Of a stretch of DNA of 64,000 nucleotides, positions 1 to 64,000 are shown one piece after another (within the stretch, counting starts at the first letter, position 1; each line of letters starts with the position of its first letter). The DNA comes from Sediminihaliea albiluteola (GTDB taxonomy: Bacteria; Pseudomonadota; Gammaproteobacteria; Pseudomonadales; Halieaceae). The notes under the pieces were generated by a model, which made no database searches, was not told the DNA's origin, and was given only the letters and a program-made list of their open reading frames with translations. The stretch spans positions 62,001-126,000 of the forward strand of contig NZ_JACFXU010000013.1 in the NCBI RefSeq assembly GCF_014077625.1, in the 5' to 3' direction. Position numbers and translations under genes: made by a program.

Positions 1-47
1 TTTACTACCTCTTGCACACTGGTATAATTTTTCATCTCTTCAGACAT
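1..47 (-). CDS. Partial CDS, N-terminus only, third gene of the SQR operon
   Basis: The first 15 codons of a minus-strand gene are visible (MSEEMKNYTSVQEVV...), and the rest runs off the left edge. A strong ribosome site (GGAGG, about 5 nt before the ATG) lies in the short gap after the sulfide:quinone-reductase-like gene, so the two are probably co-transcribed. Genes of this position in SQR operons are often small accessory proteins such as DUF1641 or DsrE types, but 15 residues do not allow a family call. Confidence 0.6.
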   Translation of the reverse strand, partial: MSEEMKNYTSVQEVV

Positions 48-58
48 TGCTCCCTCCT

Positions 59-1249
59 TTACACTAAGCCACGGGCAACAGACCAATACACACCTCTATT
101 AAAGGCTTTACGCATCAAACCTCCAATCTTCGTAGGCGGTGTTGGAATCACGTCCACATCATAGTCGTACCACAAAGGCATACCTGCCTCGAGGCCCATC
201 TGGGCGATGGCCTGCACTCTGCCATCGTAAGCAGATACTGTATTCCCAATACGTATTAAACCTGCAATGTTGTCACAGATAACAGGAGCTTGGTTATGAC
301 AGCTTCCTCCAGCTTTACTAATCGGAAGGTCCACCGTGTCGCCCATTACAAACACATTGGAAAACCCTTCTAGCTGCATAGTTTCGCGATCTGTGGGTAG
401 CCAACCTTCATTATTGGCTGCCTTCGATACGCCAGAATCTAAGACAGCATCCACCGCACGAATAGGAGGCGTTTGCATGAGAATATCGAAGTTTTCTTCT
501 TCCCCCTCTTCGGAGTAGGCAATTTTCTTTTCCGGATCCACACGTTCTAGTGTAAAGCTGCGTTTGTATTTAATATCCTTGGAGTCAAAAATGGGCGGCA
601 ATACCGCGCAAGTATCTTCCTGTAAAAACAAACAGTTTCTCACCAGCTGAGATATCGTTGGATAGGTGTAAACGATTTCGATTTGGTCTCGTACACCACG
701 ACGACGCAAAAACTCATCGAGCATGAGCGTGGTTTCCATCGGGGCGATGCCGCATTGGTGTGGTACATCTGGTGTTTTCGGGAAGGTAACACCAATGAAA
801 ATTCTGCCTTTTTCAATGGTGCTGAGTTTTTCATAAAGCTGCAGCGCAGGGTCGTGCTGGTAAAAGTGGTCACCAGCTTCTTTAAGGCCCTCAATACGCT
901 CAGGGGAAGGTATACAACCTGTGGAAACCACTAAGTAGTCGTAGTCGTATTTTTTACCTGAGGCCATTGTTAATTGGCTTTCCTTAAACTCAAAACCTGC
1001 CACCTCATCAAGCACAAAGTTAATTTCGGGGCGAAGTAATGAGCTTTGTGGACGTCGCAATTCATCCTTATAAAAAGCGCCAAATGCAACATACATAAAG
1101 GCGGGTTTGTAGTAATGCCAAGGGCTGTTTGAAATAAGCGTGACTCTAACTTTCCCACGGCTAATTTCTGGGTACAACTTGGCGACTAAGCTATTAGCTG
1201 TCATGGTGCCGCCAATGCCGCCACCCACAACAATAATGTCTTTAATCAT
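59..1249 (-). CDS. Sulfide:quinone oxidoreductase-like FAD-dependent oxidoreductase
   Basis: A 396-residue flavoprotein of the SQR/NDH-2 family, expected to oxidise sulfide (or a related sulfur compound) and pass electrons to quinone at the inner membrane. Residues 5-14 form the N-terminal FAD-binding Rossmann motif (VVGGGIGG). A second nucleotide-contacting segment (STGC) ends at Cys112, and VFVMGD near residue 299 is the C-terminal FAD motif. Three cysteines sit where SQRs carry redox cysteines: Cys112 (TGCIPSPE), Cys166 (PHQCGIAP) and Cys317 (GGSCHNQAP). Length matches the family. The start is set by GGAGG about 6 nt before the ATG. It lies 48 nt after a NifU/IscU-like gene and just before another gene, so this is a minus-strand operon. 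The exact substrate is inferred. Confidence 0.82.
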   Translation of the reverse strand: MIKDIIVVGGGIGGTMTANSLVAKLYPEISRGKVRVTLISNSPWHYYKPAFMYVAFGAFYKDELRRPQSSLLRPEINFVLDEVAGFEFKESQLTMASGKKYDYDYLVVSTGCIPSPERIEGLKEAGDHFYQHDPALQLYEKLSTIEKGRIFIGVTFPKTPDVPHQCGIAPMETTLMLDEFLRRRGVRDQIEIVYTYPTISQLVRNCLFLQEDTCAVLPPIFDSKDIKYKRSFTLERVDPEKKIAYSEEGEEENFDILMQTPPIRAVDAVLDSGVSKAANNEGWLPTDRETMQLEGFSNVFVMGDTVDLPISKAGGSCHNQAPVICDNIAGLIRIGNTVSAYDGRVQAIAQMGLEAGMPLWYDYDVDVIPTPPTKIGGLMRKAFNRGVYWSVARGLV

Positions 1250-1297
1250 AACGTTCCTCCAACAATGAAGTTCGGTTCTACATGTTTTTGTTATTCC

Positions 1298-1771
1298 TTA
1301 AACTGAATTTTCCTCCTCTTCAAATAATTGCAGTAATGCTCGAAAAACCAGACGTGCAGAATCGTGCCGTGCTGGCATAGAATCTGCATGAATAAAAATG
1401 GCCAGTTCTGGCCATATGAGTGCTTCTGCTGGCCACTGGCCCACTAATAAAACTTCAAGTTGCTCCGCGGCTCGTTGTAATTCATTTTTGGTGAGCCCTT
1501 CTGCCCTTTGCAAGACCATAGCTGTACTAGCTTGGCCTAGAGAACAGGCTTGGATAGAAAACCCTAGCGCTTTTACTGTTCCGTGCTCAATGTGCGCATC
1601 AAGTGTTAGCTGGCTGCCGCATAATTGACGACTGTGTACAGTGGTAGTGCGAACATGTTCGCCTGACAGGCGCTTCTGCCGACGAACATACGCGCGATAC
1701 TCTTTCAATGCCGCGGTAAATTCGATGGGGTTAAGTTTCTCTGCGCCATCTTTTGTGATTGTTTTCGACAT
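1298..1771 (-). CDS. NifU/IscU-type Fe-S scaffold-like protein
   Basis: 157 residues with the SufU/IscU fold signature: Cys51 in a CG-x3-L context, then Cys76 in a C-x4-AS context followed by a helix, and a C-terminal R-x4-A-x-L-x3-AL helix. Scaffolds of this family use three Cys plus an Asp to assemble a [2Fe-2S] cluster. Here the expected Asp after CG is Ser53, and the third Cys position (ARHDSARLVFRAL) reads Ser138. It therefore may not hold a cluster in the classical way. It is the first gene of the SQR operon, and SQR-linked NifU-like proteins are known. An AT-rich inverted repeat lies just upstream. The family is fairly sure; a scaffold function is not. Confidence 0.7.
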   Translation of the reverse strand: MSKTITKDGAEKLNPIEFTAALKEYRAYVRRQKRLSGEHVRTTTVHSRQLCGSQLTLDAHIEHGTVKALGFSIQACSLGQASTAMVLQRAEGLTKNELQRAAEQLEVLLVGQWPAEALIWPELAIFIHADSMPARHDSARLVFRALLQLFEEEENSV

Positions 1772-2429
1772 GATGCACTATTCGCTAAAATAAAATATTT
1801 GCTTATTTTCTATATTTTTATGCAACACATATTTACCAAGCTACAGTAGTGGGGCTCCTTGTCAACTGAGCTACCTCAACTTATGACCTATCATTCATGA
1901 CAGTAGTACCTTTAAAAAATACTGCGGTTGTTAGAAGTATCGGAAGTATTAAGCGTCTATTGAGCGCTTGCCTTCGCTGATGCGATCGAATGGGCCTGAA
2001 GTTGCTGACATTTGACCCGAATACCCCGTTCGGAGCTTTGAGCATGGCATTCAAGCCCTTTTAATTTTTAACTTGCGCATGCAAGGGCTCATGGGCTGCG
2101 TTTTTACACGCTTGCTTGCTGGTGAAAGCTGTATTGCCGGAATTCTTCTTTAACGACAAGAGGCAATGTCTCAGATACTTCTCTGACCGGTGGTGGAAGG
2201 GCGGGGCTGTGTTGTTCCACCAGGCCCATGTCACTCCACTGTCTTTGAATCGGGCTTTGGATGAAGACAAAGCGCTGTTGGAAGTCGAAAGCGCCTGTAA
2301 TGTGGCCGCACAGGTTGGAGCCGACCGGCTGGTACAGTAGCTTTCACCAGAACGTGCCCTCGAATCCCGGTTGGTCGATCGTGTCAAGGATTTGTGAGCG
2401 GCAATGGCATTCAGGCTGTTTAAGATTTA
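1772..2429. other. 658-bp intergenic stretch with a possible eroded gene
   Basis: No convincing intact gene. A plus-strand reading frame at 2116-2340 has protein-like composition (segment RALDEDKALLEVESACN) and continues past a TAG with LSPERALESRLVDRV in the same frame, which suggests a decayed coding region of unknown family. An imperfect repeat brackets the stretch: ATGGCATTCA begins at 2044 and again at 2404, each followed by a similar T/A-rich run of about 17 nt. Confidence 0.4.
1787..1809. promoter_or_regulatory. AT-rich inverted repeat upstream of the SQR operon
   Basis: Perfect 7-bp arms AAAATAA and TTATTTT separated by 9 nt, located 16-38 nt upstream of the first gene of the minus-strand SQR operon. 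The position and the AT-rich palindrome suit an operator for an ArsR-family sulfur sensor (BigR/SqrR type). This is inference: no such regulator gene is visible in the window. Confidence 0.35.
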
Positions 2430-2885
2430 TCAGAATATAAGCACCAGGCCACCGATAATAAGGGCTAAAAGAGCAGACAAGCCAATTAGCTTCCACCAGG
2501 GGAAGGGTGGCGGAGGCGGCTCTACAGCGAGCTGCTCTTCCAGATAGCTTCTCAGCAATCGGGTGTTCCGGGTGTTAGCCTTATAGATAGCATCAAATGC
2601 ATCGCCAACTACCGGCACCAGGCCACCGACAAAATCGATGCCCATATTGCGCAGCACGCGCAGCTTCACTTCCTTGCTCGCCCCGGCTCGCTGAGCTTCG
2701 ACCAGCACATAACTGGATATTAGAAGACCTGCCACGTCTCCCACCACCGGCACCAGTCCAATAATAGAGTCTGCACCAAATTTGAAGCGGGTGAATGGTA
2801 TTCCGATGCTGCTATCGGTGAAGTGACTGAACTTGTCCAGTCGCTTGAGTATCGCCCTCTGCCGGGCTTCGATAGGTTTGGCCAT
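2430..2885 (-). CDS. DUF4112 domain small membrane protein
   Basis: About 151 residues, read from MAKPIEAR. The segments GADSIIGLVPVVGDVAG and DFVGGLVPVVGDAFDA form the duplicated G-x-VPVVGD hallmark of DUF4112 proteins. A Pro-rich linker (PPPPPFPWW) precedes a C-terminal transmembrane helix (LIGLSALLALIIGGLVLIF) ending at the last residue. The function of the family is unknown; membrane association is evident. An upstream ATG 21 nt away is possible, but neither start has a clear ribosome site. It has no operon partner. Confidence 0.8.
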   Translation of the reverse strand: MAKPIEARQRAILKRLDKFSHFTDSSIGIPFTRFKFGADSIIGLVPVVGDVAGLLISSYVLVEAQRAGASKEVKLRVLRNMGIDFVGGLVPVVGDAFDAIYKANTRNTRLLRSYLEEQLAVEPPPPPFPWWKLIGLSALLALIIGGLVLIF

Positions 2886-3327
2886 AACATGTACCAATGC
2901 GCACAAGCTCTGGGCAACGGAGCCCTGGAACTTACACCTGAAATATGGAAGTGAAATGCGTATCGCGTGTTCACCCGTGGATCACCCGCTCTTTGCTGAT
3001 TATAACTGAGTGAAGCCAGTGATGTGTAAAACTGACAATTAGACTACTTACCTCCCGGAGTCTTGTTCGCGGCGGTGGGCATGTCATTTATATCCCTTCA
3101 ACCCTGGACGGGAGCAGACAATAATTCATGCCATGGGGTGTTCACTGTCGGCCCTGCCGGTGGGGTGCTGACCTGCTTGAGTCCTGCTCAGTGAAAAAAC
3201 TTAGGTCTCAGTTTCTCAGCTCGGTAGCAGCAGGGCGGGGATGCTCTGTTAGCTGTGTAAGGGTTCAATACTGCTGGGCTTAGCAGCTCAATAGTAAGGA
3301 TTACAATTGTTGGTTTTAGCTTCTAAT
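2886..3327. other. 442-bp intergenic stretch, nothing recognised
   Basis: Both strands were read for coding remnants, tRNA-like arms and strong hairpins. None is convincing. The segment separates the minus-strand DUF4112 gene from two tiny plus-strand ORFs. Confidence 0.5.
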
Positions 3328-3474
3328 ATGTCGCTTATGACGTCGCAACATTCCTTATCTAAAACACCTTCCTCTAAGGTAGCTTCCAAGTATTGGCCCT
3401 TATCGCTGGATGACTATCTGGCTTGTGCTCTTTTGGTCGTCAGTGCCTTATTTCTTGATCAACTCAGTGGGTAG
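3328..3474 (+). CDS. Possible small membrane protein (48 aa)
   Basis: ATG to TAG, 48 residues: a polar Ser/Lys-rich N-terminus followed by one hydrophobic segment (YLACALLVVSALFLDQLSG) reaching the C-terminus. It is followed after 6 nt by a second small hydrophobic ORF in the same direction, which is why both are listed. There is no good Shine-Dalgarno and no recognised family. Both could be chance ORFs. Confidence 0.3.
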   Translation: MSLMTSQHSLSKTPSSKVASKYWPLSLDDYLACALLVVSALFLDQLSG

Positions 3475-3480
3475 ATAATT

Positions 3481-3642
3481 ATGCTTACAACCTGGGGATT
3501 CATGTTAGGAAATCTTTACGCGATGCTATTTACTTGTATGGATCCCAAGGGCGGTACGCGAGAAGGGCTTATTCCACTAGCTCTGATGCTGTTTCTTAGT
3601 TTTAGTGGCATTGCAATAACTGCTACCAAAATGTCTTTTTGA
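3481..3642 (+). CDS. Possible small membrane protein (53 aa)
   Basis: 53 residues with two hydrophobic stretches (WGFMLGNLYAMLFTCM and LIPLALMLFLSFSGIAITA) joined by a short polar turn (DPKGGTREG), as in a small helical-hairpin membrane protein. It starts 6 nt after the preceding 48-residue ORF and ends 37 nt before the PhyH-type gene, so the three could share a transcript. No family is recognised and the ribosome site is weak. Confidence 0.33.
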   Translation: MLTTWGFMLGNLYAMLFTCMDPKGGTREGLIPLALMLFLSFSGIAITATKMSF

Positions 3643-3679
3643 ATAACAAGCCCAAGCGGGGTTGTCGGGGGAGTGAAAA

Positions 3680-4579
3680 ATGTCTTACCAGCTCAGCCAA
3701 GACCAAGTAGAACGCTATAAAATCTATGGTTGCCTGTTTCCTCTGGATATTCTGAGCAAGGAGGACGCGTCTCGCCTCAGAGGTGAACTTGAAGACTGCG
3801 AAAAAATGCAAGGTCGTCCTTTAGACCGGCTGCAATCTAACAAAAGCTATCTTCTGTACGACTGGGCCGATGAACTAGTCCATCATCCAAAGATTTTGGA
3901 CGCCGTGGAATCCATTGTGGGCCCAGATATTCTTTGCTACATGACGCAGCTCTTCACTAAAGAAGCAGGTTCAGAAACCTATGTCTCAATGCACCAAGAT
4001 GCTGCTTACTGGGGCATCGAAGCGGATGATGTTATCACTGCTTGGGTCGCTCTGAGTCCTGCCACCGCCAAATCAGGTGCGATGAAAGTTTTGCCTGGCA
4101 GTCACACTCAAATCCTCGAGCAGAAAAACACCTATGCTAAAAACAATTTACTAAGCCGAGGACAGGAAATCGCAGCTGAGCAGCTCGATGAAAGCAAGCT
4201 GGTATATATGGAGTTAGAGCCGGGCCAAATGTCTCTTCATCATTATTTAATGGTGCATGGTTCGGATGCAAACAGCAGTGACGACCGCAGGATTGGGCTT
4301 GCTATCCGTTATGTCGCCGCTAGCGCCAAAAAGCTAGGTAAGCCAGAATCTGCTCTTCTTGTCAGAGGAAAGAATACGAGTAACTTTATTATGGAAAGGC
4401 GCACACGCGGGCTATCGCAGAAAGTTCGTGCCCGCAAACACAGCCAGGCTATCGCTCGCCAAATGCACAATCTTTTTGAACCCAGCAAAGATGCCGCTTT
4501 GGGAGAGAGAATTCGCCTCAAACTTACCAAGACATTGGGACTAACTCTTAGCTATTGGCGCAATCTTCGTGCACGCTAA
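3680..4579 (+). CDS. Phytanoyl-CoA dioxygenase (PhyH) family Fe(II)/2-oxoglutarate oxygenase
   Basis: 299 residues. The double-stranded beta-helix iron ligands are visible: His105 and Asp107 in MHQDAAYWG, and distal His193 in MVHGSDANSS, with Arg204 (DDRRIG) placed to bind 2-oxoglutarate. The HGS-x-N-S spacing is typical of the PhyH family. Such enzymes hydroxylate aliphatic or amino-acid-derived substrates in the cytoplasm; the substrate here cannot be told. The ATG follows a GGGGGAGTG ribosome site. The gene stands alone apart from the two tiny ORFs upstream. Confidence 0.85.
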   Translation: MSYQLSQDQVERYKIYGCLFPLDILSKEDASRLRGELEDCEKMQGRPLDRLQSNKSYLLYDWADELVHHPKILDAVESIVGPDILCYMTQLFTKEAGSETYVSMHQDAAYWGIEADDVITAWVALSPATAKSGAMKVLPGSHTQILEQKNTYAKNNLLSRGQEIAAEQLDESKLVYMELEPGQMSLHHYLMVHGSDANSSDDRRIGLAIRYVAASAKKLGKPESALLVRGKNTSNFIMERRTRGLSQKVRARKHSQAIARQMHNLFEPSKDAALGERIRLKLTKTLGLTLSYWRNLRAR

Positions 4580-4793
4580 AAAAACCTAGAAACACATTTC
4601 AAAGAGGCTAAGAACATGTATAACGACACTTCAAAGAATGAAGGCTTTGCAGAGCTATGACTCGTTGACTTGCAAGGACGACTGATTCTGGCGGGAGTAG
4701 CCGCTCATTAGTACATATTGGCCACGCTATGAAACGCAGCCACAACCTTACAAGCTTTGATACTTCGGACTAGGCCAGCCTATGCTGTCTACT

Positions 4794-5006
4794 TCAGCGG
4801 CTGGTCCACCAATTTAAAAACTCATCGAACTCGATGCGGCCATTGCCATTGGTGTCGATGACTTCGAAACCAATTACTACTTCCTCGGCTGACATATCCG
4901 CCCCTAGCGCATCGAGTAGATTGGCAAACTCGTCTTTATCGATCGCACCGTTATTATCGCTATCGAAGTAGTCAAAATTTTCACGCAGTTCCGAATTATC
5001 TGGCAT
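4794..5006 (-). CDS. EF-hand calcium-binding protein (70 aa)
   Basis: A compact two-EF-hand protein. Loop 1 is DSDNNGAIDKDE (about residues 15-26) and loop 2 is DTNGNGRIEFDE (about 51-62). Both have Asp/Asn/Asp at positions 1, 3 and 5, Gly at 6, Ile at 8 and Glu at 12, so both should bind Ca2+. There is no signal peptide, so it is probably cytoplasmic and calmodulin-like, serving as a Ca2+ sensor or buffer. The start has AGGAG about 8 nt upstream. It is monocistronic and its partner is unknown. Confidence 0.88.
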   Translation of the reverse strand: MPDNSELRENFDYFDSDNNGAIDKDEFANLLDALGADMSAEEVVIGFEVIDTNGNGRIEFDEFLNWWTSR

Positions 5007-5491
5007 TTTGTACTCCTACTTGGAAGGCCTGCACACTGAGCTATCGTATCGCGCTCCGCTACGAGATTCTACCTTGAGGATAAGACCCCAGAGGCGCTAG
5101 GCTAACAAGCTTAGCCTCTATCCCGGTCATGGATGGACTGCGCTTGTCTCGGGTGTGGACTACCCCTAACCAAGGCCTCGAGCCATAGCATCTGTGCTTC
5201 AATCCCAGCACTAAAGTTCAGATCTTGGCCGCGTATCTCGATGACTAAGTTGAAACCACGCTTCAACCCTTGGGTCCGTCATTCCCGCATAGCACTCGGC
5301 TCCTTGGAATTCTGTCCAGCAGTGATCGTGCCAACTATGATTAGCTAGTGTTGGACAAAACTTCTCAGTACAACTGGCTTGAAGCTTGAGCTTCGTATAT
5401 CTCTAAGTTGCTGTTTTTGCGCATGAAAGCTTGTTTCAGCTGGGCTATTTACCAATAATGATGTGAGAACCTAGTGCAGGGAAGCCGTTAG
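5007..5491. other. 485-bp intergenic stretch
   Basis: No confident gene. A short minus-strand frame around 5110-5260 reads NLVIEIRGQDLNFSAGIEA and then LWLEALVRGS, which looks more protein-like than its surroundings and may be a decayed gene tail. It has no start and no recognisable family. Nothing else stands out. Confidence 0.35.
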
Positions 5492-6148
5492 ATGTCCATC
5501 ACATATTCAGATTTAAAGGCTCGCCAACGAGCGGAAAGAGAAAGTCATTCCGAAGGCCTGGCACTGCGTACCCACCGCGCCCTCAGTTGGCTAGATAGAG
5601 CAGAGCAGTGCGAGGATGAAGACGGAAAGTTCATATTCCTCTGGATCGCCTTCAATGCCGCTTATGCCAACGAGATCGTCGAGGGCGAGCGAGCTCATGA
5701 GAAAAAGACCTTTGTGATGTTCCTCGAAAAACTCGTAGAGCTCGATACTGAAGATACCCTGTATCAGCTGATCTGGAGTGAATTCTCCGGCTCAATCAGG
5801 GTTCTCTTAAACAACCAATTTGTCTTCGAGCCCTTCTGGGAGTACCAGCGTGGCAATATTTCGCAGGAGCAATGGAAGTCTAGCTTTGATAGTGCTAGGA
5901 CCGCGGCAAACCGCGCCTTGGCGGAGCACAGAACCGCTGATGCACTGTCTATTATCCTTTCGCGCATGTATACGCTTCGTAACCAGCTAGTACACGGCGG
6001 AGCAACCTGGAATTCTAGGGTCAATCGCGATCAGTTGAGTGATTGCGCCAGGTTTTTGGGTAAGCTCGTCCCGCAGATCATTAAGCTGATGCTGGATAAT
6101 CCGAACACGCTTTGGGGAGATGCTGTCTACCCGGTGGTCGAATCTTGA
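5492..6148 (+). CDS. HEPN-like domain protein
   Basis: 218 residues, soluble and largely helical. Near residues 162-170 the sequence LRNQLVHGG contains R-N-x3-H, the RX4-6H signature of HEPN (Apea-like) domains, which in many members is an RNase active site. The N-terminal half has the A-F-NA-AY pattern (WIAFNAAYA) also seen in Apea-like HEPN proteins. HEPN proteins often act in toxin-antitoxin, abortive-infection or RNA-processing roles, but no MNT nucleotidyltransferase or other partner lies beside it. The ATG follows GCAGGGAAG. The family call is moderate and function is unknown. Confidence 0.65.
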   Translation: MSITYSDLKARQRAERESHSEGLALRTHRALSWLDRAEQCEDEDGKFIFLWIAFNAAYANEIVEGERAHEKKTFVMFLEKLVELDTEDTLYQLIWSEFSGSIRVLLNNQFVFEPFWEYQRGNISQEQWKSSFDSARTAANRALAEHRTADALSIILSRMYTLRNQLVHGGATWNSRVNRDQLSDCARFLGKLVPQIIKLMLDNPNTLWGDAVYPVVES

Positions 6149-6299
6149 GATGCTCGAAAACCTTAGCTATATATAGGCAATTTATACAGGTAGCCGCGGG
6201 CTACTAGGAGCTGTTCTTCGAGCAATTCCGCAAGGAGACATCTGTTCATTAGTTGTTTGTATAAATCACCGACGTAAAATAATAAGGAGAGCCAAGCCA

Positions 6300-6731
6300 G
6301 TGGAGCTAACACTTGATCTGACCGAAGTCTGGATGAACTTAACGCAGCTGGGCATCGCTTTTTTACTGGCTCTGCCCATTGCTTTTAATCGTGAAAATAG
6401 CGAGCAAGGCGCCGGGCTTCGCACCTTTCCTCTGGTTGCCATCGCCTGCTGTGCTTTTATGCTGGTGGGCGTGAGTGTCTACTCGGGCTCTGATGCAGAA
6501 GCGCGCATCATGTACGGCATTATCACTGGCATGGGCTTTATCGGCGGCGGCTCTATTATCAAAACTGATGCCGGCGCCTCCGGTACCGCTACCGCCGCAG
6601 GGCTATGGTTAACAGGTGCTATTGGTATCTCAGTGGCCTATAAGCGCTACGAGATTGCAGTTGTGCTCTCAGTAGTTGGCTTTTTAATCTTTCAGTTTTC
6701 AGGTTTTATTAAGCGGGGCTCTAAGCGCTAA
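6300..6731 (+). CDS. MgtC/SapB family inner-membrane protein
   Basis: 143 residues with four to five transmembrane segments. The MgtC hallmarks are present: F-N-R-E-N near residues 29-33, the AGLRTFPLVAIACC segment, and the glycine-rich MGFIGGGSIIK motif followed by GTATAAGLWLTGAIGI. This is the short membrane-only form without the C-terminal ACT-like domain. MgtC proteins affect growth in low Mg2+ and the regulation of F1Fo ATPase. The start is a GTG preceded by AAGGAGAG. It has no neighbours in an operon. Confidence 0.86.
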   Translation: MELTLDLTEVWMNLTQLGIAFLLALPIAFNRENSEQGAGLRTFPLVAIACCAFMLVGVSVYSGSDAEARIMYGIITGMGFIGGGSIIKTDAGASGTATAAGLWLTGAIGISVAYKRYEIAVVLSVVGFLIFQFSGFIKRGSKR

Positions 6732-6965
6732 ACTCAATATGGGCCTCGGCTGATATCACGGCTTGTTTGGCGTTCTACTATAGACGCTGGAATTAAAAAG
6801 TGAGAAAACTACAGCTGCGCGCTAGTACATCAGCACGAAGAGCAGGTGACTCATGGTCACGCCACCACGTCCAGGGTTCTCCGAGACCTTGCATCTCTTT
6901 ATATTCTGGCGTTATGGTGTGCCGATACGCATCCAAACATAACTCAGAAAAATGGGAGTGCGATA

Positions 6966-7748
6966 GTGAGTGAATCAAACTCGGTTGAAACGGTCTCTGA
7001 AGCCATTGCTGCCTTTCAGCGCGGAGAGCTTCCTCAGGAGCTTCTCCTGTGGAATATCGTGTGCTGTGAAAAGTTCATCGTGCCCGTCATAAAAGACGAC
7101 GAGGGCACTCACATTCGCAGCTTCAGCGACGGTGTCGGCGCAGCCAAACAAATCATTGCCTTCTCCGAACCGGAAGCCCTGGAAGGCGCACGTGCAAGCG
7201 AAGAGGCTCACAATCTTGATGGCGACTTTGCCGTTATTTCCTCGAGCACACTACTCAGCTTTGTGGATAGCGACGAAGCGCTGGTGATCAACCCGCATAC
7301 TGAACACTCACTGACTTTCCAGCCAGGGCAAGCAGAATCCATTCGTGAGGCGGGTCGAATGTCTGGAGTTGAGCGGGCGCTCTCGATGAGCAGGCGTCCC
7401 CCACTGGACCCAAACGCGTTGCGTGCCATCGCCTCCTATAAGGACTTTCACCTCGTTCTACGAAACGAAAATCGCCTAGACCTCGCGCCTGACCCACAAG
7501 GGCGCGCGCTCCTCGCTGCCTTTACCTCCGAAGAAGCGCTTCATGAGTACCTCGGCAAAGTGACTGAGCTAACCTTAAAGCACGGCGTTCCGCAGGTCTT
7601 AAAACTCAGCGGCATTGAGCTCGCAGAGAAGCTCAGTGAGCTGGATATTATCGGGGTGGTCTTTAACTGCGCCGGCCCCCTCACTCCGCTGGCACTTTCG
7701 AAGCAACTCGGCCAACATATCCTCAGTGCTGTAAACGAGGTCGCGTAA
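6966..7748 (+). CDS. SseB family protein
   Basis: About 260 residues from a GTG start (MSESNSVETVSEAI) preceded by GGGAGTG. A longer frame exists upstream (ATG at 6846) but has no ribosome site and an implausible N-terminus. The order of an FxxGELPQE...LLWNIV helix-strand, a strand-rich middle (FSDGVGAAKQIIAFSEPEAL) and a C-terminal domain with a repeated beta-alpha pattern matches the SseB N-terminal domain plus C-terminal domain (enhanced serine sensitivity proteins). The biochemical role of the family is unclear. It is expected in the cytoplasm. Confidence 0.6.
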   Translation: MSESNSVETVSEAIAAFQRGELPQELLLWNIVCCEKFIVPVIKDDEGTHIRSFSDGVGAAKQIIAFSEPEALEGARASEEAHNLDGDFAVISSSTLLSFVDSDEALVINPHTEHSLTFQPGQAESIREAGRMSGVERALSMSRRPPLDPNALRAIASYKDFHLVLRNENRLDLAPDPQGRALLAAFTSEEALHEYLGKVTELTLKHGVPQVLKLSGIELAEKLSELDIIGVVFNCAGPLTPLALSKQLGQHILSAVNEVA

Positions 7749-7889
7749 ATTAAGCCAAGGAAAGCTACTTGTTTTGTTAGGCTAGTCACTAGCACGGGCT
7801 GAAAATTTTCGCTGGATTACTAAGGTGGCATGCTAGAGCAGTCAGAAGTATCTTATCTGAACTTCGTTAATCACTAGAGAATAAGAAGC

Positions 7890-8336
7890 ATGCTACAGCG
7901 TTTTGTGATGTCCTCCGCCGGACTTGCTCTGGATCGATTTCTAGTGCGCTGGACGGGCTTTTCTTTGACCACATGGGTGTTTGCTCGCGCTAGTGGTTAT
8001 GCGCCCGGTCCGGTTTTGTATCTAGAAACCATAGGGCGGCGTAGCGGACGCAAGCGAGCGGTTGCGGTTCCCTATTTTGACCGCGATGGCCAGCGCTTGT
8101 TGGTCGCTTCTAAGGGTGGAGCAGACAGCGACCCCTATTGGGCACAGAACCTGCGCGCCAATCCTGATGCCGTGGTTCGTATCCGGCGCCGACCACAGCA
8201 GGTACGAGCACGCTTTTTGGCGGGTGAGGAGCGGGCTAAAGTATGGGAGGGGCTCAAGGCAGATGTGCCCACCTATGCTTATTATGAAAGCCTGACTGAG
8301 CGGGAAATTCCGGTAATTGCTCTAGAAGCGCGTTGA
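7890..8336 (+). CDS. Deazaflavin-dependent nitroreductase (DUF385/Ddn) family protein
   Basis: 148 residues of the split-beta-barrel Ddn family. The diagnostic stretch L-E-T-I-GRRSGR-x-R-x3-V-P-Y appears at residues 46-62, followed by LLVASKGGADSDPYWAQNLRANP, which in Mycobacterium Ddn contacts cofactor F420. Members reduce quinones, nitro compounds or unsaturated substrates with F420H2, and some bind other flavins. F420 is unusual in Gammaproteobacteria, so the cofactor here is open. It is monocistronic, and two LLM-type proteins of another F420-linked superfamily occur within 16 kb. Confidence 0.75.
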   Translation: MLQRFVMSSAGLALDRFLVRWTGFSLTTWVFARASGYAPGPVLYLETIGRRSGRKRAVAVPYFDRDGQRLLVASKGGADSDPYWAQNLRANPDAVVRIRRRPQQVRARFLAGEERAKVWEGLKADVPTYAYYESLTEREIPVIALEAR

Positions 8337-8389
8337 GAAAGCCCGATGTGCTGCCGAGCATAGCCCGGCATAGCATTTACGGAGAACTT

Positions 8390-9190
8390 CTACTCTGGCA
8401 TATCCGGCACCCAAGCCACGCCATTGATGTGTCCGCCACCGTCCACATACAGGGTGTTGCCGGTTAAATACCGGGCATCCTCACTAGCAAGGAATGCGGC
8501 AACACCGGCAATGTCCCGCTCTGGGTCGCCCATGCGCCCCATAGGATTTGCCGCCTCCATGGCCGCGGCAAGTTTCGGCTGGGCTTGCTGAAAGCGCTGA
8601 AAGGCCGAGGAGTGTGCAGCGGGGCAGATCACATTGCAGCAGATGCCGTAGCCCGCCCACTCTCTAGCGGCGGAGCGGGTCAGCGTGCGCAGGGCCTCCT
8701 TACTAATGTTGTAGTTGGCAGTACCCATGTGCGCGTTTACGCCGTTCAGAGAGCAGATATTTATGATCCGTCCCCAGCCGCGCTCACGCATGTGCGGAAA
8801 TGCAGCGAGCATTGACCACTTGCCGGCCCAAAAATTCATTTGTAAGGCTTGCTCGAAGTCTTCATCGGATTTGTTTTCTAGCCGCTCTGGCGGCTGGCCG
8901 CGATAGGCGTTGTTGATGAGGATATCCACACTACCCCAGGTCTCCACACAGTGGGCCACCATGCCTTCGACATCTTCTCGGCTAGTGACGTCGACACGGC
9001 GATACTCGGCCTGGCCGCCGGCCTGACGGATTACCTCCGTCACTGCTTTGCCATTGTCATCATCGATGTCGGTGACTAGAACAGCAGCACCTTCTTTGGC
9101 CAAACGCTCGGCCATGGCGCGGCCGATACCTCCGCTCGCGCCAGTTACGATTGCGCTGCGCCCGCTCAGTCGTTTTTCTCCCATTATCAT
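8390..9190 (-). CDS. Short-chain dehydrogenase/reductase (SDR)
   Basis: 266 residues, classical SDR. The cofactor motif TGASGGIGRA is near residue 17, the NNAYRG equivalent of NNAG is at about residues 91-96, catalytic Ser lies in NICSLNG, and the YxxxK pair is in ANYNISKEA. VTDIDDD after beta-2 carries an acidic residue, which favours NAD over NADP. The C-terminal LTGNTLYVDGGGHI is typical. It should oxidise or reduce a hydroxy/keto group of unknown substrate. The start is supported by AAGGAGAGC immediately upstream. A perfect 10-bp inverted repeat lies about 120-150 nt upstream. An SRPBCC gene ends upstream on the same strand. Confidence 0.88.
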   Translation of the reverse strand: MIMGEKRLSGRSAIVTGASGGIGRAMAERLAKEGAAVLVTDIDDDNGKAVTEVIRQAGGQAEYRRVDVTSREDVEGMVAHCVETWGSVDILINNAYRGQPPERLENKSDEDFEQALQMNFWAGKWSMLAAFPHMRERGWGRIINICSLNGVNAHMGTANYNISKEALRTLTRSAAREWAGYGICCNVICPAAHSSAFQRFQQAQPKLAAAMEAANPMGRMGDPERDIAGVAAFLASEDARYLTGNTLYVDGGGHINGVAWVPDMPE

Positions 9191-9311
9191 TGCTCTCCTT
9201 AAAGTGGCGAGACGCTATTAGTTGTGGTTAGGCTCAGTCAGTTTCTCAATCTCAGATCAGCACTGCTAGCGCATCTCTTTCGCTGAGGCCGCTGGCAGAG
9301 AGAAAGATGCA

Positions 9312-9341
9312 GTACCGGAACTGTATTTACTGTTCCGGTAC
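9312..9341. promoter_or_regulatory. Perfect 10-bp inverted repeat upstream of the SDR gene
   Basis: Arms GTACCGGAAC and GTTCCGGTAC with a 10-nt AT-rich spacer, in the 208-bp gap between the SRPBCC gene and the SDR gene, both on the minus strand. Neither direction is followed by a T-tract, so an operator (for example of a TetR-type repressor) is more likely than a terminator. The regulator is unknown. Confidence 0.45.
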
Positions 9342-9398
9342 CTATAGTGGTTGCGGGCTTATCTCACCGACAAGTCCCGCTTGGGTAGTTCAGTTGTC

Positions 9399-9824
9399 TC
9401 AGCGCTGTTTGAGCGCCGCCGCGATCCAGTCGATCAGTTGATTATAAAAGCCAGCGATAATAGCTTCTGCTTCTTCGGAACTAACACCGACTTCTTGGGC
9501 CCGGCAGCGCCAGTCGATAAGACAGCGGTTTTCGTCCAGCGCTAGGACTTGAGCGCTAGCGCGGTAGTCGCTTACGGGCATCGGGCTAGGGCCGGGGATG
9601 GTGTATTCCATTAACTTCTTTTCGTGGTCCAGTACCTCAAGGCGTTCATCGATGGGGGGGGTGTCGCCGGGCATGTAAATACTGCGAACCATGCCAGGGC
9701 CCTCGCCAGTGACGACCACCTTGTCCATGCCTGGCGCCCAGCTAATATCACCAAAATCCGAAATCAGTGCCCAAGCCTTATCCGCCGATACCGATAGTTC
9801 ACGTTCAACCTTAACTTCAACCAC
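9399..9824 (-). CDS. SRPBCC (START/Bet v1-like) family protein
   Basis: 141 residues. The order V-E-R-x-L-S-V-S-ADKAW near the N-terminus, the D-FGDISWAPGM turn, a strand-rich centre (ERLEVLDHEKKLMEYTI) and a long C-terminal helix (VSSEEAEAIIAGFYNQLIDWI) fit the polyketide-cyclase/SRPBCC fold, which binds hydrophobic ligands in a deep pocket. The start is a GTG with AAGGAG 8 nt before it. It lies upstream of, and codirectional with, the SDR gene, so a shared small-molecule pathway is possible but unproven. Confidence 0.75.
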   Translation of the reverse strand: MVEVKVERELSVSADKAWALISDFGDISWAPGMDKVVVTGEGPGMVRSIYMPGDTPPIDERLEVLDHEKKLMEYTIPGPSPMPVSDYRASAQVLALDENRCLIDWRCRAQEVGVSSEEAEAIIAGFYNQLIDWIAAALKQR

Positions 9825-10135
9825 TTTGTGATCTCCTTACAGTCTTATGATAAAGTTTGGGATGCTAACCTGAATCCATGTCCGCCACCACAGGTAGGTA
9901 TAGACTGAACCCGGCAAGGTTATAGATAAATAAACTAGCCATAGATGTTATGGCTACATAGCGGTGTTCAGACAGAAAATTTCCACGAACAATGCTCATG
10001 CATAATTACTATGAGGGCAATAATTGGCTGGAAAAAGTCTTACAGAATTTAGCGAGCGCAGTTATGGCTTGCTCAACTTTATCTTACCCTAGGGATGGGC
10101 AATATTTATCTGAACTAGTGGGTCTGTTTCTGTGC
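9825..10135. other. 311-bp intergenic stretch, nothing recognised
   Basis: AT-rich spacer between two minus-strand genes. A 64-codon plus-strand frame starting at 9992 has no ribosome site and overlaps the end of the acyltransferase gene, so it is not called. Confidence 0.4.
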
Positions 10136-11260
10136 CTAAGCTTGAGATGCTTTCGCAGTAGAGTTAGGAAGCCTGAGGTTAAGTAGGTCATTTATCATCT
10201 GGTATCCTGGTAGCAGTGTGATATATCGAGTAATGAACACGAGTAGTGGGAAAAATAAGATAGCGGTAAGTAGTGGGTAGGCGATCACTTCGATACCAAA
10301 TAGGTTTAACAGGCAATTACCTACGGTGTAAGAAAATAGAGAAGAGAGTCCAATAGGTAAGAGTAGCTGGAATAAAAAGGGGGGAGTCCGTGTGCCGATC
10401 CAAAGCTTGAAAAAGATAAATGTGATGACGCTGGTAAGTGTACCAATGATAAAATAACCCGCAGCATTGTCCTTTCGATAACTCATGTCGACGAAGCTCC
10501 ACCACCCTACGGAGAAGCTCTTATCGATTAAAAAATACCAAGCAAGTAGACACGTGATTACAAGTCCAAATGCGTTGAAGTAAAAGCGTGAATTGATATC
10601 ATTTCTAGTCGATCTTGCTGTATTGAAGCTCGATGCCATTAGCATTCCTGCAAAGACAAAACAGAGAGAATGCCAAACACTGGGCCCCGCTTTAACTGGT
10701 CCAATACCGAATAGTGTGTTCATGGCGTTATTCATAGCCCCAAAATCACTTGCCTTGAGAGCACTTGTTACAGGAAAGCTTGCCAAGAGAATTGATAAAG
10801 CAATGATTAGAAAACGATTTGGATAATGAACTCTAAGTTGGATGATTAGGGGAGTAAAAAGCAATATAACAGCATATACCCTCAGAATATTACCAAACCT
10901 AGAGTCACTGAGAAAAACTAACGAAAGCATAAAGTCTTGAAAAGATGTGAAACCCCCAAGAAAACCGCAAAAACCGGTAAGAGAATATGCGAAATAGCAC
11001 TGAAAAGCTCTAATGTGCAAGCGCTGCCTAAGCAGTTGGTGGCCATTGTTGATGACTCTGCGTACATAAACAAACTCAATCATAAATCCGAACATGAAAA
11101 CAAACATCGGCGTGGCCATACGTGTAAACTGCTTTACATATATGGCATCACTGCCTAGGTCGTTAAAAAAACGGGTTGTGATAAGTAGGTGAGATAACAG
11201 CGCGAGAAATACTGCGTAGGTACGCGCGCAATCGATAAAATATAGCCTTCTATTATTCAT
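10136..11260 (-). CDS. Multi-pass membrane acyltransferase (acyltransferase-3/OpgC-like)
   Basis: 374 residues with about ten hydrophobic segments. The N-terminus, RLYFIDCARTYAVFLALLSH, carries the D-x2-R...H pattern (Asp10, Arg13, His24) of the acyltransferase-3/OpgC superfamily, whose members transfer acyl or succinyl groups to glycans or lipids on the periplasmic side. The conserved His in the first segment is intact. No glycan-biosynthesis genes are nearby, so the acceptor is unknown. The upstream and downstream regions are AT-rich, and the gene is richer in A/T codons than its neighbours, which may mean horizontal acquisition. Confidence 0.7.
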   Translation of the reverse strand: MNNRRLYFIDCARTYAVFLALLSHLLITTRFFNDLGSDAIYVKQFTRMATPMFVFMFGFMIEFVYVRRVINNGHQLLRQRLHIRAFQCYFAYSLTGFCGFLGGFTSFQDFMLSLVFLSDSRFGNILRVYAVILLFTPLIIQLRVHYPNRFLIIALSILLASFPVTSALKASDFGAMNNAMNTLFGIGPVKAGPSVWHSLCFVFAGMLMASSFNTARSTRNDINSRFYFNAFGLVITCLLAWYFLIDKSFSVGWWSFVDMSYRKDNAAGYFIIGTLTSVITFIFFKLWIGTRTPPFLFQLLLPIGLSSLFSYTVGNCLLNLFGIEVIAYPLLTAILFFPLLVFITRYITLLPGYQMINDLLNLRLPNSTAKASQA

Positions 11261-12104
11261 TTTTATAGTTCGCAGTTTTTTATGTTCTTTTCCGACTATG
11301 CTTCTTAAGGCTAGCTAATAATTTTAACTTCAAGTTAAGAAACAGTCCCGATAGTAGCTATATAAAACTTAATAAGTAAAGCGTATTTCCTAACACTCCG
11401 TGAGGCTCATGTCACTATTTTTAAGCGCAACCTGTAGGCCTTCCTATAGCATAATCTGCGTTAACTACTAAAAATAAGTTATGACCGCGTCACAGACTAA
11501 GCTATCAATTGCTATAGTGCTAGCAAACATTAAGTGAACACGCGTATTTACTGCTATTTAGTGGTATTCCAAAAGTAAGCAGTCTAGAACAATTTTTTAT
11601 ATCACTTCCTTCATGTAGCAATAAACATGCCGATAAAAAATAACGTTACAAATCAGTGTTTTATAGTAGTTTCTGACTACCTTGTGAGCCAGGGTGTTAA
11701 AAAAGCTGACACTAGAAATGTGATCGTATTGTTGTTATTAGTTAGTGCAAATGCAGAGAGGAAATTTAGACCTTACTCGATTCTAGATGGCAAATATAAC
11801 AATTTGCTAGGGGAGTACTAGTCAATAGCCTGTCATCGTTTTTTGTGATGTGGAAATATATGGCCATGCTCTAATTATTTAACTAACTGATTAAGTTGTA
11901 CTCCTGGTCCACTGTATTAAGTAATGGTATTACCGCTAAGTTGTACTGATTAAGCTCGTATTAAGTCCTTTTGTTATATAGGTTGTTAGAGGAAAATACC
12001 TTCGATTTGATCGAGTAGAAAATCAAGCTGGGGCTAAGGTCAGAGGCTTTTGGGTTTTTAACAGGCTGTTGTTATGTCCTGACATAGACCAGGTCAGTTG
12101 TGTA
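11261..12104. other. 844-bp AT-rich intergenic stretch
   Basis: No convincing gene. A plus-strand frame of 64 codons begins at 11627 but lacks a ribosome site and any recognised motif. An 11-bp direct repeat, TAAGTTGTACT, occurs at 11892-11902 and 11937-11947 (45 bp apart). AT content is visibly higher than in the flanking kilobases, matching the acyltransferase gene next to it. Confidence 0.4.
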
Positions 12105-12989
12105 CTAGGCGGCTATTTCCTTAACAATTACCGTTCCTTTATTTTCTTTTTTAATTTCGTACATCAATTTATCTGCCATGCTGATCATCTCGCATATTTC
12201 GATGTTTTCTGGCCTGTAGGTCATGATGGCGTCTACGCTAGCACTAATGGAGATCGGACAGCCAGCAACATTCGTTAGAGAAGAGATGAGCTGTATCAGC
12301 TGCGCTAATATCTGCTGTAAATGTGTGCTTTCATTAACATCGTATAAGCAAAGAATAAATTCATCGCCACCAACTCGAGCGATAATGTCACTCTGCCTTA
12401 AGCAGCTCCTGAGCATATCAGCTACTTCACAAATAACCATATCGCCTATGTGGTGACCATATTGATCATTGATAGGCTTAAAGTTATCTATATCGATAAA
12501 GGCGGTTGAGATGTTTTTTTGGTTTCTTATAGCCAGAGTGCGTAACTTCTTGACGTATTCATCGAATAGTTTGCGATTGGGTAAGCCACTCAAGGGGTCA
12601 TTTGAGTTCGATGGTTTTATAATTTCATTGGTAGATTCAATAAAAGTTACCAGTATGTATTTGTGGTTGAGCGGGGTGAGGCCAATCTGAAGGAAAACTT
12701 CTGTGCCGTCCTTTTTTATTCCAGACAATAAACGACCGCCACTCATAGCAGTACTTATTGGCTTGGCTACGTAGTTTTCGCGCAGGGCGCTATGTGCATG
12801 ACGAGAGGGTTTAGGTACGAGATCTTCAACAAAGTGGCCGGCTAGTTCCTCTTTGTTAAAACCAAAAATATCTTCGGCTTTTGAGTTTGCGTAAACAATT
12901 TCTCCGCTATGGGCAGCCAAACACAGCCCGATAGGCAAAGAAGCTGTCATTGATAAGGCCAAGTCTTTTGTGATTTCTAACTTTGGCAT
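12105..12989 (-). CDS. PAS-GGDEF diguanylate cyclase
   Basis: 294 residues, no signal peptide or membrane helix. A PAS domain spans about residues 10-120 (PIGLCLAAHSGEIVYANSKAEDIFGF and the later IKKDGTEVFLQIGLTPL strand pair). A GGDEF domain spans about 128-290 and starts with DPLSGLPNRKLF. The active-site motif GGDEF is intact at 207-211, and the inhibitory I-site RxxD (R198-Q-S-D201) lies exactly five residues before it. It should make c-di-GMP from two GTP with product feedback, under PAS control. No EAL domain is present. It is monocistronic. Confidence 0.92.
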   Translation of the reverse strand: MPKLEITKDLALSMTASLPIGLCLAAHSGEIVYANSKAEDIFGFNKEELAGHFVEDLVPKPSRHAHSALRENYVAKPISTAMSGGRLLSGIKKDGTEVFLQIGLTPLNHKYILVTFIESTNEIIKPSNSNDPLSGLPNRKLFDEYVKKLRTLAIRNQKNISTAFIDIDNFKPINDQYGHHIGDMVICEVADMLRSCLRQSDIIARVGGDEFILCLYDVNESTHLQQILAQLIQLISSLTNVAGCPISISASVDAIMTYRPENIEICEMISMADKLMYEIKKENKGTVIVKEIAA

Positions 12990-13679
12990 GTGGGATTAAG
13001 CCCTCTTCGAATGCAGCAGCTTGACTCGGCGGAAGCAGAGATACGGCGATATCGATTCGTAGACTGATTTAATTATAGAAAGTATTGAGCTAGTGTCGAG
13101 AAAAAAACCTCGATCAATCACTAGCTCTAGTTGCGAACCCAGTCAGCCAAATAGCAGAGATTCAAACTGGCAATTGCGCTACCTGATGAAACCATGTTTT
13201 GCTTTGCTCTAGCTATGCTGCTAATTGCTATTCGCGTGCATTAATCTTGCCAGCTAGGAGAACGTCGCTGACTAAGCCCGGGGCTTGCCACAGTTCCATT
13301 GCATCAAGCTTGGTGCGGTATTCTGACACTTGGTGTCCGAGTGATCGACACAAGTGGGCCCCAGCATCAACCGCTTTCAGGCAGGCATGATCGATCGGCA
13401 GCGGTAGGAGAGGCTCCTACTGCAACTCCATGGAGGCTAGGCAATATTGCAGGCTTGATCGTTGCAGTTGAGCTTGCTACAAGTCTAGTGAATGGGCGAT
13501 ACAGCGATCTGTCAGTCGCAGGGGAGGTCTGTGGCAAAAACCTTGTTGGCTACTACCTTTGCGGAATCTAGAGCTTTTTGGTTTAAAAAGGCTAGCAGCA
13601 GGGATGACTAGAGCGGTGTAAACTATGAATGGTTTTTTATATTCAGCAGAAAATTCTAATAATTTGTTTGAGGGCGTCC
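12990..13679. other. 690-bp intergenic stretch containing an amidase-like remnant
   Basis: Apart from the minus-strand amidase-like fragment at 13228-13416, listed separately, nothing is supported. Two overlapping plus-strand frames (from 13199 and 13299) are antisense to that fragment and are treated as shadows. Confidence 0.45.
13228..13416 (-). pseudogene. Amidase-signature family remnant (62 codons)
   Basis: An open minus-strand frame without a start codon reads LPIDHACLKAVDAGAHLC, then RSLGHQVSEYRTKLDAM, and ends at a TAG. The pattern 'P-V-D-P-x-C-x-x-A-V-x-x-A-x-x-L-C-x-x-L-G-H-x-V' is characteristic of the region after the catalytic core of amidase-signature enzymes (GatA/AmiE type). 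The preceding frame is closed by a stop, and the rest of a 450-residue enzyme is absent, so this is a decayed fragment. Identification rests on about 30 matched positions by eye. Confidence 0.4.
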
Positions 13680-15560
13680 ATGAGTCATCTGTCGGTTTTT
13701 GTCTTAACGCTGCTTGTTATTAGTCTTGGAGCCTGCTCCAAACTAGACGATCCTTCTCTGCAGCCTGCCTTTGATCCAGAACAGCGGCGCGAGTCACTGC
13801 CTAAAGCTGCAGTCGCTGCGAACCCAGAGAAGAACCTACTGTTTGGAGATTTACATATCCACACAGGCTTATCTACGGATGCCTACGTTTTTGGTGTGCG
13901 TACCTTACCTGAGGATGTTTATACCTTTGCTCGTGGCGGCACGATTGAGCATGCTGCAGGCTATCCTATAGAAATATCCCGGCCACTAGATTTTGCAGCG
14001 GTTACCGATCACGCCGAGTATCTGGGGCAGGCGCGGCTGGCAAACTTAAAAGTGCCGACGACTCAGCGCCCTTTACGTGATCTCTTACTCAATGGCAACG
14101 CTTTAAGCATTACTATTGCATGGATCAAATCCGCAGCTTTTATACGGCAGCAGGGCTTTGGTTTTGGTGTCGATGAGGTTGATGAAGGCATTAACAGGGA
14201 TGCCTGGCAAATGACTATTGATGCAGCCCAAAAGTTCAATGAGCCGGGTGTTTTTACAACCTTTATTGGCTATGAGTGGTCCGCCTTTGTTGATACTCCG
14301 ACGGTGCATATTCACCGCAATGTCATCTATCGAAGTGACAATGTTTCCGATCTGCCCTTCAGTTATTTGGACAGCCACTACCCTGAAGACTTATGGCGCT
14401 TTTTAGCCAAGGAGAATGCAGCCGGACGCCATGCTTTTGCGATACCTCACAATGCCAACTTGAGTGACGGCAATATGTATCCCAGTGTGGATTCCTATGG
14501 CAAACCGATCACTGAAGAGTACGCCAAGATGCGCAGTGAGTATGAGCCCATCAGTGAAATATTACAGATTAAGGGCTCATCTGAGACCCACCCCTTGCTG
14601 TCTAATCTCGATGAATTTGCCAACTTTGAAATCGCTAACCTGGTCTCCTTAGGCGACGACAGTGACCCAGGCAGGGTCAAAGGTGCCTATGCCCGAGACG
14701 CCCTGCGTTTAGGTTTGGAGTTGTCCCACAGCGAAGGCTTTAATCCTTATACCTTTGGTGTTATTGGTTCAAGTGATAGTCACAACGCCAGCTCCCCCTC
14801 TGAGGAAAGCAACTATCATGGCAAATTGCCAATGATGGATGGCAGTGCCGGTCTGCGCACAGATAGTGCGACCTTGTTACCAGCAGGTATTAACCCTGTT
14901 ACACGATGGGGTTCTGGTGGTTTAGCGGCTGTTTGGGCAGAGGAAAATACTAGAGCTTCTATTTATGATGCGCTACAGCGCAAAGAAACCTTCGCCACTA
15001 GCGGTCCACGTATCAGTGTACGCTTCTTCGCTGGCTGGGATTACGATGCTAGCCTGCTGGAACAGACGGATGTTATTTCGCGTGCTTATGCCAGCGGCGT
15101 GCCGATGGGCGGAACACTCAGTGCAGCTCCGAGCGCTGCAAGCCCTAAGTTTATGGTGTTGGCGATGAAGGATCCCGAAGGCGCTAATCTCGATCGAATT
15201 CAGATTATTAAAGCCTGGGTGGATGATTCTGGTAAAAGCCACGAAAAGATTTTTGATGTGGCGGCTTCTGGGGGGCGCAGCGTCGACGCCAGCAGCGGTA
15301 AATTACCTGCTGTAGGTAATACCGTGGATATCAAAACAGCGAGCTATGACAATAGTATCGGTGATGCTGTGTTGAGCACACTGTGGACTGATCCAGAGTT
15401 CGATCCTGAAATGGAAGCTTTCTACTACGCTAGGGTCATTGAGATCCCTACACCGCGTTGGTCCACTTTTGATGCGCTAGATTTAGGCATTGAGGCCATG
15501 GAGCCCAGCTCAATTCAAGAGCGTGCTATTACCTCAGCTATTTGGTATGCGCCAGAATAA
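13680..15560 (+). CDS. DUF3604 family lipoprotein (PHP-like metallohydrolase fold)
   Basis: 626 residues from the ATG preceded by GAGGGCGTCC. A 17-codon upstream extension from an earlier ATG is less likely because it would bury the signal peptide. The N-terminus MSHLSVFVLTLLVISLGAC is a lipoprotein signal with lipobox LGAC|S. Metal-binding PHP-like motifs follow: LHIHTG (HxH) near residue 60, VTDHAEY near 105, HRN and IPHNAN in the middle, and SSDSHN near 365, which is the DUF3604 pattern. The family is predicted to be a periplasmic metal-dependent hydrolase of unknown substrate. In marine bacteria it often sits near TonB receptors, as it does here with a convergent one. Confidence 0.85.
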   Translation: MSHLSVFVLTLLVISLGACSKLDDPSLQPAFDPEQRRESLPKAAVAANPEKNLLFGDLHIHTGLSTDAYVFGVRTLPEDVYTFARGGTIEHAAGYPIEISRPLDFAAVTDHAEYLGQARLANLKVPTTQRPLRDLLLNGNALSITIAWIKSAAFIRQQGFGFGVDEVDEGINRDAWQMTIDAAQKFNEPGVFTTFIGYEWSAFVDTPTVHIHRNVIYRSDNVSDLPFSYLDSHYPEDLWRFLAKENAAGRHAFAIPHNANLSDGNMYPSVDSYGKPITEEYAKMRSEYEPISEILQIKGSSETHPLLSNLDEFANFEIANLVSLGDDSDPGRVKGAYARDALRLGLELSHSEGFNPYTFGVIGSSDSHNASSPSEESNYHGKLPMMDGSAGLRTDSATLLPAGINPVTRWGSGGLAAVWAEENTRASIYDALQRKETFATSGPRISVRFFAGWDYDASLLEQTDVISRAYASGVPMGGTLSAAPSAASPKFMVLAMKDPEGANLDRIQIIKAWVDDSGKSHEKIFDVAASGGRSVDASSGKLPAVGNTVDIKTASYDNSIGDAVLSTLWTDPEFDPEMEAFYYARVIEIPTPRWSTFDALDLGIEAMEPSSIQERAITSAIWYAPE

Positions 15561-15563
15561 CTG

Positions 15564-15603
15564 CACTACTTATTCGACTCTATATAATGTCGACTAAGCA
15601 GTG
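15564..15603. terminator. Hairpin between convergent genes (15-bp stem)
   Basis: Stem arms at 15564-15578 and 15589-15603 pair over 15 positions with two mismatches, around a 10-nt AT-rich loop. It begins 4 nt after the DUF3604 stop codon. There is no long T-tract, but the position between convergent genes suggests transcription termination. Confidence 0.5.
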
Positions 15604-15651
15604 AGCGAAATGATTGCTGACAACAAGGCGAATTTAGCGATGCTGACTTTA

Positions 15652-15678
15652 ATCTAGAGGCCCTTGAGACCTCTAGAT
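15652..15678. terminator. Hairpin at the end of the TonB receptor gene
   Basis: Perfect 9-bp arms ATCTAGAGG and CCTCTAGAT with a 9-nt loop, 15 nt beyond the 3' end of the minus-strand TonB receptor. Read on the minus strand it is followed by ATTAAAGT, a poor T-tract. It is a plausible terminator for that gene. Confidence 0.45.
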
Positions 15679-15692
15679 CAGAGGCTATAGTC

Positions 15693-17993
15693 TTAGAAGC
15701 TGATGTTGGCCTGCACGCCGTAAGTTCTGGGGTCGCCAAAGTAGCTTGCTGTCCAGGTACCAAAAGGAACAGTGTTCAAGCGATACTCTTCATCGCTCAG
15801 GTTCTTACCCCACAGCGCTAACTCGAGCGTTGCGTTTGAAAGCGGGATTTCCGCCAGCGTGAGGCGAGCGTTTAGCAACCCTCGGCTATCAATCGCTGAA
15901 CTGGCATTTTGCGATGGGTTAACATAGGGTACATAATCGTCCACGTAGCTGTAATTCATATAGCCTCTAAGCTCCCCCCAGTGACCACGTGCGAAGGTGT
16001 AATCAATGCTGAGGTTGAGGGTGTTCTCGGGGGCATACTGAATGTCTTTTTCGCCGCTTTTGTCGACCACTGCGCCAATGACCGGGTCGAACTCCTTGAA
16101 CTCTTTATACTCTACATCTAAATAGCCGTAGTTGGCGCTGAGCAGTAAGTCTGCGTTAACTTGATAGGCAAGCTCGAGCTCAAAACCGCGCTTAGTCGCC
16201 TCCCCGGCATTGCGCACCTCTGAAGATGCTCCAGCGCCGCTAGTGAACACAGATAGCTGCAGGTCGGTTTCATCGTTGTAGAAGGCCGCAGCGTTGAGCT
16301 GCAGGGCGCCATCTAGCCAGCGCGACTTAATACCAAGCTCAATGGCGTCGACTTCCTGCGGGTCATAGCCTTGGCTAAATGCTACAGGGTCGTTGGACTC
16401 GCCGTTAAAGCCGCCGGCCTTCCAGCCCCGAGAATACTTAGCATAGGCATTGATGTCGGTGGCGATGTCATAAGTGACAATGAAAGTGGGTGCGACGTTG
16501 GTCCATTTGTCGTTAGCGCTGACTGAAAAGTCACCGGGGTGAATAACGTAGGCGTCTTTCTTTTCACGGGTCCAACGCAGCCCCAAAGTGGTGCTTAGAC
16601 GATCATCGAGTATCGGCGGACGCCACTCTAGTTGTCCATATACTGCGAGTTGCTCAGCGCTAAAACCGTATTGATTTTCGAGCAAAATAGGCGCGCCTAA
16701 CAAAGGTTCTAGCACTTCATTGAAAGGGGCCAGAGGGTCTAGGACATCTGCTTCCTCATCAAAGTAGTACAGTCCAAGGACCCAATCTGTGCGTTCAGTT
16801 GCGCCTGTAAGCTGTATTTCATGGGATAGTTGTTCATAAATTTCTTTTTGATCGATGGAGTGAAACAGCGAGAAGGGTGTGCCGTCATTATCGAGTGTTT
16901 GCCGAAAGTCCAGCTCCCGCGTGTTAAAAATATAGTTCACAACGACCTCACCGAGGCTGCCGACTTCACCGAGATTATAAGTTGCAAAGAATGAATGGCT
17001 GGTGGAATCAAACTTTTCATACTCGGGCGCATCGGTGCTGCTTTTGCTGAGGTTGTCGTCCTCATCGGATAGATATTTCTCTATGCCTGCAGGCAGTGGA
17101 AAGCCAAAGGTTGTGTCAGTCGGGTCAATGGCAGTCAGCTGGGCTTTGCCGGGGGTGTTATCTGCCTCGGCGTAGTTGAGCGTATAACGCAGTGCCAGGC
17201 GCTCTGTCGCGTCCCATAACACATCGAGTCGAGCACTGGCCTTATCAAGCTCGTTGTGGCCACTGTTGCCGGGCGGGTTAGGCTGGATTTCTGTGCCAAA
17301 TAAGGGGTGAATAACTGGTCCTTGGCGCGCGTTAACGTTGTCGTACAAGGGGTCGCGCCTTTCAATTCCCCCGGAAATTTTTGCCATAAGCTGACCGAGA
17401 TCGCCAAGGGATAGTGTCGCCGTATCCAAGGATCCTGCGATCTCGCGGTAATCGTAATTGCCGGCGCCGGCGCGCAAGCTACCGCCAAATTCACCGCTGG
17501 GCTGGACCGTAATAAAGTTGATCGCGCCACTAATGGTGTTTTTACCATACAGGGTACCCTGCGGGCCCCGCAGTACCTCCACCCGCTCAAGTTCAGAAAT
17601 GTTCATGACATTGCCAGAGAATTTGCCCACGTAAACGCCGTCTAGGTAGAGGCCAACTGTAGGCTCCCAGGTTATTGCTGGGTTTGAGGTCACCGAGCCA
17701 CGAATAGCCACGACCGCTTTGCCTGTATTAGTCGGTGCTGGTGAGATCATCACGTTAGGCGCAAAGGTAGCGAGGTCACCTAGGTCATCGATGGACATGT
17801 TCTGTAAGTCGTCTGTACCAAATGCTGTGATAGCAATCGGCGTATCCTGCAAGGACTGCTCTCGTTTTTGGGCGGTGACGACTATCTCTTCTAAAGCTTG
17901 CGCCTGTGCGAGCGCAGGTGTCATCAGAATGGCACCTGCTGCGCAGAGAGCGGCAGAAGGCAGAAGGGCGGGTATAGTTCTTTTTCTAAACAT
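15693..17993 (-). CDS. TonB-dependent receptor
   Basis: 766 residues. A signal peptide ends near ALAQA (residue 31), followed directly by a TonB-box/plug start (EEIVVTAQKREQSLQDTPIAI). The plug signature RGPQGTLYGKNTISGAINF is at about residues 140-158, and the barrel ends in an aromatic C-terminal strand (YGVQANISF). It imports an unknown ligand across the outer membrane using TonB energy. The family type (AQKREQSLQDTP) is common in sphingomonads and marine gammas that grow on hydrophobic or plant-derived compounds. A TetR gene lies upstream on the same strand, and a 7-bp inverted repeat sits between them. Confidence 0.93.
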   Translation of the reverse strand: MFRKRTIPALLPSAALCAAGAILMTPALAQAQALEEIVVTAQKREQSLQDTPIAITAFGTDDLQNMSIDDLGDLATFAPNVMISPAPTNTGKAVVAIRGSVTSNPAITWEPTVGLYLDGVYVGKFSGNVMNISELERVEVLRGPQGTLYGKNTISGAINFITVQPSGEFGGSLRAGAGNYDYREIAGSLDTATLSLGDLGQLMAKISGGIERRDPLYDNVNARQGPVIHPLFGTEIQPNPPGNSGHNELDKASARLDVLWDATERLALRYTLNYAEADNTPGKAQLTAIDPTDTTFGFPLPAGIEKYLSDEDDNLSKSSTDAPEYEKFDSTSHSFFATYNLGEVGSLGEVVVNYIFNTRELDFRQTLDNDGTPFSLFHSIDQKEIYEQLSHEIQLTGATERTDWVLGLYYFDEEADVLDPLAPFNEVLEPLLGAPILLENQYGFSAEQLAVYGQLEWRPPILDDRLSTTLGLRWTREKKDAYVIHPGDFSVSANDKWTNVAPTFIVTYDIATDINAYAKYSRGWKAGGFNGESNDPVAFSQGYDPQEVDAIELGIKSRWLDGALQLNAAAFYNDETDLQLSVFTSGAGASSEVRNAGEATKRGFELELAYQVNADLLLSANYGYLDVEYKEFKEFDPVIGAVVDKSGEKDIQYAPENTLNLSIDYTFARGHWGELRGYMNYSYVDDYVPYVNPSQNASSAIDSRGLLNARLTLAEIPLSNATLELALWGKNLSDEEYRLNTVPFGTWTASYFGDPRTYGVQANISF

Positions 17994-18323
17994 GGCTGCG
18001 GTACTCTTGTAATTTTATTGGGCTTGCCTAACAGTCAGAAATAGCGCGTAAAACTCTGAAATTTGCTGCGCCCCAGTAAGTGCTAAGTGCAAACAGAGTA
18101 GGCTTCAGATCGTTTAAGTATTTCTTAATGCAACTTTTGATGCATTAGTGCTGAGGCTAGTTCTGCTGTGACTTTTTGTCAATCCCCAAGCGAATATTCG
18201 GAGAGAGGGGAGGCTCTAGCCCTGAGTTAGACTGCGCTGGAAAACAGTTTTGGGAAACTTTAGACCCCATTGACTGCGGTTAAATTAAAGCTGAAGGAGT
18301 CTTTAGATAAAGGGAGGCGCGAG
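17994..18323. other. 330-bp gap between TonB receptor and TetR gene
   Basis: Holds the promoter region of the receptor and the TAATGCA-type inverted repeat listed separately. No gene is seen. Confidence 0.5.
18126..18147. promoter_or_regulatory. Inverted repeat upstream of the TonB receptor
   Basis: Perfect 7-bp arms TAATGCA and TGCATTA with an 8-nt spacer, about 130-155 nt upstream of the receptor start and about 180 nt past the end of the TetR gene. Its size and symmetry suit a TetR-family dimer, most simply the neighbouring regulator. Confidence 0.45.
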
Positions 18324-18914
18324 TTATGGGCTATATGCGTAGGAGCGTGCTAGACGGCTTAGCTGGGTGATAAGCGTTTCCTTGCTCTTGGTCCCAAAGC
18401 CCAGAGTAGTACTGATAATAAGCGGCGAGACAATTGTCATTATCACGGTCTGAGGATCAATATCCTCAGCTAGCTCACCAGCCGCTTGAGCTTCAACGAC
18501 CATACTTTTTAGTAAGTTCTGTATGGGCTGCCAGTACTCGACACTCACTAAGCTCTCGGCTGCTTGTGGATTTGCCAGCAGTGCACGGTTGATCGCGACC
18601 TCGGTGGGATCTGATAAAAAATCAGCCAGACTGCGCACTATGGCTTCCGCATTATCATGCCAGTTATTTTTGCTTTCTAAACTGAAACTCTGGTTGTGAA
18701 TTTCTATAGCTACTCGTATTAGATCTATATGCGTGGGCCAGCGACGGTACAAAGTGGTTTTATGAACACCGGAAGCAGCGGCAAGCTCGCTATAGCTAAA
18801 CTGAATGTTACCGCTCTTGATTAATTCGAGAACAGAAGTCGCTACGTTGTTTTTAATTTCCCGAGTTCTACCGCCGGGCCTAAGATCACCGCTCCGTGGT
18901 TTTGTATTAGTCAT
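18324..18914 (-). CDS. TetR/AcrR family transcriptional regulator
   Basis: 196 residues. The N-terminal helix-turn-helix reads NIQFSYSELAAASGVHKTTLYRRWPTHIDLI (split here as the FSYSELAAASGV and HKTTLYRRWP helices), with the TLYRRW recognition helix typical of the TetR_C_11 subgroup. The C-terminal ligand domain is helical and unspecific. It is codirectional with, and upstream of, the TonB receptor, which it may control through the intervening palindrome. The ligand is unknown. Confidence 0.9.
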   Translation of the reverse strand: MTNTKPRSGDLRPGGRTREIKNNVATSVLELIKSGNIQFSYSELAAASGVHKTTLYRRWPTHIDLIRVAIEIHNQSFSLESKNNWHDNAEAIVRSLADFLSDPTEVAINRALLANPQAAESLVSVEYWQPIQNLLKSMVVEAQAAGELAEDIDPQTVIMTIVSPLIISTTLGFGTKSKETLITQLSRLARSYAYSP

Positions 18915-19197
18915 GTGTGGTGCTCAGATATACGCTGGCTGTAAGCCGTGAATAAACATAGGTGGATAAGTAATGCTATAGGTACAGGTCGTTATGGCGC
19001 TGTTTTTTATCGGGCGAGAATAGTAGCTTTCTCTTTAGCATTTATCAAAACCCATTTTACAGCTATCTAAATATTGCCAGTACTTAGGCCTCACGCAATG
19101 CGAAGTCTGTTGTCAGTGCTGTGCAAGTAGTGGGTTCTACTCAATTTGTTGAATGGGGTATCCTGATGGCTGGTATGACAGCGACAAGGAATACATA

Positions 19198-20031
19198 ATG
19201 GAATTTTGGTTAGCTTGGTTTCATGAAACCAATCGTGGCAGTGAAGTAAAAGCCATTGCTAAAGGTGCTGAGCGCCTAGGTTATGCCGGTATTGCTTTGT
19301 CTGATCATGTGGCACTGCCCAAAGAGCAGCAGGCTAGGCATCCTATGCGAGGTATTCCATACGATCCTGAAATACCAAATATCGAGCCAATCACTACCGC
19401 AGCCACTATGGCAGCAGTTACGGAAAAGCTGCGTTTTATGACCTATGCTTATGTGATGGGGATGCGTGAGCCCTTCACAGTAGCCAAGCAAGCAGGTGCC
19501 TTGGCAGATTTAAGTGAGGGGCGTTTTGCGCTGGGTATAACACCAGGCTGGAACAGTGATGAAATAGCCTTACTAGGCCACGATCCTAGCACTCGAGGCC
19601 AGCGCTTCACTGAGTCTATTGATGTGATTAAGGGGCTGTGGGCTAGCAACTTATTTTCTTATGAAGGCAAACACTATCACTTTAAAGATGTAGGGCTCGC
19701 GCCGCGCCCAGCTCAGGCTCCCAAAATTTATATCGGTGGTAATTCGCCCATTGCAATTAAACGCGCCGCGAGCAATGCCGGCTGGATTGGCATGAATCAT
19801 TCGATCGATGAATTAAGCCCCTTGTTAACTCAGCTTGATGAGCTTTCAGAGGGTAAAGCAGAAAAGTATGTGATTGCCTCGGAGTCGATCAGCGATGATT
19901 ATGTTGCACGCTTGCAGGGCTTGGGAGTTAAAGGTGTCGTGTTAATGCCCTGGTCGGCTGAGGTACCAGCATCAGAGTCCTTGGAGGCAAAACTTCTTGC
20001 CATGGAAGCGGCAGCCAAGTACTGGCTGTAA
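19198..20031 (+). CDS. LLM-class (luciferase-like) oxidoreductase, TIGR03619-like
   Basis: 277 residues from ATG with AAGGAA 6 nt upstream; an earlier in-frame ATG at 19153 is disfavoured. It is a TIM-barrel flavin/F420 monooxygenase-like protein. Landmarks are E-R-L-GYAGIALSDHV near residues 26-38, the FMTYAYVMGMREPF strand, LSEGRFALGITPGWNSDEIALLG (the 'GRx-LG-G-GW' hallmark), and RGQRFTESIDVIKGLW. The second half matches APRPAQAPKIYIGGNSP. It could use FMN or F420. It is not in an operon, but a second LLM protein occurs 3 kb on. Confidence 0.82.
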   Translation: MEFWLAWFHETNRGSEVKAIAKGAERLGYAGIALSDHVALPKEQQARHPMRGIPYDPEIPNIEPITTAATMAAVTEKLRFMTYAYVMGMREPFTVAKQAGALADLSEGRFALGITPGWNSDEIALLGHDPSTRGQRFTESIDVIKGLWASNLFSYEGKHYHFKDVGLAPRPAQAPKIYIGGNSPIAIKRAASNAGWIGMNHSIDELSPLLTQLDELSEGKAEKYVIASESISDDYVARLQGLGVKGVVLMPWSAEVPASESLEAKLLAMEAAAKYWL

Positions 20032-20142
20032 ACAAGCTAGGCTATAGCATGCCGATGCACTTGTGCTAGCACTGCAGCCCGAGGGTACTTAGCTGCGCTA
20101 CTGCGACCTCGTCGAAAGCGTGCTTATTTAGGCAATAGTCAC

Positions 20143-20799
20143 TCAGGCATGGCGTTGATAGCTTAGCAGGCGTCCGCGATAGGGAGCTACCTCACCTTCT
20201 TCAAAGGCTAGGCGTGTCTCGTTTAGCTGGAAGCCCTGTTCTTTCATAGCGCGGCTGAACTGGTTGCGGTAGCGGCGGCCAGGGCAGGTGATCAGCACTT
20301 TGGCACTGGGTGCAGCGAGGACTTGCACTAGCTCGGCTAACTGTGCTGGATGGTCGCGCTCGTAGAGAATATCGCTGCCAAGGATCAACTCAAAGCGGCC
20401 GATATCGCGCGGCGTCTCACTCCAGGGCAGGTGAAGGTAGGGGACATTTGGCAAGTCGTTGAGGGCGGCATTGTAATCTAAAAAATCTTTGCTCAGTGGA
20501 TGGTGGTCACTAGCGGTGATGTTCGCACCGCGCCACTGCAGGATCAGGCTTGGCAGGCCCAAGCCGCAACCTAACTCTAATATACGTCGCTCTTTGAGCT
20601 TCAGCTTTTTGACTACGCCAGCTAACACGAGGCTGGCTGGCCAGAGCTGGCCAAAAAGACTCCAGTTTGCGGAGGAAATACCCTCGCTTTTAGTAATGGA
20701 ATCTGATTTGGCGTATTGATTGCGATCGCGCAGGGCGCGTAAGCGGCCGCTGAAGGCACCGATATCGATCTGTAGTTTGCGTGTTTTGTAACCGGGCAT
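20143..20799 (-). CDS. Class I SAM methyltransferase (METTL21/ETFB-KMT-like)
   Basis: 218 residues. The SAM-binding motif I is ILELGCGLGLPSL (residues 73-85), motif II acidic residue lies in ASDHHPLS, and GSDILYERDH is the post-II motif. The D-[IV]-[LV]-Y motif and the preceding NWSLFGQLWPAS segment resemble the lysine methyltransferase group (Methyltransf_16, METTL21/22, ETFB-KMT). It probably methylates a protein, but the target is unknown. The start is well set by GGAGGAGTC. It is convergent with the LLM gene. Confidence 0.75.
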   Translation of the reverse strand: MPGYKTRKLQIDIGAFSGRLRALRDRNQYAKSDSITKSEGISSANWSLFGQLWPASLVLAGVVKKLKLKERRILELGCGLGLPSLILQWRGANITASDHHPLSKDFLDYNAALNDLPNVPYLHLPWSETPRDIGRFELILGSDILYERDHPAQLAELVQVLAAPSAKVLITCPGRRYRNQFSRAMKEQGFQLNETRLAFEEGEVAPYRGRLLSYQRHA

Positions 20800-21102
20800 G
20801 GCGACTCCTCCTGTGACGCTGGCCGATAGTACTGCTGCAGGATAGGCAGGTGCTGAGATAGCTTGTTATATCATATTTGTCCAATTATTGTTTCTGTTAG
20901 CGCGGTCGCTCGCCACCTTAGCCTCCGCAGCGGCAAATCTCGCGCCAGTGATAATAGTGAGCGCCACCGGCTCCGAGATAATTACTTATATCAAACTGTT
21001 ATAATAAGCAGTAACACAGTCAAAAGGTCGCAAGATCCTGCTGAGTTTGCCTTGCCAATACTTTGTTAAGCGAGGCCATTAAGGCCAAACAGGAGGGCTC
21101 CA
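20800..21102. other. 303-bp divergent intergenic region
   Basis: Between the minus-strand methyltransferase and the plus-strand DCC gene. It contains the extended -10 promoter listed separately. No gene is seen. Confidence 0.4.
20997..21005 (+). promoter_or_regulatory. Extended -10 promoter (TGtTATAAT)
   Basis: A perfect TGN-TATAAT element lies about 98 nt before the DCC gene start. There is no good -35 hexamer, which is normal for extended -10 promoters. It probably drives the DCC gene and perhaps the lipoprotein gene after it. Confidence 0.45.
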
Positions 21103-21516
21103 ATGAGCTACAGCAGCCATGCGGAACAAAGCGCTGAAACAGAGCTATCTGCGGACCAAGAAGTTCAGCTCAAGGTCTACTATGATGCGGCATGTCCTCT
21201 CTGCCGCCGCGAACGCCGTCGCTATGAGTCATGGCAAAAAGCGGCCGAAGGTGTGGCTTGGCTTGACGTTAACAGCCACCATGAGCACTTGATTGCCCGG
21301 GGAGTCGTCCCGCGCGAGGCACTGCTGTCGCTGCATGTAGAAGACGCTGCAGGTCAGTTTTATGATGGTATTGATGCTTATGTGTTGCTGATGCGTCGTG
21401 TGGCGCATTTGCGCTTCCTGGCCTGGCTGATCGCTCTGCCGCTTATCAAGCCCGTACTGAGCTGGGTATATCAGTGGCAGGTGCGGCGCAGGCTAGCCCG
21501 TGATGGGCGGCTTTGA
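21103..21516 (+). CDS. DCC (DUF393) family thiol-disulfide protein
   Basis: 137 residues. The motif YYDAACPLCRRE (Cys31, Cys34) is the DxxCPxC thioredoxin-like hallmark of DUF393 proteins. An unusually long polar N-terminus (about 22 residues) precedes it. The C-terminal third is hydrophobic with a helix (FLAWLIALPLIKPVLSWVYQW), as is usual in this family. A redox or membrane-associated thiol role is inferred. The ribosome site is AGGAGG. A lipoprotein gene follows after 41 nt. Confidence 0.85.
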   Translation: MSYSSHAEQSAETELSADQEVQLKVYYDAACPLCRRERRRYESWQKAAEGVAWLDVNSHHEHLIARGVVPREALLSLHVEDAAGQFYDGIDAYVLLMRRVAHLRFLAWLIALPLIKPVLSWVYQWQVRRRLARDGRL

Positions 21517-21557
21517 ATGCTAAGCATCTCGCGGCAGCCGACTGAGCCGAGCTGTTT

Positions 21558-21923
21558 ATGATCCACTTCCAGAGCTTCGCCAATGCCCCCCTGCGATTGA
21601 TTGCCGCTATAGCCATCGTGCTGCTTGCTAGCTTTCTACTGGCTTGTGACGGCCAGACTAAGGCTAAACAGGTCTCCTTGTCTGTGCTGGTGGCGAGCCA
21701 GTCGGATTACGATGACAGCCAAGTTATTACCACAGGGGTGGTGCGCCGCTTTGAGGAACCATTGCATTACTGGATTGAGGATGAGGACTTAAATCGGGTC
21801 GAAGTTTTTCCTCATGACAAAATAGCCCCTTATTTGGGCGAGGTCGTAGAGCTAGAGGGCCGTTTCCTGTTTTCGGCCACGGCAGGGCGACGACTGACGC
21901 TGACAGAGATCAAGCAAAGGTAG
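21558..21923 (+). CDS. Small OB-fold-like lipoprotein
   Basis: 121 residues. A hydrophobic signal ends in the lipobox LLAC|D at about residue 30, which predicts a lipid-anchored periplasmic protein. The mature part is beta-rich, with V-I-T-T-G-V-V-R-R-F, HYWIEDED, RVEVFPHDKIAPYLGEVVELEGRF and RRLTLTEI in order. This arrangement resembles small OB-fold domains. No specific family is recognised. It is codirectional with the DCC gene and may share its promoter. Function is unknown. Confidence 0.68.
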   Translation: MIHFQSFANAPLRLIAAIAIVLLASFLLACDGQTKAKQVSLSVLVASQSDYDDSQVITTGVVRRFEEPLHYWIEDEDLNRVEVFPHDKIAPYLGEVVELEGRFLFSATAGRRLTLTEIKQR

Positions 21924-22012
21924 TGCTCGAGATCTGTCGATATTGTTGACTGGCATCTGCCGCTAAAGACGCGTGCAGGTTGATATAGACATTGACATGG
22001 TATGGGTAAACA

Positions 22013-22864
22013 TTGCTTAAGGACTTATTAGATAAACTCGAAGAGAACTCGGATATCGACGCTTACTCAGATCTTGATAGCTATCGAGATCTTGATCCAT
22101 TGACTGATCTTAATTTTGCCGCCGATTTTGATAACTACTCGACTGAGCCTGAACTGTTTTTAGATGTGCCCTATGTGCCCACTAAGGAAAGCTTGGTAGG
22201 GGAAATACTGGATCTGGCGAAGGTTGGTCCAAGAGATTTGCTCTATGACCTAGGTTCCGGGGATGGCCGAATCGTGGTGGCAGCCGCCAAGGAGCGAGGC
22301 TCTAGGGCAGTCGGCATCGACCTCGATCCGATCAGGGTAGCAGACGCAATGGAGTATGCCGGCTGGTCGGGCGTTGAATACATGGTGGACTTCATTGAGG
22401 GCAGTATATTTACTGAAGACATTAGTGAAGCGACCGTGGTTACACTTTATCTGTTGGATTCGGTCAATCTAGAGCTGCGTCCGCGGCTGCTGCACACCCT
22501 TCGACCAGGTACGCGTATCGTCTCACATGCTTTTAACATGGGTGACTGGGCAGCCGATGAGCGGCGCTCCCTCAGTGGCGCAACCCTCTACAAGTGGGTG
22601 GTGCCTGCTCAGATTGCCGGCACTTGGGAGTGGAATAGGGCGGACGGGAAAACCTACCGTATTGAACTGCAGCAAAAGTTTCAAAAGGTATCTGGCAGCG
22701 TCTACTTGGATGGTGAAAAAGCCCATCTGGAAAGTGCCAAGCTGAGCGGTTGCCGCTTAGAGCTCATGTTGCGCGAGCACAAGACTGCTCCTTTTGACTG
22801 TTTTACGCTGCAGTATTCGGACAGCCGAGGGGGCAGCGAGCTGCTTTCCGTTACGGAAGATTGA
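22013..22864 (+). CDS. SAM-dependent methyltransferase, FAM173/lysine-KMT-like
   Basis: 283 residues from a TTG; no in-frame ATG with a ribosome site is available, so the N-terminus is uncertain. An acidic, Asp-rich leader (about residues 8-45) precedes DVPYVPTKESLVGEILDLA and the SAM motif LLYDLGSGDGRIVVAAA (about 75-91), then GIDLDPIR. LYLLDSVNLELRPRLL and TRIVSHAFNMGDW are hallmarks of the bacterial FAM173/ATPSc-KMT-like group. A C-terminal beta domain of about 90 residues (VPAQIAGTWEWN onward) is unusual for the family and may bind a ligand. The target is unknown. Confidence 0.7.
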   Translation: MLKDLLDKLEENSDIDAYSDLDSYRDLDPLTDLNFAADFDNYSTEPELFLDVPYVPTKESLVGEILDLAKVGPRDLLYDLGSGDGRIVVAAAKERGSRAVGIDLDPIRVADAMEYAGWSGVEYMVDFIEGSIFTEDISEATVVTLYLLDSVNLELRPRLLHTLRPGTRIVSHAFNMGDWAADERRSLSGATLYKWVVPAQIAGTWEWNRADGKTYRIELQQKFQKVSGSVYLDGEKAHLESAKLSGCRLELMLREHKTAPFDCFTLQYSDSRGGSELLSVTED

Positions 22865-23032
22865 TACACATTGCCCCGTTGAAGCCAGCTCGCTGTAAGT
22901 GAGTAGAATCTTATTTGGAGATCATGGGGCCTTTGCGCTGTCTCGTTTGAGCAGAGATTAAAGTTTGGTCCTAGTCGAGTTCAGCGCTAAAACATCGCCA
23001 AAATAAAACACTAATAAAATGGAATATGCTAC

Positions 23033-24001
23033 ATGATCAAAGACAATTCATTAGAGGCCACAACACCAGCTCTTTCAATACAACCTTTGAATTTCGCGCC
23101 GAGTGATCAGGGGCCGGGTGGATGGCAATGGCTGTTCAATCAAGCAGAAGGCGCAGATGCTGCGGGTATCGATCGCCTGTGTGTCTCAGAGCACATCGTC
23201 ATGGGAGAGAACCTTGAAGCTTATGCGGACCCAAAGTCAGGAGGAACAAAAGGGGGCCAGCAACCCACAGGCCCAGATGGTCACTGGCTAGACCCAATCG
23301 TGCTGCTTTCGATGTTTGCTGCTCGCACTCAAAATATCCGCTTGATGACCGGTATTCTTCTGGCGGGATTGCGTCGGCCGGCAACTCTGGCCAAGACTTT
23401 GTCTACTCTAGATACCCTATCACTCGGTCGGCTTGATATCGGTGTCGGAGTAGGCTGGCAGCGCGAGGAGTACCAGGCGAACGGTGTCAGCTTTGAGAAG
23501 CGTGGAAGGCACCTCAATGAAACACTCGAAATCTGCCAAATACTGTGGAAAGAGAAGTCGGCGGCCTACCATTCTGAGTCAGTACAATTTGACAAGGTGC
23601 ATCTGAACCCGAAGCCTCTTCAGGCTGAGGGAGTGCCTTTGTGGATAAGTGGCCGGCTCAACAAAAATGTTCTGGAACGCATAGTGCGCTTTGGTAGCGG
23701 CTGGATTCCCTGGGGGGAAGACGCCAACAATCCGATAGCCGGTTTAGAAAAGATCCGTGACGAGCTAGCTAAGGCGGGGCGTGATAGTACGGGTTTTCAG
23801 TGTACGAGCTATCTGCCGGTCATTACAGGACACAATGGGCAGCTCGATCTAGATGCCATGATGGCCGCTGTCGGGCCTATGGTAGAAGGTGGAATTACCG
23901 ACATTCGAGTGAGACTTGAGCTGCCATCGGAACGAAATGCTGTCGAAGATTACTTAAGTCCCGTGGTAGGAGCGTTCCGCGAGACGGTTGGGCGCTCGTA
24001 A
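23033..24001 (+). CDS. LLM-class (luciferase-like) oxidoreductase, TIGR03619 family
   Basis: 322 residues. TIM-barrel landmarks are ADAAGIDRLCVSEHIVMGEN, IRLMTGILLAGLRRPATLAKTLSTLD, LGRLDIGVGVGWQREEYQANG (the GRxxxGVGVGW hallmark) and KRGRHLNETLEICQILW, followed by LNPKPLQAEGVPLWISGR. These match F420-dependent LLM proteins annotated TIGR03619, although the cofactor could be FMN. It is convergent with the second TonB receptor. The substrate is unknown. Confidence 0.84.
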   Translation: MIKDNSLEATTPALSIQPLNFAPSDQGPGGWQWLFNQAEGADAAGIDRLCVSEHIVMGENLEAYADPKSGGTKGGQQPTGPDGHWLDPIVLLSMFAARTQNIRLMTGILLAGLRRPATLAKTLSTLDTLSLGRLDIGVGVGWQREEYQANGVSFEKRGRHLNETLEICQILWKEKSAAYHSESVQFDKVHLNPKPLQAEGVPLWISGRLNKNVLERIVRFGSGWIPWGEDANNPIAGLEKIRDELAKAGRDSTGFQCTSYLPVITGHNGQLDLDAMMAAVGPMVEGGITDIRVRLELPSERNAVEDYLSPVVGAFRETVGRS

Positions 24002-24034
24002 AAACCGCTAGGCAATGCCAGTGTGATCAGGCTA

Positions 24035-24065
24035 GCAGCGGGTGGTGCCATGTGCCGCCCGCTGC
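24035..24065. terminator. Hairpin between LLM gene and TonB receptor (convergent)
   Basis: Perfect 8-bp GC-rich arms GCAGCGGG and CCCGCTGC with a 15-nt loop, in the 101-bp gap between convergent genes. There is no T-tract on either side. A bidirectional terminator is plausible. Confidence 0.4.
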
Positions 24066-24102
24066 AGCTAAAGGGCTTTGTTACTCAGACTGACAGTCCT
24101 AT

Positions 24103-26466
24103 TCAGAAACTCCTACGAACAGTCAAGCCAATAGTGCGCGGCTGGTTAGTGCGGAATGCCAGGCGGGCACGGCCACCACGCTCCCGATCGAAAGATAGGT
24201 TATTATTTTCATCGGTCGCATTATGGACATACAACACCGCTTCCCAGTCATCCCAGAGCATACCGGCGCTCAGGTTGAGCTGTTCATAAGAATCCAATTC
24301 AAGATCAAGGCTGGTAATTTCATTGCCGCTAGCACCGCCCCAAGGCAAGCCTGATTGGAATTCTCCGGCTCCGTTAACCTGATCACTCGGCTGAGTAAAG
24401 CGCTCACCCACGTGCTGAACTAGGGCTGTGACATACATCTCGCTGGAGCCAAACAGATCACTTTTAAAGGTGTATGTAGCCGCCGCAGACAGCTGAAGCT
24501 TAGGGACTGAAGCAAGCCGGTTGCCATCTTTGATACCAGCTAGCACTGCACCCGTGGCCTGGTTTGTAAGGGTAGAATCAAATTCAGCCTCGATATAGCT
24601 ACCATTAAAAGTCAGCAGCAGGCTATTTACCGGATAGGCCGTCATTTCCCACTCGACGCCAGCAGTATGTGCTTTAGGTACCTCGAACACTACGCGAGAA
24701 GAGCAGGAACCTGCATCTACCGTGGTTTGCAAATTCTCAATGTCTGTATAGAAAATGGCCGCATTGAACTGGACTTTGTCAAACATCGATTTGAATCCGA
24801 GCTCATAATTCCACAGTGTCTCATCGTCGTAACCGGGGAAGCCATTGAAGGTTGCCAGATCATCATCATTACATAGGCTGGCATTGAGCGGGTCATTTAC
24901 ACCACCAAGACGAAAGCCCTGCGAGGCCTGTGCGTTTATAATCGTATTGTCATTGATATCGTAGCTGGCCATTACGCGTGGATTGAAGCCATCGGATTGG
25001 GTCGAGTCTACCGAGAAGTCGCCGTTGGCAAACCAGCCGCCGCTAGTAAAGGTGCGCGTTTCTTCAAAATCGTACCAGCGACCACCCAGGGTCAGGTGCA
25101 GCCGTTCATTCACATCCCAAGTAGCTTCGCCAAATACTGCTTTTTGTTTAATGGAGTAGGGGATGCTGGCATTGTAGGGGGAGTCAGGGCCAGCAAAGCC
25201 ATTCATTGTCTCGGAGGGGAGGGTGTCACCGAGCACGCCGCTGCGAATAGTTGCAGCATCATGGCCAGGGGTTGGCAGGCGCTGATTATATTCACGATCA
25301 ACGTCGGAGTAGAACACACCAGCTACCCAGTTAATGGGGCCTTCAGAATTTGATGCCACTCTAAATTCGTGGGTCCACTGCTCGAGGTCAGTGACATCGT
25401 TAAGGCTGGAGGGCAGTAGCACACCCGCATCGTCAAAGCCTACGTCGACACCGACCGAGCCACTCAAGGCACTGGCGTCGCGAACAACCAGAATATCGCG
25501 CTCGGTATAGCTACCGGCGTAGGTCAGGTCTAGGTTGTCCAAAGCCCAGTTCACCACTAGGTCTGCAATCAGCGTTTCGTCCTCAAACTTCTCGTCCAGA
25601 AGTAAGTACTGCTCGCGCTCACCCAGCTGGATGGCGGGACGAGTTGTGGTGTAGGGATTGGCGAAAAGGTTGAACACTTCCTGGCGGTTATTGCCATCCG
25701 CCTCAATTTCTTGATAGATCACACGTGGCGTAATTAACAGATTATCAGTCGCCTGCCAGGCAAGTGCTAGACGAGCGCCTCGACGATAACCGCTGTTCAC
25801 ATCTTTCTTTTTGCTACCATTCTCGCCCAGCGCGTCAATGAAGCCCGCGTATTCAGTGGCATAGCCAACCGCCCGCAGGGCAAGCTTATCCCCCATAGGA
25901 ATATTCACTGCACCTTTGAGGTGGCCGCCTTCTTCGCCATCGCTAACTGTATGCAAGTTGGCCTCTATAGACCCCGCGAGCTCATCGAAGCTTGGCTGGT
26001 TGGTGATCATGCGGATAGTGCCGCCCACAGAACCAGAACCAAACAGTGTGCCTTGGGGGCCGCGTAGGGTTTCTACTCGATTGAGGTCGTAAAGATCGAG
26101 ATCGGGCGTAAACAATGACACGGAAATGACAGTCTCGTCGATATATACACCCACCTGCTCCTTCACACCGGGCTGATCACGCACGATCTGGCCGGCAGAG
26201 ACACCTCGAATGGCTACCTGACTTTGGCCTGGGCCGAGGTTCTGAATAGTTAGTCCCGCAACATTGCGGGACAACTCTTCGATATTTGTAGAGCCACTGC
26301 GGTTAATGTCCTGCTCGGTCATGGCGTTGATCGAGAAAGGCAGGTCCTGAACAGAGGATACACGCTTGGTCGCTGTTACCAGAACTTCTTCCAACTGTGC
26401 GTACGATGCTGTCGGTACCATTGAGATAAAGGCCGCGGCCAGTACGGTTTTCTTGAAATTCAACAT
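24103..26466 (-). CDS. TonB-dependent receptor
   Basis: 787 residues. The signal peptide ends at TASYA|Q (residue 23), then the plug starts with LEEVLVTATKRVSSVQDLPFSI. The plug motif RGPQGTLFGSGSVGGTIRMI is at about residues 135-154. The barrel ends with RTIGLTVRRSF, a C-terminal aromatic terminus for outer-membrane insertion. The ligand is unknown. The start has GAGGGAGC at good spacing. The neighbouring convergent LLM oxidoreductase may act on the imported compound, but this is inference only. Confidence 0.93.
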   Translation of the reverse strand: MLNFKKTVLAAAFISMVPTASYAQLEEVLVTATKRVSSVQDLPFSINAMTEQDINRSGSTNIEELSRNVAGLTIQNLGPGQSQVAIRGVSAGQIVRDQPGVKEQVGVYIDETVISVSLFTPDLDLYDLNRVETLRGPQGTLFGSGSVGGTIRMITNQPSFDELAGSIEANLHTVSDGEEGGHLKGAVNIPMGDKLALRAVGYATEYAGFIDALGENGSKKKDVNSGYRRGARLALAWQATDNLLITPRVIYQEIEADGNNRQEVFNLFANPYTTTRPAIQLGEREQYLLLDEKFEDETLIADLVVNWALDNLDLTYAGSYTERDILVVRDASALSGSVGVDVGFDDAGVLLPSSLNDVTDLEQWTHEFRVASNSEGPINWVAGVFYSDVDREYNQRLPTPGHDAATIRSGVLGDTLPSETMNGFAGPDSPYNASIPYSIKQKAVFGEATWDVNERLHLTLGGRWYDFEETRTFTSGGWFANGDFSVDSTQSDGFNPRVMASYDINDNTIINAQASQGFRLGGVNDPLNASLCNDDDLATFNGFPGYDDETLWNYELGFKSMFDKVQFNAAIFYTDIENLQTTVDAGSCSSRVVFEVPKAHTAGVEWEMTAYPVNSLLLTFNGSYIEAEFDSTLTNQATGAVLAGIKDGNRLASVPKLQLSAAATYTFKSDLFGSSEMYVTALVQHVGERFTQPSDQVNGAGEFQSGLPWGGASGNEITSLDLELDSYEQLNLSAGMLWDDWEAVLYVHNATDENNNLSFDRERGGRARLAFRTNQPRTIGLTVRRSF

Positions 26467-27022
26467 TGCGGTGCTCCCTCGAGTGAACTTAGCTTCAGTT
26501 TGCTACAGTTAGTTCGTTAATTTTTATATCTCGTTAAAACTCGAACCATCAGCTTTATATTCACCGCAAGATGCGCCCCAATTCCTGTGCTGGATTAGTT
26601 TCGACGTGGTCGAATATCTTCTCCGAAGCTTCGAGAGTCTCGAGTCGCGACTGCTGACAAAACTAAAGTCTTAAAGTGAAAGTTTGCAATATATATGCCA
26701 AATAATTTTTTCTTTTGCAGATCAGCGTGTTGTAATAAAACGAAGCTGTCATCGACAGACTGAGTGTAAAAAATATTGACATATTTTCGGGCAAAGCAAT
26801 CAGCTGAGCCTAGTCCACGAGTGAGTCACTGAGGGCTGCGCTATTCGTGGTATAGGCTACTCTTAAGCAAGGGTAGATCGGTTGCTTTCGCGCTGTGCTC
26901 GGATATAAAGTTCGCGTCGCGGATGACTTATGGGCCTTATGTTTTATATGAGACCCCTGACCCTTATATGAGGCGCACTGGTTATAGTGCTTGAGCAAGC
27001 TCGACTGAGTTACGGAGCGTAC
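26467..27022. other. 556-bp divergent region before the gapdh-arsJ operon
   Basis: Upstream of the minus-strand receptor, TCGTTAA is repeated at 26514 and 26531. A short minus-strand frame ending at about 26570 reads LETLEASEKIFDHVETNPAQ and may be the eroded tail of a gene. Close to the gapdh start, TTATATGAG is repeated at 26944-26952 and 26964-26972, exactly 20 bp apart, followed by the palindrome GCACT-N6-AGTGC at 26975-26990. These last elements could be an arsenic-responsive (ArsR-type) control region. Confidence 0.4.
26944..26990. promoter_or_regulatory. Direct repeat and palindrome upstream of gapdh-arsJ
   Basis: Two TTATATGAG copies spaced 20 bp (two helical turns) are followed by GCACT-N6-AGTGC, ending 32 nt before the GAPDH start codon. 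The spacing places repeats on one face of the helix, as for a regulator dimer. The regulator is not in the window; ArsR control is a guess from the operon content. Confidence 0.35.
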
Positions 27023-28030
27023 ATGACGATAAAAGTAGGAGTTAATGGTTTTGGCCGGATGGGGCGCCTGATTTTGCGAGCGGCTTGGGGAAAAGAAAAT
27101 ATTGAGTTTGTGCAGATTAATGATCCCGCCGCTGATGCCGCGACACTCGCGCATTTATTGACTTTTGATTCCGTCCACGGAAGGTGGCTCTACGACGCCC
27201 AGAATGAGGGAAGTGAGCTGCTGATCAATGGCCAGCGTGTTAGATGTAGCAGCAACAAAAGCATTGCCGATACAGATTGGTCGGGCTGTGATGTGGTCAT
27301 TGAAGCGTCGGGGAAGTTTAAGAGTAAAGCTGCGCTGCAAGACTATCTCGCGCAGGGTGTAAAACGGGTAGTGGTCACAGCGCCGGTAAAAGAAGAGGGC
27401 GTGTTGGATGTTGTGATGGGCGTGAACCATCAACTCTACGATAGGGACAATCATCGCATTGTTAGTGCAGCCTCCTGCACCACTAATTGTCTGGCTCCTG
27501 CGGTGAAAGTAATACATGAGAGCCTTGGAATAAAACACGGATCGTTCACGACGATTCACAGTGTTACCAATACTCAGACGATTCTTGATGCAGCCCACAA
27601 GGACCTGCGCCGAGCTCGTGCCTGTGGGATGAGCCTGATACCTACCACCACGGGCTCTGCCACTGCGATCACGCATATCTTCCCAGACCTAGAAGGCAAA
27701 TTGAACGGACAGGCAGTACGCGTGCCCTTGGCCAACGCCTCGCTGACCGATTGTGTGTTTGAGGTAGGACGGGAAACCAGTATTGAGGAAGTGAATAACC
27801 TACTCAAGAATGCTTCGGAGTCTGATCTCAAGGGTATACTTGGCTATGAGGAGAAAGCCCTCGTTTCCATCGATTACAAAACTGACCCGCGCTCGAGCAT
27901 CGTCGATGCACTGTCAACCATGGTGGTCAACGACACTCAGGTCAAACTCTATCTGTGGTATGACAACGAATGGGGTTACGCTAATCGTAGCGCGGAACTG
28001 ATGTGCATGGTTGCCAACCTGGATCGCTGA
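27023..28030 (+). CDS. ArsJ-associated glyceraldehyde-3-phosphate dehydrogenase
   Basis: 335 residues, type I GAPDH. NAD-binding [16 protein letters not shown] is at the N-terminus, catalytic Cys152 is in [12 protein letters not shown], and [11 protein letters not shown] is near the end. The start is the ATG after CGGAG; a 12-codon extension upstream is unlikely. It directly precedes arsJ (10 nt gap). In this arrangement GAPDH makes 1-arseno-3-phosphoglycerate from arsenate and glyceraldehyde-3-phosphate, and ArsJ exports it, which removes arsenate from the cell (established for Pseudomonas). A housekeeping GAPDH is expected elsewhere in the genome. Confidence 0.9.
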
Positions 28031-28040
28031 TAAAGAAAGC

Positions 28041-29301
28041 ATGTTTAAGCTGTCCAGGCTATCTCCTGATATTCGCCAGTATTTATTGCTTACTGGTAAC
28101 TACTGGGCCTTCACCCTGACCGACGGTGCCTTGCGGATGCTGGTGGTGTTGCACTTTCACCACTTAGGCTATAGCCCGCTGGAAGTCGCCATGCTGTTCC
28201 TGTTCTATGAAATATTTGGCGTTATCACCAATTTGGTAGGCGGCTGGCTGGGCGCGCGTAGGGCTGAATACAACCATGAATGCGGGCTTGGCTATGCAGG
28301 TGGTGGCGCTGTCGATGCTGATGGTTCCAGACCACTACCTGGGCGTGGCGTGGGTCATGGCAGTGCAGGCCTTGTCAGGCATTGCCAAAGACCTGAACAA
28401 GATGAGCGCAAAGAGCGCCATCCGACTATTGGTCCCTCGGGATGCGGCCGGTACCTTGTATCAGTGGGTAGCTATACTGACAGGTTCAAAGAACGCGCTA
28501 AAGGGCCTAGGGTTTTTTTGGGGTGGGCTTCTGTTAGCCGCGTGGGGTTTTCGGGGCGCCATCGGGGCCATGGCTCTGGCTCTGCTTGTGGTGTACTTGT
28601 TCAGCATCATGAATCTGAAAAAGGACTTGGGAAAGTCCTCTGCAAAACCTAAATTTAGTCAGATATTTTCCAAGAGCCGGGCAGTCAATTACCTGTCCGC
28701 AGCGCGACTTTTTCTTTTCGCGGCTCGTGATGTCTGGTTTGTGGTGGCACTGCCGGTTTACCTATCAGCCAGTCTGGGCTGGGATCACTGGTTAGTGGGA
28801 GCCTTTTTGGCCACTTGGGTCATTGCTTACGGCATCGTGCAGTCTGTTGCACCGAAGATAAGCGGAGTTGGAGCTTCCGTTGTACCGGATGGCCGACATG
28901 CCTTCGCCTGGGCGTCTGCATTGACACTCATACCGGCAGCTATAGCTCTTGCGATGAACCACCAGGCATGGCTGCCCGAAAGCTTGCTGGTGGGTTTATT
29001 GGTGTTTGGGCTGCTATTTGCAGTGAACTCTGCTCTTCACAGTTACCTCATTGTCAGTTATGCCGATGAAGCGGGTGTCTCACTGGATGTGGGTTTTTAC
29101 TACATGGCCAATGCCATGGGACGTTTGTTGGGAACGGTGTTGTCTGGCTGGGTGTTTCAGGCATGGGGTATGGCAGCGTGTTTATGGCTATCCAGTTTCT
29201 TCATCGGTCTTTCAGTTGCAGTAGCTTTGCTATTACCACGCCATACGGTTGTTTTCGACGATGGCTTAGAGATAAAGAATGATCACTCTGGTCAGGCTTA
29301 A
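28041..29301 (+). pseudogene. arsJ: ArsJ organoarsenical MFS exporter, frameshifted
   Basis: The first 73 codons read MFKLSRLSPDIRQYLLLTGN through GNYWAFTLTDGALRMLVVLHF to GGWLGAR, clear ArsJ. At 28260 the frame shifts: the downstream sequence continues as GLNTTMNAGLAMQVVAL and SGIAKDLNKMSAKSAIRLLVP up to the stop at 29301. ArsJ relatives read GARLGLN here, so either 2 nt were lost from a Leu codon or 1 nt was gained. The total of 1261 nt is not a multiple of three. In the original frame the protein would change after residue 73 and end at 28652. It is either a recent inactivating mutation or a sequencing error; the remaining about 345 codons show no other damage. Confidence 0.85.
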
Positions 29302-29314
29302 TCATCACCGAACC

Positions 29315-29473
29315 TTAACTGCTTGTGCCCAGTTTTGCGCTATATAACAGCCGATCGGCACGAGCCAGCCATTGAGACCTGTCTTCATCACTCTGTAGTG
29401 TGGCGACAACGGCAGAGAAGCTCACTGGGCCATCGGCGCTACTGACTTTGCCGCTTGGCCAGAGCCGCGTATG
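29315..29473 (-). pseudogene. GGDEF-domain C-terminal remnant
   Basis: An open minus-strand frame of 52 codons, bounded upstream by an in-frame TGA and without a start, reads GPVSFSAVVATLQSDED and then WLARADRLLYSAKLGTSS before a TAA. The pattern '(V)T-F-S-x-G-V-A-x-L...L-x-x-A-D-x-A-L-Y-x-A-K-x-x-G' is the end of diguanylate cyclase GGDEF domains. The catalytic half is missing. It lies 49 nt beyond the end of the giant RHS gene on the same strand. Confidence 0.65.
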
Positions 29474-29521
29474 TCACAGTTTACGACCAAGTTGCCACTA
29501 GCATGCTGGGTAGCGGAATTA

Positions 29522-32500
29522 CTATTGGCTATACTGGCCTTCCACATACTTGGGCAGATTGGCCTCGATAAATTTGGAAAACTCCCAGCAGAAACTGATG
29601 ATTGCATCAGCTGCTTCATCTCTCTGACTATCAAGGAAGGCAATCACATACTGTGCATCCGAGCGCAGTAGAAACTTCGCTTGATTAGCTTCGGTGATAA
29701 TATTGTGCACTGTGGCGCCTGCCGCACTGGTGGTCTTTATACTTGCGAAGGCTTTAACTTCCTTAAAATTAATCTGTTTATGCACTTCGGCACTGGGGCC
29801 AGAGATCATTTTAAACACAAGGTTTAGGAAAGTACCTTTTGCAAAGTCGCTATAGAAACCTTCTTTGAAAGCGTCGCCATTGGCCAAGGCCTTGGAGTAA
29901 TCATCAGCGGCCCCAAACAATGTCGAAGGTATGGCATTTACCAGTCGGCCGGCAAAACGTGCAACATGCGGACTATTTACCATCGTTACCAGCACCTTGG
30001 AGCTTTTGAATGAGTTGCCAAGGGCTGCGCCAGCCGGCCCGCCGAGAGCGCCAAAGGCAGCGCCTATAATAGTATCAGTTACTAAGGCCATTCCTCGTTT
30101 ACCACCAGCGTAACTTATCACCCCAGAAATTAAGCCCGAAGAGATGGAGCCTGAAACCATTGTGCTCGAGAGTGTTAATTGACCTGTCGGGTCGGTGTTG
30201 CTTATGGGGTTAGCATGAGCATAGAGGTAGCGGTGTAGCGATGGTGGATCACGCAAGATGCCTTGGAAAGGGTCTCGACTGATAAAACGCCCGGTTGTGG
30301 GGTCGTAGTATCTAGCTCGCAAGAAGCTGAGGTTCTCTTCTGCGCCGGCTTGCTCACCAGCAAATTGATAGGGGTTAGCGCTAGTACCGCTGTGGCTGAT
30401 CAAGCCACCGAAGGCCTCATATGAGTACGAGTCACTCACATCACCCGCTGTATTACTAATGATGCGAATATTTTTTGAAGCATCAGAGTGATACCAGCTC
30501 GTATCACTGCCGTCGCGGATTTCACCTAGTACTTGGTTGCCATAAATATACTCGGCGGAAACGGCTAGCTCGTCTGTATAATCGACCAGCATCTGTGGAA
30601 CTCCGCCAGCACCTAGGGCGTCGACCAAGAAACTACTCTTTGCTGAGCCCACACTGCGGCTGACTCTGTGTCCAACTGCATCGTATTTAAACTGCACTAC
30701 TTGGCTAGGTGTTTCCACAGCACTCAGTTCATGTTCCTGATTGAAGTGGTAAAAAGTCTGGGCTCCAGCATTTTGTCTGACCAGTAAGTTACCGTTGGCA
30801 TCATAGGCAAAGGTGGTGGCGCCAGCTTGTATTAGTTTATCCGCCTCATCATAGCTGTATGTGCTGCGTAAGCCTGCTAAGTTGGTGATGCTGATTCGAT
30901 TGCCAACTGAATCATACTCGTGGCTCAGTGCATAGGTCTTGATGCCCGCGGCTGAAGAGTAAGTCTCGGAAGTCAGCCTTCTCTGGCTGTCGTATGTATA
31001 GTCAACATATGAGTTGTCGGCATGAACAACTTTAATGCGATCCCCGACAGCATTGAGCGTGTAGTTATAGCTAGCCAGCACCTGGCCATGGTTTTTGTGC
31101 TCTAATTCAATTAAGCGGCTCATTGAGTCGTAAGTGAATGTTGATACAACACCGTTTGGATAGCTGATAGATGCCAGATTACCAATGGCATCGTAAGTGT
31201 ATGAGCTTATTCGACCATCCGGGTCCTCCACACTGGCTAGGCGATTGAGCGCATCGTATGTATAGAGTGTGGACCTTGGAGCAGAACCGGGCAGGGTAGT
31301 GCGCAACATCGTTCTATTACCCGCTAGGTCATAGGCGTAATCAATTTTTGTACCATCTGGGTTAGTAGTGTTTATCAGACGGTCATTCAAGTCGTAGCTA
31401 TAGCTGACAGTCCCGATGCCATTCTGAGCTGTTGCCACTCTCCCCGAGAGCGTATGGCTATAGAGCTCCTCACTTCCATCGGCAAAGGTTTTCTTGAGCA
31501 GTTTGCCGGCCGGATCGTATTCATAGCGAGTTTCGTCCCCCTTGGCATCAGTGGAGCTCACTAGGCGACCAGCGTCATCGTAGCCTGCCAATTCTGTAGA
31601 GCCATCTGGGTAGGTCTTGCTGATTTGATTACCCATAGCATCATACTGGAAAGTAGTGGCATTGCCTCGCGCATCGCGCTGCACTAATAGTTTGTTTTCT
31701 GCATCGTATTCGAAGCGAGTGCTGGCACCTGAAGGGTCTGTAATACTAATGACATTGTTGTTGCCGTCGTAGCTGTAACGGGTCGTCCGGCCGAGTTGAT
31801 CGACTTCTTCAATCAAGTTACCAGCGCTATCGTAGTGGCTAAGAATTTCTGTTAAATCAGGAAATATTTGCCGGACTATCCGATTGAGTTCATCGTATTC
31901 AAAGCGAAAAACATTGCCCTTAGCGTCAGTTTTAACTGTCAGGTTGCCCGCAGCGTCATATTTGAACTCAGTTTCAGCGCCAAGTGGGTCAATCAACTTG
32001 GTGTTTCTGCCAGCTTTATCGTATTCATAAGTTGTCGAGTTCCCGCGCGCATCTATCGTGCGAGTAATACGTCCTACAGCGTCATACAGGGTCTGTGTCA
32101 CTGAGCCATCAGGCGCGATAGTTTTTGTACGGCGTCCTAGTGCGTCATACTCATATCTGGTGGTGCCGCCGTTGAATCTGGTCACTGAGCTAAGATTACC
32201 CAGCAGGTCGTATTCACGCGATTCGAGCCTTCCCGGTGCATCTGAAAACTCGATCTCCTTACCCAAAGCATCCATGCTCAGTGAAGTTGTAATACCCAGT
32301 GGGCCGACAATCCGCTCAAGAACACCGGCAGCGTTGTAGTCAAACAGGGTCTGGGTACCATTTATATTTTTCGCCGATATCGGGCTGCCATTTGCATCGA
32401 GTTCAAATGTTACAAGCGCACCGCGGCGATCAATTTCACTGATCACCCTGCCACTGGCGTCATAGCTTGTCTTTGATACGTTGCCCCTTGGGTCAACAAC

Positions 32501-35500
32501 CTCAGTGAGATTGCCATTGGCATCGTAGTGATAGTTTGTAATATGGCCATTGGCATCGCCATGTGCCGTTAGCAAGCCTGCGCTGTTGTATTGGAATTGG
32601 TCCTCTATATCGCCTTGGGCATTAATTCTGCGTAATAAATTACCGCGTGCGTCATACTCAAAGCGGGTTTCACGACCTAATGGATCGATGGAGCGCAGCA
32701 CACGGTCAGCCGAGTCATATTCATATAGGCTGGTCGCTCCGAGTGCATTACTTACACTCAGCATGTTGCCACGGTCATCAAAGCTCCGGCTGACGGTTTC
32801 ACCGGCAGGGTTGGTACTGGTCAACTGGTTACCCGCAGCGTCATAGCTGTATTGGCTCACTCCTCCTAGTGCATCGACGCTTTTTAGGGTGTTGCCACGA
32901 TCATCGTAAGTCACTACCGTGACATTGTCATCAGCATCCCTTATTACTTCCTGCCGCGAGCTTGGATCAAAGCTAAATTCAATTCTACGGCCTTCTGCGT
33001 TGGTCACACTGAGCAGGCGACCCTCATCATCGTACTCATTGCGCGCGACAGGTCGATTCTGCGGGTCGATAATTTCGATTAAGCCATGATTGTGGTTATA
33101 GTTTAGTTTTGTGATATTGCCGGTGGCATCTGTATAGCTTCGGAGGTCGCCATTGCCATCGTAAGTATAAGTTCTTACGCCGCCTGAGGGGTCCGTGACA
33201 TGGGTGATTCTGCCTTGGGTGTCGCGCGTAAAGCTGATGCTTGTACCTGCTGAATGGCTAATCCCACTATCAGAGAAGCTCAGGACATTACCGTTTCTGT
33301 CAGTTATTTTCTGTACACCCTCAGCTATGCTTATCAGGACCTCCATACCATCGCTCGCGGTGTACAAGAATAGATCGGGGTCGAAGGTAGTGGAGCTTAG
33401 ATCATCAAGTAGCGAAACTTCTCCTGGCTGTCCGTCTAGAATCGACAAGTTGTTATTATCTAAGCTTGTCAGTGTACCGAGAGTGCCCGGTCGTGCTTTA
33501 AACTGGGCCTGTAAAGCGGATGCCGGGAATGGCACGATTGGTGATACTTGGGGCTTTACGAGAAGGTCGAACTGCTCAACTCGGCCATTGGGTAAGGTTA
33601 AACTGACATAATGTTCATCGCTGGCGATTAACTGGTATGACAAGCCTGGCTTAAGCACTTGCCAGCCGCTACCCAAGATACGGTTGGCCTTTAGCTTGAG
33701 GCTGCTTACGCCGAGCCGCCAAGCAAAGCCAAAGTCACCAGATGATTTATCACGACTGTCATAGCTTCTTGTCACCTTGATTGGCATGCCGGCCATAGGA
33801 ACAACAAGATCAACAAAGTTGAGACTAAAGTTTCCAACTTTGTAGTCACTATCAACCTGAACAGTTGTCTCAGCAATGCTTTGATTGCCGCCGGTGTCAA
33901 ACACGGTGAGGCGGATGGTGTACAAATCATTGAGTAATAGGGTGGGGTCAAACTGTGCCAGTACGCCATCAGTAATGGCTGTTGTACTGCTGCGTATTGT
34001 AGTGAAATGAGTTTCCCCAACTGCTGCGTAAGCCAGCTCGTACTTGAGGAAGTTAGCATCGCTAGCGCTGCCCATTATCGCAATGGGTTCTGTGACTTTG
34101 CTATGTTGTAATGGTGTGCTTATGGCCGCAAGCGGTGCTTGTTGATCGCCCGTATTGCGCTCGATAACTGTGATGCTGGCCTGTGCATTGATGCCAGCCC
34201 GAGAAGCAGTAACAGTAAACTCTCCAGCAGAGGCCGATGTGAAATTTGGCCCGCCAGTCCAGTTAACGATGCCGCTCAGTTTTTGGCTGCTACCATCTTC
34301 AAATATGCCAATGGCTTCGAGGCTTACTTGTTGATTGGTCAATACTGTAGAGAGTTTTGGTTGCAGCACTATCTCAGACAGAGTTAGGTTGCCATCAATA
34401 CCATCGCAATCCTGATCAATGCCATCCCCTGGTGCATCCGCAGCCCCCGGATGAATGCTGGCGTCATTATCGTTGCAGTCGCCTTCATTTGGCGTAAAGC
34501 CATCGCCATCCTTATCGATATCTCCGGGGGCAGGGCCTGTTGAAATGAGCAAGTCGACTCGGCCCCCAAATTCAGCCACTGAACCGGCAGAGGGTGTTTG
34601 TTTAGTCACAGAACCAGCGGCAATGCTGGGATGGTGCGTGAACTGTTTGTGACCTACTACTAAGTCGCTAGCGCTCAAGCTTGCTTCAGCATCGGTTTTG
34701 CTTTGACCAACAACATCCGGGATAGTTACCGGGTCACCTACTTCCAGCGTGTAAGCCTGCGCTGTGGCAAAGCCGATGCTGTCATAAGCCAGAATATTCA
34801 CCGGGTAAGAACCCTTAGTGTTCGGCAACCAGCGCAGCACGCCGGTGGTCGGGTCGATGGTCATGCCATGGGGTGCCTCAGTCAGCATAAAGCTGAGGCT
34901 ATCACCCAGGTCGTAATCGATGACCCGGGGTGCATACTCGTACTGGAAGCCGACGGTGGTGAGTGTATCGGGCTCGCTCAGGAAAATCGGTGCCACACCG
35001 TCCGGCTGCACATCAAAATTGACAGTAGCGAGGTTCGATTCCAAGTCGCCATCGCTGGCTTTGTAAGTAAAGCTGTCGGTGGTGCCAGCCAGATTAAACT
35101 CAGCGCGGCTGGATATTAGGTTGTAGCCGTTATGACCGGGTTGCAGCCACGCAGGCCTTGGATTGGAGATTATCGTCGCGTCATCTCTGACCATGGTCTG
35201 ATTAAAGACCCACTGATTGCGCAGCGGCGGTGCTGGAGGCAGTGGATTCGCTGCTGTTCCCTGCCAAACACGCGTAACACCTGCCAAACCACTGGAATAA
35301 GAAGAGATCAATTCTGCGTGGCCATCACCATCGACATCGGCGATCGTGAGAAAGCGCTGTGAGATTGAGTAGCGGCTGATTGGCTCGAAGTGTAAAAGTG
35401 CGCCATCACGCCCGTCAAAAATGTAAACACCCTGATTGTCGGCAGTGCTAGGAGGCATCAAGTGAATAACGATGTCTATTGCACCGTCACCATTGGCATC

Positions 35501-38446
35501 AAAAGCCGTGATATTTTCGCCGTGGTTTGCGTGTCCGGTTACAAATTCGGGGATGTCCTGATGGCTCCAAAGAATAGAGCCATCATTGTCATAAACAACG
35601 GTGTAGCCACTGCCGCCATCGATCATCTGGGTATAGGCAAATTCTACCTCACCGTCACCGTCAAAATCGGCAACGGCTATCTGGTTTCTGGGCATAGTGC
35701 CGGGGTTGGGTTTCTTCCAGATCAGTGTACCGTCGTACTTGAATAGATAATTATGGGTCCAGTCACGTGCAACGATCTCCGGCCAGGGGTCTGAATTAAA
35801 GTTGGCCACGGCGCTATAAAGGTGTGGGTGATTACCGTACCTTGGCTCGGTTGGCAGTACAAACTTGGTGTTGCCCTCGTGATCAATCACTGAGGTGTGC
35901 AGAATGACCTCCATTTTCCCATCAAGGTTCAGGTCCGCAACCACGGGTGGTTGCTCATCGGCATTGCCACTGTAATACTCCCCGACATGCTCCCACTTGA
36001 TACTGCCGTCAACACTGTTATAGACGGTGAGGACGTGCTGGATTGTGCCATTCACAACGTTGCCGATCTTGCCAGTCATCAGGATTTCAACCCTGCCGTC
36101 ACCGTCCAGATCAGCGAAGGTGGGACCGGAGTGTTGATAGTCCATAAAGGCGGGATTTAGATACGCCGAAGTTTCTGAACCACCGTTTCCTGGCCAGGCA
36201 AGGGTGCCATCATGGTGGATGGCCATCAGGTGCTGACCATCGAAATTCCCTCCTTCGGCCTCTGGAAAGCGATTGCGCACTACGATGATCTCAAGGTCGC
36301 CATCACCATCGATATCTAGCAATCCAGGGTGCGAAAAAGTTTCTGCACCGCCGCCGTCCACAACGTCCTGGCTTTGATTCATTATCGGGCTGCAATCTGA
36401 CGCCTTGATTATCCAGATGGTGTCTATGAATAAATAAGGAGTGACTCCGCCAATGCCCACGATTTCAAGCTCGCCATCATTATCAACATCACCCACAGCC
36501 AGGCTGCCCTGATGCAGATAATTCCCGCCATCATCCTTACCGATCTCACACTGCACTTCCAGCTCAACCTTGGCGTTGCCGGTAGGTTTATCGGGGGTAT
36601 AGTCAAATGACCCATCACTGCGAAAGTCCAAACTGCCTTTGGCTACGCTCGATACCAGTGAGGTAGTCAGCGGGTCAGTATCAGGGTCAAAATCGTTGCC
36701 GAGCACACCGGGTGCAGCAACACTCAAGGTGTCGCCCATACGCACTTGGTAGAGGTCATCTGAGGCCACAGGCGCTCTGTTTACATGACTTACCGTGGTG
36801 ATGAAGCTGCCAAAGTCCGCCGCCCCATGAGGGTCGCTGACTTTGACCGCCACATCGTGGGCTCCGACCTGGGCCGCTGCTGGGCTCCAGTTGATGGCAC
36901 CATTGACCTTATCAATGGACATTCCTGCTGGCGCATTGATCAGTTCAAATTGCAGCGGGTCATTATCTGCATCGCTAGCTGTGGCCTGCACACTCAGCGA
37001 GTTGCCCCACACCAAGCTTTGCATACCTGGCACAGTCAGTTTCGGTGCCGAATTAGCCGCTGCAAGGGCGACTGCTACGTTAACCGTCACAGTAAAGGTT
37101 TTACTGTCCTGTAAGCCGCCGCTGTCGGTAACGCGTGCTGTCACGCTATGGCTGCCAAGATCAGCACCCGATGGGGTCCAGCTCAACAGGCCGCTGGTAG
37201 GGTCAATCGTCATTCCGACAGGCGCCGCTGTCAGAGAAAAACTCAACACATCACCCGCATCTGGGTCAGTTGCAAACAGCCGTGTATTAAATACTGTGTT
37301 GGCCTGAACCAGTCGCTTGCCCGGTGGGATTAAAGTGGGTGGATTGTTGCTGCTGGCTTCCACTACATCGATCTGGAAAGACTCAACATCAAATAGCCCC
37401 TGCAGGTCACTTGCCCGCACGATCACATCATGAATACCCAGTTGGCTTTCACTTGGCGTCCATGAAATCACCCCACTGTCTGCGTCGATACTCATTCCAC
37501 TCGGAAGCTGGTCTAACGAGTAAGTCACAAGGTCGCCTTGATCGGGGTCAAGCGCATGCGCGGTCAGACTAAAATCCCGCTCTACAACGGCCTGTTGATT
37601 GCCAATCGCCGTCAGTAGTGGTGCTCGGTTTTCTACCGAAGACTGTGCCGCACAAACAGTGTCCAGCACATCAACCTTTGAATCCTGGTTACAATCAGGC
37701 TTGCCCGGTGCTTGTTGACGCTCAAGGATCTGGCTAACGATGACAGGAATGTCCGCTGCGTCGACCTTGCCGTCATTATTGGCATCACCCGGCAATGGGG
37801 CTGCCTGCAGCAGCGACGGGCTTAACAGCAAGCCGGCTAAAAGCAGCGAGAGCATAGTGCTTGCGGGCCTGCTACGTATGGCTAGCCAGCCCAAACTTGC
37901 TAGCATGGCAATGAGTGCAAATAGGAAGATGTCGGCCATAACAGGTATGGCGGTCACCGGGTTTGGCGGGGGCAGTGTCCCAAGCACGTTGACGCTGCCG
38001 TTTAGCAAAGAGCTTGGCGCTACCGCTTGGGCTTGAGCATTTGCCAATAGTAGGTTTTCAATGACTAATGGGTATTTACCTTCCGCGGCATCTTCTGCCA
38101 CAGCAATACCTAAGTTGAGCAAATTGCCAGAAGCGATTGTATTCACTGCGGGGGAGCTTAATACAACTCTCAGGCGCCCGGTGCTGACTAATTGCCAATC
38201 CAGTGTATGAGCGGTAGCAGCAGCACCGGCAGATAGTGTGGAAATCGTCAAGGCATCGGCATCAAATACTAGGTCGAATTGCTGCGCTACAACGCTTCCA
38301 TCACTGAGCCAGTCAAATGGAATAGTAATTGTTGAGCCAGGTTCAGCATTTTGCTTGGCAAGGCTCAGGCTGGGAGCGGCAAAAAGTATTTGTGAAAAAA
38401 ATAACAAGCATATGCCTGTGACAAGGCCGAATGATTTTGCTTGCAT
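29522..38446 (-). CDS. Giant secreted RHS/YD-repeat protein with cohesin-like, dockerin, FG-GAP and PASTA modules
   Basis: 2974 residues. A signal peptide (1-23) is followed by a cohesin-like domain (about 24-155). IPVMADIF plus a hydrophobic helix and RSR (about 164-192) resembles an IPTL-CTERM-type anchor. A second signal-like helix (LSLLLAGLLLSPSLLQAAP) and a dockerin-like pair of Ca loops (DANNDGKVDAAD, DCNQDSKVDVLD; about 219-265) come next. Then three He_PIG/Ig-like repeats (about 275-550), a cadherin-like segment, FG-GAP repeats (DxDxDGxxE; about 632-1060), another Ig-like repeat, PASTA (about 1237-1300), a MopE-like Ca motif (DKDGDGFTPNEGDCND; about 1307), the RHS N-terminal shell (about 1530-1700) and some 40 YD repeats. 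The core LRARYYDPTTGRFISRDPF lies near 2705, and a 220-residue unrecognised C-terminus follows NTDPTGQ. It is exported and probably surface-located; a toxin-delivery or adhesion role is inferred. Confidence 0.92.
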   Translation of the reverse strand: MQAKSFGLVTGICLLFFSQILFAAPSLSLAKQNAEPGSTITIPFDWLSDGSVVAQQFDLVFDADALTISTLSAGAAATAHTLDWQLVSTGRLRVVLSSPAVNTIASGNLLNLGIAVAEDAAEGKYPLVIENLLLANAQAQAVAPSSLLNGSVNVLGTLPPPNPVTAIPVMADIFLFALIAMLASLGWLAIRSRPASTMLSLLLAGLLLSPSLLQAAPLPGDANNDGKVDAADIPVIVSQILERQQAPGKPDCNQDSKVDVLDTVCAAQSSVENRAPLLTAIGNQQAVVERDFSLTAHALDPDQGDLVTYSLDQLPSGMSIDADSGVISWTPSESQLGIHDVIVRASDLQGLFDVESFQIDVVEASSNNPPTLIPPGKRLVQANTVFNTRLFATDPDAGDVLSFSLTAAPVGMTIDPTSGLLSWTPSGADLGSHSVTARVTDSGGLQDSKTFTVTVNVAVALAAANSAPKLTVPGMQSLVWGNSLSVQATASDADNDPLQFELINAPAGMSIDKVNGAINWSPAAAQVGAHDVAVKVSDPHGAADFGSFITTVSHVNRAPVASDDLYQVRMGDTLSVAAPGVLGNDFDPDTDPLTTSLVSSVAKGSLDFRSDGSFDYTPDKPTGNAKVELEVQCEIGKDDGGNYLHQGSLAVGDVDNDGELEIVGIGGVTPYLFIDTIWIIKASDCSPIMNQSQDVVDGGGAETFSHPGLLDIDGDGDLEIIVVRNRFPEAEGGNFDGQHLMAIHHDGTLAWPGNGGSETSAYLNPAFMDYQHSGPTFADLDGDGRVEILMTGKIGNVVNGTIQHVLTVYNSVDGSIKWEHVGEYYSGNADEQPPVVADLNLDGKMEVILHTSVIDHEGNTKFVLPTEPRYGNHPHLYSAVANFNSDPWPEIVARDWTHNYLFKYDGTLIWKKPNPGTMPRNQIAVADFDGDGEVEFAYTQMIDGGSGYTVVYDNDGSILWSHQDIPEFVTGHANHGENITAFDANGDGAIDIVIHLMPPSTADNQGVYIFDGRDGALLHFEPISRYSISQRFLTIADVDGDGHAELISSYSSGLAGVTRVWQGTAANPLPPAPPLRNQWVFNQTMVRDDATIISNPRPAWLQPGHNGYNLISSRAEFNLAGTTDSFTYKASDGDLESNLATVNFDVQPDGVAPIFLSEPDTLTTVGFQYEYAPRVIDYDLGDSLSFMLTEAPHGMTIDPTTGVLRWLPNTKGSYPVNILAYDSIGFATAQAYTLEVGDPVTIPDVVGQSKTDAEASLSASDLVVGHKQFTHHPSIAAGSVTKQTPSAGSVAEFGGRVDLLISTGPAPGDIDKDGDGFTPNEGDCNDNDASIHPGAADAPGDGIDQDCDGIDGNLTLSEIVLQPKLSTVLTNQQVSLEAIGIFEDGSSQKLSGIVNWTGGPNFTSASAGEFTVTASRAGINAQASITVIERNTGDQQAPLAAISTPLQHSKVTEPIAIMGSASDANFLKYELAYAAVGETHFTTIRSSTTAITDGVLAQFDPTLLLNDLYTIRLTVFDTGGNQSIAETTVQVDSDYKVGNFSLNFVDLVVPMAGMPIKVTRSYDSRDKSSGDFGFAWRLGVSSLKLKANRILGSGWQVLKPGLSYQLIASDEHYVSLTLPNGRVEQFDLLVKPQVSPIVPFPASALQAQFKARPGTLGTLTSLDNNNLSILDGQPGEVSLLDDLSSTTFDPDLFLYTASDGMEVLISIAEGVQKITDRNGNVLSFSDSGISHSAGTSISFTRDTQGRITHVTDPSGGVRTYTYDGNGDLRSYTDATGNITKLNYNHNHGLIEIIDPQNRPVARNEYDDEGRLLSVTNAEGRRIEFSFDPSSRQEVIRDADDNVTVVTYDDRGNTLKSVDALGGVSQYSYDAAGNQLTSTNPAGETVSRSFDDRGNMLSVSNALGATSLYEYDSADRVLRSIDPLGRETRFEYDARGNLLRRINAQGDIEDQFQYNSAGLLTAHGDANGHITNYHYDANGNLTEVVDPRGNVSKTSYDASGRVISEIDRRGALVTFELDANGSPISAKNINGTQTLFDYNAAGVLERIVGPLGITTSLSMDALGKEIEFSDAPGRLESREYDLLGNLSSVTRFNGGTTRYEYDALGRRTKTIAPDGSVTQTLYDAVGRITRTIDARGNSTTYEYDKAGRNTKLIDPLGAETEFKYDAAGNLTVKTDAKGNVFRFEYDELNRIVRQIFPDLTEILSHYDSAGNLIEEVDQLGRTTRYSYDGNNNVISITDPSGASTRFEYDAENKLLVQRDARGNATTFQYDAMGNQISKTYPDGSTELAGYDDAGRLVSSTDAKGDETRYEYDPAGKLLKKTFADGSEELYSHTLSGRVATAQNGIGTVSYSYDLNDRLINTTNPDGTKIDYAYDLAGNRTMLRTTLPGSAPRSTLYTYDALNRLASVEDPDGRISSYTYDAIGNLASISYPNGVVSTFTYDSMSRLIELEHKNHGQVLASYNYTLNAVGDRIKVVHADNSYVDYTYDSQRRLTSETYSSAAGIKTYALSHEYDSVGNRISITNLAGLRSTYSYDEADKLIQAGATTFAYDANGNLLVRQNAGAQTFYHFNQEHELSAVETPSQVVQFKYDAVGHRVSRSVGSAKSSFLVDALGAGGVPQMLVDYTDELAVSAEYIYGNQVLGEIRDGSDTSWYHSDASKNIRIISNTAGDVSDSYSYEAFGGLISHSGTSANPYQFAGEQAGAEENLSFLRARYYDPTTGRFISRDPFQGILRDPPSLHRYLYAHANPISNTDPTGQLTLSSTMVSGSISSGLISGVISYAGGKRGMALVTDTIIGAAFGALGGPAGAALGNSFKSSKVLVTMVNSPHVARFAGRLVNAIPSTLFGAADDYSKALANGDAFKEGFYSDFAKGTFLNLVFKMISGPSAEVHKQINFKEVKAFASIKTTSAAGATVHNIITEANQAKFLLRSDAQYVIAFLDSQRDEAADAIISFCWEFSKFIEANLPKYVEGQYSQ

Positions 38447-38473
38447 GCCTGATCCCCTGCAGCTGTGGTTAAT

Positions 38474-38498
38474 TCACAGTACTCTTTATGTACTGTGA
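38474..38498. promoter_or_regulatory. 9-bp palindrome in the RHS/regulator divergent promoter
   Basis: Perfect arms TCACAGTAC and GTACTGTGA with a 7-nt spacer, 28-52 nt upstream of the RHS gene start. It overlaps the CRP-like site that follows. Candidate operator for the divergently encoded winged-helix regulator, or a promoter-overlapping control element for both genes. Confidence 0.55.
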
Positions 38499-38509
38499 TC
38501 CTAGTCACA
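38494..38509. promoter_or_regulatory. CRP/Vfr consensus site TGTGA-N6-TCACA
   Basis: Both half-sites match the CRP consensus exactly with the canonical 6-nt spacing (TGTGATCCTAGTCACA). Its centre lies about 55 nt upstream of the RHS start codon and about 120 nt upstream of the regulator. It shares the TGTGA half with the 9-bp palindrome, so CRP and a second factor would compete or cooperate. Control of the RHS gene and/or regulator by cAMP-CRP/Vfr is inferred. Confidence 0.65.
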
Positions 38510-38620
38510 AGCCGAGTAATTGCCCATGCCGAGTACATGACATTGCGTTCCATTTGATGACATTTGTACCGTAAACTGCGTAAACTCAAGGTATTAGCAA
38601 AATACTTAGTGAATGAAGTG

Positions 38621-40987
38621 ATGAGGGAAGTGGATGCAGGGAATGAGCATCTAGAGTACCAGTTTGAAAATTATCGCCTTTCAAACTGGGAACAAGTCTA
38701 TTATGAAGACGGTGAACGCCAAGCTGTCAGTACTAAGCCATATCACCTACTACTACTGCTGGTAAAAAATGCTGGCCGCGTAGTCAGTAAAAGCGAAATC
38801 ATTGAGACGGTTTGGCCAGGGCAGGTTGTGACGGATGCCGCTCTTGCCAAGCAGGTTCTGCGCCTGCGCAAGCTCTTACAAGATCACCAGCGTGAACAGC
38901 CCTTTATAGAAACCCACCGTGGTATTGGCTACCGATTTACCCCGACAGTAAGCATCCTGAAAGCTAAGCCAAGCAAAATAAAAAGTAATCCTAGCCGGAG
39001 TGTTCGCCGCTGGTATTGGCTTGCGGCTATGTTCGCCCTTGGCCTTTTATTTGCGACACTCTGGCTCAAGAGTGGCCTTGGTGTTAGCGGCCCGTCGCCT
39101 AAACAGGCAATCGCAGAGCTGGCAGCAGAGCGTCCGATCAAAGTTGCCGTGTTGCCACTAGGTGCTGAGCATAACTGGTTGAATGAAGGCGGCCGCAATT
39201 ATCTGGCAGAAACACTGAGCCAAGACCCAAAGATCAGCTCCGTCAGCCCAGCAGCTAAGTGGCTTACAGAGACATCTGGCGAGTCACTTGCAGTTAATCT
39301 AAGCACCCAGGGGAACTTGGATTACAGTTTTCTCATCAGTATTTTTGAAGAGGAGGGCGAGTATCGCGCAGCGCTGAAGTTGCGCACGGATACCGCTGTT
39401 CTTTCAGCCACTGATATTCAGGCTAAAAGTCTTCCCAATTTGTTTGATAAAGCCGGTCACTGGGTGCGCAACAACATCGCTGTACACGCTAAGCTGGATG
39501 ATTTGGCCCCAGCTTCGGCAAGCCGTATCGCTGATGCGGCCTTGCAGAGCTATCTACAGGGGCAGTTTGAAGTTAATGCCAACGAAAACAGAATAAAGGC
39601 AGGGGAGTATTTTCAGGCAGCCGTGGCCCAAGACCCAGACTTTCTTGAGGCTTGGACAGAATTGGCTCGCAATCATATGGCTCTTGGCGAGTTCCAAGAG
39701 GCGATTTCTATTGCCCAGACTGTATTGGCCAAGTCTGAGGAACAGCTCTCTGCGGAGTTGTTGCTGAACTTAAACTACATCATTGGAATTTCTTACGGTC
39801 GCCAACATAAGGTGGATGAAACACTCCACTATTTAAAGCGAGCGCGAGCGCTGATTAGTGAATCTAATGACCCCTATTCTAAGTTGGCCGCTCTGGAAGC
39901 ACTCAGCGCTCTTGCCATCTATGAAAAGCGCTATGCTGATGCCGAAGCACTGGCAATTGAGTCTCTAGGTATAGCTGAGAGTGATTTTCACCTGCCTAAT
40001 TATCTCGCCGATCTGCATTTCACAATCGCCAGAGCTATTGATGCAAGTGGCGACCCTGAGCGCTCTTTAGAGCATATTAATCAGGCGCTGGATTTTTGGC
40101 GACAAAGCGATAATGCCAACGGCATGATGAAAGCTTATTACTTACTGAGCCATTATTATTATCAGATGGGCTTTATCGATGAGGGTATACAGCTATTGGT
40201 GAAGGCTGAGCCCTACTTAAACCGCGCTTCGCTGTATTATGAAAAGGCCTTTTTTCTGCAAAATGGAGGCTTGCTGCTGAATTTAAGGGGCCAGTTTAAG
40301 CACGCTAATCGCTACGCTGATCAGCTCAAATCATTTGCCATTGATAGCAATAATCCGATTTACCTGGTGTTGAGTGAGTTGATTGGCGTGCACCAGCTAT
40401 ACGTTCAGAACCGTTTCTCTGAAGCCTCTGAGCACGCACTTGCTATCTTGAGGAAGTTTGAATCTGAAGACTCCGTGCAAGCATCCTTTCCAGATATCAT
40501 GGCTCTGGCTATCCTGACCTCTTCGCGTGGCAAGCCCGTGGCTGAAACACGAGCTTTAATTGACAGCTTTGACGCCAGCTACAAGAGTCACCGTGAACGC
40601 TTGCGTAATGATTTGAGCAGAAGCGAGGCTCATCTGGCCATAAGAGAGGGGCGCATTGACCAGGGACTGCGCTTGTTACAAGAAAGTGAAACTAACAACC
40701 GTAACAAAGGCTTTCGGCACATCGGCGATTATATTGCCACCGAAGCTCTGGAGGTTCTGCTGCAGCACCCTGAGCGAGAGTACCAGCAAATACTGGCCCA
40801 GACTGAACAAAGCGCGGGCTATGGCTATCTCTTATGGAAGCTTAAAGCGCAATTTGTGGCCCGCGAAGGTGATTATTTTGCAGCAGCCCGTATCTTGAGC
40901 GAAAACAAGCTAAAGGCCAATCAGCTTTGGGGTGCTGAGGATCAGTTGCTGTTGGAAGAATATCAGGCTCGCTCCGCGGGCTTATAG
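38621..40987 (+). CDS. CadC/ToxR-type membrane regulator with TPR ectodomain
   Basis: 788 residues from ATG (MREVDAGN); a TTG 57 nt upstream is the alternative. Residues about 10-108 form an OmpR-type winged helix (GRVVSKSEIIETVWPGQVV, TDAALAKQVLRLRKLL, IETHRGIGYRF). One membrane helix (WYWLAAMFALGLLFATLWL, 131-149) separates it from a periplasmic part. This has a CadC-like alpha/beta segment (PIKVAVLPLG to about residue 275) and then TPR-like helical repeats (LEAWTELARNHMALGEFQEAISIA and many more) to the end. It would bind DNA directly while sensing in the periplasm. It is divergent from the giant RHS gene, its most likely target. Confidence 0.88.
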   Translation: MREVDAGNEHLEYQFENYRLSNWEQVYYEDGERQAVSTKPYHLLLLLVKNAGRVVSKSEIIETVWPGQVVTDAALAKQVLRLRKLLQDHQREQPFIETHRGIGYRFTPTVSILKAKPSKIKSNPSRSVRRWYWLAAMFALGLLFATLWLKSGLGVSGPSPKQAIAELAAERPIKVAVLPLGAEHNWLNEGGRNYLAETLSQDPKISSVSPAAKWLTETSGESLAVNLSTQGNLDYSFLISIFEEEGEYRAALKLRTDTAVLSATDIQAKSLPNLFDKAGHWVRNNIAVHAKLDDLAPASASRIADAALQSYLQGQFEVNANENRIKAGEYFQAAVAQDPDFLEAWTELARNHMALGEFQEAISIAQTVLAKSEEQLSAELLLNLNYIIGISYGRQHKVDETLHYLKRARALISESNDPYSKLAALEALSALAIYEKRYADAEALAIESLGIAESDFHLPNYLADLHFTIARAIDASGDPERSLEHINQALDFWRQSDNANGMMKAYYLLSHYYYQMGFIDEGIQLLVKAEPYLNRASLYYEKAFFLQNGGLLLNLRGQFKHANRYADQLKSFAIDSNNPIYLVLSELIGVHQLYVQNRFSEASEHALAILRKFESEDSVQASFPDIMALAILTSSRGKPVAETRALIDSFDASYKSHRERLRNDLSRSEAHLAIREGRIDQGLRLLQESETNNRNKGFRHIGDYIATEALEVLLQHPEREYQQILAQTEQSAGYGYLLWKLKAQFVAREGDYFAAARILSENKLKANQLWGAEDQLLLEEYQARSAGL

Positions 40988-41025
40988 CCTGCTGCAGCGT
41001 CAAAGACCTTGCACAAGCAGCAGGC
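40987..41025. repeat. Inverted repeat between convergent genes
   Basis: Perfect 9-bp arms GCCTGCTGC and GCAGCAGGC around a 21-nt loop, placed between the regulator stop codon and the end of the GLUG lipoprotein gene. It could be a bidirectional terminator, but there is no T-tract and the loop is long. Confidence 0.35.
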
Positions 41026-41048
41026 ACAGCAGCGTAGCAGGGCGCAAC

Positions 41049-42209
41049 TCAGTTGCGGGGGTTGCTGCGCAGGTCGGGGAATCCCTTGCCCTCGTCGATA
41101 GTCCATACTGAGTCGAAGTCCCAGCCCTCGTATGTGGCTGCTCGCATCATATCTTTAATCCGCCTTGGTTTACCGGCAGGGCCGTGGGGGCGCGACACCT
41201 TGTCGCTACCATAATAGGAGCGAGTGACATATTCGGCATCGCCCCAGGCTTTCCCGATTAGGAGTTTCCCGCGGAAGTCGAAGCGGCTTTTACCAGCATA
41301 ACTCACCGCATAAGACTCATCGATGACGGCGATGTCTTCAATCATCGCAATAAGCCCTGCCGAGATGCTTGATCTAGCTGTTACTCTTTCTTCTTCGGGA
41401 CCCTCTGGGTAGGCCACGATACTGTAAGAACGTTTGACGCTGCCCTCACTGCGACCAACCAAACCGCCGACGGTTGATCCGCCATGGACAGACATAAGGC
41501 TGTAAGAGGAGTTGATGGAGCCGTCATTCTGACCTACTAAACCCCCTATGCGCTCTCCGTCAGCGTTTATGCTGCCGGTAGATGAGCTATTACTAATGGT
41601 CGCCCCTTTACTCAAGGTGCCGACCAGTCCACCGCTGCGGTCTGTGCTCTTTACTTCACCGTGGACGTGGACATCGCGTATAAGACCTCCAGAGCGTCCA
41701 GCGAGAATACCGGCAGGCCTTGTTGAGTTGATTGAGGCATCGCTGAATCGCAGGTTGCTGATCTCGCTTTCTTCGCTCAGGGCAGCAAACAATCCGGCCA
41801 AGCCCCATCCGCTGTGATTGATATATAAATGTGAAATAGTGTGTCCCCGGCCATCGAAGCTGCCAGAAAAATCCTCTATTGGCTTAAAGCCCTGAGTTTC
41901 GCCCTTATCGTTTGTCCATTTAAGAGTGGCTGAGGCATCGATGTCAGCGGCCAGTGCGTAATGGCCGGCCCTACTTAGCTTCGAGTCGTTGATAGCCTGT
42001 AACTGCTTGAGAGTGCTGATAATGCAGGGGGCATCAGAAGTACTTGCATCACCACTATCACAGATAGGCCCTTCGCTGCTGCTTTTACTGACAGCGCTAC
42101 TTTTGTTTGATGCAGGCTTATCTTGATCGCTGCTGCAGCCACTAATGATAAATAGGGCTGTAATGGCCAATAGCAGCTGTCGGTAACTGCCATAATATGA
42201 CCTAAACAT
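41049..42209 (-). CDS. GLUG-motif lipoprotein
   Basis: 386 residues. A signal peptide ends in lipobox ISGC|S (residue 25), followed by a Ser/Lys-rich tether and a disulfide-capable start (GPICDSGDAS). From about residue 105, GLUG-type beta-solenoid turns repeat: GSFDGRGHTISHLYI, GLAGLFAAL, SGGLVGTLSKGATISNSSSTG, IGGLVGQNDGSINSSYS and VGGLVGRSEGSVKRSYS. GLUG repeats occur in surface adhesins and IgA-protease-like proteins. Surface display via the lipid anchor is likely. AGGAGG precedes the start by about 11 nt. It may belong functionally with the RHS/CadC locus next to it, but it is separately transcribed. Confidence 0.83.
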   Translation of the reverse strand: MFRSYYGSYRQLLLAITALFIISGCSSDQDKPASNKSSAVSKSSSEGPICDSGDASTSDAPCIISTLKQLQAINDSKLSRAGHYALAADIDASATLKWTNDKGETQGFKPIEDFSGSFDGRGHTISHLYINHSGWGLAGLFAALSEESEISNLRFSDASINSTRPAGILAGRSGGLIRDVHVHGEVKSTDRSGGLVGTLSKGATISNSSSTGSINADGERIGGLVGQNDGSINSSYSLMSVHGGSTVGGLVGRSEGSVKRSYSIVAYPEGPEEERVTARSSISAGLIAMIEDIAVIDESYAVSYAGKSRFDFRGKLLIGKAWGDAEYVTRSYYGSDKVSRPHGPAGKPRRIKDMMRAATYEGWDFDSVWTIDEGKGFPDLRSNPRN

Positions 42210-42447
42210 GGGGTTTTTTTCCTCCTAAAGAAAATGAGAGTGTTATAGGTTTTGCGTGTACCTTCCTTTTGACCATATAGAGGCTGCTGAGCTAAGTCCA
42301 GCGGATACAGTTTAGCTAGACCATGGTCTGTTTTAGTGGGCTAGTTAATGCAGGGCGCGTTTGCTGGGCAGCAGTGTCACGGTCCGCCGCTGGTCTTGGC
42401 AAAAGGCTTTAGGCACAATAGTAGCGGCTTATTAACAGGAGATTTTT

Positions 42448-43203
42448 GTGTCCCGGCTGCCATTTACCTTTGCTGATATCGAGTCTGACTGCGTGATTGA
42501 AACGGGCCACTACAGGCTCGATGGTCGCTCCTTGGGCATGCGTATTCGCGTTCCCGAGCCATTAATGCAGCAGGCGCCTTACAACAGTAGTGCCTATGAT
42601 TTTTTGCAGCAATTGCGGCCGCAAATTTTTGCTTACGGTTTGCTGGAATTTCCGAATTTACCGCTCAACCCACAAAACCACACCCTGGCCCAGCGTGCGC
42701 CTCAGCAACATGCCTACAGCAGCAATCCCTATATGACTGACTTTTGTCAGAGCCCGCATCAGGATACGCCGCCGTATCCCACCGCGTTTTGGCTCGATGC
42801 GCCAAGGCAATACTTTGCTACATGGGTCATGTCTGAGCGCGGTCTAGAGAAGTTTTATCGCCAAGGTCAGGGCCTTGCTGCTAGTGAGCTGGAGGCTTTA
42901 CACCGAGAATTAGTGCCGGCCTCTTTGGCTGAGGGCTGGGGTTTGTTGCTCAACCAACAGCCGGGTTTGCTGTTGATTGACAACAGCCATCATCAGTCTT
43001 TGTACCACGCTCGGACCTGTAACTTTGCGGCCCAAGATGCTCAGCCTGACTTTTGCCAAGATGAAGCGATGTATGCATTTAATGAGGTGGGGCTGCTCAA
43101 CTATATCGACATGCTGGACAGCCGCCGTGGCACTCAGCATCGTGATAGCGACGAGGTAGAGCGTGTGCGACAGTTTATGCAGCGGGAAAACTTAGCTGGA
43201 TAG
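42448..43203 (+). CDS. Putative TauD-like Fe(II)/2-oxoglutarate oxygenase
   Basis: 251 residues from a GTG preceded by AGGAG. No close family is recognised, but two segments recall the clavaminate synthase/TauD fold. HQDTPPYPTAFWL (about residue 108) would give the proximal His-x-Asp. LLLIDNSHHQSLYHARTC (about 174-191) matches the distal 'DN-x4-6-L-x-H-x-R' pattern, with His and Arg as iron and 2-oxoglutarate ligands. The spacing is short for TauD. It has no partners in an operon. It may instead be an unrelated protein of unknown function. Confidence 0.5.
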   Translation: MSRLPFTFADIESDCVIETGHYRLDGRSLGMRIRVPEPLMQQAPYNSSAYDFLQQLRPQIFAYGLLEFPNLPLNPQNHTLAQRAPQQHAYSSNPYMTDFCQSPHQDTPPYPTAFWLDAPRQYFATWVMSERGLEKFYRQGQGLAASELEALHRELVPASLAEGWGLLLNQQPGLLLIDNSHHQSLYHARTCNFAAQDAQPDFCQDEAMYAFNEVGLLNYIDMLDSRRGTQHRDSDEVERVRQFMQRENLAG

Positions 43204-43332
43204 TGCTAACTGTTTAGCATTAGACAGGATATTGAGCCCTGTCCGGCGAGAGCAAAGCTTGTCTGACATAGTCGACAATAGTCAGATTCTGCTGCTGCTA
43301 TCTTTTTACTTACCCAAGCAATACAGGATTTT

Positions 43333-43560
43333 ATGATGCTATCTCTGCAAGAGATTTCGGATCAGCTGCAAATTCAACAAAATCTTTGGGACTACGCTAA
43401 TGCAGTGGACATGAAAGATTTTGATCTCCTTGATCAAGTATTTTTGCCCGACGCAGAAATCTTTTATGGTGATCAGTGGTTTAACCGTGAACAAGCTAAG
43501 CAGTGGTTACGAGAGTCTCTGCATGCGGAGCAGATTGGTGGTTATTATCATTTGAGATGA
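43333..43560 (+). pseudogene. Truncated SnoaL/NTF2-like protein
   Basis: 75 residues, about half the usual 130-150. It reads IQQNLWDYANAVDMKDFDLL, DQVFLPDAEIFYGDQW and FNREQAKQWLRESLH, which is the N-terminal alpha-helix and first strands of SnoaL_4-type NTF2-like proteins, where LxxVFxPDA is typical. The C-terminal beta-sheet is missing: after GGYYHLR two consecutive stops follow, and no continuation is clear in the other frames. It is therefore probably a truncated, non-functional gene. These proteins resemble ring-hydroxylating dioxygenase beta subunits and ketosteroid isomerases. Confidence 0.65.
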
Positions 43561-43794
43561 TGAGTCCTATCGAGTATTCGGCTGGAGCACTCCGCCATTT
43601 GTTGAAGGTGAAACAGGCCCGCCACAATGAGTACTAAAGCTTTTGCTATGTGGTGCTCGTTGCCGCTTTGCTGGCCTGGTCGATACAATACTGCTTAACA
43701 CTGAGTGGAATAGTGTTAGTCTCAAGTTCATTAACTCGGGGCTTTAGCTAAACTGGTTCCAAGTTGCATTTAACAGCTACGAAGGAGGTCCACA

Positions 43795-44268
43795 ATGAGC
43801 AAGAATTTTATTGGTTTGGATAAAGGAAAAGCTGAAAAATTAGCGGACTCGCTTAATGATTTGTTGTCCAACTATCAGATTTTTTATATGAACGTGCGCG
43901 GATACCATTGGAATATCAAAGGGGACAACTTCTTCGAACTGCATTTAAAGTTCGAGGAACTCTACGATGATCTTCTACTCAAGATAGATGAAATTGCAGA
44001 GCGCGTGCTTACTTTGGGGCACCGTCCTTCCCATGCTTACAGCAGCTATATTGAGCGCTCTGAAATCCCTGAGCAGAAAGATGTTGCCGATGGTAAAACC
44101 GCAATGGCTAACATTGTTGACAGCTTTGCCAAGCTGATTGGCAAGCAGCGCGACTTACTGAACCTTGCTGGCGAGGCCAATGATGAGGGGACTGTTGCGC
44201 TGATGAGCGATTACATATCCCAGCAAGAAAAAACGGTGTGGATGTATCGCAGTTACTTGGGCCACTAA
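43795..44268 (+). CDS. dps: Dps-family ferritin-like DNA-protection protein
   Basis: 157 residues. All ferroxidase ligands keep the Dps spacing: His38 (RGYHWN), His50 and Glu54 (LHLKFEEL), Asp65 and Glu69 (KIDEIAER). The protein forms a dodecamer that oxidises Fe(II) with H2O2 and stores iron, protecting DNA in stress. The C-terminal helix (DYISQQEKTVWMYRSYLGH) is normal and there is no Lys-rich DNA-binding tail. A perfect AAGGAGG ribosome site suggests high expression. A strong intrinsic terminator follows, so it is monocistronic. Confidence 0.95.
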   Translation: MSKNFIGLDKGKAEKLADSLNDLLSNYQIFYMNVRGYHWNIKGDNFFELHLKFEELYDDLLLKIDEIAERVLTLGHRPSHAYSSYIERSEIPEQKDVADGKTAMANIVDSFAKLIGKQRDLLNLAGEANDEGTVALMSDYISQQEKTVWMYRSYLGH

Positions 44269-44283
44269 GACCCGAGTAGGTTT

Positions 44284-44315
44284 AGAAGGCGATGAGTGGA
44301 TCGCCTTCTTATATT
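44284..44315 (+). terminator. Intrinsic terminator after dps
   Basis: A 10-bp perfect stem (AGAAGGCGAT / ATCGCCTTCT) with a 6-nt loop is followed by TTATATTT. It starts 16 nt after the dps stop codon and is the clearest rho-independent terminator in the window. Confidence 0.88.
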
Positions 44316-44456
44316 TGCAGCGCTGCGTTGGATAGCTTTACTACCCCGGCAGAGCTATCCAGCGCGGAGCATCATCTACAAGCGATGCTTTGGCTGATGA
44401 AAACCAGCTACTAAAAGCCCTTCGAAACTGTGAACAAACTCGGCTGTGATAAAACC

Positions 44457-46406
44457 CTAAGAGCGCAGTTCTGGAAGGTTTCGAAATAAGTCCAAAGCCT
44501 CGGGGTTGGCTAAGGCATCGGTGTTTTTGACGCTTTCACCATGCACTATCTTGCGCACCGCAAGTTCGACAATCTTGCCGCTGATGGTGCGTGGAATATC
44601 AGTCACTTGAATGATTTTTTCTGGCACATGCCGCGCTGTGGTGTTTTCTCGGATTGTCTTGCGGATGCGCTGCTGTAATGCCTCGTCGAGCTTTAAACCT
44701 TCCCGCAATACCACGAACAAGATCACCCGCAGATCATCTTGCCACTGCTGACCGATGACGACGCTGTCTAGCACGGCTTCGATTTGCTCCACTTGACGGT
44801 ATATTTCAGCAGTACCAATGCGGACACCACCAGGGTTTAGTACCGCATCAGAGCGACCGTGGATAATAAAACCGCCGTGATCTGTAATCTCGGCATAGTC
44901 CCCGTGGGCCCAGACATTGTCAAAGCGAGCAAAGTACGCTTCGTGAAAGCGTTTATTCTCTGGGTCGTTCCAAAAGCCCAGAGGACAGGAGGGGAAGGGC
45001 TGGGTGCAAACGAGCTCGCCTTTGTCGCCACGCAGTGAACGACCCTCCTCATCCCAGATATCTACCGCCATACCTAGGCCTGGAGCCTGTATTTCACCGG
45101 CATAGACCGGCAATGTGACACTGCCAGCGACAAAACAGGAAATGATGTCGGTGCCGCCGGAGATGCTAGAAAGGCAGACATCCTGTTTGATATCGCGATA
45201 GACGTACTCGAAGCTTTCGTGAGCTAGGGGGGAGCCGGTGGACAGGATGGTCTTGAGGCTGCTCAGGTCGTGGCTCTCGCGCGGGCGCTGGCCACTCTTT
45301 TCTAGTGCAGAAATAAACTTAGCGCTGGTGCCGAAGATGGTGATGTTTTCTTCGTCAATCGCATCGAGCAGTACTCGCCCTTGCCCAGCAAAAGGCGAGC
45401 CGTCGTAGAGCAGGAGAGTGGCACCGCTGGCTAGGCCAGAGACTAACCAGTTCCACATCATCCAACCGCAGGTGCTGAAGTAGAAAAATACATCTTGGCG
45501 GCCCAAGTCCAGCATCAATTGATGCTCCTTGAGGTGCTGCAGTAGTGTGCCTCCAGCGCTGTGTACAATACATTTAGGCACCCCAGTCGTGCCGGAGGAG
45601 TACATAATGTATAGCGGATGATCGAAGGGCAGTTGAGCAAAATCGATGTCAGTGACAGTCGCTTCGAGGACCTCTGCATAGTGTTTGCCAGCAAAGCCTT
45701 CGATTGCTGGTCGCTCGTTTACTACCGGCACGACGATGACATGCTCGAGGCTGTCAATTGCTTTGACAATCCCCGCTACACGCTCCAAGGAGTCACAGGT
45801 TTTTCCGTTGTAGAAGTATCCATCAGCAGCGAACAGTACTTTTGCTGTAATCTGTCCGAAGCGGTCGAGCACTCCACTGATACCAAAGTCTGGCGAGCAT
45901 GAGGACCACAGCGCGCCGAGGCTAGTAGTGGCGAGCATTGCGATTACTGTCTCGGCAATGTTGGGCATAAAGCCCGCTACTCGATCACCCGGCCCCACGC
46001 CCATGCGGCGCAAGGCCGCCGCTAATTGGGCGACCTCGCGGTAAAGCTCTGCGTAGCTGTAAGTTCGGCGGCGGCCATTTTCCAATAAGCAGATCAGGGC
46101 CTTGCGTTGATCCCGGTAGCGCAACAAGTTTTCGGCAAAATTCAGTCGCGCGCCGGGAAACCAGCTAGCCCCTGGCAGCTGATCAGCATGCTCGAGCACA
46201 GCCTTGGGCGGGCTGCTGGCTTGTACGCCAGTGAAGTCCCATACGCCCTGCCAGAACGCCTCTGGGTGCGCCAGAGACCAGTTGTGCAGGGCAAAGTAGT
46301 CGCTACCTTCCAGTTCGCTATGACGGGCTTGCATGGCCTGGGCGAAAGCACTGAGGCGAGCGCCCGCTATGCGTTGGGTGGAGGGCTTCCAGAGTGGCTC
46401 AGTCAT
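44457..46406 (-). CDS. Acetoacetate-CoA ligase
   Basis: 649 residues of the ANL superfamily. The P-loop-like motif [16 protein letters not shown] is at about residues 267-282. The core [24 protein letters not shown] and the C-terminal catalytic Lys region [20 protein letters not shown] are characteristic of acetoacetyl-CoA synthetases rather than acetyl-CoA synthetases. It activates acetoacetate to acetoacetyl-CoA, which feeds ketone-body, PHB or leucine-derived carbon into central metabolism. No CoA-transferase or thiolase is nearby. The stop of the acyltransferase operon lies 18 nt upstream on the same strand, so co-transcription is likely. Confidence 0.92.
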
Positions 46407-46424
46407 CGCTTTGCTGCTATCTGC

Positions 46425-48215
46425 TTACAAGGCAGTAAATGAGCGCAGTAAATCACCGCGGCGAACGGTGCGCTCCAAACGCTGACGCAGTTTGCTGAGC
46501 TGCTCAAGATTTTCCTGAGTGGCCGGTGCGAGTCCTTCTCCCTCGAGCCAGCGATAGGCATTGTCCAGCACTTGCCGGCCAATGGATGCATTGCTGCTAA
46601 TTAAGCGCTGCAGAAAAGCTTGCTGGCCAAATTTCAATGCCATGGCCACCCACTCGGCCTTGGTTTTGCTTTCCTCACTGATATTTTTCTCAAGTACCTT
46701 GGCCATAATTAGGTAGGCTTCGATAATATCCAGCAAAGTGGCGTGCACTACGAGTGGGCCAGTATTGGCCAGAATACGCGGTACCGGCGACTCGCTATCT
46801 GCGGTGATTGCGGTCTCCCACTTAGGGTCGACTTTATCGATCTCGGTTTTGATTTCTTGTTCGAACTGATCGGTGGGTAGGAAGTAAAATTCGTGCTTGA
46901 GTAAGTTCCGAATCCACCGGGCCTCTTCGTAGAGCAGGGCCTGCTTATCTTCGCGCTGAGACACTGCCACGCGCATCAGTGCCAGCTCAACAATCGCTTT
47001 GTTGACAAAAAAGTGCACGGCCGTGTTGCGATAATAGGCGGCGGCGCTGTGATTTTGCTCGTTAAAACCCAGCATGGTTTCAAGGCCATTCTCATGGCGC
47101 TTGATGACACCGCGACGGACCATTAACTCCATCACCGATTCCAGCTGTTTGCGATCGGCCTCGCTATAGGAAGAGGTCAGCGTAATATCACGTTCTTCTG
47201 CCCAGGCAGCTAGCGCTAACACTTGATCAGATAGTTGCTGCATAGTTAAGGCCCGGGGCAGTGCGCCAATAAGTGCCATGCACACCAGGGCGGGCATGGT
47301 TATAGGGGTTACTCGGTTAGCATTGACCGCTACCTGAAAAGCCAGGCGATAGAGGTCATTGTCTTCATTGCGCAGTGCCTTTGGGGCATCGACCGCTACC
47401 GCTTCACCAAAGTTCATGTAGATACGCCCCATGGGGCTGCGCAAGCGCTTTAAATAGCTCATGAACCAGCTAAAGTTTTCTTGAGTTTTTTTGCTACCGC
47501 TTTCTTCGGCAGCGTAGTCATCGACATCGCTGATTAAATCGTAGCTCAAGGACACGGGCACCAGGCGTAAGCCTTCGGTGCCAGTAGCTGCAGCTGATTC
47601 GACCAAATACTTTAGCAGGCCAAGGCGGGGCGGCATGAGTTTACCGATTCTTGAGCGTGTGCCTTCAAAGGCCCAGCTAAAGGGGGATCGCTTTTCCATC
47701 AGGTAGCCCAAGTACTGCCGCAAGGCGAACTTGTAGCAGTTATCATCGGCAAAGCTGCGCCTGATGAAGATAATGCCTGAGCGTCTGCCACTGTAGCCCA
47801 CCCCGGCAAATGCCATATTGGCGCCGCCAAAAGAGTGCAGCATGGGAAAGCCGTTCTCATGCAGAGTAGCGATAACAGCGGAGCCGTCGACGTGTGATTT
47901 GTGTGTCCACAACAGCGCCACTGGATGTTTTTTCATCAGTTCGCGCAGGGACTCTAGTTGCTTAGGGTCACAGATAACGGGGCTTTCATAGCCCAGAGAA
48001 ACCATGGTCTTACTGATATAGCCAGCGAAGCTACGAAATCGTTCGCTGGGAATGGCCACTATTTCGCCGAGGCACTGCTTAACGCGTGCTCTGACCTCGG
48101 CTTCGCTGATGCCTTCTGATGTGGCGAGTGATTGGATACCGTTGTGAAAGCCTTCCTGTGCTGTGACAGCTTTAATTATTGGTTTAGCTGCTTTGGGAAT
48201 CGCTTTACGCGCCAC
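46425..48215 (-). CDS. PlsB-like glycerol-3-phosphate acyltransferase (short form)
   Basis: 596 residues, about 200 fewer than E. coli PlsB. The acyltransferase block I reads LLWTHKSHVDG (His105-x4-Asp110), RSGIIFIRRSF is block II, and FEGTRSR (184-189) is block III. It is expected to acylate glycerol-3-phosphate, the first step of phospholipid (or wax/storage lipid) synthesis, at the inner membrane. GTG start, with AAAGGAGAC overlapping the 3' end of the upstream HAD-PlsC gene (gap 3 nt), so translation is probably coupled. Exact substrate (G3P or another acceptor) is not certain. Confidence 0.82.
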   Translation of the reverse strand: MARKAIPKAAKPIIKAVTAQEGFHNGIQSLATSEGISEAEVRARVKQCLGEIVAIPSERFRSFAGYISKTMVSLGYESPVICDPKQLESLRELMKKHPVALLWTHKSHVDGSAVIATLHENGFPMLHSFGGANMAFAGVGYSGRRSGIIFIRRSFADDNCYKFALRQYLGYLMEKRSPFSWAFEGTRSRIGKLMPPRLGLLKYLVESAAATGTEGLRLVPVSLSYDLISDVDDYAAEESGSKKTQENFSWFMSYLKRLRSPMGRIYMNFGEAVAVDAPKALRNEDNDLYRLAFQVAVNANRVTPITMPALVCMALIGALPRALTMQQLSDQVLALAAWAEERDITLTSSYSEADRKQLESVMELMVRRGVIKRHENGLETMLGFNEQNHSAAAYYRNTAVHFFVNKAIVELALMRVAVSQREDKQALLYEEARWIRNLLKHEFYFLPTDQFEQEIKTEIDKVDPKWETAITADSESPVPRILANTGPLVVHATLLDIIEAYLIMAKVLEKNISEESKTKAEWVAMALKFGQQAFLQRLISSNASIGRQVLDNAYRWLEGEGLAPATQENLEQLSKLRQRLERTVRRGDLLRSFTAL

Positions 48216-48218
48216 GAT

Positions 48219-49829
48219 TTAGTCTCCTTTCGTATCGGCTCGCTTAGTAGTTGCCGCTTTTGTTTTTGGTTTAGCTTTTGTTTTTGGTTTAGCTTTTGTT
48301 TTCGGCTTAGCTTTGGACTTTGGAGTTGCTTTCGCTTTGGTTTTGGCCTTTGTTTTAGTTTTTGCTTTGGCGGCTTTTTTGGGGGCCTTTTTAGCAGGCT
48401 CTTCTTGCTGCCCCAGAGCCCTTAAAAATGCGCCGCGCACTTCAGCCACGTGTTTATCGATGGTCTTAGCGCTCCACTTGCTGGTATCAATCGGGTCGAG
48501 AATCTCAACCTTCACCGTGCCTGGGCGATAGACGAACACGCCCTTGGGAGCAATGTTGATGGCGTCGTGAAGGACGATCGGCACGATGGGCACGCCAGCT
48601 TGGATCGCCAAGTGAAATGCACCCTTTTTAAAGGGAGCGAGTCGCGGCGACACTGTGCGAGTTCCCTCAGGCGCCATAACAACAGATTTTTTATCTTCTT
48701 TAATAACATCGACCAGCGGTTGCAGTGCCGCGATAGCACCTGCAGAATCGGCGCGGTCAATCAGTACAGCGCCACCAAACTCCATGAGTTTTTCAGCAAA
48801 GGGCAGGGTGGCGATCTCCTTTTTGCCAACGCCGACAAAATCCTTGTATAACAGCTTAGAAACGATCACAGGGTCGATTTTGCTTTGGTGGTTAAACACG
48901 AATACAGCAGGCCGTGCCGCCCAAAGGTTGTGCTCACCAATGACATTGAGTGTTACACCACTCAAAGCAGAGGCAATGACCGGATAGACCGCGCTGGTAA
49001 AGTTTTGCGCATCGCGCTTTGAACCGGTGAGAGACTTGACCGAGATTGAGGCCAGAATGACCGGCAGCATACTCAGGTCCGCTGCCAGTGAGCGTACCAG
49101 GCTAGTGGTCGTAACCTTACGTACATCGCGGAAGCGCTCAATAGGCCAGTCACGCTCTTCTGCTATTTGTGCCAGCTTTTTGTTTGGGTTGAGGACCCTT
49201 GGATAACCGACTGTTTCAAGCAGGGGCACATCTTCGTCGCTGTCAGAATAAAAGAAGGCGTCGTCGAGTGAGAAGCCCTTTTCACTAGCCAGCTCATTGG
49301 CGGCGTCGACCTTGCCCTCAGCCCAGCAGACATCGCCGTTTAGCTTGCCGGTTAGAACGCCGTTCTTAGCTTCCAGCTCGGTGCAATAGACCAGATCAAT
49401 GCCTAGGTCCTTGGCGGCTGGGTGCACCTGATAACTCAGTGCGGAAGAGATAATTGCCACGGTATGGCCGCAGGCCTGATGTTCGCGAATGATGGCGCGG
49501 GCTTCCGGATAGATCAGCTGGGCAATGCGCGCTTCGTACACCTCTTGCCCGAAGGCTTCGTATTCCTCTTCATCGGTGCCTTCCAGTAGCTCACAAGAGA
49601 CCGCGAACATTTCAGAAAAGCTCGCCTTGCGGGCTACTAGGCGAGTGGTGTTGGCGACCATCTGTCGGGCGTCTTGCAGAGAAATTTTGCGCTGCTTGAG
49701 TTGTTCACGCAAAAACTGCACGACGGAAAAGCCGGCTATTAGGGTGCCATCAAAATCAAAAAGTGCGGCTGTTTTGGGGCCGCGTGGTGCTGAGCGAATA
49801 CTGTTTAAGAGGTTGTCGTCGAGTTGCAT
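48219..49829 (-). CDS. HAD phosphatase-PlsC acyltransferase fusion
   Basis: 536 residues. Residues about 20-225 are a HAD-IB (SerB-like) phosphatase with the nucleophile motif FDFDGTL (Asp25, Asp27), IISSALS as motif II and SDSDEDVPLL as motif IV. Residues about 290-470 are a 1-acylglycerol-3-phosphate acyltransferase with NHQSKIDP (His314-x4-Asp319) and APEGTRT (387-392). The last about 53 residues form a Lys/Ala/Pro/Thr repeat tail (KAKPKTKAKPKTKAK-type), strongly basic, possibly binding membrane lipid head groups or nucleic acid. HAD-PlsC fusions are known. It would acylate lysophosphatidate and/or dephosphorylate phosphatidate. It is first in the operon with the PlsB-like gene. Confidence 0.88.
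   Translation of the reverse strand: MQLDDNLLNSIRSAPRGPKTAALFDFDGTLIAGFSVVQFLREQLKQRKISLQDARQMVANTTRLVARKASFSEMFAVSCELLEGTDEEEYEAFGQEVYEARIAQLIYPEARAIIREHQACGHTVAIISSALSYQVHPAAKDLGIDLVYCTELEAKNGVLTGKLNGDVCWAEGKVDAANELASEKGFSLDDAFFYSDSDEDVPLLETVGYPRVLNPNKKLAQIAEERDWPIERFRDVRKVTTTSLVRSLAADLSMLPVILASISVKSLTGSKRDAQNFTSAVYPVIASALSGVTLNVIGEHNLWAARPAVFVFNHQSKIDPVIVSKLLYKDFVGVGKKEIATLPFAEKLMEFGGAVLIDRADSAGAIAALQPLVDVIKEDKKSVVMAPEGTRTVSPRLAPFKKGAFHLAIQAGVPIVPIVLHDAINIAPKGVFVYRPGTVKVEILDPIDTSKWSAKTIDKHVAEVRGAFLRALGQQEEPAKKAPKKAAKAKTKTKAKTKAKATPKSKAKPKTKAKPKTKAKPKTKAATTKRADTKGD
48237..48400 (-). repeat. Tandem repeat encoding the Lys-rich tail of HAD-PlsC
   Basis: A low-complexity stretch of repeated TTTGGTTTTGGCTT-like 12-18-nt units encodes KAKPKTK units. 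At least three near-identical copies are adjacent at 48250-48305, so length may vary between strains by slippage without changing the frame. Confidence 0.65.
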
Positions 49830-50220
49830 TATGATACTCCGTTGGCTGCGAGCGATAGCTGCGACTGCGCATTTTGGCTCAGCTGTTCTTAGAGGTCTTT
49901 TGATATTCAGTATAAGAAGTATTCACGGCTTGTCGAGAGCTAGTGCTCGCAAAAGCCCTCTTTGTGCAGCATCTGCTCATGGCTGGCTAAAGACTGCTCA
50001 GTTTGACTGCTATAACGCTAGTGGGCTGTGTCGGCGCTTGCTTCGTATTGGCCTAAGGCTACTTTTTTTTAATACTGCTATTAGCTGCTGCTTAGTAGTG
50101 CCAGCGAGTCACCACTAAACGTTGAGCCAAGAGCGGGGGATTGCAGTACTGTGATGGCTGTCCCAGATCTACATTTATACCCTTTCTTTGCTTGAAAGCA
50201 GCTGCTACTCTCGGAAGGTC
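49830..50220. other. 391-bp divergent region between lipid and pilin operons
   Basis: No gene is supported. It must hold promoters for both the HAD-PlsC operon and the minor-pilin operon. I saw no strong palindrome or sigma-54-type GG-N10-GC element. Confidence 0.4.
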
Positions 50221-50823
50221 ATGAAAAAATCACCATACTGCAGCCTTTTATCCCAGAGCCCGCTAGGGCGTGCTTTGGTGTCGGCTCGTGGGCAGAAAGT
50301 CAGCGCTAGCGGTTTTTCGCTTATAGAGCTTCTTATTGTGCTGGCTGTTGCCATTGTGCTGCTGTTAATCGCCATTCCGTCTTTCCAAGATCAGCGTGCC
50401 AAAAGTCATGTCAAGGAAGCCACAGAAGATGTGTTGGTATTGATTCGACAGGCGGTGGCTGAGGCGCCGGTGCGAGATCGCTCGATGCGAATTAATTTGG
50501 ACGCAAGCACGCCCTGGTGTGTTGGTGTTTCGCTGGGCAACACTACTTGTGACTGCAGCAAGGCAGATGAGTGCACTGTGCCGGTGGCTGGAGTGGATGT
50601 GACCAGAGTGGTGTCGGGGGCTTCTTATCCGAGTGTCACTCTGAGCCATAACTTTAGCGGAGCGAGTACTGTCTTTGAGCCCGTCAGAGGCAGGGCATCC
50701 GACGAGGGAAAGGTGACGCTGAGTAACGGCGATTGGGCGCTAGAGTTGCGCATATCATCAGAGGGGCTCATTCGGGTCTGTAATCCTATGGATAATGCCA
50801 TAACAGGTTATGAGGCATGTTAA
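50221..50823 (+). CDS. FimT/GspH-type minor pseudopilin
   Basis: 200 residues from ATG with GGAAGG upstream. A prepilin peptidase site SG|FSLIELLIVLAVAIVLLLIAIPSF has Glu at +5, but the leader is about 31 residues, longer than usual. It resembles FimT/GspH (the initiator pseudopilin), with a globular beta domain containing Cys pairs (WCVGVSLGNTTCDC, ADECTV). It starts a five-gene minor-pilin operon (stop and next start overlap by 7 nt), which primes type IV pilus assembly. Confidence 0.86.
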   Translation: MKKSPYCSLLSQSPLGRALVSARGQKVSASGFSLIELLIVLAVAIVLLLIAIPSFQDQRAKSHVKEATEDVLVLIRQAVAEAPVRDRSMRINLDASTPWCVGVSLGNTTCDCSKADECTVPVAGVDVTRVVSGASYPSVTLSHNFSGASTVFEPVRGRASDEGKVTLSNGDWALELRISSEGLIRVCNPMDNAITGYEAC

Positions 50824-51719
50824 TTCAGAACTTAGCTAAGCCTCAGCGGGGGTTGGGCATCATTGAGTTAATGGTGTCTATACTGCTTGCCTCTATTGTG
50901 CTTGCTGGTGTGGTTGCGCTGATACTCAATATTTCAGTGACTAGCGGAACCAATATAAAAAGTGCTCAGCTACAGCAGGCTTTGCGTGGCAGCATGGATT
51001 ATATGTCGCGTGATTTAGCCAGGGCCGGCTACGTAAACTGGTTTGAGGTATGGGCGCGATATGGTGACTTTGACAATTGCTCAAACCCAGCCTCAGTTAC
51101 TGGCTCTCTTCGCGATTTAAATGACGATGGAGCAATCAATATGCTGGATTATCACCAGTGCATTGCGCCGGTTTTGGCCCAGTTTGGCACGGTGAGCCTA
51201 GCTCAGTTTGATACAGCCGGCGATGTCTCTAGCGGCATGAAAACTCCGCCCGAGTGCAGCACAGACTGCGACTGCATCCTTTATAGCTATGACCACAATA
51301 TCGAGTGGGCGACTCACAGCGGTGATTTTGAATTATTTGGCTTTCGCTGGAACGAGGGGCGCTTGCAATCACGCTCAGGGGCCCCGGCTACAGCCGATCA
51401 CAGTTGTGTGGCTGGCGACTGGGTAGACCTGACCGAGCCAGTGATTGAAATAACAGACTTAGGTTTTAGTTTGGTCTATTTTGATGATGTAGGCACGGGT
51501 AAAGACGCCACTGTCTTCCCTATTACGGGTGGAGTAGCTGGTGGTCCAAGTACGACCTGCACCCCAGGTGCTGGAGGGCTAAGTGACGATAAATGCCTTT
51601 GGCGGCGCAAAGTAGATATAACGCTCAGTGGGCACCTAGCAGCGGATAACGAGGTTCAAATGGACCTCAACGGCGAGGTGAAAATTCGCAATGATTTCTT
51701 CCAAACAGAGAGTCCTTAA
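50817..51719 (+). CDS. PilW-type minor pilin
   Basis: 300 residues. The leader MLIQNLAKPQRG is followed by a hydrophobic helix LGIIELMVSILLASIVLAGVV with Glu5. The PilW hallmark ALRGSMDYMSRDLARAGY sits near residues 60-77. The large C-terminal domain has several cysteines (PPECSTDCDC). It belongs to the type IV pilus minor-pilin set that forms the pilus tip complex. It overlaps the FimT-like gene at its start and the PilX-like gene at its end. Confidence 0.88.
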   Translation: MLIQNLAKPQRGLGIIELMVSILLASIVLAGVVALILNISVTSGTNIKSAQLQQALRGSMDYMSRDLARAGYVNWFEVWARYGDFDNCSNPASVTGSLRDLNDDGAINMLDYHQCIAPVLAQFGTVSLAQFDTAGDVSSGMKTPPECSTDCDCILYSYDHNIEWATHSGDFELFGFRWNEGRLQSRSGAPATADHSCVAGDWVDLTEPVIEITDLGFSLVYFDDVGTGKDATVFPITGGVAGGPSTTCTPGAGGLSDDKCLWRRKVDITLSGHLAADNEVQMDLNGEVKIRNDFFQTESP

Positions 51720-52908
51720 GTTGAGTGATAAGTTGGCGGGTCAGCTTGGCCCTATTCGTCAAGCAGAGCGCGGTATTGCAACACTGGCGATAGCCTTGCT
51801 GTTACTGATGATTGCTACCGTGATTACGCTGGGTACCACTTCCTCAGTGGTCAGTGAGCAGCGTTTGTCAGGTGTCGATTCCCGCAGTAAAGAAGTTTAT
51901 GCCGCGGCCTCGGGTGCGCTGCAGCTTAGCCTTGAGTGGCTGGAAGAGAACCTCGAAGATGTGGTGTGGGTTAATAATGGTAGCGGAGTGCGCACTGCCA
52001 CTCTCAATTCACTATCCGACAGCGATCTGGCCAATGACAGCTATGCGCGCAGCGCCTTGATGACACTGTTAACTGAGCCCAACCCCGCCGACCCAGCAAC
52101 CCCAGTGGTGGTGCGGATAGAGGCCAGTGCCCAAGCCAAAGGCGATAGCCATATAAGAAAAAAGTTGACCACGGAAGTCATGATAGGCAAGAGCAGTATT
52201 TTTGGGCCGGCGGGTGGGGGCACAATCACAGGCTTTGATGGGCCGCCTTTGCTGCTTGAAAATTGCTTGAGTGGGGTAACTGGGAATCCAACGATTATTA
52301 ATCCTAACCACACTGGGGTCTTGATAGGAACTACGGAAGGTACAGGGGGAAATACTTGTATTAATACCGGTCACTTTGACAAGTTTGTTGGTGTGCCAGA
52401 TAAAAAGAACCCTAAAGGAGTTGCTCTAGAAAATGGGGACATACAAGCATTGTCACCATCAATGAGTCTAGCCGAAGCTGTCTTTGGTGTGGATCAAGCC
52501 AGCGCTAAAGCTATGCTGATAGACCTTGCAAGACGCGAACCAGAGCGCGTTAAAGTATATTCAGATGACAACACTAAGCTACCTAAAGATTTAAATGACT
52601 CGAGCGTTGGTCCCTACATCGCCTACTTTACAGAGGATGCTGGCTGTCCTAAAACTACAGGTGGTACTGAATTTTGGGGAATTCTCTATATCGAAAAAAC
52701 CGACTGCAATCTTAATGGTATGGGCAATGTGACGATTCGCGGGGTGCTCGCTCAAAGTGGTAACCTCGAAAAATTTAACGCTAATACAAAGCTTGTCAAA
52801 GAGCCGCTCGATTTTGGGGATGTTGACTCGCAAGACGACCCCACCATCAACATCGGCATCGCCAAAATGCATTTTTTTGAAGTGCCAGGAGCTTGGCGTG
52901 ATTTTTGA
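51691..52908 (+). CDS. PilX-type minor pilin
   Basis: 405 residues, about twice the usual PilX length. RGIATLAIALLLLMIATVITLG (about residues 27-48) is a PilX-type N-terminal helix without the class-III Glu5, followed by SVVSEQRLSGVDSRSKEVYAAASGALQ as in PilX. The extra C-terminal half (SIFGPAGGGTITGFDGPP to the end) is Gly/Asn-rich, with a repeated CxxG/N pattern. It may be a ligand or adhesion domain. The start overlaps PilW by 29 nt, so translation is coupled. Confidence 0.8.
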   Translation: MISSKQRVLKLSDKLAGQLGPIRQAERGIATLAIALLLLMIATVITLGTTSSVVSEQRLSGVDSRSKEVYAAASGALQLSLEWLEENLEDVVWVNNGSGVRTATLNSLSDSDLANDSYARSALMTLLTEPNPADPATPVVVRIEASAQAKGDSHIRKKLTTEVMIGKSSIFGPAGGGTITGFDGPPLLLENCLSGVTGNPTIINPNHTGVLIGTTEGTGGNTCINTGHFDKFVGVPDKKNPKGVALENGDIQALSPSMSLAEAVFGVDQASAKAMLIDLARREPERVKVYSDDNTKLPKDLNDSSVGPYIAYFTEDAGCPKTTGGTEFWGILYIEKTDCNLNGMGNVTIRGVLAQSGNLEKFNANTKLVKEPLDFGDVDSQDDPTINIGIAKMHFFEVPGAWRDF

Positions 52909-52955
52909 TTTGAATACATTTTGTCAATCGCCCTGCGCGATGTGGAAAGCCGCTT

Positions 52956-53777
52956 ATGTTTAAACGTCGCTCTGAACCCAAGGGACAGCAGAAGTTCCTA
53001 AGAGGCATTTCGCTGATTGAAACTCTAGTGGCACTGCTGATTGTGGCAGTGGGCCTAGCGGCACTGCTTAGCCTCAATAACTCACAGCAAGCGCAGCAAG
53101 CTGATGCCAAGGCCCGTGCAGAAGCCACTATGTTAGCGACGGCAAAACTGCAGGAGCTTGAAAGCTATCTCTCAGTTGAAGAGCACCAGGCTAATAAGAG
53201 GCTAGGACTGGGCCGATATGGGCCAGAAGCTCTCAGTGGCCAGGTCACTGATTATCAGCGGGCCTGGGAGATTAGCGGCGCCTCTGATGCTGATTGCGCT
53301 AAGCCTTGTATTCGCAATGCCAGCGTGGCGGTCAGCTGGAATGACAGAAGCGGAGAGCCACGCACTGTGCAAGTGGATTCAGAGATCATGCTGCGGCGCC
53401 CAGAGAGTAATGTCGAAGAACTCCTAATGCTCGCTGAGGCGGCTCAAAATACTGGAGGGGGTAATCCTTGGGGAGGAGGCTCAGATTCAGATCCTGATCC
53501 TGATCCTGATCCTGATCCTGATCCTGATCCTGATCCTGATCCTGATCCTGATCCTGATCCAGATCCAGATCCAGATCCAGATCTAGATCCAGATCCAGGG
53601 ACAGAAACAGTCACTGGAGAATGCGAGTGTCAATACAATAAAAACCATGGTTTTAGCGTGAAGAGTGGAGAAAATCTGACGTGGTGTAAGCCGGATAACT
53701 GCGAGCGCAGCCATGGCTTAGGTCATAATAAGGGTAAAAATAACTGGTCGTTTGAATATAGTGATTTAAATTTATAA
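52956..53777 (+). CDS. PilV-type minor pilin with Asp-Pro spacer
   Basis: 273 residues. The leader MFKRRSEPKGQQKFLRG precedes ISLIETLVALLIVAVGLAALLSL with Glu5, typical of PilV. After a normal minor-pilin beta domain (to about residue 170) comes a spacer of 36 residues of DP repeats with one DL, encoded by GATCCT/GATCCA hexamers. A 58-residue C-terminus follows, rich in Cys, Asn and Lys (ECECQYNKNHG, WCKPDNCERSHG), probably a disulfide-bonded tip. Such a DP stalk projecting a small domain from a PilV is unusual. It starts 47 nt after PilX. Confidence 0.85.
   Translation: MFKRRSEPKGQQKFLRGISLIETLVALLIVAVGLAALLSLNNSQQAQQADAKARAEATMLATAKLQELESYLSVEEHQANKRLGLGRYGPEALSGQVTDYQRAWEISGASDADCAKPCIRNASVAVSWNDRSGEPRTVQVDSEIMLRRPESNVEELLMLAEAAQNTGGGNPWGGGSDSDPDPDPDPDPDPDPDPDPDPDPDPDPDPDPDLDPDPGTETVTGECECQYNKNHGFSVKSGENLTWCKPDNCERSHGLGHNKGKNNWSFEYSDLNL
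53490..53597 (+). repeat. Hexanucleotide tandem repeat GATCCT/GATCCA (18 units)
   Basis: 11 units of GATCCT, then 4 of GATCCA, one GATCTA and 2 of GATCCA, with no indels, encoding 18 Asp-Pro (one Asp-Leu) dipeptides in the PilV-like protein. The uninterrupted GATCCT run suggests recent expansion. Being a multiple of three, its slippage changes spacer length, not frame. Confidence 0.95.
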
Positions 53778-53801
53778 CACCCATACTCGACAGACACCTT
53801 A

Positions 53802-54296
53802 ATGAAACAAAACATCTCCCCACACACAAGCCTTAAGCCTCTACAAAGCAGGACGCAAGGCTTCACACTGATCGAATTACTCATTGTGATCGTAATCGTC
53901 GCTATTCTGGCGACGGTTGCGCTACCGGCCTATCGTTCCTCAGTGCTTAAAGCCAATCGCATGGATGGCATCGATGCTCTGCTAGATCTGCAAACCCGGC
54001 AGGAGAAGTGGCGCGCCAATAACCCTAGCTATTCGGATAGCTTAAATAGCTTGGGCTACCCGGTGCCCTCTAAACCTGAAGAACCATGCTCTATTAGCGG
54101 CAACTCAGTGGAGGGGCGTTATAGCATAGCGATAGTCTGTAATTCAGCATCACCTACTGCTTACACCGCCACGGCCACCGCTCAAGGTGCGCAGGCGCAA
54201 GACAAGCGGGGCTCAGTGTCCTGCAAAGAGCTTGTGCTGACTGTGAGCGCCACTACGCCCCGTGGTGCTAAGACGCCTGCTGAGTGTTGGCGCTAA
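53802..54296 (+). CDS. PilE-like type IV pilin
   Basis: 164 residues. The leader ends QG|FTLIELLIVIVIVAILATVALPAY, a textbook type IVa prepilin with Glu5. The second helix (RMDGIDALLDLQTRQEKW) and a C-terminal disulfide loop (CSISGN...SCKELV) follow, with a final ECWR. It is a minor pilin of PilE type by its operon position. It starts 24 nt after the PilV-like gene and closes the operon, with no pilY1 present. Confidence 0.9.
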   Translation: MKQNISPHTSLKPLQSRTQGFTLIELLIVIVIVAILATVALPAYRSSVLKANRMDGIDALLDLQTRQEKWRANNPSYSDSLNSLGYPVPSKPEEPCSISGNSVEGRYSIAIVCNSASPTAYTATATAQGAQAQDKRGSVSCKELVLTVSATTPRGAKTPAECWR

Positions 54297-54417
54297 GTCC
54301 GAGTTCCCCAAGCTATTGAAATACCTTGTTCCTTTGCTCAGGATGGCCTGAAGGGGCTGTGTGCGAGCGAAAGCTGCTTACAGCCCATAACCGTGTTGTA
54401 CTAGGAGCTTGGCGTCG

Positions 54418-54951
54418 ATGAAGTTGTTTTTCGGTCTGGCTTTAGAGCCGGAGCTTGCTCTGGCGATCGCCGACTGGCGAGATAGGCAGTTTGGTTTTTC
54501 TGCTAGGCCAGTACCAGTGGCCAATTTTCATATCACCTTAGCCTATGCCGGTGAGTTGAGCGTGCTCGACAGCGATATTTTGTGTGAGCAGGTCGATAGC
54601 TGGCATGCCAAGGGCAAGTTTCGCTCGGGTCAATTACTGCTGGATCAGACCGGCTATTGGGCCAGCCCCGGTATCTATTGGCTGGGACCAGCTGAAGCAA
54701 CACCGGCTTTGGCAAGTGCTGCCGCTAAGCTGGACAGCTTAATAGCAGCGCGGGGCACTAGACCTCAGCGCAGAAAAAAGTTTCAGCCTCATATCACTCT
54801 ATTTAGGCAGTGCGAAGAGGCGCCGCCTATGCCTGCCCAGCCACCTTCCTTTGAGTTTGCTTACCGCAGCTTTAGTTTGTTTGAGTCTCGCAGGCTACGT
54901 CAGGGAGTAGCCTACGAGGAACTGCATAGCTGGCCACTGCTGGACGCTTAA
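54418..54951 (+). CDS. thpR: RNA 2',3'-cyclic phosphodiesterase (2H/LigT family)
   Basis: 177 residues. Two 2H-phosphoesterase motifs, NFHITLAYAG (about residue 38) and QPHITLFRQ (about 122), are both intact, with the expected spacing. The enzyme opens 2',3'-cyclic phosphates, producing 2'-phosphomonoesters, or carries out related ligase chemistry. GGAG lies 10 nt before the ATG; an upstream TTG is possible. It stands alone after the pilin operon. Confidence 0.87.
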   Translation: MKLFFGLALEPELALAIADWRDRQFGFSARPVPVANFHITLAYAGELSVLDSDILCEQVDSWHAKGKFRSGQLLLDQTGYWASPGIYWLGPAEATPALASAAAKLDSLIAARGTRPQRRKKFQPHITLFRQCEEAPPMPAQPPSFEFAYRSFSLFESRRLRQGVAYEELHSWPLLDA

Positions 54952-55013
54952 AGCGAAGGCCGGCTCAGCCCAAGCCATTATTCGCCAATGCTGGCGTCCA
55001 GCAGGGCTGCTGT

Positions 55014-56513
55014 TTAAGTATTGGCAGCGGCCTGGCGACCCGCCATGCGGCCAAAGAAGGTGGCATCGCCTACCGACATGCCGCTGGCATAGCCTTTTGA
55101 GGTGCGCGGTAAACCAGCTGTCGTGCGCCCTGCGGCGTAGAGGCCGGGTATTGCTTGGCCGCTAGGGGTCAACACTTCGCCAGTGGGGCGGGTTTCTAGC
55201 CCGCCCAGGGTGAACATCAGCCAGCCATTGTCGTTGCCTAAGGGGTATTTCACGTCCTCTGGCTTGAAACTAATCAGCGCGAAGGGCCCATTGGTCAAAG
55301 GTTTTAACCAATCTTTGGCTTTGTGGAATAAGGGATCTTGGCCCTGGGCAGCGTATTTGTTGTAGTAATCAACCGTGGCTTGCAGGGCTCCTTCGGGGAG
55401 GCCGGCTTCGCGCTCAACTTCTTCGATGCTATCGCCAGTGGCGGCTAGGGGTGGCGGCGGGCTGAGGTAGTAGGGCAGGTCAAAGTCTTCATTTTGCACT
55501 AGCATATAAATCTCAGCTTTATCCTGCTGACCACTGTAGTGACCTAGGCGCGCTAGATAGGCATCTTCATTAATATAGCGCTGCCCCTTATTGTTGATCA
55601 GTATGCCGTAAGTGAGGCTGGCCGGTGGGTAGAAAGCCATGCTGATAAAACACTGATCCATATTGATTATGTTGCCACCAGCGGCCATGCCCATCTGGAT
55701 GCCGTCGCCCATGTCCCACTGGTTGCCGTAGGGCTCGCCAAAGGGCAGGGTGTGAGCACAGTGCTTCTCCAGCATTTTGCGGTTCATCACAAAACCGCCG
55801 GTGCTTAAGACTACCCCGCGCGTGGCTTCGATAAAGCGCTCTTTACCGTCAATTTTTGCCATCACGCCGCGTACGCGGCCGCTGTCATCCTGCACTACTG
55901 CCTGAACCTGAGAGTCCACTTGCACCCTGACGCCGGCAGCTACACAGGCTTCCATCAGTGCCTTCATGAAAATGCGGCCGCCCTGGTCCCCCTCGTGGGA
56001 GGGCACGTGTCCGCGGGGTATCGGTTCGGCCACTTCAGTAAAGGGCCAGGCTCTTTCGTTGCCGGTAAACAATAGGGATTCGTCGGTGTGCGGAACAACC
56101 ACACGATCAAATATGGCTTTGCGTTTGTAGGGCACGCCGAGTGATTCGACCCATTCAAAATGGCTGGCGGCGCCTTCGGTATAGAGCCGAATGCGCTCTG
56201 GGTCACCATGCTCGCCCAGTGCTTCGGTCAGGTAGGCGCTCATATTCTCAGTGCTGTCTGAGAGGCCGATCTCTTGCTGTAGCGCGGTTCCGCCACTGCC
56301 GCCAAGGTACATTTCGCAAGATGACATTTGCGTGGATCCGCCGCCGCCACTGGAGCGCTCCAGCACGACTACATCGGCGCCTGCTCGGCGAGCCTCTAGT
56401 GCGGCCGAGGCTCCCGCGCCGCCGTAACCACAGACGAGTACGTCGGTCTTGATGAAGGCTTCTAGAGCTGCGTCGTAGCTGCGCAGCCAAGGTTTGATAG
56501 CGTTATTATTCAT
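55014..56513 (-). CDS. FAD-binding dehydrogenase, 3-ketosteroid dehydrogenase-like
   Basis: 499 residues. The N-terminal FAD motif is DVLVCGYGGAGASAALEARRAGADVVVLE (residues 24-52). The C-terminal YAAGRTTAGLPRTSKGYASG (about residues 456-475) and LGDATFFGRMAGRQA-type end (MSVGDATFFGRMAG) are typical of the fumarate reductase/KstD-like flavoprotein family. It may introduce a C=C bond into a steroid-like or cyclic ketone substrate, but the substrate and electron acceptor are unknown. Ribosome site AGAGGAAC. It is convergent with thpR. Confidence 0.82.
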   Translation of the reverse strand: MNNNAIKPWLRSYDAALEAFIKTDVLVCGYGGAGASAALEARRAGADVVVLERSSGGGGSTQMSSCEMYLGGSGGTALQQEIGLSDSTENMSAYLTEALGEHGDPERIRLYTEGAASHFEWVESLGVPYKRKAIFDRVVVPHTDESLLFTGNERAWPFTEVAEPIPRGHVPSHEGDQGGRIFMKALMEACVAAGVRVQVDSQVQAVVQDDSGRVRGVMAKIDGKERFIEATRGVVLSTGGFVMNRKMLEKHCAHTLPFGEPYGNQWDMGDGIQMGMAAGGNIINMDQCFISMAFYPPASLTYGILINNKGQRYINEDAYLARLGHYSGQQDKAEIYMLVQNEDFDLPYYLSPPPPLAATGDSIEEVEREAGLPEGALQATVDYYNKYAAQGQDPLFHKAKDWLKPLTNGPFALISFKPEDVKYPLGNDNGWLMFTLGGLETRPTGEVLTPSGQAIPGLYAAGRTTAGLPRTSKGYASGMSVGDATFFGRMAGRQAAANT

Positions 56514-56807
56514 AGTTCCTCTTTCCTATCAGTCGCTAACCAGCAAGATTAGAAGACAGAGTATCTTTTGAGCCTAAGTTGAGGCTACTGCCGCTAGCTT
56601 AGCAAGTTCACAATGACCAGAAGATCATACTGCGCGGGGAAATAGATAGTTAGCGCGCTGCGCCACAGCGCTTATACTTTGGCTATTGCTTTAGTGCTGA
56701 GCTGGCCATTTAACCAGCTCTGCGGCCTGCCTGTGAGGCCCCTCTAAGGCCCTTCAATAATGGCTATAAAAGCGCTAACGTAGCTTAAACGATACTGGGA
56801 GCGACCT

Positions 56808-58517
56808 ATGACAGATAAGAGCATGACATTGGACAAAGAGAGCATGGCTAATTACCCACAGCAGCCCCATGGCGGAGTGCTAGTCGATCGGGTGGCAACT
56901 GGAGATGAGCTTAAGAAAGCGCTAGAAAGAGCCGCAAGCCTGCCCCAAATCATGATTGATTTAGAAGCCGCAATCACCGTGGAAATGATTGCCACTGGCG
57001 TGCTGTCTCCTAATGACGGCTTTATGAATCAACAAGACTATATTTCTGTCTTAGAAAAAGGTCGCTTTGCCAATGGTTTAGTCTGGCCGACACCATTGAG
57101 TTTTGCGCCCATCGGTGAGACCAATGAAAAGGTAGTCGCCTCACTGAAAGTGGGCGATGAAGTTGCCCTGATTGACCATTCGCAAACGCCCATAGCGCTG
57201 TTATCGGTGAGTGATGTCTTTGATTACGACCGAGAGTTCCGCGCGGAAAAGCTCTTTGGGACTACCGATCGCAAACACCCGGGGGTGGATTCTATCTATC
57301 GCCGTATGGGGGATAAGGCTTTAGGCGGGCAGATCACGCTACTTAATCGCGTGGACTGGGGTCCCTTTGAATCAATTCGCCTATCACCTGCCGACACTTG
57401 GCGACAGTTTTACGAGGAGAAGAAGTTTAAATCTGTGGCCGGCTTTATTACCGGTGCCAACCCCATGCACCGCGGTCATGAGCATATGCACCGAAATATG
57501 CTGGAAGAGGTGGATGGTCTGTTGGCACAGCCGCTGGTTGAAATGGCCAAGCGCGAATATACCCGCCACGAGTACCGTATGCGTGTATACCAGAGTGTGC
57601 TCGAGCAGTACTACCCGAAAGAGCGCACGGTCCTAGCTCCCTTGCGGGTCACCTATATCTTTGCCGGGCCGCGAGAGACCATTCTGCACGCGCTGGTGAT
57701 GAAGAACTACGGTTGTACTCACGCCATTGTCGGCCGAGATCATGCGGGGATTGGAGACTATTATGATAAGTACGCTAGTCATTCTATTTTCGATCAGTTC
57801 CCACCGGAAGAGCTGGGCATTGATGTGCGCCTGTTCCACGAGGTGTTCTACTGCGTGCGCTGCAACACCACAACCTCGTCTCAGGCATGCCCCCATGACG
57901 AGAGTGTGCACATAAAAATCAGTGGTACGGGTATCCGTGAAATGTTGCGTCACGGCATCATTCCCCCGAAAGAAATCGTGCGCCCAGAATCGGCTTATAT
58001 TGCCTTGCAGGGTGTGCAGCCCAAGGGCCGAGATGCTCAGGGTAATACGATTTCGCCGGTGGGTAAGCTTATTAAAAGTATCTTCCCCTTCTATCTAACG
58101 CACACCCGCTTAGGTGGACCGAAGCGTGAAGTGCCGCTCAATCCCGATGACCTGAGCAATGCTGACCTGGAAGCAGTGATTTTAGATGTGCGCACTAATG
58201 GCGATCTCATCTACAAGCAGACCTATGAGGAATATGCCTCGGCTGCTGACATTAACCGCAATGCTGCCGCGACTTGGATAGACCGAGCCAGAGCCGATAT
58301 GCAGGCCCAGCAAAAGCTCATGGTTAAAGACCTTGAGATGAAAGTGGCGGCAGCGCCTGAGTCTGCATCTGATGAATTCATGTATCAGGATAAAGCGGAA
58401 GCCAGCAAAGAGCTGGAAGCTGCGAAGAAAATGCTCAAGGAGATTCCGCCAGCGCTTAGCCCCGAAGATACCGAGTATCGGGTGTGGAATATCGCTGATT
58501 ACGACCACTATCGCTAA
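56808..58517 (+). CDS. ATP sulfurylase (Sat) homologue with altered active-site motif
   Basis: 569 residues. The Sat fold is clear: an N-terminal PUA-like domain, PRL-like APLRVTYIFAGPRETILHAL (about residues 277-296), GRDHAGIGDYY (309-319), a Cys/His zinc-like cluster (CVRC...ACPH, 349-363) and SGTGIREMLRHGIIPP. However, the QTRNPxHRxH motif that binds ATP/sulfate reads FITGANPMHRGH (213-224). The two His remain, but the Gln and Arg essential in yeast Met3 are absent. A further about 180-residue C-terminal extension, partly coiled-coil (EASKELEAAKKMLKEI), is not an APS kinase. It could be a diverged adenylyltransferase with a different substrate. GGAG starts it; a hairpin follows. Confidence 0.7.
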   Translation: MTDKSMTLDKESMANYPQQPHGGVLVDRVATGDELKKALERAASLPQIMIDLEAAITVEMIATGVLSPNDGFMNQQDYISVLEKGRFANGLVWPTPLSFAPIGETNEKVVASLKVGDEVALIDHSQTPIALLSVSDVFDYDREFRAEKLFGTTDRKHPGVDSIYRRMGDKALGGQITLLNRVDWGPFESIRLSPADTWRQFYEEKKFKSVAGFITGANPMHRGHEHMHRNMLEEVDGLLAQPLVEMAKREYTRHEYRMRVYQSVLEQYYPKERTVLAPLRVTYIFAGPRETILHALVMKNYGCTHAIVGRDHAGIGDYYDKYASHSIFDQFPPEELGIDVRLFHEVFYCVRCNTTTSSQACPHDESVHIKISGTGIREMLRHGIIPPKEIVRPESAYIALQGVQPKGRDAQGNTISPVGKLIKSIFPFYLTHTRLGGPKREVPLNPDDLSNADLEAVILDVRTNGDLIYKQTYEEYASAADINRNAAATWIDRARADMQAQQKLMVKDLEMKVAAAPESASDEFMYQDKAEASKELEAAKKMLKEIPPALSPEDTEYRVWNIADYDHYR

Positions 58518-58552
58518 GTCAAAACGACTGCAGCCGGGGCCACATGCATGAT

Positions 58553-58576
58553 GCGAGCTATCTGTGTATAGCTCGC
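58553..58576. terminator. Hairpin after the Sat-like gene
   Basis: Perfect 9-bp arms GCGAGCTAT and ATAGCTCGC around a 6-nt loop, 36 nt downstream of the Sat-like stop. There is no T-tract, so termination would be weak or rho-dependent. Confidence 0.45.
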
Positions 58577-58668
58577 CTTGTGGTAAAGCCGCGCGGTTTT
58601 TCTTGGGCTATAGTTTAAGGAGCTTGTGACAGCAAATTAACGCTGGCTTGAACGGCGGGAGGGATCAA

Positions 58669-60213
58669 ATGCCTAATAATACTGCCATGCAAGCCCCTTA
58701 CTATCCCATTATCTACGTTCGGGGTTTTGCAGCCACCCTGTCGGAAATCGACGAGGCCACTGCAGATCCTTACATGGGCTTCAATAGAGGCTCAACGGTG
58801 CTGCGCCAAGACCATCAGCGCAAAGCGGTATCCTTCATCTTCGAATCGCCCTTGCTGCGATTAATTAAAGACCATAATTATATTGATGCCTTTCAAGGCG
58901 GCGGCTACCTCGATGAGCCCGCTAAGGTGCCAGCCAAGTCCGTCTGGGTGTTTCGTTATTATGAGCGCGCTTCAAACCTGCTGGGCAGTGGTGAGCGCGT
59001 CAGCATGGAGCAACTTGCGCTCGATCTCAGAGCGTTTATTCTCAAGGTTCGCGCTGCCACCTGTGGTGACGATGAAGCCCGCAAGCAGGCCTTCAAGGTG
59101 CATTTGGTGGCCCATTCAATGGGCGGCTTGCTGTGCCGCTGTTACTTACAGAATATTTGCCGCTATGGCGCGCCCGAGGGTTACGACGGCGCAGGTCTTG
59201 AGCTCAGTGAGAATGGCCCTAGCCCACATTATGTAGAAAAGCTTTTTACTTACGGTACGCCCCACAATGGTATCGAAGTCTTAGGGCTCAATGTGCCGGA
59301 CCTGGGGCCGATAGATAAGTTTCAGCTTGCCAACTTTTCTCGCAGCCGCATGCGCAAGTATCTAAAAAACGATAAGGAGGCTGTGCCGGTAAATTCATTA
59401 GACGGGGCCTTTGATCCCCACAAGTGCTTTTGTTTTATCGGTTCAAACTACAAAGACTATAATGCTTTTTTCAAGCTATCAAAGCAGGTAACAGGCCCCG
59501 CTAGTGATGGCCTGGTGATGATGGCTAATAGCTATATTGAAGCAGCGCCACGCTCGGTGGCTCACCGCAGTCACTCTGGCTATTTTGGCTTGGTCAACTC
59601 GGAGTCTGGCTATCAGAACCTACGGCGCTTTTTGTTTGGCACACTGCGGGTTATGGCCAGATTGCATGTTAAAAATTTGGAATTACCTCCGGGGGTGCAG
59701 GAACAATACGACAACAAAGCGGAGGTGAGGGGCTCCTATTATTTCGATACCGTCACCGGGGTGCGTGCCGGGCCTAACTATGTGCTGCACGAGCGGCGCT
59801 ACGATCAAGCTTCGGCCTTATTGCGCACCTATGATGAGCTGCTCAAAGAGCAAAAACCCGTCTATCTATTTACCGGTTATCTAACAGAAAAAGCGCGTCA
59901 TGCCTCAGACCAAGCCTTGATGTTTATGGTGGACATAGGGCTGCGCGTGCCTCTTTTTGAGGTCAACCGAAAGTTTTGGTTTGACGAGCATTTTGAGGGC
60001 TTTATGTATCAAGAGCAGATTGCCCTAGCCATAAGAGATCAGACAATCCGCTATGGCCTGTCACAGAAGGATGGGCTCGGCAGAGCGCCTCACAAGGCGG
60101 AGATTGTTGAGCAGGCGGGCAAGAGAGTCATCAAAATACCCATCGGCACTTCGCTGAATGCGCGCCCTGGTTTTCAAGGGGAGCTCGAGCTGCTAGTCGA
60201 TAGCTGGCAATGA
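58669..60213 (+). CDS. Alpha/beta-hydrolase (lipase/esterase-like)
   Basis: 514 residues from ATG (MPNNTAMQ) after GGGAGGG. An alpha/beta hydrolase nucleophile elbow VHLVAHSMGGLLCRCYLQ (Ser150) is present, with PIIYVRGFAAT as the oxyanion-hole strand. Candidate Asp (SDGLVMM) and His (VAHRSHSGYFG) follow. There is no signal peptide, so it is cytoplasmic or exported by another route. The second half (about residues 330-514) is not recognised. The substrate, possibly a lipid or polyester, is unknown. It has no operon partners. Confidence 0.75.
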   Translation: MPNNTAMQAPYYPIIYVRGFAATLSEIDEATADPYMGFNRGSTVLRQDHQRKAVSFIFESPLLRLIKDHNYIDAFQGGGYLDEPAKVPAKSVWVFRYYERASNLLGSGERVSMEQLALDLRAFILKVRAATCGDDEARKQAFKVHLVAHSMGGLLCRCYLQNICRYGAPEGYDGAGLELSENGPSPHYVEKLFTYGTPHNGIEVLGLNVPDLGPIDKFQLANFSRSRMRKYLKNDKEAVPVNSLDGAFDPHKCFCFIGSNYKDYNAFFKLSKQVTGPASDGLVMMANSYIEAAPRSVAHRSHSGYFGLVNSESGYQNLRRFLFGTLRVMARLHVKNLELPPGVQEQYDNKAEVRGSYYFDTVTGVRAGPNYVLHERRYDQASALLRTYDELLKEQKPVYLFTGYLTEKARHASDQALMFMVDIGLRVPLFEVNRKFWFDEHFEGFMYQEQIALAIRDQTIRYGLSQKDGLGRAPHKAEIVEQAGKRVIKIPIGTSLNARPGFQGELELLVDSWQ

Positions 60214-60296
60214 AGCTTAAAGATCAGTGCCCTGACCAACTGCGCCCTAATTTTGATAGCATGCTGCTCTTGTCTGTAGGCTAATAGAGAGTAGCT

Positions 60297-60312
60297 GGCT
60301 AAATTCTTAGCC
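60297..60312. repeat. Short hairpin (GGCTAA-N4-TTAGCC) upstream of the SMR gene
   Basis: Perfect 6-bp arms around a 4-nt loop, 84 nt after the hydrolase stop codon and 77 nt before the SMR start. It could be a weak terminator of the hydrolase gene. No T-tract follows. Confidence 0.3.
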
Positions 60313-60388
60313 TATTGAGCAACGATGACTTCTAAAGCTGATTTGTTCCGCCAGCTGCTAAACCCTTGGTCAATTGAGTACGAATGAT

Positions 60389-60730
60389 ATGAGCATTAAT
60401 TGGCTCTTACTGATTATCGGTGGGCTGTTTGAAACGGGTTTTGCCATTAGTTTAGGTAAGGCGCAGCAGACAACAGGCAAACCCATGGCTTTCTGGCTGA
60501 GCTCTTTTGCCATTTGCGTGGCAATCAGTATGTACCTGCTGTTCAAAGCGATGGGCGGTGACAAGGCGATTCCCGTGGGCACAGCTTACGCCGTGTGGGG
60601 AGCTATCGGTGCCATCGGCACGGTAGTGGCTGGTATTGTGCTATTTCACGAGCCTGTCACTTTCTGGCGTATGTTTTTTCTCAGCAGCTTAGTGTTGTCG
60701 GTGATTGGCTTACAGCTAGTCAGTAGCTAG
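60389..60730 (+). CDS. SMR-family small multidrug/guanidinium exporter (SugE-like)
   Basis: 113 residues from MSINWLLLII; 15 nt of upstream extension would be possible. Four membrane helices with the conserved proton/substrate Glu15 (GGLFETGFAI). GTAYAVWGAIGAIGTVVAGIVLFHEPVTFWR is the SMR signature of SugE/Gdx rather than EmrE. It would export cations such as guanidinium or quaternary ammonium by H+ antiport as an antiparallel dimer. I saw no clear guanidine riboswitch upstream. Confidence 0.85.
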   Translation: MSINWLLLIIGGLFETGFAISLGKAQQTTGKPMAFWLSSFAICVAISMYLLFKAMGGDKAIPVGTAYAVWGAIGAIGTVVAGIVLFHEPVTFWRMFFLSSLVLSVIGLQLVSS

Positions 60731-60811
60731 GCGCTAACTTTTTACCTGCTCGCTAAGACCCTTGGCAATATGCCTGCACTGTGAGAATAGCGATGGCCTA
60801 TAGCCTTGCAC

Positions 60812-61055
60812 TCAGCTCGGGATCACATAACCAGTGGGCAGGGCACCTATCATCGTGGTTTGTTTGCAGACTCGCTCTTTTAAACGCCAGCCCTTATCTG
60901 TTTTAAGCAGTCCCACCTGAACTCACATAATCAATTGTGCCCTCAGGAACGAAGAGTTCGTCCATGAGTTCCCATTTGCGCTCGTCGGTCATCCAGGCAT
61001 AACGAAACAACAGTTGTTCTATTTCGTAGCGCTCATCCTGTCGATTATCTGGCAT
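60812..61055 (-). pseudogene. SnoaL/NTF2-like pseudogene with internal deletion
   Basis: From an ATG with GGATGACAAG upstream, 50 codons read MPDNRQDERYEIEQLLFRYA and WELMDELFVPEGTIDYVSSG, the N-terminal part of a SnoaL_4-type protein, then TAA. In the next frame the DNA continues KTDKGWRLKERVCKQTTMIG down to a stop, which is the usual 'DGWRIxxR' C-terminal strand. The middle of about 60-70 residues is deleted at the junction near 60905. It lies 58 nt after the ring-hydroxylating dioxygenase beta gene on the same strand and may once have been part of that operon. Confidence 0.7.
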
Positions 61056-61113
61056 CTTGTCATCCTTTGCTGTTCAGCTTGAACAGCAGTGTTAAGGGCT
61101 AGCTTGAGAAGGC

Positions 61114-61692
61114 TTAAAAGAATAAGCCCAGCGTTGGTACATTGATCACGTTCCAGTCAAATATGACTTCGCGTCTGGCGATTTTTAATTCGCCATCGAC
61201 TTGGCGCAAAGTGTCACGCCGCTGCCCAGTGTAGCTGTGCTCGACTGTGCTATGGCGACTGTAGGTCATCATAAAGTTACTGAAGCTTTGATAGCCTTCC
61301 TCACAGCTGAATACCTCCACATTGCTGATAAAACGGCGTGTTCGTGCCGGCGGGTTATCTGCCCAGGCATTCATTTTAAGGGCTCGGTCAGCGCGGATTG
61401 CCAGATTAAAAAAGTTTTCTTCCCGCAGTGGGGCGCAGTCTGGGCCGCCGCGCTCGAGTTCATGCTCGATAGCGTGTAAAGCTTCTGTGCCCCGCAGTGC
61501 AGGGTCGGGCGTGGCGATATATCGTGAGGGAATGCTGTAGCGAATATCTTCACAGAGTAGTTTTAGCCATTGCAGGTATTTGCGCTCATCTAAGAGGCGC
61601 GCCTCGCGGTAATAAAACTGCTCAACTAGGCTGATAATATTTGGATTAGAGCAGGGGTTTGCTGCAGTTTCTTGGGTCTCTGCCTGACTCAT
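61114..61692 (-). CDS. Aromatic-ring-hydroxylating dioxygenase, beta subunit
   Basis: 192 residues, NTF2-like cone fold of ring-hydroxylating dioxygenase beta subunits: EQFYYREARLLDERKYLQWL near residues 24-43, SIPSRY, ARTRRFISNVEVF, and DGELKIARREVIFDWNVI at the end. It has a structural role and shapes the alpha-subunit active site. It overlaps the alpha-subunit stop by 4 nt (ATGA), with AAAGGAGCG as ribosome site, so the pair is translationally coupled. The ferredoxin and reductase partners are not in the window. Confidence 0.92.
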   Translation of the reverse strand: MSQAETQETAANPCSNPNIISLVEQFYYREARLLDERKYLQWLKLLCEDIRYSIPSRYIATPDPALRGTEALHAIEHELERGGPDCAPLREENFFNLAIRADRALKMNAWADNPPARTRRFISNVEVFSCEEGYQSFSNFMMTYSRHSTVEHSYTGQRRDTLRQVDGELKIARREVIFDWNVINVPTLGLFF

Positions 61693-62993
61693 GATAGCGC
61701 TCCTTTTTGCTCAGATACGCCACTTTCTAGCATCTCGCGCCATTTCAAATAAAACTGGCGGGCGTAGTGTTCGTTGTAACAGGAGCCGACTTTTCCGGGT
61801 AGTTCGGGGTGCTCTGTTTCTTCACCCTGCCCTAAGCCGTAGTAGTAGGGTCTATCTTCCATGTAATCGATATTACTGCCGGCGAACTGCGCGCTCCAAG
61901 CATCGCTATCTTCCTGTTCTAATAGGCCTGCTGGCCCAAAAAAGTTGGTGTAGTTCAGGCGCAGCATTTCTTTGATGTGGTCGGGGGCATCTTTGGGTAC
62001 GACCCACCAGGACCAATACTCGACTTTACCGGGGCCTCTGGGGTGGCTGACGCGAATGGTTGAGTTGGCCCAGAGTAGAGAGAAGTTGGGGAATACGCCG
62101 TAGGTCAGCCCTTTGATACGGGCACCAATGGGGCCGATACGCTCGCTGGCTTGTTCTTGTATTGCCACTAGGTACTCGACCAACTCCGGGTCTGGGTCCA
62201 TGGCGGCAATCCCTTCCATGCCCCAGGCAATATCAAGGGCCGCGCTATCCTCTGGCAGTAAGCGAACTGCAGCTCCGTGACCGGGTTTGGGCACAGTGTT
62301 GAAGCCGTAGCGTTCAATTTCATCTACTGCGGGGCTGTCTGCAAGCAAGGTCGCGTGTAAATAGGGGCCGTGGCCCACGTCACCGAGTTGGTTTTCCACA
62401 GGAAGTTTCCAGTTGGCATCAAGTAGCCATTTATGTGGGGCGCCAATGACTTCAACCCCTTGGGGGAAGCGCTTGAAGTAGCTGTCTAAGTAAAAGCGCA
62501 TGTCGCCTAAATAGTCTGCCAATGATTCTATATCGGGATTCATGCTGCCAAAGATGAGCCCCTGATAGCTCTCAATGCGAGGGACTGCTTTTAGACCTAA
62601 AGCAGCTTTGTCCACAGCGGCAATCACTTTGCGCTCTTGTGGCACCGCGGCAAGGTTGCCCTCGGGCGTAAATGACCAGTTGTGATAGGGGCAGACAAAG
62701 CGTTTGGCATTGCCTTGGTCGCTGCGGCACACGCGCAAGCCGCGATGCGAGCAACTGTTCACGCTGGCATGGATTTTTCCATCAGAGCCAAGCGCAACAA
62801 TTATGGGCGTTTCTCCCATATAGGTCGTTATAAAGTCACCCGCTTGTTTGAACTGGCTCTCATGGGCTAGATACAGCCAACTGCGACCAAAAATATGCTG
62901 CTTTTCCTGCTGATAGACTTCGGCACTAGTGAAGACTCGCCTGGCTATGTAACAGCCGTCATCACTTACCAGTTGGGAGGCTTCGACTGCCAT
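61689..62993 (-). CDS. Aromatic-ring-hydroxylating dioxygenase, Rieske alpha subunit
   Basis: 434 residues. The Rieske [2Fe-2S] ligands are Cys81-x-His83 (CSHRG) and Cys101-x2-His104 (CPYHNW). The mononuclear iron site is in E-N-Q-L-x-D205-x2-His208-x4-His213, with Asp205 bridging the two centres; its third ligand near residue 380 is not certain. It oxygenates an aromatic or cyclic substrate to a cis-dihydrodiol or demethylates it, using electrons from an unlinked reductase. It is divergent from a TetR regulator that probably controls it, and the beta subunit follows. The substrate is unknown. Confidence 0.92.
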   Translation of the reverse strand: MAVEASQLVSDDGCYIARRVFTSAEVYQQEKQHIFGRSWLYLAHESQFKQAGDFITTYMGETPIIVALGSDGKIHASVNSCSHRGLRVCRSDQGNAKRFVCPYHNWSFTPEGNLAAVPQERKVIAAVDKAALGLKAVPRIESYQGLIFGSMNPDIESLADYLGDMRFYLDSYFKRFPQGVEVIGAPHKWLLDANWKLPVENQLGDVGHGPYLHATLLADSPAVDEIERYGFNTVPKPGHGAAVRLLPEDSAALDIAWGMEGIAAMDPDPELVEYLVAIQEQASERIGPIGARIKGLTYGVFPNFSLLWANSTIRVSHPRGPGKVEYWSWWVVPKDAPDHIKEMLRLNYTNFFGPAGLLEQEDSDAWSAQFAGSNIDYMEDRPYYYGLGQGEETEHPELPGKVGSCYNEHYARQFYLKWREMLESGVSEQKGALS

Positions 62994-63083
62994 TCAGAGA
63001 CCCTCGCGATCTTTAACAAAGAATTGATGGATAAAAGTTATCATATATTAACTTTTTAGCAATGCATGGCCTTATTGATGATC

Positions 63084-63112
63084 GGTAAAGGTATCAAAAT
63101 AGGAGCTTTACC
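63084..63112. promoter_or_regulatory. Inverted repeat in the dioxygenase/TetR divergent promoter
   Basis: Perfect 7-bp arms GGTAAAG and CTTTACC with a 15-nt spacer, about 90 nt from the dioxygenase start and 64 nt before the TetR start. It is well placed to control both genes and might be the TetR operator, though its spacer is longer than most TetR sites. Confidence 0.4.
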
Positions 63113-63175
63113 CATTATTTATCGGTCCTGTCTTGTTATGCTTAGTCCCGTTAGTTAACTGTGGTTCACAAATAA

Positions 63176-63814
63176 ATGAAAGATATCTCCTACGCAGGCA
63201 ACAAGTCATTAAGTAAGGGCGAGAAAACAGCTCAAGCTCTACTCGATGTCGCTGAGCAACTATTTGCCGAAAGGGGCTTTGAAGGGGCTACCTTGCGAGA
63301 GGTGGCGGCAGCCCTTGGCATTCAGGGGCCGGCTATCTACAAACATTTTGCTAGCAAAGAGGCCTTGTACACCGCGGTATTAGAGCGTGCTTTGTCTCCA
63401 ATGGAGCAGGTTCTGCAGCGCTTGATGGCCAAACAGGCTGACTTGCAGGAGCTTGCTGAGCTGCCCGCCCTGATGACCGAGTTACTTGCGCAGCACCCGC
63501 ATATGCCAGCTTTATTTCAGCAGGCTTTAAATGCGACGGATGATAGCGCCGCCCATCAGCTGATGAATGACTGGCTAGATCGCCTATTTGATGGTGGTTT
63601 GCAGGCTTTGGCGGGGCAGAAGAAGATCTTAGATCAGGCCGAAAAGCGCAGAGTCGCCATGCGCTTAATCGCCATGTTTAATCTATGCAGTGGTTACTTC
63701 TTGTCTCAGCGCGTGTTGAGCCGTCTTGAGCTGGGTGCCGTGCTAGATGAGCAGAACCTTGATGAACAGAAAAAAATGCTGGCCAAGATCATGCGTCTGT
63801 TCCTTTTAGAGTAG
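63176..63814 (+). CDS. TetR/AcrR family regulator
   Basis: 212 residues. The N-terminal HTH FEGATLREVAAALGIQGPAIYKHFASKEALY has the usual TetR arrangement, with the YKHF recognition helix. The C-terminal domain is helical. It is divergent from the Rieske dioxygenase genes and is most likely their repressor, relieved by the aromatic substrate. The ATG has no strong ribosome site, which fits low-level expression of a repressor. Confidence 0.92.
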   Translation: MKDISYAGNKSLSKGEKTAQALLDVAEQLFAERGFEGATLREVAAALGIQGPAIYKHFASKEALYTAVLERALSPMEQVLQRLMAKQADLQELAELPALMTELLAQHPHMPALFQQALNATDDSAAHQLMNDWLDRLFDGGLQALAGQKKILDQAEKRRVAMRLIAMFNLCSGYFLSQRVLSRLELGAVLDEQNLDEQKKMLAKIMRLFLLE

Positions 63815-63840
63815 GCGCAGTAGCTAGGTATCTTCGCCAG

Positions 63841-63862
63841 CTCAGTTGAGCGCTTAACTGAG
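63841..63862. terminator. Inverted repeat at the TetR/AEC convergent end
   Basis: Perfect 7-bp arms CTCAGTT and AACTGAG with an 8-nt spacer, overlapping the stop codon of the AEC gene and 27 nt after the TetR stop. There is no T-tract. It could help termination of both convergent transcripts. Confidence 0.4.
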
Positions 63863-64000
63863 TACAATCGTCAAAGCGATTGGCAGCACCAGTATGGCTG
63901 CTAAGTTGCCGATTAGCACGATGGCGGCGACGCGAGCAGGGTCTTGGTGGTAGCGCTCGGCAAATAAAAAGTTCATCACCGCCGGTGGCAGTGCCCCGAA
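63854..64000 (-). CDS. AEC (auxin efflux carrier) family transporter, C-terminus only
   Basis: The last 48 codons of a minus-strand gene that runs off the right edge. FGALPPAVMNFLFAERY, an ARVAAIVLIGN segment and LAAILVLPIALTIVLS match the closing two helices of AEC-family transporters (LPPAVxNFxxAERY is diagnostic). The family exports or imports malonate, malate or similar compounds. The remaining about 260 residues lie outside the window. Confidence 0.82.
   Translation of the reverse strand, partial: FGALPPAVMNFLFAERYHQDPARVAAIVLIGNLAAILVLPIALTIVLS

Follow-up and report, generated by a model that had tools for sequence, protein, structure and literature searches.

A single reading frame on the minus strand (29522-38446) of the 64,000-nucleotide stretch of DNA analyzed here (the window) is open throughout and encodes a protein of 2974 aa. 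A sequence-only reading had described this polypeptide as two exported proteins joined, a cohesin half followed by a dockerin-RHS half, and as anatomy this description is well supported by the features collected in Table 1. The Ig, FG-GAP, PASTA, calcium-motif and RHS modules that it listed are all called by Pfam or NCBIfam, and Pfam calls Big_9 in addition to He_PIG. The Rhs core scores 66.4 bits with TIGR03696 (cut-off 32.5; residues 2676-2756), which places the protein among the RHS proteins. Homologues of the neighboring winged-helix and TPR regulator are also found at L034, L036 and L005, three loci that carry related proteins (see below).

Table 1. Features of the window at and next to the 2974-aa reading frame.
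Feature	Coordinates	Strand	Basis
P0001, 2974-aa ORF: cohesin, hairpin, dockerin, Ig, FG-GAP, PASTA, metal motif, RHS, variable tail	29522..38446	-	Pfam and NCBIfam
N-terminal signal peptide, residues 1-23, site LFA|AP	38378..38446	-	hydropathy; aligned -3/-1 site in 6/6
Cohesin domain, residues 27-154	37985..38368	-	PF00963, 37.6 bits; fold Z 19.8 to CaCohA2
IP motif, residues 167-168; P168 invariant, preceded by I or V	37943..37948	-	6/6 sequences
Hydrophobic helix 1, about residues 169-190	37877..37942	-	KD15 peak 2.51; model helix 172-191
Basic loop R191-S-R193	37868..37876	-	1-5 K/R between both hydrophobic segments, 6/6
Hydrophobic helix 2, about residues 198-213, internal signal-peptide-like	37808..37855	-	KD15 peak 2.11
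Predicted signal peptidase I site A215|A216	37799..37804	-	-3/-1 rule satisfied in 6/6, same aligned column
Dockerin, residues 219-265	37652..37792	-	PF00404, 39.9 bits
First He_PIG Ig domain, residues 275-361	37364..37624	-	PF05345
FG-GAP repeat region, best stretches of two models (711-789, 1033-1053)	35288..36316	-	PF13517, PF01839
PASTA domain, residues 1240-1303	34538..34729	-	PF03793
MopE-type metal-binding motif, residues 1323-1350	34397..34480	-	PF11617
RHS part, residues 1536-2756, Rhs core at its end	30179..33841	-	PF20148, PF05593; TIGR03696
218-residue tail beyond the Rhs core	29525..30178	-	no Pfam match at E 0.01
Neighbor: divergent winged-helix and TPR regulator	38564..40987	+	PF00486, PF13424

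Profile search upheld both the cohesin and the dockerin call, each lying above its Pfam gathering score. The cohesin scores 37.6 bits against a cut-off of 24.1 (PF00963), and its predicted fold is close to those of CaCohA2 (6kgf; Z 19.8, rmsd 1.6, 133 residues aligned) and of 2xdh, a non-cellulosomal cohesin from Archaeoglobus (Z 18.0, rmsd 2.6, 128 residues aligned). The dockerin match (PF00404, residues 219-262) scores 39.9 bits against a cut-off of 22.9 and spans profile positions 1-48 of 57, i.e., it is incomplete at its end. Its two calcium loops (D221/N223/D225/D232 and D251/N253/D255/D262) are accompanied by C252 and C265, and the loop residues and both cysteines are identical in the six sequences compared below. 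A dockerin-only phmmer query of the PDB returned nothing at E 0.1; with a profile of the whole N-terminal block, the hits were cohesins, a small number of dockerins and Ig domains from an adhesin.

Cohesin and dockerin counts were obtained for five genomes that carry this gene, a set to which the genome of L034 does not belong. At E 0.01, PF00963 matched one place in each of the five, namely this gene, and PF00404 matched this gene alone in four of them; the fifth, G025, gave no PF00404 match at that threshold, despite calcium loops that are present by eye. Thus, any dockerin partner from the same cell would come from this gene, unless it is too divergent for the model. A cellulosome combines a multi-cohesin scaffoldin with several dockerin enzymes; the host genome has one cohesin place and one dockerin place at E 0.01, and a single cohesin in each of the five genomes agrees with the earlier statement that the pair occurs outside any cellulosome setting.

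Homologues and the mid-chain hairpin

When residues 1-276 were sought in 58 genomes, matches were found in the host and in two others, over residues 14-267 and 10-267. Profile matching at E 1e-5 across 140 family genomes, with at most 14 candidates scored per genome, gave full-length matches in five (the host, G025, G036, G430 and G435), and 11 further family genomes matched in the Ig domains only, from position 262 onward. A public genome scan added L034 (an Oceanospirillales MAG), L036 (Haliea sp. E1-2-M8) and L035 (Halieaceae BB37); of its at least 61 loci, three have the full layout and most others, among the matches listed, match the dockerin region alone. The G435 stretch is the same ORF as L036, L129 comes from G430, and L035 is taken, from its sequence, to equal G025. 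The continuous layout is present in one frame in six distinct sequences. L036 (2897 codons) and L129 (2979) are full-length through the RHS end, L035 and L005 run off their contigs, and the frame of L034 breaks after ~640 codons. Across the N-terminal block, four of the five other junction carriers are 31-46% identical to the window protein. Among 390 genomes of the order the host gene was the sole match, the other carriers being absent from the same-family part of that set. A plasmid search gave no match, and a search of viral contigs gave one, to the dockerin region.

The continuous N-terminus in all five homologues argues against a recent fusion. The sequence-only reading had also raised separate genes for the two halves: neither a cohesin half nor a dockerin half was found alone in the 140 family genomes at E 1e-5, and one split counterpart occurs in another phylum (see below). 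In L046 and L089, a cohesin-like segment adjoins a dockerin in one chain without a hairpin, and a hydrophobic start lies within 90 codons of the dockerin at 8 of 58 dockerin loci, among the matches listed.

Cohesin and dockerin are separated by two hydrophobic segments (163-192 and 194-216) that flank R191 and R193, the second ending LQA|AP. All six sequences have the same order of elements at this junction: (I/V)P is followed by two hydrophobic segments with one to five K/R between them, then by a signal-peptidase-type site and, directly behind it, the dockerin. This includes the mid-chain order of motif, helix, basic residues and helix that was read by eye in eight midcut-by-XrtH proteins of G072 (see below). 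The residues just ahead of the internal site are LQA, ARA, VQA, AQA, AHS and SQA, so that in every case position -1 is A or S and the residue at -3 is permitted, right behind helix 2. The residue past the site is A, A, Q, Q, Q and Q, and each sequence has that same residue past its N-terminal site. In L034, the loop contains a single basic residue, and position -2 of the internal site is an R. The -3/-1 rule is a weak criterion alone, since all six sequences satisfy it at 11 of 343 gapless columns; the internal site is therefore informative only through its position right after helix 2. Among these 11 columns, columns 23 and 215 directly follow a signal-like hydrophobic segment, as judged by eye.

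Mean pairwise identity among the six sequences is 24% in the signal peptide and 23% in the hairpin (helix 1 to helix 2), versus 47% in the cohesin, 74% in the dockerin, which is the best conserved portion of the N-terminal block, and 49% in the next Ig domain. The hairpin is thus as divergent as the signal peptide, suggesting that it acts as a signal in which the pattern matters and the letters do not. Residues 164-216 are not an ordinary domain, even though the N-terminus is continuous in every homologue: they were modeled as two separate low-confidence helices, and they diverge as a signal peptide does. The tripartite anchor of IPVM motif, helix and RSR that had been proposed here stands as far as its parts are concerned, i.e., the IP motif, the helix and the basic residues, but the IPTL-CTERM model omits the site even at E 1. 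From the sequence pattern, we infer that signal peptidase I may cleave at A215|A216 and that the hairpin would span the membrane twice.

An internal start at Met198, which would make two genes of one ORF, is not supported as a shared feature: helix 2 lacks a Met in two of the six sequences, L034 and L129, and no clear Shine-Dalgarno sequence was seen by eye ahead of the codon in the window.

Exosortase H, structure prediction and a two-gene counterpart

The host genome encodes XrtA and XrtH, the latter at 214 bits, and two of its other proteins end in VPTL-type signals. XrtH was found in 73 of 140 family genomes (72 above the cut-off), in three of the five searched carriers (a count that excludes the genome of L034) and in 70 of the 135 other family genomes, showing no association with the gene. 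It was not found in the carriers G036 (100% complete) and G430 (91%); G036 has solely another exosortase-like gene, and G430 has no exosortase at E 0.1. TIGR04174 (IPTL-CTERM) matched five places in the host genome at E 1, none of them at this gene, and the IP motif, at residue 167 of 2974, is not C-terminal as that class demands. NF033207 (midcut-by-XrtH) remained below its curated 45 bits, scoring 14.2 with the whole protein and 19.4 in a genome scan whose lax threshold (E 10) also produced matches in 6 of 14 control genomes. Among the relatives' N-terminal blocks, L005 scored 23.1 bits with this model, and L034, L035 and L036 were not listed up to E 1. With XrtH in only three of five carriers and both models below their cut-offs, a role for XrtH is still conceivable but is weakened as that of a required partner. 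The internal signal-peptide pattern is common to all six sequences, which makes signal peptidase I the more economical cutter and XrtH an optional one in some hosts.

Mid-chain signals of this kind were also seen elsewhere. At E 1e-5, NF033207 matched in six of 369 class genomes, the host included, and only G072 had matches above the cut-off, in eight proteins. By eye, these resemble the window protein in having a V/IP motif, a helix, basic residues, a second hydrophobic stretch and an exported domain; unlike it, they have frames of only 185-254 codons and no cohesin or dockerin that could be seen. Furthermore, an RHS protein of G318 (a 1546-codon frame) contains IPTLGEW, a helix, RRSR and a second helix ending ARA, followed by further RHS repeats. 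An XrtH-like gene lies just upstream on the other strand, at 40.3 bits versus a family cut-off of 86. When the G318 hairpin was compared with plasmids, one Nostoc YD-repeat protein matched, over query residues 64-117, behind the hairpin.

AlphaFold2 with a four-row alignment gave a pLDDT of 76 and a pTM of 0.51, with a good cohesin and a poor dockerin that was left unplaced. A 50-row alignment raised these values to 87 and 0.75, with the dockerin blocks at pLDDT 91-96 and the hairpin at low confidence (helices 172-191 and 198-206). In the latter alignment, 43 of the 50 rows are dockerin-only stretches from public-scan loci, chosen by loop pattern and thinned by hand from 79, and one cohesin-only row strays into the dockerin columns. 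By simple arithmetic, one confident body of ~135 of the 253 residues bounds the pTM at ~0.53, and ~190 residues in fixed relation give 0.75. Since the observed value exceeds that bound, the excess would have to come from a defined position of the dockerin with respect to the cohesin. The 50-row model thus implies that the dockerin is placed against, and may bind, the cohesin of its own chain, as read from the pTM rather than from coordinates or PAE. AlphaFold2 has been exposed to many cohesin-dockerin complexes, which weakens this argument.

The split counterpart is found at L038, in Acanthopleuribacter pedis (Acidobacteriota). The start of a 2163-aa protein there is signal-like and leads into Dockerin_1 at 23-74 (26.9 bits); teneurin-type domains, RHS repeats with a YD shell, and a pretoxin HINT domain are also present. 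The YD part of this protein is 24% identical to that of the window protein, a level that YD repeats in general may show. An astacin-PKD protein that runs off L038 begins some 600 bases further downstream on that strand, and a segment of it is 30% identical to the window cohesin over 131 residues but scores 18.0 bits with Pfam, under the cut-off of 24.1. If the two halves in the window are partners, one would expect just this arrangement, in which an exported RHS protein starts with a dockerin and the following gene encodes a cohesin. The pair shares with the window protein the signal peptide, the dockerin right behind it, the later RHS shell and a cohesin-like segment close by, here in the adjoining gene; it differs in that there are two genes and that the cohesin lies inside an astacin-PKD protein. 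Hence, this gene pair looks like a split version of the two halves, although it is one case with a weak cohesin.

Proposed cleavage and re-joining, and the alternatives

We hypothesize that one gene yields two secreted products: signal peptidase I would cut the polyprotein after A215, and cohesin-dockerin pairing would bring the halves together again; we give this a little less than an even chance. The chain would be exported by Sec and lose its N-terminal signal peptide (A23|A24). The cohesin would then fold outside the inner membrane, with helix 1 stopping transfer and the basic loop staying in the cytoplasm. Helix 2 would restart export as an internal signal peptide, and cleavage after A215 would release, in equal amounts, a small membrane-held cohesin and a dockerin-Ig-FG-GAP-PASTA-RHS protein of ~2760 residues, which calcium-dependent pairing of cohesin and dockerin would clip onto its co-made anchor. 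Where the host also encodes exosortase H, this enzyme may use the IP motif to cleave the cohesin half further and transfer it to the surface. The fuller version of this route is more tentative, and we consider it less likely than not: the hairpin would be split by signal peptidase (and by exosortase H in some hosts), the halves would be re-joined non-covalently so that the giant RHS protein is held at the surface by a matched 1:1 anchor, A. pedis would make the same pairing from two genes, and the RHS protein of G318 would be an independent case of mid-chain cutting. Overall, we favor cutting and re-joining over an uncut chain, over the lack of any pairing and well over a polymer.

The chain might instead stay whole, with the hairpin in the inner membrane, both flanks outside and the cohesin locking its own dockerin. 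The within-chain docking implied by the 50-row model fits such a clasp, as does the failure to find XrtH in two of five carriers. A hairpin of this kind needs no signal-peptidase-type site, yet one is kept behind helix 2 in all six sequences; the clasp would seem redundant next to the existing covalent link, and Acanthopleuribacter has separate genes. We therefore regard it as unlikely.

It is rather unlikely that the two modules do not pair at all, the cohesin being an adhesin-like beta-sandwich, the dockerin a calcium-binding spacer, and the chain perhaps cut and never re-joined. Dockerin-like modules are widespread, as the prevalence of dockerin-only matches in the public scan illustrates, and the dockerin profile match lacks its end. 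Against this, the two modules are kept together and are single in the carrier genomes, the dockerin tops conservation in the N-terminal block, the pTM rises in the 50-row model, and dockerin and cohesin-like genes adjoin in Acanthopleuribacter.

The protein could also be a divergent midcut-by-XrtH protein that is cut mainly by exosortase H, with signal peptidase in a secondary role. The XrtH of the host, the invariant P168 and the weak NF033207 scores of the window protein and L005 all point this way, but the lack of a detected XrtH in two of five carriers and scores under the NF033207 and TIGR04174 cut-offs make it improbable.

The sequence-only reading suggested head-to-tail polymerization, in which the cohesin binds the dockerin of another chain to build a surface fiber. 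With one module of each kind per chain this would be feasible, and no other partner was found in the genome. The same-chain docking implied by the model favors closed 1:1 units, and a cut at A215 would part cohesin from dockerin and so prevent chains, leaving the polymer very improbable. Finally, an assembly or sequencing error that joined two genes, as the second signal-like helix in mid-chain might suggest, can be dismissed, because the junction recurs in five other genomes, four of which are 31-46% identical to the window there.

Comparison with known systems

One report describes cohesins and dockerins outside cellulosomes as having no known function (PMC5244752). If cutting and re-joining holds, these modules would gain a testable role in re-attaching a precursor after its cleavage. 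Bacteria would then also provide a case of polyprotein logic with 1:1 stoichiometry built in, and the mid-chain signals of NCBIfam would have a reason, i.e., why the chain is cut and what holds the second half. In open-licence papers, we found none on "midcut-by-XrtH", none that brings together PEP-CTERM, cohesin and dockerin, and no description of a cohesin-dockerin-RHS protein with a mid-chain cut signal. Searches of the open-licence literature for XrtH, exosortase H or IPTLxxWG returned nothing relevant, and "IPTL-CTERM" was not found in the part of its exosortase literature that was covered. Open-licence titles combining bacterial polyprotein, signal peptidase and internal signal sequence concern viruses, yeast and mammalian cells.

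Two elements of the proposal are already known: NCBIfam has a name for mid-chain XrtH signals, and dockerin, cohesin and Rhs modules are combined in single chains of clostridial scaffoldins (PMC6780208). These scaffoldins, ScaO and ScaP, come from Clostridium alkalicellulosi and Acetivibrio (PMC6780208, PMC3413522). As far as the accessible descriptions go, they differ from the window protein in being parts of cellulosomes, occurring with peptidases and among several scaffoldins, and no mid-chain hairpin is mentioned there. Cohesins and dockerins outside cellulosomes have been described in print, with unclear function in the portions available (PMC9012536, PMC5244752). The window protein resembles them in that both Pfam cut-offs are passed and the fold is like those of CaCohA2 and 2xdh; it is unlike them in having one of each in one gene with a signal-like hairpin between.

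IPTL-CTERM proteins and exosortase H sorting (TIGR04174/TIGR04177) share with the window protein the order of motif, helix and basic residues, but its motif lies in the middle of the chain, and the model does not list it. It has the RHS repeats, Rhs core and variable tail of RHS/YD-repeat proteins (PF05593, TIGR03696), with the difference that its RHS part would be the cargo of a dockerin half. A parallel to the proposed cut is fbcH of the Bradyrhizobium cytochrome bc1, whose precursor is cut by signal peptidase at an internal signal peptide to give two exported proteins; unlike the window protein as we propose it, that precursor involves no cohesin-dockerin re-joining.

Modules of the window gene and a divergent regulator

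By eye, the FG-GAP region of the window gene appears to be inserted within a Big_9/cadherin-like domain, whose opening part occupies residues 556-631 and whose typical closing part lies at approximately residues 1115-1150. Every one of the six homologues (the window gene included) has C252 and C265 of the dockerin, both in the region of its second loop; this suggests that the two cysteines form a disulfide. The homologue in L034, an Oceanospirillales MAG contig, shows an apparent frame break near position 4300, after ~640 codons, which may be genuine or an assembly artefact. Homologues of the neighboring winged-helix and TPR regulator adjoin the homologous gene in L034, L036 (Haliea sp. E1-2-M8) and L005; none was found in L035 or in the fetched stretch of L129.

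Locations of the features discussed
Feature	Location	Strand	Remark
Tail past Rhs core	window 29525-30178		218 residues
Putative Big_9/cadherin-like domain with inserted FG-GAP region	window 34997-36781
Dockerin with C252 and C265	window 37652-37792
Winged-helix + TPR regulator	window 38564-40987	+	divergent
Dockerin-RHS and astacin-PKD genes, Acanthopleuribacter pedis	L038:1443-13035
RHS protein	G318:C1:2292344-2296984 (L131:4345-8985)	+
Small protein	G000:C6:331935-332174 (L006)		88 residues

Related arrangements in other loci

The first A. pedis gene encodes a signal peptide, a dockerin and a teneurin-like RHS region with a pretoxin HINT domain. A weak cohesin is encoded by the astacin-PKD gene that comes after it, and this pair is possibly a split version of the window gene. 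In a Prevotella MAG (L041), a short frame with a signal-like start and a few YD-type repeats before its dockerin is a further YD-dockerin link.

The G318 RHS protein carries an IPTL-helix-RRSR-helix-ARA segment amid its RHS repeats, and directly upstream, on the opposite strand, is an XrtH-like gene (40.3 bits, under the 86-bit cut-off). The L006 small protein consists of a signal peptide, VPTL motif, helix and KKGG, stops after the first helix, and scored 38.4 bits against midcut-by-XrtH (NF033207), slightly under the 45-bit cut-off.

The tail past the Rhs core

At E 0.01, Pfam matched nothing in the tail of the window gene. Between this tail and window position 27676 there is no minus-strand ORF of at least 100 aa. 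The tails of L036 and L129 appear to differ from this one, as is the case among polymorphic RHS proteins.
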